Origin: Chromera velia
Lineage: Eukaryota > Sar > Chromeraceae
Assembly: GCA_018398765.1 (NCBI GenBank)
Contig: JAHBMJ010004093.1
Location: 57,092 to 78,026 of the forward strand
Reading direction: 5' to 3'
Length of the DNA stretch: 20,935 bases
Shown here: piece after piece, positions 1 through 20,935 of the stretch
Numbering within the stretch: the stretch's first letter is position 1
Layout of the letters: each line of letters starts with the position of its first letter
Position numbers and translations under genes: made by a program
The notes under the pieces: model-generated
What the model saw: only the letters and a program-made list of their open reading frames with translations
Databases searched by the model: none
What the model was told of the DNA's origin: nothing

Positions 1-583
1 ACAACCAGGATACCTACTGGAGGGATGTGGGGTGAGTTCCTTGATCGATCGATTGGCACATACATGCATACACCAAAACGTACTAACAGATATTGTTGCC
101 AACACTTACATGAGTAGAAGAACAGAAGAGAAAGGTCTTCGAAGACTGCCAGACCATGCAAGCCTTGCGCATTCATTCTGGAGAGAGGCATGTAGGGGCA
201 CTGCCAGTGGCCGGTGAAAGAAAATGCACCCATGCACCCAGCTAGACAGCAGAACTGGAGTGCAGCCAGGCCAATTGGCTGTTCATATCTCTCTGGTTGG
301 CTGGCTTGCCAGGAGTCTGTCCGTGCAGGCCGGCAGGTGCACATATCTGTTTCCTTCTCTGCATCACTTAGTCACCCAACCACTTACTCGTTTGCTTCTG
401 ATTACCTTCATCTTTTCCGGGCTCCTGCTCGCACAGATCGATGAATGGATGGATGAATGAATGAATGAATGGATGGATGAATGAATGGACGGATGGACGG
501 ATCCAGTGACACCATAGACGCATGGGATGGCTGGTGTTCTTTTTTTCTGAGAAAGAACGAGCGTCAAGGAAAGGCCTTGGTTG

Positions 584-615
<32 letters not shown>

Positions 616-1164
616 GTGTGTGTGTGTGTGTGTGTGCGTGAAGGACTGAGTGATTGAGGGAGAGAGAGAGAGACTGCAAGACTGTGAATGAGTCTGCTTC
701 GATACACCTTCCTCGATACCTGCAGGTATCTGCTTGCTATTGGATGCGGGTTCAAGGTCCTGCACATCGCCCTAACCTACCGGAGGCTCATGCAGGACTC
801 CAAGCCCCTCAAGAAGGAGACTCGCCCTCAGACTCTGCAGACAGGGGGGGGACAGCAGTCTCAGCAGCAGCTACAGCCTCAGGCACAAGCCCCTCAAGAA
901 ATGGATCATGCCGACGCAGGGGCAGGAGCAGATGCCCACCAACCCGCAGTAGTGTCTCCAGAGGGCCAGCAACAGCAGCGCGACAGTGCCCTGTCTCCCG
1001 TGGCCGCAAGTCTGAACCAGCTGGAGGGGGGGCAGGCGAAAGGGTTTCCTGGGGTGAGTAACGCCATGCAAGGGGACGTGGAGGAGGAGGTGGTAGCCGA
1101 GCTTTCTCAGGGAACGCCCACACCGAAAGTCGACTCCAATGAGGAAGGGGTGGTGCTGACATGA
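1..1164 (+). CDS. C-terminal end of a probable ABCG-family ABC transporter (5' partial, two exons)
   Basis: Exons are 1-31 and 726-1164, stop TGA at 1162-1164. The first exon reads NQDTYWRDVG and meets a GTGAGT donor at 32. The acceptor is CCTGCAG, ending at 725, and the phase is exact: GG plus G makes glycine. The joined protein continues YLLAIGCGFKVLHIALTYRR, a hydrophobic helix followed by basic residues. White/ABCG half-transporters end in this way: a short aromatic and acidic loop, the last transmembrane helix with an F-[RK]-V-L core, then a short basic tail. Here a Gln/Pro/Glu-rich cytoplasmic tail of about 110 residues follows, longer than usual. The ATP-binding domain and the other helices would lie left of the window. 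The family call rests on about 35 residues, so another multipass membrane protein is possible. The splice and the frame are better supported than the product. Confidence 0.5.
439..501. repeat. GAAT/GGAT/GGAC tetranucleotide microsatellite
   Basis: Interspersed GAAT and GGAT units change to GGAC at the right end. The array lies inside the intron of the first gene. Confidence 0.9.
583..638. repeat. Compound (CT)n-(GT)n microsatellite
   Basis: About 33 bases of CT repeat with one TTT interruption pass directly into about 24 bases of GT repeat. The tract is intronic. Confidence 0.95.
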
Positions 1165-2188
1165 TGACATACATGATCGATCTGTCAGCCAAAACGGAAA
1201 GAAGAAAGACATGAAATGCCAAGAACGACAGTGTAGCGTCCTGAAAGAAAACCAATGAGCTCTCTGAATACGTTCGATTTAGACGCAATGCTACCTCTAC
1301 CCATCTTCTCTCTCTCTCTCTCTTTTCCGTAATTGTTCTTTCTGTCTGGCCCGTCAATGCATCTCTCGTCTCATGCATCGGCCCCGCCCTGTCTTCTCTC
1401 TCTCAACAAATTTTCTCTCCGGCCTTCCTCTTTTCTTCAAAAAAAGGAGATTGAGGAAGACCGAGAGAGGAGAAGAAAAGAAAAGAGAAGAGAAGAGAAG
1501 AGAAGGGTGGCAGAGGGCGGTTGGAGTCGAATCATGAAGTGCGATTGCTAGATGAAAAAAAAAACGAAAAAGAAGAGACAAAGAAATGAAGACCGAGACT
1601 TGATCGATGCGTGATTCCATGTCATGTCCTGTCATGTCATGTTGGTTTACTTTAATTGATTGTGGGATCTATCTCTCTATCTATCGATCCCTCTTTTCTT
1701 CTTAATTGATTCGCCTAGCTCCGTTGTTCTCCTTTTGCTTCTTTTTTCTGCTTGCGACTTCTGACCCTTCTTGTGTACGTGCACAATCTGAGTTCAGCAG
1801 ACGGTCACGTTTGACTGCATGTGTACTTCATCAAATGGAACGAATACATGCACTATTTTCCCAAGTCGGGTGCTCATCAGGTTCCCGATGCGTGTGATTC
1901 AAATGAGTTGTACGCGTCTGGGAAAGAGTTGCTGGGTAAACAAAGAGCAAAAGACTGCCAAAAGTAAACGTGCCAAAATTGCTGCTAAAATGGCATCGCA
2001 TTTTCCCTTTTTGTGTATGACTCGCGTACAAATGTGGCGTTTGGCAATGCAACACGGATCCCTCTGAAGCTATGAAGGTACCGTGACGTTTCCGTCTTTC
2101 AAACAAATGATTGATAATTTGCGGCAAAAAAGTTGGAGCATATCGATCAAACAACTGAAAAAGCCATAAAAATTTGTAACTATATACT
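1165..2188. other. Intergenic: 3' flank of first gene, no supported gene
   Basis: This stretch follows the stop of the transporter-like gene. It holds a CT run (about 1307-1323), a pyrimidine-rich tract, and a GAAAG/GAGAA purine repeat (about 1463-1506). It also has short TCATG and CTAT repeats (about 1618-1685). ORFs here have no splice context or recognisable domain. Confidence 0.5.
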
Positions 2189-3608
2189 GTATATTTTACC
2201 ATACTTTGCCCACCGGGGTTTTGGGTCCTCCACCTAAACATACAAAGTTTGAAAAAACTCCAGATAAATCCATGTAAAGAGCCTGTCCAAAAGTGAGGGG
2301 GCACTCATGCATTGCAGCCTACAAGAAGCGTGCACTGCCTTAGTCACAGCTCAGGATTCCTCAATCTAACCTAGAGAGAGAAAAGAGTTGTCAGCCTCCC
2401 GGGTGGATAGTCTGGTGGGTGCCCTGCAGAAAGAGGAAAGCGACACATATAGACAGAGGGGCATGCAGGGAGACAGATGGGCAAATCTTTCAGTTCTTAT
2501 CACTTCAATAAAACTTTGATAGAAAAGGCTGTTCTATGGACCCCCCCGACCTCAAAGATGTAATCAGCAATTTTGGAGACCCCCATTTGGTCACTTAAGC
2601 TCTGATCTAAGATCTGCCCCTGCCTCGACTTTGCACGATCTCTCCAGCCAGAAAAGATACGGCAGACAAATGTATGCACGGGTGGCCCCGGAAGGCAGTG
2701 CAAAAGTGGGCAAAGTATGGGTGAATCTGGTATCTGAAGAAAAATTCGTATGGGAGGTCATAGAAGGAGACAGGAGGCAGGGACAGCATATGAACAGGAA
2801 AGGGTCTCATGGTATACAGAAAACAAAAAACACCATCTCTGGCTAGGAGAGCACGGCACAGCCACACAGAGCAGAATGAAAGATATAGAGGGGGGGGCAC
2901 GTCTAGCGCTTTGCTGACCTGCCTTCCTTTCTCACCACAGAGGAGAGGGGAGATACCGAGGGAGTGGACCTGCAGAGGACATGCATGCACCAACATACAC
3001 ACTGAGTGACAGGCCCCTGCCGCTGGTAGATTCAGCCAAGGAAGAGAAACAAACGAGCACACCGTATATTTTACCATACTTTGCCCACCGGGGGTTTGGG
3101 TCCTCCACCTAAACATACAAAGTTTGAAAAAACTCTAGATAAACCCATATAAAGAGCCTGCCTAAAAATGAGGGGGCACTCATGCATTGCAGCCTACAAG
3201 AAGCGTGCACTGCCTCAGTCACAGCTCAGGATTCTTCAATCTAACCTAGAGAGAGAAAAGAGTCGTCAGCTTCCCGGGTGGATGGTCTGGTGGGTGCCCT
3301 GTAGAAAGAAGAAAGCGATACATATGGACAGAGGGGCATGCAGGGAGACGGATGGGCAAATCTTTCAGTTCTTATCACTCCAATAAAAATTTGATGGAAA
3401 AGGCTATTCTATGGACCCCCCCGACCTCAAAGATGTAATCAGCAACTTTGGAGACCTCCATTTGGTCACTTGAGCTCTGACCCAAGATCTGCCCCTGCCT
3501 CAACTTTGCACGATCTCTCCAACCAGAAAAGATACGGCAGACAAATGCATGCACGGGCGGCCCCGGAAAGCAGTGCGAAAGTGGGCAAAGTATGGGTGAA
3601 TCTGGTAT
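2189..3608. repeat. 875-bp tandem duplication, 1.6 copies
   Basis: The block 2189-2733 reappears at 3064-3608, 545 bases each, at a constant offset of 875 with no net insertion or deletion. By eye there are about 32 differences (about 94% identity), nearly all transitions. Both copies begin with GTATATTTTACCATACTTTG and end with GTGAATCTGGTAT. Copy 1 continues after 2733 into a further 330 bases that copy 2 lacks, because AT-rich DNA starts at 3609. The simplest reading is one 875-bp unit plus a truncated second unit. A 545-bp LTR pair around 330 bases of internal DNA is the alternative, but TG...CA ends and coding capacity were not seen. Confidence 0.85.
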
Positions 3609-3747
3609 AATATCGACTTTTTTTTAAAAAACCAATTAAATTATATATAAGAATAATGAAAATTGAAATTTTACTATTATAATTTCTAGAAATTGATTAA
3701 AATTATTCTAATTGACTATAAAATCTAAAATCTATGTATAAAATGTT

Positions 3748-3774
3748 AGAGTGTGGGGAGAAAGAACACACTCT
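3748..3774. other. Perfect 8-bp inverted repeat (hairpin)
   Basis: AGAGTGTG at 3748-3755 pairs with CACACTCT at 3767-3774 across an 11-base purine-rich loop. It sits at the border between the AT-rich part and a more balanced part of the block. Its function is unknown. Confidence 0.6.
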
Positions 3775-3841
3775 CGGTGCCTACGGAATCTGATAAAATA
3801 CCTAACCTAGTGGATCAACAAGACCTCTTACCTGCTCTCAT

Positions 3842-3930
3842 GAGCAACACCTCCGTTGGAGCAACTTGGCTCCCTACTTAACAGTAAAGCAACTCGGCTT
3901 CCTTCATCACTAGAGCAATGCAGCTCTCTA
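3842..3930. repeat. Imperfect GAGCAAC...GGCTCC minisatellite
   Basis: Related units start at 3842, 3859, 3887 and 3913. Each has a [GA]AGCAA core, and the last three are followed by a [GA]GCT[CT][CT]C-like motif. The spacing is irregular (17, 28 and 26 bases). Confidence 0.55.
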
Positions 3931-4640
3931 CATTCACTTCGACGTCCAACTTAAATCTGAACGCACACAGCCTCGAATAGAAGAAGTGTTCATTCATGTA
4001 TTCATACATGCAACCGCCTTCAGTGGATCGTACAGTTTCTTTGTATATACATGCACTTGCATTAAAGGAATTAAATGCCGCATGCATGCTCTCCATGATA
4101 TTGACACTCGCTGTGCGCGCGCGCTCCTGATTGAATCAATCTGCCACCGCAATCAACCTATAGTCACAACACGCCTATCTGTCTGCACTCTCCAACGCAC
4201 CAACAATAAAATAGTATAAGATAGCCTGAGCATTTTTTTATTCTCTCTAGCGGCATTTGCTTTCCGCATCTTTTCTAAAATTACGTGAGGCTAGACGTAA
4301 GGGGTGCAACAATGCATAGTGGATCTCAAGATCAAAACTGCATACGTTGTTTCAGAACAGTGGCAGAACTGGGAGGGAACGATTGGTACACAATGAATGA
4401 GCTTAAACTCATGCATTGCACGATAGTTTATATAGACCAACCAATAATAATGATGATGATGATCATGGTGAATAATTGATCATGATGGGGAGACCCTAGA
4501 GTAAATTTTTAAAGTCAGCAACATTAATGTAATCAAATCCTAAATTGAGTCCGAAGCCACTAGCAAGGCTTTATAACTTGAAATAGTATTACGCATTGCT
4601 TTTAAAACGATTTTGATTATTTTGATTTATTGGTTAATTT

Positions 4641-5924
4641 AATTGAAAAAAATTCAATTTGTGCAGCTCTGAGCTTTCCCAGGCTGGTTTCCATGCAGGA
4701 TCTGTTGTGCAACCTTGGTTCATTAAACTTCATTTGCAGGCAGAAGCGTAAGATTGGTTCCAATGCAGTTCGTTTGCAGGGAAGAGGGACGTTTTCTTCG
4801 AGCACTTATCCATGGATTCACTGACTCAGGACGCATCCATTGATTGAGCCAAACAGAGCTGTTTCTCATCCGAGTGAATCAATTGAGCAATAGATCAACC
4901 AAAGAAGTGTGTATGGCACGAGAAAGCAAAGCTGTCACTTTCGTTGAATTTTCCAACCGAAAAGAAGGCGTTTCGTGTCACCCCACGTACCCCACAACTG
5001 CGATCCACCAGCTTGAAAGGCGATATTTGGGGTGGGAGAGAGAAGGAAGATGGCACATGAAGTTGGACAGACAAGCAGGCAGGCTGGTGCCACTCTCGTG
5101 TGGAGTTGGGCTCACGTAGGATCAACTCAAAGAGAGGCCCCGACTGACTGTCCGCTTTGCTCTCTGTGCTTGCACCGTCTGAATTGTTTCTTCTTCTTCT
5201 TCTTGCGATCGAGTGAGGTCGTCTCGTATATGCTGACCGGGATTGTAAGAAGCGACCGTCTCAGCGGTTGGTTTTTTCCCGTCTTTTCCCGGAGTTAAGT
5301 CTACAGGCCAGTTGGCCCCTCTGGCTACCCTGATCCTCTCTCTCTCTCTCTCTCTCTCTCTGGGGGGGGACTTGGAGGGGGACGTTTGCCTTCACCTTAA
5401 TTGTCTCTCTCCCTGAGTCTACTGACTCGGAGTTTGCCTCTTTCCCTCTCGCGATCTGCCGACCAACGACCCAAAACAAAAAAAAAAGGACGGTCTTGTT
5501 TTTTCTTCTCAGCGTGTATTTCGGTGGATTGAACGGGAAAGAAATCGTCAGAATCGTTCAGGAGAACCAAGAGAATTAAGTGAAATAAAAGGAAATGAAT
5601 GTTACAGTCGAATTGATGTCTTCATCGCAAGCTTTCCCCTCTCTCTTCCTTGTTTACCTACCACTCCTCCGCGTTCCTTCCGCATAGAATGGTCACTCAC
5701 TCAATCAATCAAACAAACGTTCTCCCTTTGTACTGAGAGAAGACAATTAAGAGACAGAGTAAGAGAAGGATACATACACAGATACATAGGAAGGAAGGAG
5801 GAACCCCGGGAAGAGGAATTAAGTCACTTATCATGCACACTCCATGGACACCACGAAGATCAAACAGACAAAGAACTTAGATCTCCTTGATTTGTCTCTA
5901 GCTTCTTTACCAAGCTTGCATCGA
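4641..5924. other. Intergenic: no supported gene
   Basis: This stretch lies between the AT-rich block and the 3' end of the phosphatase gene. It contains a TTC run (about 5188-5205) and a (CT)n microsatellite followed by an eight-base G run (about 5335-5369). There are also several short ORFs with no domain or splice signature. The part nearest 5924 probably includes the 3' UTR of the minus-strand phosphatase. Confidence 0.5.
5335..5369. repeat. (CT)n microsatellite with poly-G flank
   Basis: About 27 bases of CT repeat are followed by an eight-base run of G. Confidence 0.9.
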
Positions 5925-7837
5925 TCAACCACGACGAGCCGGAGACGCTGCATGGCTTTTCCTGCTGCCGTCTCCCCGCCCGTACATTTCCTCCCCCATC
6001 TTTCCTCCCCCTCCCCGCTCCCCTCCAGATCCAGAGGCCCCCCGCGTGAGAAGCCCTTGGGGGGCGGTCTGCGTTGCTGCGGGAGACGCGTCTGCGCTAT
6101 CGAAAGGTGAGATCTCTCCCTGTAGCAGCGGGGGTACTCGTGTTGAGGAGGCCGAGGTTGAAGGCTGTTGGGCGGGCCGGCCTGTGGTCGCAGCGGAGGA
6201 AGAGGAGGCGAAGATGTCCTGCACAACCAAACCTCGGGAGGGGGTGTAGTCCCGACCTTCCGAGCTAACAGGACTACCATGGGCAGGGGATAGGATACGG
6301 TCGTCCCCTTTCACTTTTGGGGTCTTCACTGCTTCCATCCTGATCCGCCCAAAACTCCCCCCACTCCCTCTGCTATCTCTGCTGGCTGAATGCCCAACAG
6401 GGGACACCCCACCTCCTGAAGCCTTCTGCACTTTCAATGAGGGAGGCGAGGCACTCCCTCTGTTCTCTGCCGTCTCCGAAGACAAAGAGGGAAACCTGTT
6501 CTCTCTCCCTGTCGTTGTGCCTCCCCGCGATCTGACGGAGTCGATGGTCTCGTCACACACGGGACTGGCACCCCTGTCACCCATCACACGTCCTTGTTGG
6601 ATGTTTGAATGTACTGCGTGCACCCCCATTCTATCCCCCTTCCCGGTGCTTCCCTGAGACGGCAAAGGGACGGAGACGTTCAATTTTGTGCGCTCTGCCA
6701 TTTTCTTTTCAAGTTCAAAGTTCTCTTCTTCCTCTTCCCCTGTGAAGCAAGCATCTTCAGGGAGGGTGAAAGAAGTTCGGCCTGAGTCAATGAACCTTCC
6801 CCTGCTGGCTGCTCTGCCCTGCTCTACCCCCGGCGAGTGTCCATGGGGCTCTCCCGTATTTATAGACTCTCCCTCTGCAGGGATGCAATTCCCCACCCAG
6901 CCTCCCTTGAACGCCTGTTCCTGCAACGTCTCCTTCATCAGACAGGAGGTCAACAGCTCCCCCCCTGACTTGGAAGTCTCAGTTCTCTTCGGACTCGCCC
7001 CAGCACTCCCATTTCCTGACCCTGCCGCACCCCCCCCCTCTCCAGCGGTCGGAAGCAGAGATCCGTTCCTTGCTGCAACCCCCCGCTGGGAGTTGTTGGC
7101 GGCTGCCGAGTCGACAGGCGCAACGAAGGCAGCCACGACGGTGATGTCGTCGGGCTTTCCCCCCATCAGCACGCGGCCAGTCGACTGCTCAAGCTCGTGG
7201 GAGAAAGAAGTGCGCCAGTCAACGCGAGAGGGCCAACCGGGAGTCTGTAGGGAGGGGGAGGGAAGCAGAGGGAAGCGGTGAATGAGATTTGGCATAAAAT
7301 CCACGACAAGAGTGAACGAAAAGAGACCAGAATTTCCGAAGAACATTCCACACAGGGGGCAACACAGCAACAGGAAAGGAGAAAAAAGGGCAGACCACCT
7401 TCTCTTGCTTTCTGTCGCACATCTACTAGCTCAATCACTGACTGACCATGAGTGAGGTGTCGTTTTTGGAATCTGCGTGGGGGTCGAAGGGGCGATTGCA
7501 TCCCCATTTCCAGGCCTCCTGCAAGCATGGATGCGGTGTCAGTCAATGCAGAGAGAGGAGAGAGAGGACACAGAATGATAGACATGAGTATGAAAGAGAA
7601 AAGAAAGATATAGACCTCCCGATTACCCTTACCCAACGGGAGTTCACGCGGCACACGGACAGACGAATGGAGACAAACAAACCTACAGGGATCCCCAGAC
7701 GCAAAGGCCTTGTCAGTCAAAATTGAATCACATTGTTGGAAGAGCCAGAACACATTATTCACTGATCTTCCAAAGGACATCCCTTCTTTTTTTCTTCTCA
7801 AAACAATGAAGGAAATGCTCATAACTTCCCATGCACA

Positions 7838-7868
<31 letters not shown>

Positions 7869-9588
7869 CGACTGACACTCCAGAGTTCCCTGCTGAGAGC
7901 TTCCGGAGAGAGGGAGGGCATCTGAGGGTCCCCCCCCGCCTCATTCCTTCTCCACGTTGCTCCCTTGGCCTCTGCCGTCTTCACTGCCCTGTTCACTGCT
8001 GCTTCCAGCTGGGCTCCCGAGAGGTTATCATCGACTCCGTCTGTGTGGGCAAGGAGAATGTCCCCGTGGGCAAGCACGCAGGCCTGCTTGTCTGCGCGTG
8101 CGTCAATGTGGACTCTCAGAGTCTGCTCCCATCGGACCTGTAGGAAGGGCACGAAGGGGGGCACTCACTTATTGATACATTCATATGTATCTGTATATTC
8201 TGTGACTCGAATTCTCGGACATATAGAGGGGAGGGGGGAGAAAGCAGTAAAACGCTGAGCAGCGCCCCACTCTGAAGCACATGTGTTCATTCATTCCACC
8301 CTCTTCTGTCTGTAGCTTGCCCCTCGCTCTCCCTGCCTACCTGCTGCTCTCTGGCCTCGGGTCCTGCCGCGGCTGCTGGGCCCTGCGCTCTGCTGGCAGT
8401 CATCACCTGCAGATTTCAGACATTATGAGTGAGGGCATCGGGTGGTCAGGAAGGCAGTCTGTTCATATTCATGAGAGAGAAGGGAGATCGCCTAGCAAGA
8501 GGCTTGCAGACGGGAGTCAGATAGGCTTCCGTCAGGACAGAGGAGCGACGATGCGTGGAGACGGACAGACAGAACTGGCGAATCGCTCCAACGCCCAAAG
8601 GGAAGAGGGGAACCTTGGAAGGAAAGCAGATGAAAAGAAAAAAAGGAAATATCCGCATGCATGGAGAGGAGTCCACGTTTCAGGGAGAGACCCCTCCTCC
8701 CCCTCCCCCTTTCCCCGTGTAAAATTCATTCATCAATGTCCTCATGCACTCCCCCCTTCCCTCCCCTACCGACCTGATATGGCATGTTGAACTGTATGCA
8801 AGACTCTCTGGATGCGAAGATGGTTCTGTACTCCCCCCTGTTTCCCTTCCTGAGCACCTTCCACCCCGAGTCCCCCAGATTGCACGCGTACAGTGTGTCG
8901 CCTGCAGATTGAGGACACGCACATCGCACAGAGGAGTGAAGGTCGTTGATGTGTGTCAGATAGCGTTTGTTGCACTTTCTCGGTCCGTCTATCTGAGAGA
9001 ACTGGGGTATATAGAGTGTTGAGTACGGATAGCAAGACACGGGAGGATCTAGGCTGCCTAGACAATGGAGGAGTCTCTTAGTAGTTGTCACTGTTTCGTT
9101 CTATTGTGCGAAAACGCAATTAAAAGGAGTCGAAGGCCGACCTTGAATTGCGACAAGCACACAGGTGGCTGCACCACGACTCTCGCAGTCACAGGCAGAC
9201 TCCCACCTGCAAGCAGTCCGGAGGAAACGACACGTGGGGCACCCACTCAGATGAGGTCCTCGCAAAGGTCAGGCAAATTCATGCAAGCAACACCACAATG
9301 GAAATCAACTTACAGAATGATAGGAAGGTTTCTCGGGTCTGTGTCGGGTTCGTGAATCTTCTCCATACATCGCAAAGCAAGTTCCTTTGGGAGAAGAGAG
9401 GGGTCCACACCGTAGAGCTGTCTCATAGACCCGACACCGTCGGACACGCACACCCCCTTCCACGAGCCCACCCAGGCGTCCTCGTTGCACTCTATTCCTT
9501 CCAGAAGCTGACGGGCTGGGAGTTTGTGGGGGTGGGTCTTGGAGGTCCCCCCCACAACGAAACAGAGCTCCGAGCTTTTTGAGCTCAT
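5925..9588 (-). CDS. PPTC7: PP2C-family Ser/Thr phosphatase of the PPTC7/Ptc7 type, seven exons
   Basis: Exons on the minus strand are 9588-9314, 9206-9142, 8901-8774, 8406-8341, 8137-about 7940, 7518-7447 and 7244-5925, giving about 707 residues. Phases agree at the junctions (CT+G, G+GC, then phase 0). Motifs in order are: ECNEDAWV (about 33-40) and VCVSDGVGSMRQLYGVDPS (about 47-65), the first metal-binding region; GAATCVLVAI (about 103-112); YACNLGDSGWKVLR (about 118-131); FNMPYQ (about 151-156); GDILLAHTDGVDDNL (about 203-217); and RPFDPHADSKN (about 253-263). GGKPDDITVVAAFV (about 295-308) carries the last metal-binding aspartates. The key aspartates are present, so an active Mn/Mg-dependent phosphatase is expected. 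Animal and yeast relatives are mitochondrial. Here, starting at the ATG at 9588-9586, no targeting peptide is evident, although the frame is open upstream to a TAG at about 9691 and a further 5' exon is possible. About 400 low-complexity Ser/Gly/Pro-rich residues follow the domain. Weak points are the start and the donor of exon 5 (GC at 7939-7938). Confidence 0.85.
7837..7868. repeat. (AAAG)n microsatellite in a phosphatase intron
   Basis: About eight AAAG units lie inside the intron between the HTDGVDDN exon and the RPFDPH exon. An adjacent CCCCCCC run lies just inside the possible GC donor of that intron. Confidence 0.9.
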
Positions 9589-10095
9589 ACTTTCCTCTCG
9601 GCTCTGGTTCACTTCAAGTTCAGATCGGCTGTCCGGGGCGTTGTTCAGGTGAGAGTGACGGCATGCAGCGACCGACTCTCCCTATACAGACTGGAGGCGT
9701 TTCATGAACACGTTCAGAAAGACAATTCCGGCTCTCTGCATGCACACAACTTCTCTGTCACTAGCGAGTACGCATGAGTCTTGCAGCTAAAAGTCTGGGA
9801 AATGAACTTGGAGGCGACTTCGCGTGAGTCGTGACACATGCAGACAAATTAAGGTCTGACGTTTGCCCCGGCGGCCGTGCCGGGGGGGCCGGCCGGCCCC
9901 CGGCCGCCCCCCGTTGCCTGGCCCGCCACGCGCGCAATGCTTGCACAGAAGACGCGCCGCGGCATTCTTGGTCCGCATCATTGTTCGTGTTCCGATCGAC
10001 GATCTATGTAGTCTTGGCTGGGGAGTATTAATATATATACTGGAGCCCCGTCAAACACCTTAATTGGAAGAATGCTGAAGCGTGATTAATGAATC
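9589..10095. promoter_or_regulatory. Probable bidirectional promoter region with a GC-rich palindromic island
   Basis: This stretch separates the minus-strand phosphatase start from the plus-strand ATG at 10096, so the genes diverge. About 9866-9960 is extremely GC-rich and contains an 18-bp perfect palindrome at 9884-9901. A near-palindromic AT element lies at about 10025-10042. Two GCATGC sites occur at 9661 and 9738. An inverted pair, AATTAAGGT at 9847-9855 and ACCTTAATT at 10057-10065, brackets the island. A promoter role is inferred from position and composition. Part of the left side may be a further 5' exon of the phosphatase gene. Confidence 0.4.
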
Positions 10096-11019
10096 ATGGC
10101 TGTTCTCCCCCGCAGAGCTGGAGGTCGTGTTATCTCCTTCGTGTGGAATGAGCTTCGACGGGTGCGTTTGGTTTTCCGTCTCCTTGTATCGTCCGTCTCC
10201 GGTTGGGTTCCCTCCTCTTCCTCTTCCTCTTCTTGGAGACGGAACAAAATTATTCTCTCGCTCGTGATAATTACACCAGGATCTGAACTGTGGAAGCTCG
10301 CCCTTCGCTTTCTCTTTGAGGAATCTTCTGTCCTCGAATCGGTCGGTGGAAACTGCTGGGAGAGACGGGATGCATGTCAAACAGAAGTTCTGTCACTCCG
10401 CTACATGCACACATCAAGCGACACGGTCGAAAGCTTTGTGCACTCCTGCAAGGCTGTCATCATTGAGTCCAGACTGTACACTTCACTGGACTGTGCTGTG
10501 AGAATATTCTGCAGGTATGTGACCGCGTTGAAGACTGGATTCGTTCTCGGTCCCTTCCCGTCTCCTTTCCCAGTCTTTCCTGTAAGGGATTTGCAGAGAT
10601 CACCAAAGAGGAGACGGAGAGACTGGAGAAACTCACTGACCAACTTGTCAAAGCAGACGGTAAGCGTAGCCGTACCCCCTAACTTGGCCTATCTGTTGTG
10701 GCTTCTTCTGGGATGACGGAATTCACAAGGAGACTCCACACCTGAAGATCTTTCTGAAGTTCGATCTCTTTTTCCTTCTCTTCCTCAGACTCTATTGCCC
10801 GTCCCTTTCCCCAGTCATGCAGAGTGGCTCTTCAAAGATGCATGGGTAAAGGGCACCACAGATGCGTCCCGAACCGAAGGGCCATTAATCGTTCTTTCTT
10901 TCTCTCCATATCTTTCTGCAGCATCAATATGCGGTCTGGGCATGTTTTGCGTGCTCTGTCTGAAGGTCAAGTTTCGGGGTGTGCTCACTCTCCTTGGCAT
11001 GAGGTCCGTTGAAGTCTGA
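10096..11019 (+). CDS. Hypothetical multi-exon protein, cysteine-containing, about 219 residues
   Basis: The proposed exons are 10096-10514, 10574-10659, 10789-10845 and 10922-11019. The donors are GTATGT, GTAAGC and GTAAAG; the acceptors end in CCCAG, CTCAG and TGCAG. Phases agree at all three junctions (AG+T, G+AC, G+CA). The N-terminus (MAVLPRRAGGRVISFVWNEL) is basic and hydrophobic and could be a mitochondrial or membrane-anchor sequence. A charged segment, ITKEETERLEKLTDQLVKAD, is the most clearly coding part. Next comes a cysteine-containing stretch (SCRVALQRCM), then a hydrophobic C-terminus. I do not recognise the family. The first exon is uncertain, because the opposite strand is also open there. 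The last exon could instead splice at GTCAAG and continue into the downstream gene. Confidence 0.4.
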
Positions 11020-11314
11020 ATGGTCCGTGAGATGAAGTGAGAGAGACGTGTGATCGACGTCTGACACCTCACACCTGTTCGTTCGTGAGTGAATACCTTC
11101 TCAATGAGGCTGGCATGTTACCGCATTGATCGATCGGCGGGTGTTCAGCATGTCCGATTGGCGCAGTCATGCAGTGGCATGCAAAGTCTGCACGTGGACG
11201 GATGCAAACAGAAACATTCCACTGCAGTGCCTACTTTCCTGTCTGACGCGTCCGTCTGCCTGCAGGTTCACTTACCTCTCAGTTCCCCGTCTCCCTCCCC
11301 CCCTCTCTGTCCTC

Positions 11315-13045
11315 ATGGACAGTTTCTCGAGGCCTTGGACGGGGAGTGGGGGGAGTGGTGGTGAGGCAAAGGGCAAGAGGGAAGGGGGACTGTCAGCGAG
11401 TGAGGAAAGACCAACTGAGAGCAGCGGGCCCGGAGAAGAACTCACGAGTCCGCCTGTTTCACCGCCCCCCTCCACCTCCACAGCCTCGGCTGTAGCGTCG
11501 AAGGAAGGGCGTCTAGAGATGGCCACAAAGGCAAAAAAAGAGAAGAAGAAAGAGAAACCGGAGAACGAGAAACTACACACAGGGGGAAGGGCGTGGACGA
11601 AGCATGCTGTTCGGTCTTCAGAGGTACGTCTGCATTTTCGTCTGTGTAGTGTCGTGCAGCTGCGTGTCTTGTTTTGTCTCAGCGCGCGTCAAGGCGTCAC
11701 TCCTTTCTTTCTGTTCCGGCTAGGAAGGAAATGTCAGTCCATGACTTGCCTAGGCCAGTGACTATATCAGTGGATGCGCCTGTGATCAATTAGGTATATG
11801 TCAGCATCAGTCCTGTCCATCTTTCTGGGTATTTTATTTCCTTCTTTCCGTTTTCCAAAAGACCTACACCTGTCAGCCAGGCCCCGAACAAGCTGGTTCT
11901 CTTTCTGTCCGGCTGAGAGCGAGAGGCGCCCTTCCTTTCTGACTGAAGCTTCATCCCCCGCCTCCCTCGTCCCGTCCTTCCTTTTGTTCGAACTTTTCGG
12001 TGCTTTCATTCCTCAGTGTGCATGTCGATAATCAGTCTTTCCCTGTTGTCTCTTTTCTCCTTCTCTCCTCTTTGATCGCTCTCTGTCGCCCTTCTTTCAC
12101 ACCACGCGTTGTTGCAGAAGTGGTGGGGGGAGGCCAAAGGACCCCAGGCAGAGTTGAACAGGAGAGCGGAGGTGGGTCAGGGAGTATGCGTGCGTCGATT
12201 GACTGCCCCTTTCGCTTTCAACATTCATTTTGGGTTCAATTGATCTGACTCTCATCTCCTGTTCTCGCGCACCCTCCTTCCTTTCTTCGTTCCCTTTCCC
12301 TATCCCCCCTTTCTTCGTTGCTGCTTTCAGGCCCGTGTGAGTTCCATTCTGAAGAATCGGGCGTGGATGAACTTCCATCGGCTTCCAGACGGCAATGAGG
12401 TGTTTGAGGTGGGACATTGACTGACACCACCATCTATCCATGAAGAGTAGAGTCGTGCTCCCCCCTTCCTCTTCTTAAGAACTTTTGCATATTCTCTCTT
12501 GAGTTCTTCCCCCTTCTGCCGATGATGTCCATAGCCGCGTACTAAGTTCGGTGACTTCCATTTTCCTTGCAGACGCACGGCCCGCTTGTAGAGTTTTTTG
12601 TTTGAAAACCATGGACGATCCTTGCAAAAAGCACATCGACCATTTTCAGGCCTTGCTCTCCTCTGTGATTCTGACTCTTGCTGGCCGAGCCTCCCGTGCA
12701 CGGCAGACAATCAATCTTCCCGTCCTCGTAAGTCTTTTTGGGAAGCATGTCAGTGTGATTGTACGGAGCGGGCTCTGGATGGTCTGCACCATGGTATGCA
12801 TGTGTATCGTGTGAGTCTGTATGCAGGTGCGTAATCTGGAAGGGTACGGGGCGCGCTGGGCCTTCCCGCCTGCTTTTGCAGATCCGTCGCCGTCTCCCTC
12901 TTCTGCTTCTTATTCTTCTTCAAGTTCCTCCTCGTCTGCCGAATCTGTTGACGCTTCTGTCGTTCAGCTTTCTTCAAATTGTCTCTTCAGAGGATTTCTG
13001 GAACCCCACAGAGACGGAGGGCATGAGGACAAGTGGAGACACTGA
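11315..13045 (+). CDS. Hypothetical protein with Lys/Glu-rich N-terminus and Trp-containing C-terminal region
   Basis: The exons are 11315-11623, 12118-12171, 12331-12408, 12573-12599 and 12827-13045. All junctions are phase 0, with AG acceptors and GTACGT, GTGGGT, GTGGGA and a weak GTTTGA donor. The ATG at 11315 opens a Gly/Ser/Pro- then Lys/Glu-rich segment. The later exons look conserved: KWWGEAKGPQAELNRRAE, then ILKNRAWMNFHRLPDGNEVF, then THGPLVEFF, then VRNLEGYGARW, ending GFLEPHRDGGHEDKWRH. If the weak donor at 12600 is not used, the protein stops at TGA 12603-12605. A second optional intron (GTACGG at 12844 to CTTCAG ending at 12990) would remove a Ser-rich stretch and keep the frame. 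No family was recognised. Small exons encoding aromatic and charged motifs argue for a real gene. The 5' end may join the preceding gene. Confidence 0.5.
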
Positions 13046-13335
13046 GAGTTTTTTCAAATTGACATGCATACTAGCAGGCGTAGGAAAAAGTAAGGCTAAT
13101 ACTAGGGCAAAGCATGCAATAAAATATAATAAGGCAACACTTCATAGACCATGGAAAAAATCTAGAACTATCCATGACATTGATGTTATGCGATGCGAAT
13201 AATGCCATGGTATGCATTGCTGGCATTTTTTAAACATACATTATAGTGCAAGTGGGAAACTTGAATTAAATGAAAAATTATTCCCCTATATCATAAGCTA
13301 TATATGCGTTCCTGTACTAAACTACACATTAAACT
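13046..13335. other. AT-rich non-coding flank of the transposon cluster
   Basis: Composition becomes AT-rich immediately after the stop at 13045. No ORF or domain is seen. The stretch runs to the target-site duplication of the first element and may be part of an older insertion. Confidence 0.4.
13328..13335. repeat. Target-site duplication of element 1, left copy
   Basis: ATTAAACT abuts the left terminus; the identical right copy is at 14118-14125. Confidence 0.85.
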
Positions 13336-14117
13336 CTAGGGGTGGTCTTTAGATAGATTTTCTTTTAGTTTAGATTTTTTACCCCCTCCAAACTAATATA
13401 TTAATCTATCTAAAAAAAAAAAAAAATATAAAAAATCTATGGTGAAAATTTATTAACGGCCTAAGCGTCGGCCTAGGCATCGGCCTTTCGTGAGACAATC
13501 AGCCTCAATTCTGATATATAACCTAGTGGGATCCTAGTGGGGCCATATTGGTGGATAGCAGGGTGGACAGATCGAATCAGGTCGATCAGAACTTCATAGG
13601 TAGCTTAGTACTGTAGCTAAAGAGTAGTGTCAGTCAAGTACTAAGGACAATCACCAAACGAACACAACGATCATACTCTTTAGGTGACAGGCAGTGCACG
13701 GGCAAGCCGGATAGTAGACCTGAACTGAGGTGGTTACGAAAAACATATAGGCCAGATGTTAGGAACAAACTTTAAGTCAATGCCCCCCCCTTTCTAGGGT
13801 GGTTCACAATAAATTCAACGCTTCAGCCCGGGAGCAGCTGAATTTTAACGTTCGCCGGCAGTCGGCGGCAGACAAGGAGTTGGGTGTGCTCTTTATCCTC
13901 GTTTATCGCAGCGGAGCATTTCCGTTCTCCCTCTGCTAATCCCTCTGATGCGCCTGCAGATCTGCAAGCTCTGCTTAAAGATCTTCGTCGCCTTGCTGGA
14001 AGGTGGGCCAGGGAGGAGTTGCCCCGTTTATGCCCCGTTTAGATTAGTTAGATTAATTAGATAAATTTATTTTTTTGAAGATCTAATATAAATAATCTAT
14101 CTAGCAACCACCCCTAG
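13336..14117. mobile_element. Non-autonomous hAT-like DNA transposon, 782 bp (element 1)
   Basis: The left terminus CTAGGGGTGGT (13336) and right terminus ACCACCCCTAG (to 14117) are inverted copies. The match extends over about 24 bases, 21 identical, including TAGATAGATT. An identical 8-bp direct repeat, ATTAAACT, flanks the element at 13328-13335 and 14118-14125. An 8-bp duplication with short inverted termini fits the hAT superfamily. The ends are AT-rich, and the centre includes a 12-bp CGGCCTARGCRT tandem repeat (13457-13492). A GC-rich core (about 13826-14031) follows. No transposase was found, so mobilisation in trans is inferred. Confidence 0.85.
13842..14042 (+). pseudogene. GC-rich open segment inside element 1, possible captured gene fragment
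   Basis: A 66-codon open frame without a start codon ends at TAG 14040-14042. Its 3' half reads like protein: ADLQALLKDLRRLAGRW followed by AREELPRL. Its composition is far more GC-rich than the rest of the transposon. It could be host coding sequence captured by the element, or a transposase-derived remnant. No family was recognised, so this is a weak call. Confidence 0.3.
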
Positions 14118-14125
14118 ATTAAACT
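14118..14125. repeat. Target-site duplication of element 1, right copy
   Basis: ATTAAACT directly follows the right terminus of element 1. Confidence 0.85.
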
Positions 14126-14187
14126 ATATAAAGAACTCTAAGCTAACTTAAGACTACGCCTAGGTTCTAGCCTAGGTTCCAGGTTTA

Positions 14188-14195
14188 TCCCGATG
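14188..14195. repeat. Target-site duplication of element 2, left copy
   Basis: TCCCGATG abuts the left terminus; the identical right copy is at 15009-15016. Confidence 0.85.
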
Positions 14196-15008
14196 CAAAG
14201 GTGTTTAATCACGGAATATATTTATTCATTAGTTACTCACTTCAAAAGTAACATATTCAAGAATATATTCAGGAATATATTCCCTAATAAATTTGATTTC
14301 TTCTGTTTTCTTTTTGCAGTTTTGAAGGTGAGTCTAAAGATTGGACGTCCCTCTACTGCTTTTGTATGGCTATCGTTCCGCAAGAATTGCATGTATACGA
14401 TTCTACAGGTTTGCCAAGCGGTGGCTGAACTGCTTTAAAGAAGTCTCGTACGTCCACTTAACTCATTTTCAAACTATAGAGTTAATCATCTGAACATGTC
14501 AGGCCTCAGTTATCTGGTATGATATGGCTTGCTGTAACTTTAAGTTTATATCTTACTTTGTATTTGAAACTCATGTATGGAGACCCGATTTTTTATATAA
14601 CATGTACAATCGGATGTTCGGCTCCAAATGCATATACCGATGGCCGCGGCTAACTAGGGCCGTGGCCGCTAGTATAGATGCGAGCGCTTGATCGATCGTA
14701 CATGCATGTGCGTAGGCCGCGCCGCGTGGCTGGCCCGCGGCCCGCCAGGCCTGGGCTGCAGGGGCCGGGCCATGCATGCATACATATATAGTACGTGCGT
14801 CTTGCACTGGACGTGTACAAACCTCTAGGCTACTCCCAAAACATTTGTTTTTATAACATAAAAAAAACCCTGCATCATTAGAATGACCAAAGGTATTAAA
14901 GACTAGTAAGAATCGGACTTTAGCTAATTAATCACTTTATTCAATCACATTCAATCACTTCATAAGATAATTAAATATATTCTAATCAGAAGCGACTAAA
15001 CACCTTTG
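14196..15008. mobile_element. Non-autonomous hAT-like DNA transposon, 813 bp (element 2)
   Basis: The termini CAAAGGTGTTTA (14196) and TAAACACCTTTG (to 15008) are perfect 12-bp inverted repeats, with weaker similarity further in (both ends carry GAATATATTTA). The identical 8-bp direct repeat TCCCGATG flanks the element at 14188-14195 and 15009-15016. The ends are AT-rich. The middle (about 14640-14775) is a GC-rich island with an imperfect hairpin (GGCCGCGGC...GCCGTGGCC) and a GCATGC site. No transposase ORF was found. The termini differ from those of element 1, so it belongs to a separate family. Confidence 0.85.
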
Positions 15009-15016
15009 TCCCGATG
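15009..15016. repeat. Target-site duplication of element 2, right copy
   Basis: TCCCGATG directly follows the right terminus of element 2. Confidence 0.85.
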
Positions 15017-15168
15017 TCTATTAAGACTCCACTACCGTCGGTCTACTGGGGGACTTAGTAATCTAGCCGGGAAACGGCTTGCACCGCCATCATGTTAGCT
15101 AGTATGTTAGCGCATAGTAGATATTTGACATATTTCATATAATTTTTCACTTTTTTTTTCCTATACTA

Positions 15169-15176
15169 GTTTCCAT
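15169..15176. repeat. Target-site duplication of element 3, left copy
   Basis: GTTTCCAT; the identical right copy is at 15417-15424. Confidence 0.8.
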
Positions 15177-15416
15177 CTAAGCGCCGGCTAGAGAGAAAAA
15201 AAAAAAAAGATCTCCCAAAACCCTTTACTTTTTTTCTTTTTTTTTTCTGTATCAGTCAAACAACTGTTGTTCAAGTGTTGTACAAGTGTTGTTTGTATGT
15301 TGCACAACTGTTGCTAAGTGTTGTTCAGGGTTGAAAAGTAAAAAAAAAAGAAAAAAAAAAGATCTCCTCAAATCGCTTATTTTTTTTCTTTTTTTTTTTC
15401 TCTAGCCGGCGCCTAG
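15177..15416. mobile_element. 240-bp MITE with 8-bp target duplication (element 3)
   Basis: CTAAGCGCCGGCTAGAG at the left end and the inverted CTAGGCGCCGGCTAGAG at the right end differ at one base. The identical 8-bp direct repeat GTTTCCAT flanks it at 15169-15176 and 15417-15424. Inside, an approximately 55-bp A-run / AGATCTCC / T-run module is present twice in direct orientation (about 15190-15247 and 15343-15402). The two modules flank a centre with repeated GTTGT-CAAGTGTTGT-like units. There is no coding capacity. The size, structure and 8-bp duplication fit a hAT-type miniature element. Confidence 0.85.
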
Positions 15417-15424
15417 GTTTCCAT
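15417..15424. repeat. Target-site duplication of element 3, right copy
   Basis: GTTTCCAT immediately follows the right terminus of element 3. Confidence 0.8.
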
Positions 15425-15813
15425 AGATGTCCGTAAGATTTGGACGTAACTTGCAAACATGGCAAGTTGAAACGCCTAGTTTCTTTGAAAAGATATAAGA
15501 AGGATGTAAGTCAGACGCCAGATAATTAACATGATCCAGATGGTTGAAAATGTTACAGTTCCAGACCCCATCAGGGCCTGTATGCAAGAATTCGAGTCGC
15601 ACCTTCTACGCGGCTTCCGATCTCTCCGAGTCCTTCTGATTGGCCAACATGGGCTATAAGATGTTTTCTGTCTATCGTCTAAGCCAGAATCCCTGTACAG
15701 CTCTGAACGAAAACCTAGCCAAAAAGACTAGCAAAAAGAACGCTAAGGACTATGAAGTCCACCAACTCTCTCCTTCCTCTTTGGACGATAAAATGTTTGG
15801 GGGAGGAAGGCAG
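15425..15813. other. Non-coding or unresolved region right of the transposon cluster
   Basis: Composition returns gradually to the window average. Short ORFs exist on both strands, but none has splice partners or a motif. Upstream exons of the gene ending at 16245 could lie here or further left, with the transposons inside an intron. Confidence 0.3.
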
Positions 15814-16245
15814 AGGGATGGCTCATTCCGTCCATAGCTGTCTGGCAGAGGCAAAGCGCAGAGGTGGGGTTACCCCCCTTTTGTCCTTCATGTCCTTTTC
15901 ACTTTCTACCGCTCGCTCATTGCTGTTTCACTCCCAGTTGCCACCAACCTTTGGTTGCTCCTGGTGTTGAGAAAAATTGTCTTTTCTGCCCTTCATCTTT
16001 CTTCGCGTTTTCTCTATGCTCACAACCCACCTGACCCTAGCCTGGCCCCATCTGCTTCCTTCCCTGCTTCATTCCTTCATTTCTTCCTTCCTTCCTTCTT
16101 TTCCTGCCCGCTTCTCTGACAATTTTGTCTCTCCCACCTCTTCCGCTTGTTTCTGCGCATGGTCATGCTCCCTCCATGTGTGTTTGTTTAGGTTCGCCTA
16201 TACCCTCGCAATCTCTTCGAGTGTGAGACCACATTCCGAGATTGA
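15814..16245 (+). CDS. 3' end of an unidentified protein-coding gene (two candidate exons)
   Basis: The terminal exon is 16192-16245: a TTTGTTTAG acceptor is followed in frame by VRLYPRNLFECETTFRD and TGA. A candidate preceding exon (about 15814-15863) reads GWLIPSIAVWQRQSAE before a GTGGGG donor in matching phase 0. The acceptor before it is weak and no start codon was found, so more exons are expected upstream. The aromatic and charged C-terminus looks like real protein, but I do not recognise it. Confidence 0.35.
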
Positions 16246-16857
16246 AGGGCAAGAGGGAGACAGCAAGCGCGACCGTGCAGGACCAGAACGCAATGACAGA
16301 TCGAAAACCAAGGCGAAGAGAAAGAGAAAGAAGGAGAAATGTGTTTGTATGATTTAACCAACTCATCGAATCGAAGGAAGGTGAAAGATGCAGACCGACC
16401 ACGAGTCTGAGCAAAACAGTGTAGATACAGGACAGCTAAAAGGTGGTGGGGAGGAACGTAGAGCAATAAGTGACAGGACTGGGAACAGCCTTCAATCAAA
16501 AATGAGAGTTCATTTTTACATTTATTCCTTCACTCATTCACTCACTTACGCATTCATTCAGTCGAATGGGAGATAAATACTGGAATGAAGTTTCAGGGTT
16601 CGAATCAAGGACCCAAAAATAGAGACGGAGGGAAGAAAGGGAGGGAGGAAGGAAAAAAGGGCGAACATCCATGGGCATGGAGGGAAGGATGAAGGAAGGG
16701 AGAAGAAAGGACGACGAGAAGAGAAGGAAGGAAAACCCGGCATCCTACGGAGAAGAAGGGAACGACGGAAAGGAGAAAAAAAAAGAAAAAATCATGGATG
16801 CCTGAACAGATTCCATACAGGACTGGTGGGAGGAAAAAAAAACTCCCCCCCAATCTC

Positions 16858-16915
16858 TCTCTCCTCTCCTCTCCTCTCCTCTCCTCTCGTCTCTCGTCTC
16901 TCGTCTCTCCCTCCC
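16858..16915. repeat. (CTCCT)n followed by (TCTCG)n repeat
   Basis: About five CTCCT units run into several TCTCG units; the whole tract is pyrimidine-rich. Confidence 0.9.
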
Positions 16916-16997
16916 TTTCCTCTAGTTCTCTTTGGGGACGATCAAGAAAGAAGTTTAGAGGACAGAGAAGGAAGCTCGGTCCTTGCTTTCTGCTGCT

Positions 16998-17024
16998 GGC
17001 AGGCAGGCAGGCAGGCAGGCAGGC
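16998..17024. repeat. (GCAG)n microsatellite
   Basis: About six GGCA/GCAG tetranucleotide units. Confidence 0.9.
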
Positions 17025-17153
17025 TGGCAGGTGCATGAGTGTGTTTGCCTGCATGGGGTCTCTTCGAAGGGGTTTGCTTCTTTTTTGCCTGCATGGGTAT
17101 GATCTCTCGATCCTCGATCGTCTGTACTTTCTTTCGTTCCGCCACATGGTTCC

Positions 17154-17182
17154 TTTCTTTCTTTCTTTCTTTCTTTCTTTCT
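17154..17182. repeat. (TTTC)n microsatellite
   Basis: About seven TTTC units. Confidence 0.9.
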
Positions 17183-17540
17183 CTCGTTCTTTCTGATACC
17201 GCCTCCTTCTGTCTTTCTTCTCTCCTGCCCATGCACTTCTCTGATCACACTGTCTTCCTGACCGTGTTGTCTCTTTCTTTCTCTAACCCCTTAATTCTCC
17301 TGCATGCCTGTTCGTCGGTCGATCGATTGCGGATGGGGGGAGAGAGGGGAAAGATAAATGCATACATACACCCATACAGCCATGAATCAATCACCCATAA
17401 ATGCAGAGTCAAAAAGGAAGGACCGAAAAGGAAAGAAGAAAGAGACAGAGAGACGACAAAACAACGGCAGTCGGCGGAATCGGTAGCAGTTTTCTTTTCT
17501 TTTCTTTGCGCCTTGCCTGTGCCCATGTGGCTTGCAGGAG

Positions 17541-17572
17541 GCAGGAGAGGAGAGGAGAGGAGAGGAGACGAG
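17541..17572. repeat. (GAGAG)n pentanucleotide repeat
   Basis: About five AGGAG units. It is similar in unit to the reverse complement of the CTCCT array at 16858. Confidence 0.9.
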
Positions 17573-17603
17573 AGGGCATGTCGAGTGAGTGAGTGGAAGG
17601 AAA

Positions 17604-17619
17604 CATGCATGCATGCATG
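17604..17619. repeat. (CATG)n repeat
   Basis: Four CATG units give two overlapping GCATGC palindromes. Confidence 0.9.
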
Positions 17620-18712
17620 GGCCCTCTGCTTCTCCATGCGCCCCTTTGTTTGTTCGACTTCAATCTGAGGTCAGAAAGTGGAGAAAAGAAAACGAATATC
17701 CTTCAGAAGTCACAAGCGTGAACCGACAACAGAGAGAAAGAAAACAAAGGAGAAAGAAGTACACTCACGTGCCCATTCAGTCGAGCAGGAAACTTTGGAA
17801 GTCATTTGAGGGGGGGAGCACTGCAGGAAGAACGGAGAGGTAGAAAAGTACCAAGAAATGAAGGAACAACAGAAGAAGTGAGAGGAGGGAGGGGGGAGGA
17901 GAAGCGAAGGATGGCAGAAAGAAGAAGGTGAAAAGGAGGGGGAGGCCAGCGGTGAGAAGGGGAAGGGGCAGAAAGAAAAGTGAAGCAGCTGCAGGAAACA
18001 GAGGAAACAAAAATGACTTGTCTTTCTATGTATTCTTTTTCTTTTTCTTTCCGGAGTCATTTTTTGTCTGTCCACCTCAATTTTTTTTTTCGCCCTTTCC
18101 ACGGTTCTGTCTGACTGAAAGGGACCAAGAAAAGGACTCTTCGCATGACTTCTGTGTGAGGATGCATGATTTTTCCTCTTTTTCTTTTTTTTTTTTATCT
18201 CCCCTTGCATCCGAACAGACACAGAAGCGCTCCGCTTGCGCATGAAGTGCAACGACATTGTGTGGATCACAAAAGAGAAGTGAGGAGGAGGGAGTGGACT
18301 TCAGGAGGGAACAAACATGGAAGGAAAGAGAGAAAGATACATACCGGCCAACAAACACACACACATATCATATACATTGATACATGCACGAGGAAGAAGC
18401 CATGAAGAGAAAACGGTCGAGTGGGTGGGTGGCGGAAAGAAGGGAGAACGAAAGAAAGAAAAGCGGGTGAATGCAGATTCGGGAAGGAAAGAGGTGACGA
18501 CCCGTCAGTGCACTCTATNATGCACACACCCCATGCAGGCAGGCAGGAAGGAGCCCCCCGCCCCGCCCCGAGGCGCCCACACGCTCTGGACTCGATCCTT
18601 GCAAAGGGGATGTTGCAGGATGCATGCAGTAGATGAAGACCCCGTCGGCCCTGCTGCAATGCAATCACACAACAGAGAAGAGAGACGCGCAAGCAAAGGG
18701 ATGAGCAAGAGA

Positions 18713-18742
18713 ACACACGCACACACACACACACACACACAG
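18713..18742. repeat. (CA)n microsatellite
   Basis: About 30 bases of CA repeat with one G interruption, followed by a short GA run. Confidence 0.95.
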
Positions 18743-19109
18743 AGAGACACTCTGAATATTCTCTCTCGAGGGTCCGGTGTCCCCCCCCCCCCTCTTCAGA
18801 GTAAAGAATCCTTCTCTTTCCAGTGCAACAAGCATTTCTCTGCTTCTCATTCTCTTTGGACATTGGGTGCGTGTGTTTCAGTGTTGAAATTGCGCTATGA
18901 ATGAATGCGTTTGGACACCGTCTGAACAGAACAGAGCGGCCCGATAGATTCTTTTCTTCCGTTCGTTTGCAATGGAAAAAGCCCGAGATCTCTTCTGACT
19001 GCCGTCGGTCTGTCTGTCTAACGCACTCACTCACACACAGACTGACTGACTGACGGACGTCAGACGGATTCCCCCCTGCATCGGGGGGGGGGATCGATTG
19101 AGCCTAGAA

Positions 19110-19809
19110 TCACCGAGAGGAGCGCCATCCCCTTCGAGGGTTCATCTCCAACTCGTCCGTGAACCCGTCTCCTCTCCGGACGTATCGCACGTCAGTGACC
19201 ATTGAGTGTTTGTTGCTGCAGGTGATGGACACAAAGAAGCAGTTTTCCGTTCTTGTTTCTCTTTTTTTGTTCACCTTTCCATCGCTCTTTCGTTTTGTGT
19301 TTCAATGAATTCTTTACGAATGGCACGCTTGGTTGGAAAGAGACAAAGCGAGTGAGTGAGAGAAGCAACCCCTCCGGATTCCTTTCGGAACCTTCGGAGG
19401 GCCTTCCCGCAGGCAGGCAGGACTTCGTGTGTACCTGTTCCTCTGAGCATTCTGTTTACATTTCGGAATTCCACCAGGCCCGTTTGCTTGGAACAGAACC
19501 TGGTCAGAATCCGTAAACAAAATCATATTGGGATGCCACACCTGGTGGTTGGCTGAATAGCAGAGAAGGACAGTCCGACGAGCGGACGGGGAGAGAGTGC
19601 GCCAGACAGAAAGAAACAAGAGTGTAGAGAAGGGCAAAAACCTGGGGGAAGGAAAGAGAATTAGCATGGGAGAGAAAAGAGAGGGAGAGAAACAAAGACA
19701 GGATAGAGAGACAGACAGACCACGTGACTTTTTTTTTCCTGTGCCCCTTTTTTCCCTTTGAAACAAACTAAAAAGATAGAAGTAAACATTCGGACAATCA
19801 AGGAAAGCC

Positions 19810-19847
<38 letters not shown>

Positions 19848-20935
19848 GAGAAAGGAACACAGAAAGAAGAAAAGAAAGGGAGCGAGGGGAGCGAAGGGAA
19901 TGGAGGGAAGCAATGAAGGTAGAGCGGGAAGGGAAGGGGAGGAAGGGAGGGACGGAGAAGTCCACTTACATCGGGTCATTTGGACGGTTTGTGTGGTGGA
20001 TGCGAAACATGAGATCGCCCTCCTTTGGTTCGATCTTGTCGGCGACGATGGAGTTCAGAGGAATCCCCCCCTTTCCTTCCATCACTTGGATCCTCTCCCC
20101 CACCCTCAGTTCCGCGTGGAAGCAACGGAGGGCCTCCACTTCTTCATCCGCCTCCCTCTCCCTCTTCTCCTCCTTCTCCTTTGAAGTGGGGGGAAGCGGA
20201 AGAGGGCGATCATGCCCTCGAGGTCCCACTCCCATCTCTTTGGCTTTGGCTTTTCCCTTGGAGGTCGATGTCCCCTTCCCGTCCTCCTTTCCCTTCAGCT
20301 GGGGGGTCGGCTGCTTCTTCTTCTTCTTCATCGGCTCCTTCTTCGGGCGAAGCAGGGCGCCGCCCCGTCCTGCTGCTGCTGCTGCTTTTCGTGCAGGGGG
20401 GGGGGAGAGGGGTGCATCCTCGTCCTCATCCTCCCAGTCGTCCTTTTTGGTGTTTTTTTTCTTTGGTGTCATCTGCTTCTTCCCCCGCTTCCTTGCACCT
20501 GGGTTGGAAAGCTCTGACGACCCAGAGCGGGGCCGACGTCTCCCACGAGAGACGGGGGAGCGGGATGAGGAAGAGGCGGAGGCCGAGGCGGAGGTACCAC
20601 CCACCCCCATATCCTCGTCCTCGTCCTCGAAGCCGTCCTCGTCGCTGACCTTCTTAGGCTCAACCCAGCGACGGTCGTACTTGTCTGCTCTGCCCCATCC
20701 CTCGTCCTCCTCTTCCACTGCGGGCTCCTCGTACTTCCCTTTGAACTTTTTCGATTCTAGTTCCTTTTTCCTGACATTCTCCCAGACGGCGGCGATCTTT
20801 TCCTCGTGCTTCGCCGCCTCCGCAATTTCCTTCTTTCTCTGGCCCTGGGGCCATTCGTACATGTACAGTCGACCGGTCTCGGTGGGAAGTCGCACCGCAT
20901 GGCCTGCAGCAGCAGCGGTAGATTTGATTGGGTTC
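19110..20935 (-). CDS. C-terminal part of a highly charged, probably nuclear protein (5' partial)
   Basis: The reading frame is open from the window edge (20935) down to 19970, where a GTAAGT donor at 19969 interrupts it in phase 2. Seen residues include GRLYMYEWPQGQRKKEIAEA, then a Lys/Glu-rich predicted helix (AKHEEKIAAVWENVRKKELE), acidic Asp/Glu runs and a Ser/Arg tract. Several Lys-rich patches follow that could act as nuclear localisation signals. Before the donor comes a less repetitive segment (ALRCFHAELRVGERIQVMEG, then EGDLMFRIHHTNRPNDP). The preferred last exon is 19215-19110 (acceptor CCTGCAG, phase match AT+C). It encodes INKHSMVTDVRY followed by VRRGDGFTDELEMN and ends WRSSR. 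An alternative last exon, 19552-19504, also fits the phase. The family is not recognised. Charged low-complexity proteins of this kind are often RNA- or chromatin-associated, but that is inference. Confidence 0.6.
19504..19552 (-). other. Alternative terminal exon of the charged-protein gene
   Basis: The acceptor CTGCTATTCAG, with a pyrimidine-rich lead, is followed in matching phase by QPPGVASQYDFVYGF and TGA at 19506-19504. It competes with the exon at 19215-19110. Either one could be real, or both could be used alternatively. Confidence 0.35.
19811..19845. repeat. (CAGA)n microsatellite
   Basis: Eight to nine ACAG units inside the intron of the charged-protein gene. Confidence 0.95.

Follow-up and report, generated by a model that had tools for sequence, protein, structure and literature searches.

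Why do three transposable elements lie side by side within 2.1 kb of the genome of Chromera velia, each framed by a perfect 8-bp duplication? We addressed this question in a window of 20,935 nucleotides, by which we mean the whole stretch of DNA analysed (C3491:57092-78026 of a 177.8-Mb, 4040-contig assembly). Three decayed or miniature cut-and-paste DNA transposons, mutually unrelated and here called E1, E2 and E3, adjoin one another in it. We consider it very probable that they represent three non-autonomous families that entered an element-rich nuclear genome by independent cut-and-paste insertions, each with an 8-bp staggered target cut. The insertions would have landed in one stretch that tolerates them. 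E2 would have arisen by internal deletion from a hAT element, longer relatives of which bear decayed BED-finger transposase genes, and E1 and E3 would be small hAT-like elements mobilised by a transposase acting in trans.

Structure of the cluster

The features of the cluster, in window coordinates, are as follows.

13328..13335, left 8-bp target duplication of E1 (ATTAAACT), read directly
13336..14117, plus strand, E1, a 782-bp non-autonomous element with tips CTAGGGGTGGT and 24-bp inverted tips, read directly and with relatives in the assembly
14118..14125, right 8-bp target duplication of E1 (ATTAAACT), read directly
14188..14195, left 8-bp target duplication of E2 (TCCCGATG), read directly
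14196..15008, plus strand, E2, most likely an 813-bp hAT deletion derivative, with tips CAAAGGTGTTTA, from direct reading and genome relatives
14292..14481, minus strand, what is left of the BED-zinc-finger frame of the E2-family transposase, interrupted by a frame change, from tblastn of the frame of a long relative (L019)
15009..15016, right 8-bp target duplication of E2 (TCCCGATG), read directly
15169..15176, left 8-bp target duplication of E3 (GTTTCCAT), read directly
15177..15416, plus strand, E3, a 240-bp miniature element with tips CTARGCGCCGGCTAGAG, foldable as a long hairpin, from direct reading, copies and fold
15417..15424, right 8-bp target duplication of E3 (GTTTCCAT), read directly

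Direct reading bears out, base for base, the original prediction of three elements with perfect 8-bp duplications, and the span given for them (13328-15424) is exact. The inverted tips of E1 match at 21 of 24 positions, those of E2 are identical over their first 12 bases, and the 32-nt arms of E3 are 91% complementary. Spacers of 62 bp (E1/E2) and 152 bp (E2/E3) separate neighbouring duplications. Because no element is nested within another, the order of arrival is not readable. Folded as single-stranded DNA, the E3 hairpin reaches -52.7 kcal/mol versus -24.9 for shuffles (z -6.9), and none of 200 shuffles folds equally well. All three have the features of MITEs: E3 is 240 bp long with about 215 tip pairs, E1 (782 bp) and E2 (813 bp) have tens of tips, and none is coding.

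Relatives elsewhere in the genome

In an assembly of 4040 contigs with simple repeats and N runs, tip pairs and matching 8-mers might be chance or assembly artefacts. A strict scan, requiring an exact 8-bp repeat and 14-nt tips with at most 2 mismatches and the first three bases equal, finds E2 and E3 in the window and gives no match on 20 dinucleotide shuffles of it. This rule passes over E1, which has 3 mismatches in its 14 tip bases, and a differently loosened rule recovers E1 and E2 and leaves out E3, the fourth tip base of which differs. Stronger evidence against chance than these shuffles comes from the many independent copies of all three families on different contigs, with different 8-mers. 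These copies refute an origin by chance or artefact, which we consider next to impossible.

Relatives of the three elements number dozens to hundreds in the same genome. The 17-base tip of E3 occurs, with at most 2 mismatches, at 215 and 216 places in the assembly versus 6 and 6 for the reversed control; the right tip of E2 occurs at 71 and 63 places versus 3 and 6; and the tip of E1 occurs at 15 and 26 places, a few of which are right tips, versus 0 and 0. These are counts of tips, not of whole elements.

We examined 60 copies with both tips (24 of E1, 22 of E2 and 14 of E3), measuring the duplication as the longest exact match between the end of the left flank and the start of the right flank at lengths from 5 to 12 bp. 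An exact 8-bp duplication flanks 40 of the 60, and all 40 of these 8-mers are distinct from one another. In E2, 19 copies have exact 8-bp duplications, 2 have one mismatch and 1 has no clear duplication; in E3 the corresponding numbers are 11, 1 and 2. Among the E1 copies, 10 have exact 8-bp duplications, 7 differ by a single mismatch over 8 bp (a T run in one case), 2 have exact 9-bp duplications and 5 have no clear duplication. The 9-bp repeats flank the copies at L074:197-1488 and L084:136-649, and the 8-bp pair at the former locus belongs to a different element nested inside the E1 copy. All three families are thus multicopy, with other copies flanked by 8-mers of their own, and the prediction withstands the outcome named as refuting it, namely a lack of other copies or flanks without 8-bp duplications. 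The claim that the three are distinct non-autonomous families, spread to different places by transposition, is upheld.

The E2 sample comprises the window and the 21 of 31 other contigs among the matches listed on which both tips could be paired; a tip scan found no plausible full E2 tip pair in the other ten loci. For E1, 29 of the 36 other contigs with matches were read along with the window, and the 24 two-tipped copies remain after dropping a duplicate (L058) and five loci (L055, L056, L061, L078 and L082) with no second tip in the stretch read. The duplicate shares 801 identical bases, including the E1 copy, with L057 (contigs C807 and C2170), and is either an assembly duplicate or a recent segmental copy. 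The E3 sample was drawn from eight loci among the matches listed and five other places including the window, out of about 215 copies genome-wide; the ends of one copy (L038) were placed by hand. No empty site turned up in the assembly, where the joined flanks and spacers have no match outside the contig of the window.

Age of the insertions

The original prediction took the intact duplications as a sign of fairly recent activity. The three intact 8-mer pairs date the insertions only weakly, because they offer 24 compared sites. Copy identities are more telling for some of the families. The E3 of the window is 97.9% identical to the majority of 12 copies, and nine of those 12 are 96-99% identical to the family majority, the other three lying at 78.5, 87.6 and 89.5%. 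E2 copies elsewhere are up to 99.5% alike between contigs. E3 thus looks fairly young, and fairly recent activity, which may extend to the present, is plausible for E3 and for other lineages of E2. The identities give no such indication for E1 or for the E2 of the window. The latter is, to judge by its sequence, a diverged lineage: among the matches listed it is 92.7% identical to its nearest relative (L016), about 75-79% identical to other relatives over long matches and 85-87% identical over three partial ones. The best-scoring match of E1 elsewhere reaches 85% over 318 bp, and shorter stretches of the tip region reach up to 96%.

E2 and the hAT superfamily

E2 copies that have both tips and near-matching flanks range from 774 to 3455 bp in length. 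In one of them (L020) about 1.07 kb lies between the parts that match bases 1-98 and 97-813 of the window E2, and because of this extra interior the window E2 looks like an internal-deletion derivative. Long relatives encode a BED zinc finger (PF02892) that passes the Pfam cut-off (E=1.2e-5 in L019 and 2e-5 in L051), and the finger appears again in a 293-aa frame (E=3.9e-5) inside a 2159-bp copy with a perfect duplication (L021). It is of the CCHC type, and is followed by a stretch that resembles, by eye, the first half of the hAT RNase-H core. The minus strand of the window E2 keeps the start of this frame, as tblastn with the L019 frame matches 14481-14368 (94.7%) and 14363-14292 (79.2%).

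Reading the E2-family transposase by eye, we see the hAT-like stretches WDHW, TASNM, CxxH, RW and APVES-FS. Later parts of the protein, with the TASNM, CxxH and RW stretches and the C end, lie in a relative on contig C2617, and no E2 tips were seen in the stretch of that contig that was read. Its dimerisation region (PF05699) scores 17 bits (E=0.0053) on joined frames of 798 aa, which is below the 21.4-bit cut-off, and 12.3 bits (E=0.15) on a single frame. The RNase-H part matches no Pfam hAT model, and comparisons of the transposase with PDB sequences gave either no match or only weak unrelated ones (E 0.39 and worse). The usual hAT tip reads pyrimidine-A-purine-N-G, and the tips of E2 have the A at position 2 and the G at position 5 at both ends, as in that consensus.

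Together these features make E2 most likely a hAT deletion derivative, and we place one element clearly (E2) and two probably (E1 and E3) in the hAT superfamily. The hAT identity proposed for all three elements is well supported for E2, on its BED finger, motifs and sub-threshold dimerisation region, and is inferred for E1 and E3. Long E2 copies carry decayed BED-finger transposase genes, and in the copies read no transposase gene could be tied to E1 or E3.

hAT elements are described as 2.5-5 kb long, with tips of 10-25 bp and 8-bp duplications (PMC3942097). All three elements of the cluster resemble the superfamily (the Ac, Buster and Tip groups, and Hermes) in their 8-bp target duplications and short inverted tips, and E2 resembles it further in a transposase with a BED finger, and possibly in the hAT-like motifs read by eye and the sub-threshold, dimerisation-like C end. 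However, that transposase is too distant from known hAT proteins for Pfam or PDB sequence matches outside the BED and dimerisation regions. Hermes has a CCHC BED finger and a target preference for nTnnnnAn (PMC10368747); the targets of E2 lean towards T2/A7 as well, but only weakly (45% in the symmetrised set of 19).

The elements can also be compared with hAT MITEs. The BuT2 MITEs of Drosophila are described as short, non-coding products of internal deletion that kept their tips and 8-bp duplications (PMC3942097). E1, E2 and E3 are like these and the mar elements of Drosophila (PMC3517528) in being short and non-coding with tips and duplications kept, E2 apparently by internal deletion. They differ from both in tips and sequence, and E3 differs further in its A/T runs and about 215 genome tip pairs.

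Affiliation of E1 and E3

The tips of E1 and E3 read CTAGG or CTAAG, with A at position 3 and G at position 5, and do not have the canonical A at position 2. E1 and E3 differ from the hAT superfamily in these tips and in the lack of a linked transposase. Our best guess, from the size of the duplication only, is that they are hAT elements; their CTAGG tips are atypical, and no transposase could be tied to them in the copies read. Elements of the P and Merlin superfamilies and some Mutator-like elements also make 8-bp duplications, and E1 and E3 might instead belong to one of these. Their CTAGG tips are unlike those of E2, two of the 24 E1 copies have exact 9-bp duplications, and no transposase linked to either family was found in the copies read. 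Yet the duplication is exactly 8 bp in 10 of the 24 E1 and 11 of the 14 E3 copies and 8 bp with one mismatch in 7 more E1 copies, the T run among them, and hAT dimerisation domains are present in the genome. We regard a non-hAT affiliation of E1 and E3 as rather unlikely.

Among the copies read, none carries a transposase with CTAGG tips. The two longest E1 tip pairs read (2.6 and 4.4 kb) were considered as autonomous candidates and rejected. In the 2.6-kb copy (L073) five frames gave no Pfam match at E<=0.1, and its flanks have 2 mismatches in 8; in the 4.4-kb pair (L078 and L104) the same was true of three frames, out of 10 of at least 80 aa on both strands, and its flanks agree at 6 of 8 positions. 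Elsewhere in the genome, 7 places have a PF05699 dimerisation domain that scores above the cut-off, and no CTAGG pair was found in the 4.1 to 6.3 kb around 6 of them. On contig C600, an E3 close to such a place was rejected as a transposase-linked copy, as it is an ordinary element of 246 bp with no matching duplication. On contig C2757 (L011), the PF05699 transposase frame lies within a 3194-bp inverted-end pair (7498-10691), beside the palindromic AACCGGTT.

Besides E1 and E3, the loci read contain five elements of four further CTAGG tip types, all with exact 8-bp duplications.

L074:371-1138
L028:3791-4017
L032:2842-3086
L038:592-1072
L025:1332-1845

Two of them (L028 and L038, tip CTAGGCGTATCACA) have a core in common with E3, 88% identical over 68 and 51 bp (E=4e-21 and 1e-15), and their tips diverge from those of E3 after seven bases. 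A common core despite different tips suggests that families have exchanged tips or that their tips have diverged. E1 and E3 could belong to a clan of small elements with 8-bp duplications that have the CTAGG tip start in common but not the rest of the tip. In this relative of Apicomplexa the driver of such a clan would be a transposase lineage not yet recognised, or hAT transposases of a lineage with a shifted tip; we think this improbable.

Insertion site and crowding

The original prediction explained the proximity of the elements by an insertion hot spot, or by an older element to which insertions are attracted. The three insertions within 2.1 kb are what such a reading would explain, and crowding recurs elsewhere: an intact E3 lies in 2 of the 31 other E2 loci (L016 and L035; 139 kb), where a hand calculation (about 215 E3 copies in 177.8 Mb) gives an expectation of about 0.17. 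A second E3 lies about 400 and 225 bp away in 2 of the 8 E3 loci (L040 and L043), with its own 8-mer, one of them with a mismatch. Relative to uniform density only, E3 is enriched both near E2 and near itself. However, a search at lengths up to 6 kb found no outer pair of tips and duplications around the cluster. The locus is single-copy in the assembly, which contains no second match to the joined flanks, so that the older element finds no support. The 40 target 8-mers have no strong common motif, and gene avoidance or local hopping fits the clustering equally well. We think it unlikely that the locus is a true hot spot, or an older element attracting hAT insertions through its sequence or chromatin, and prefer independent insertions into a tolerant, element-rich stretch.

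Crowding and nesting are usual around E2 copies, because 7 of the 31 other E2 loci hold further elements and there are nested cases besides. The strict scan of these loci (139,265 bases) gives 9 further elements with 8-bp duplications in those 7, and none in five shuffled sets. In L017 and L032, E2 is itself nested within other elements of this kind, the E1 copy in L074 hosts another, and in L038 an E3 lies inside a relative, with a duplication read by eye as TAGATGAC/TAGATAAC. On two contigs (L050 and L051:27-3481) a TAGTGACCATG-tipped element lies at the same place inside E2, with TACCTTAG on one side in each, and E2 may have moved while carrying it. The TAGTGACCATG tip also occurs at L017:3255-4544 with its own 8-mer. 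In L051 the TAGTGACCATG-tipped element holds a 205-aa frame that by eye resembles a zinc-finger hAT N end, with no Pfam match over the cut-off. In other words, the cluster is real but ordinary, as the same genome holds many relatives and other crowded or nested groups.

The published genome of Chromera velia (193.66 Mb, 5953 scaffolds) contains about 30 Mb of transposable elements, and the word hAT is absent from the main text of the paper, which gives its table of transposable elements in the supplement (PMC4501334). The assembly analysed here resembles that genome in simple-repeat content. Its alpha-tubulin (L105) scores highest against 7tnt and 7miz (928 bits; Toxoplasma), followed by 9r4x (904) and 6u42 (896; Chlamydomonas), which hints at an alga related to Apicomplexa. 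The psaA/psaB family is absent from the assembly, and its best actin-family match, an actin-related protein, is uninformative on this point. Within the portions of the literature returned by a search, we found no description of hAT or DNA transposon families like E1-E3 in Chromera, Apicomplexa or dinoflagellates; a search for hAT MITEs in algae found none, and the papers listed for the tip sequences as text look unrelated by title. Our analysis contributes three element families, of which one is clearly hAT, to the genome of a relative of Apicomplexa, and shows that parts of this genome are crowded with elements that have 8-bp duplications; otherwise this is routine transposon biology. Away from the cluster, a minus-strand frame of the window (7166-8164) contains a stretch that weakly resembles SpoIIE/PP2C (PF07228, E=0.14, below the cut-off), perhaps an exon of a PP2C-type phosphatase.
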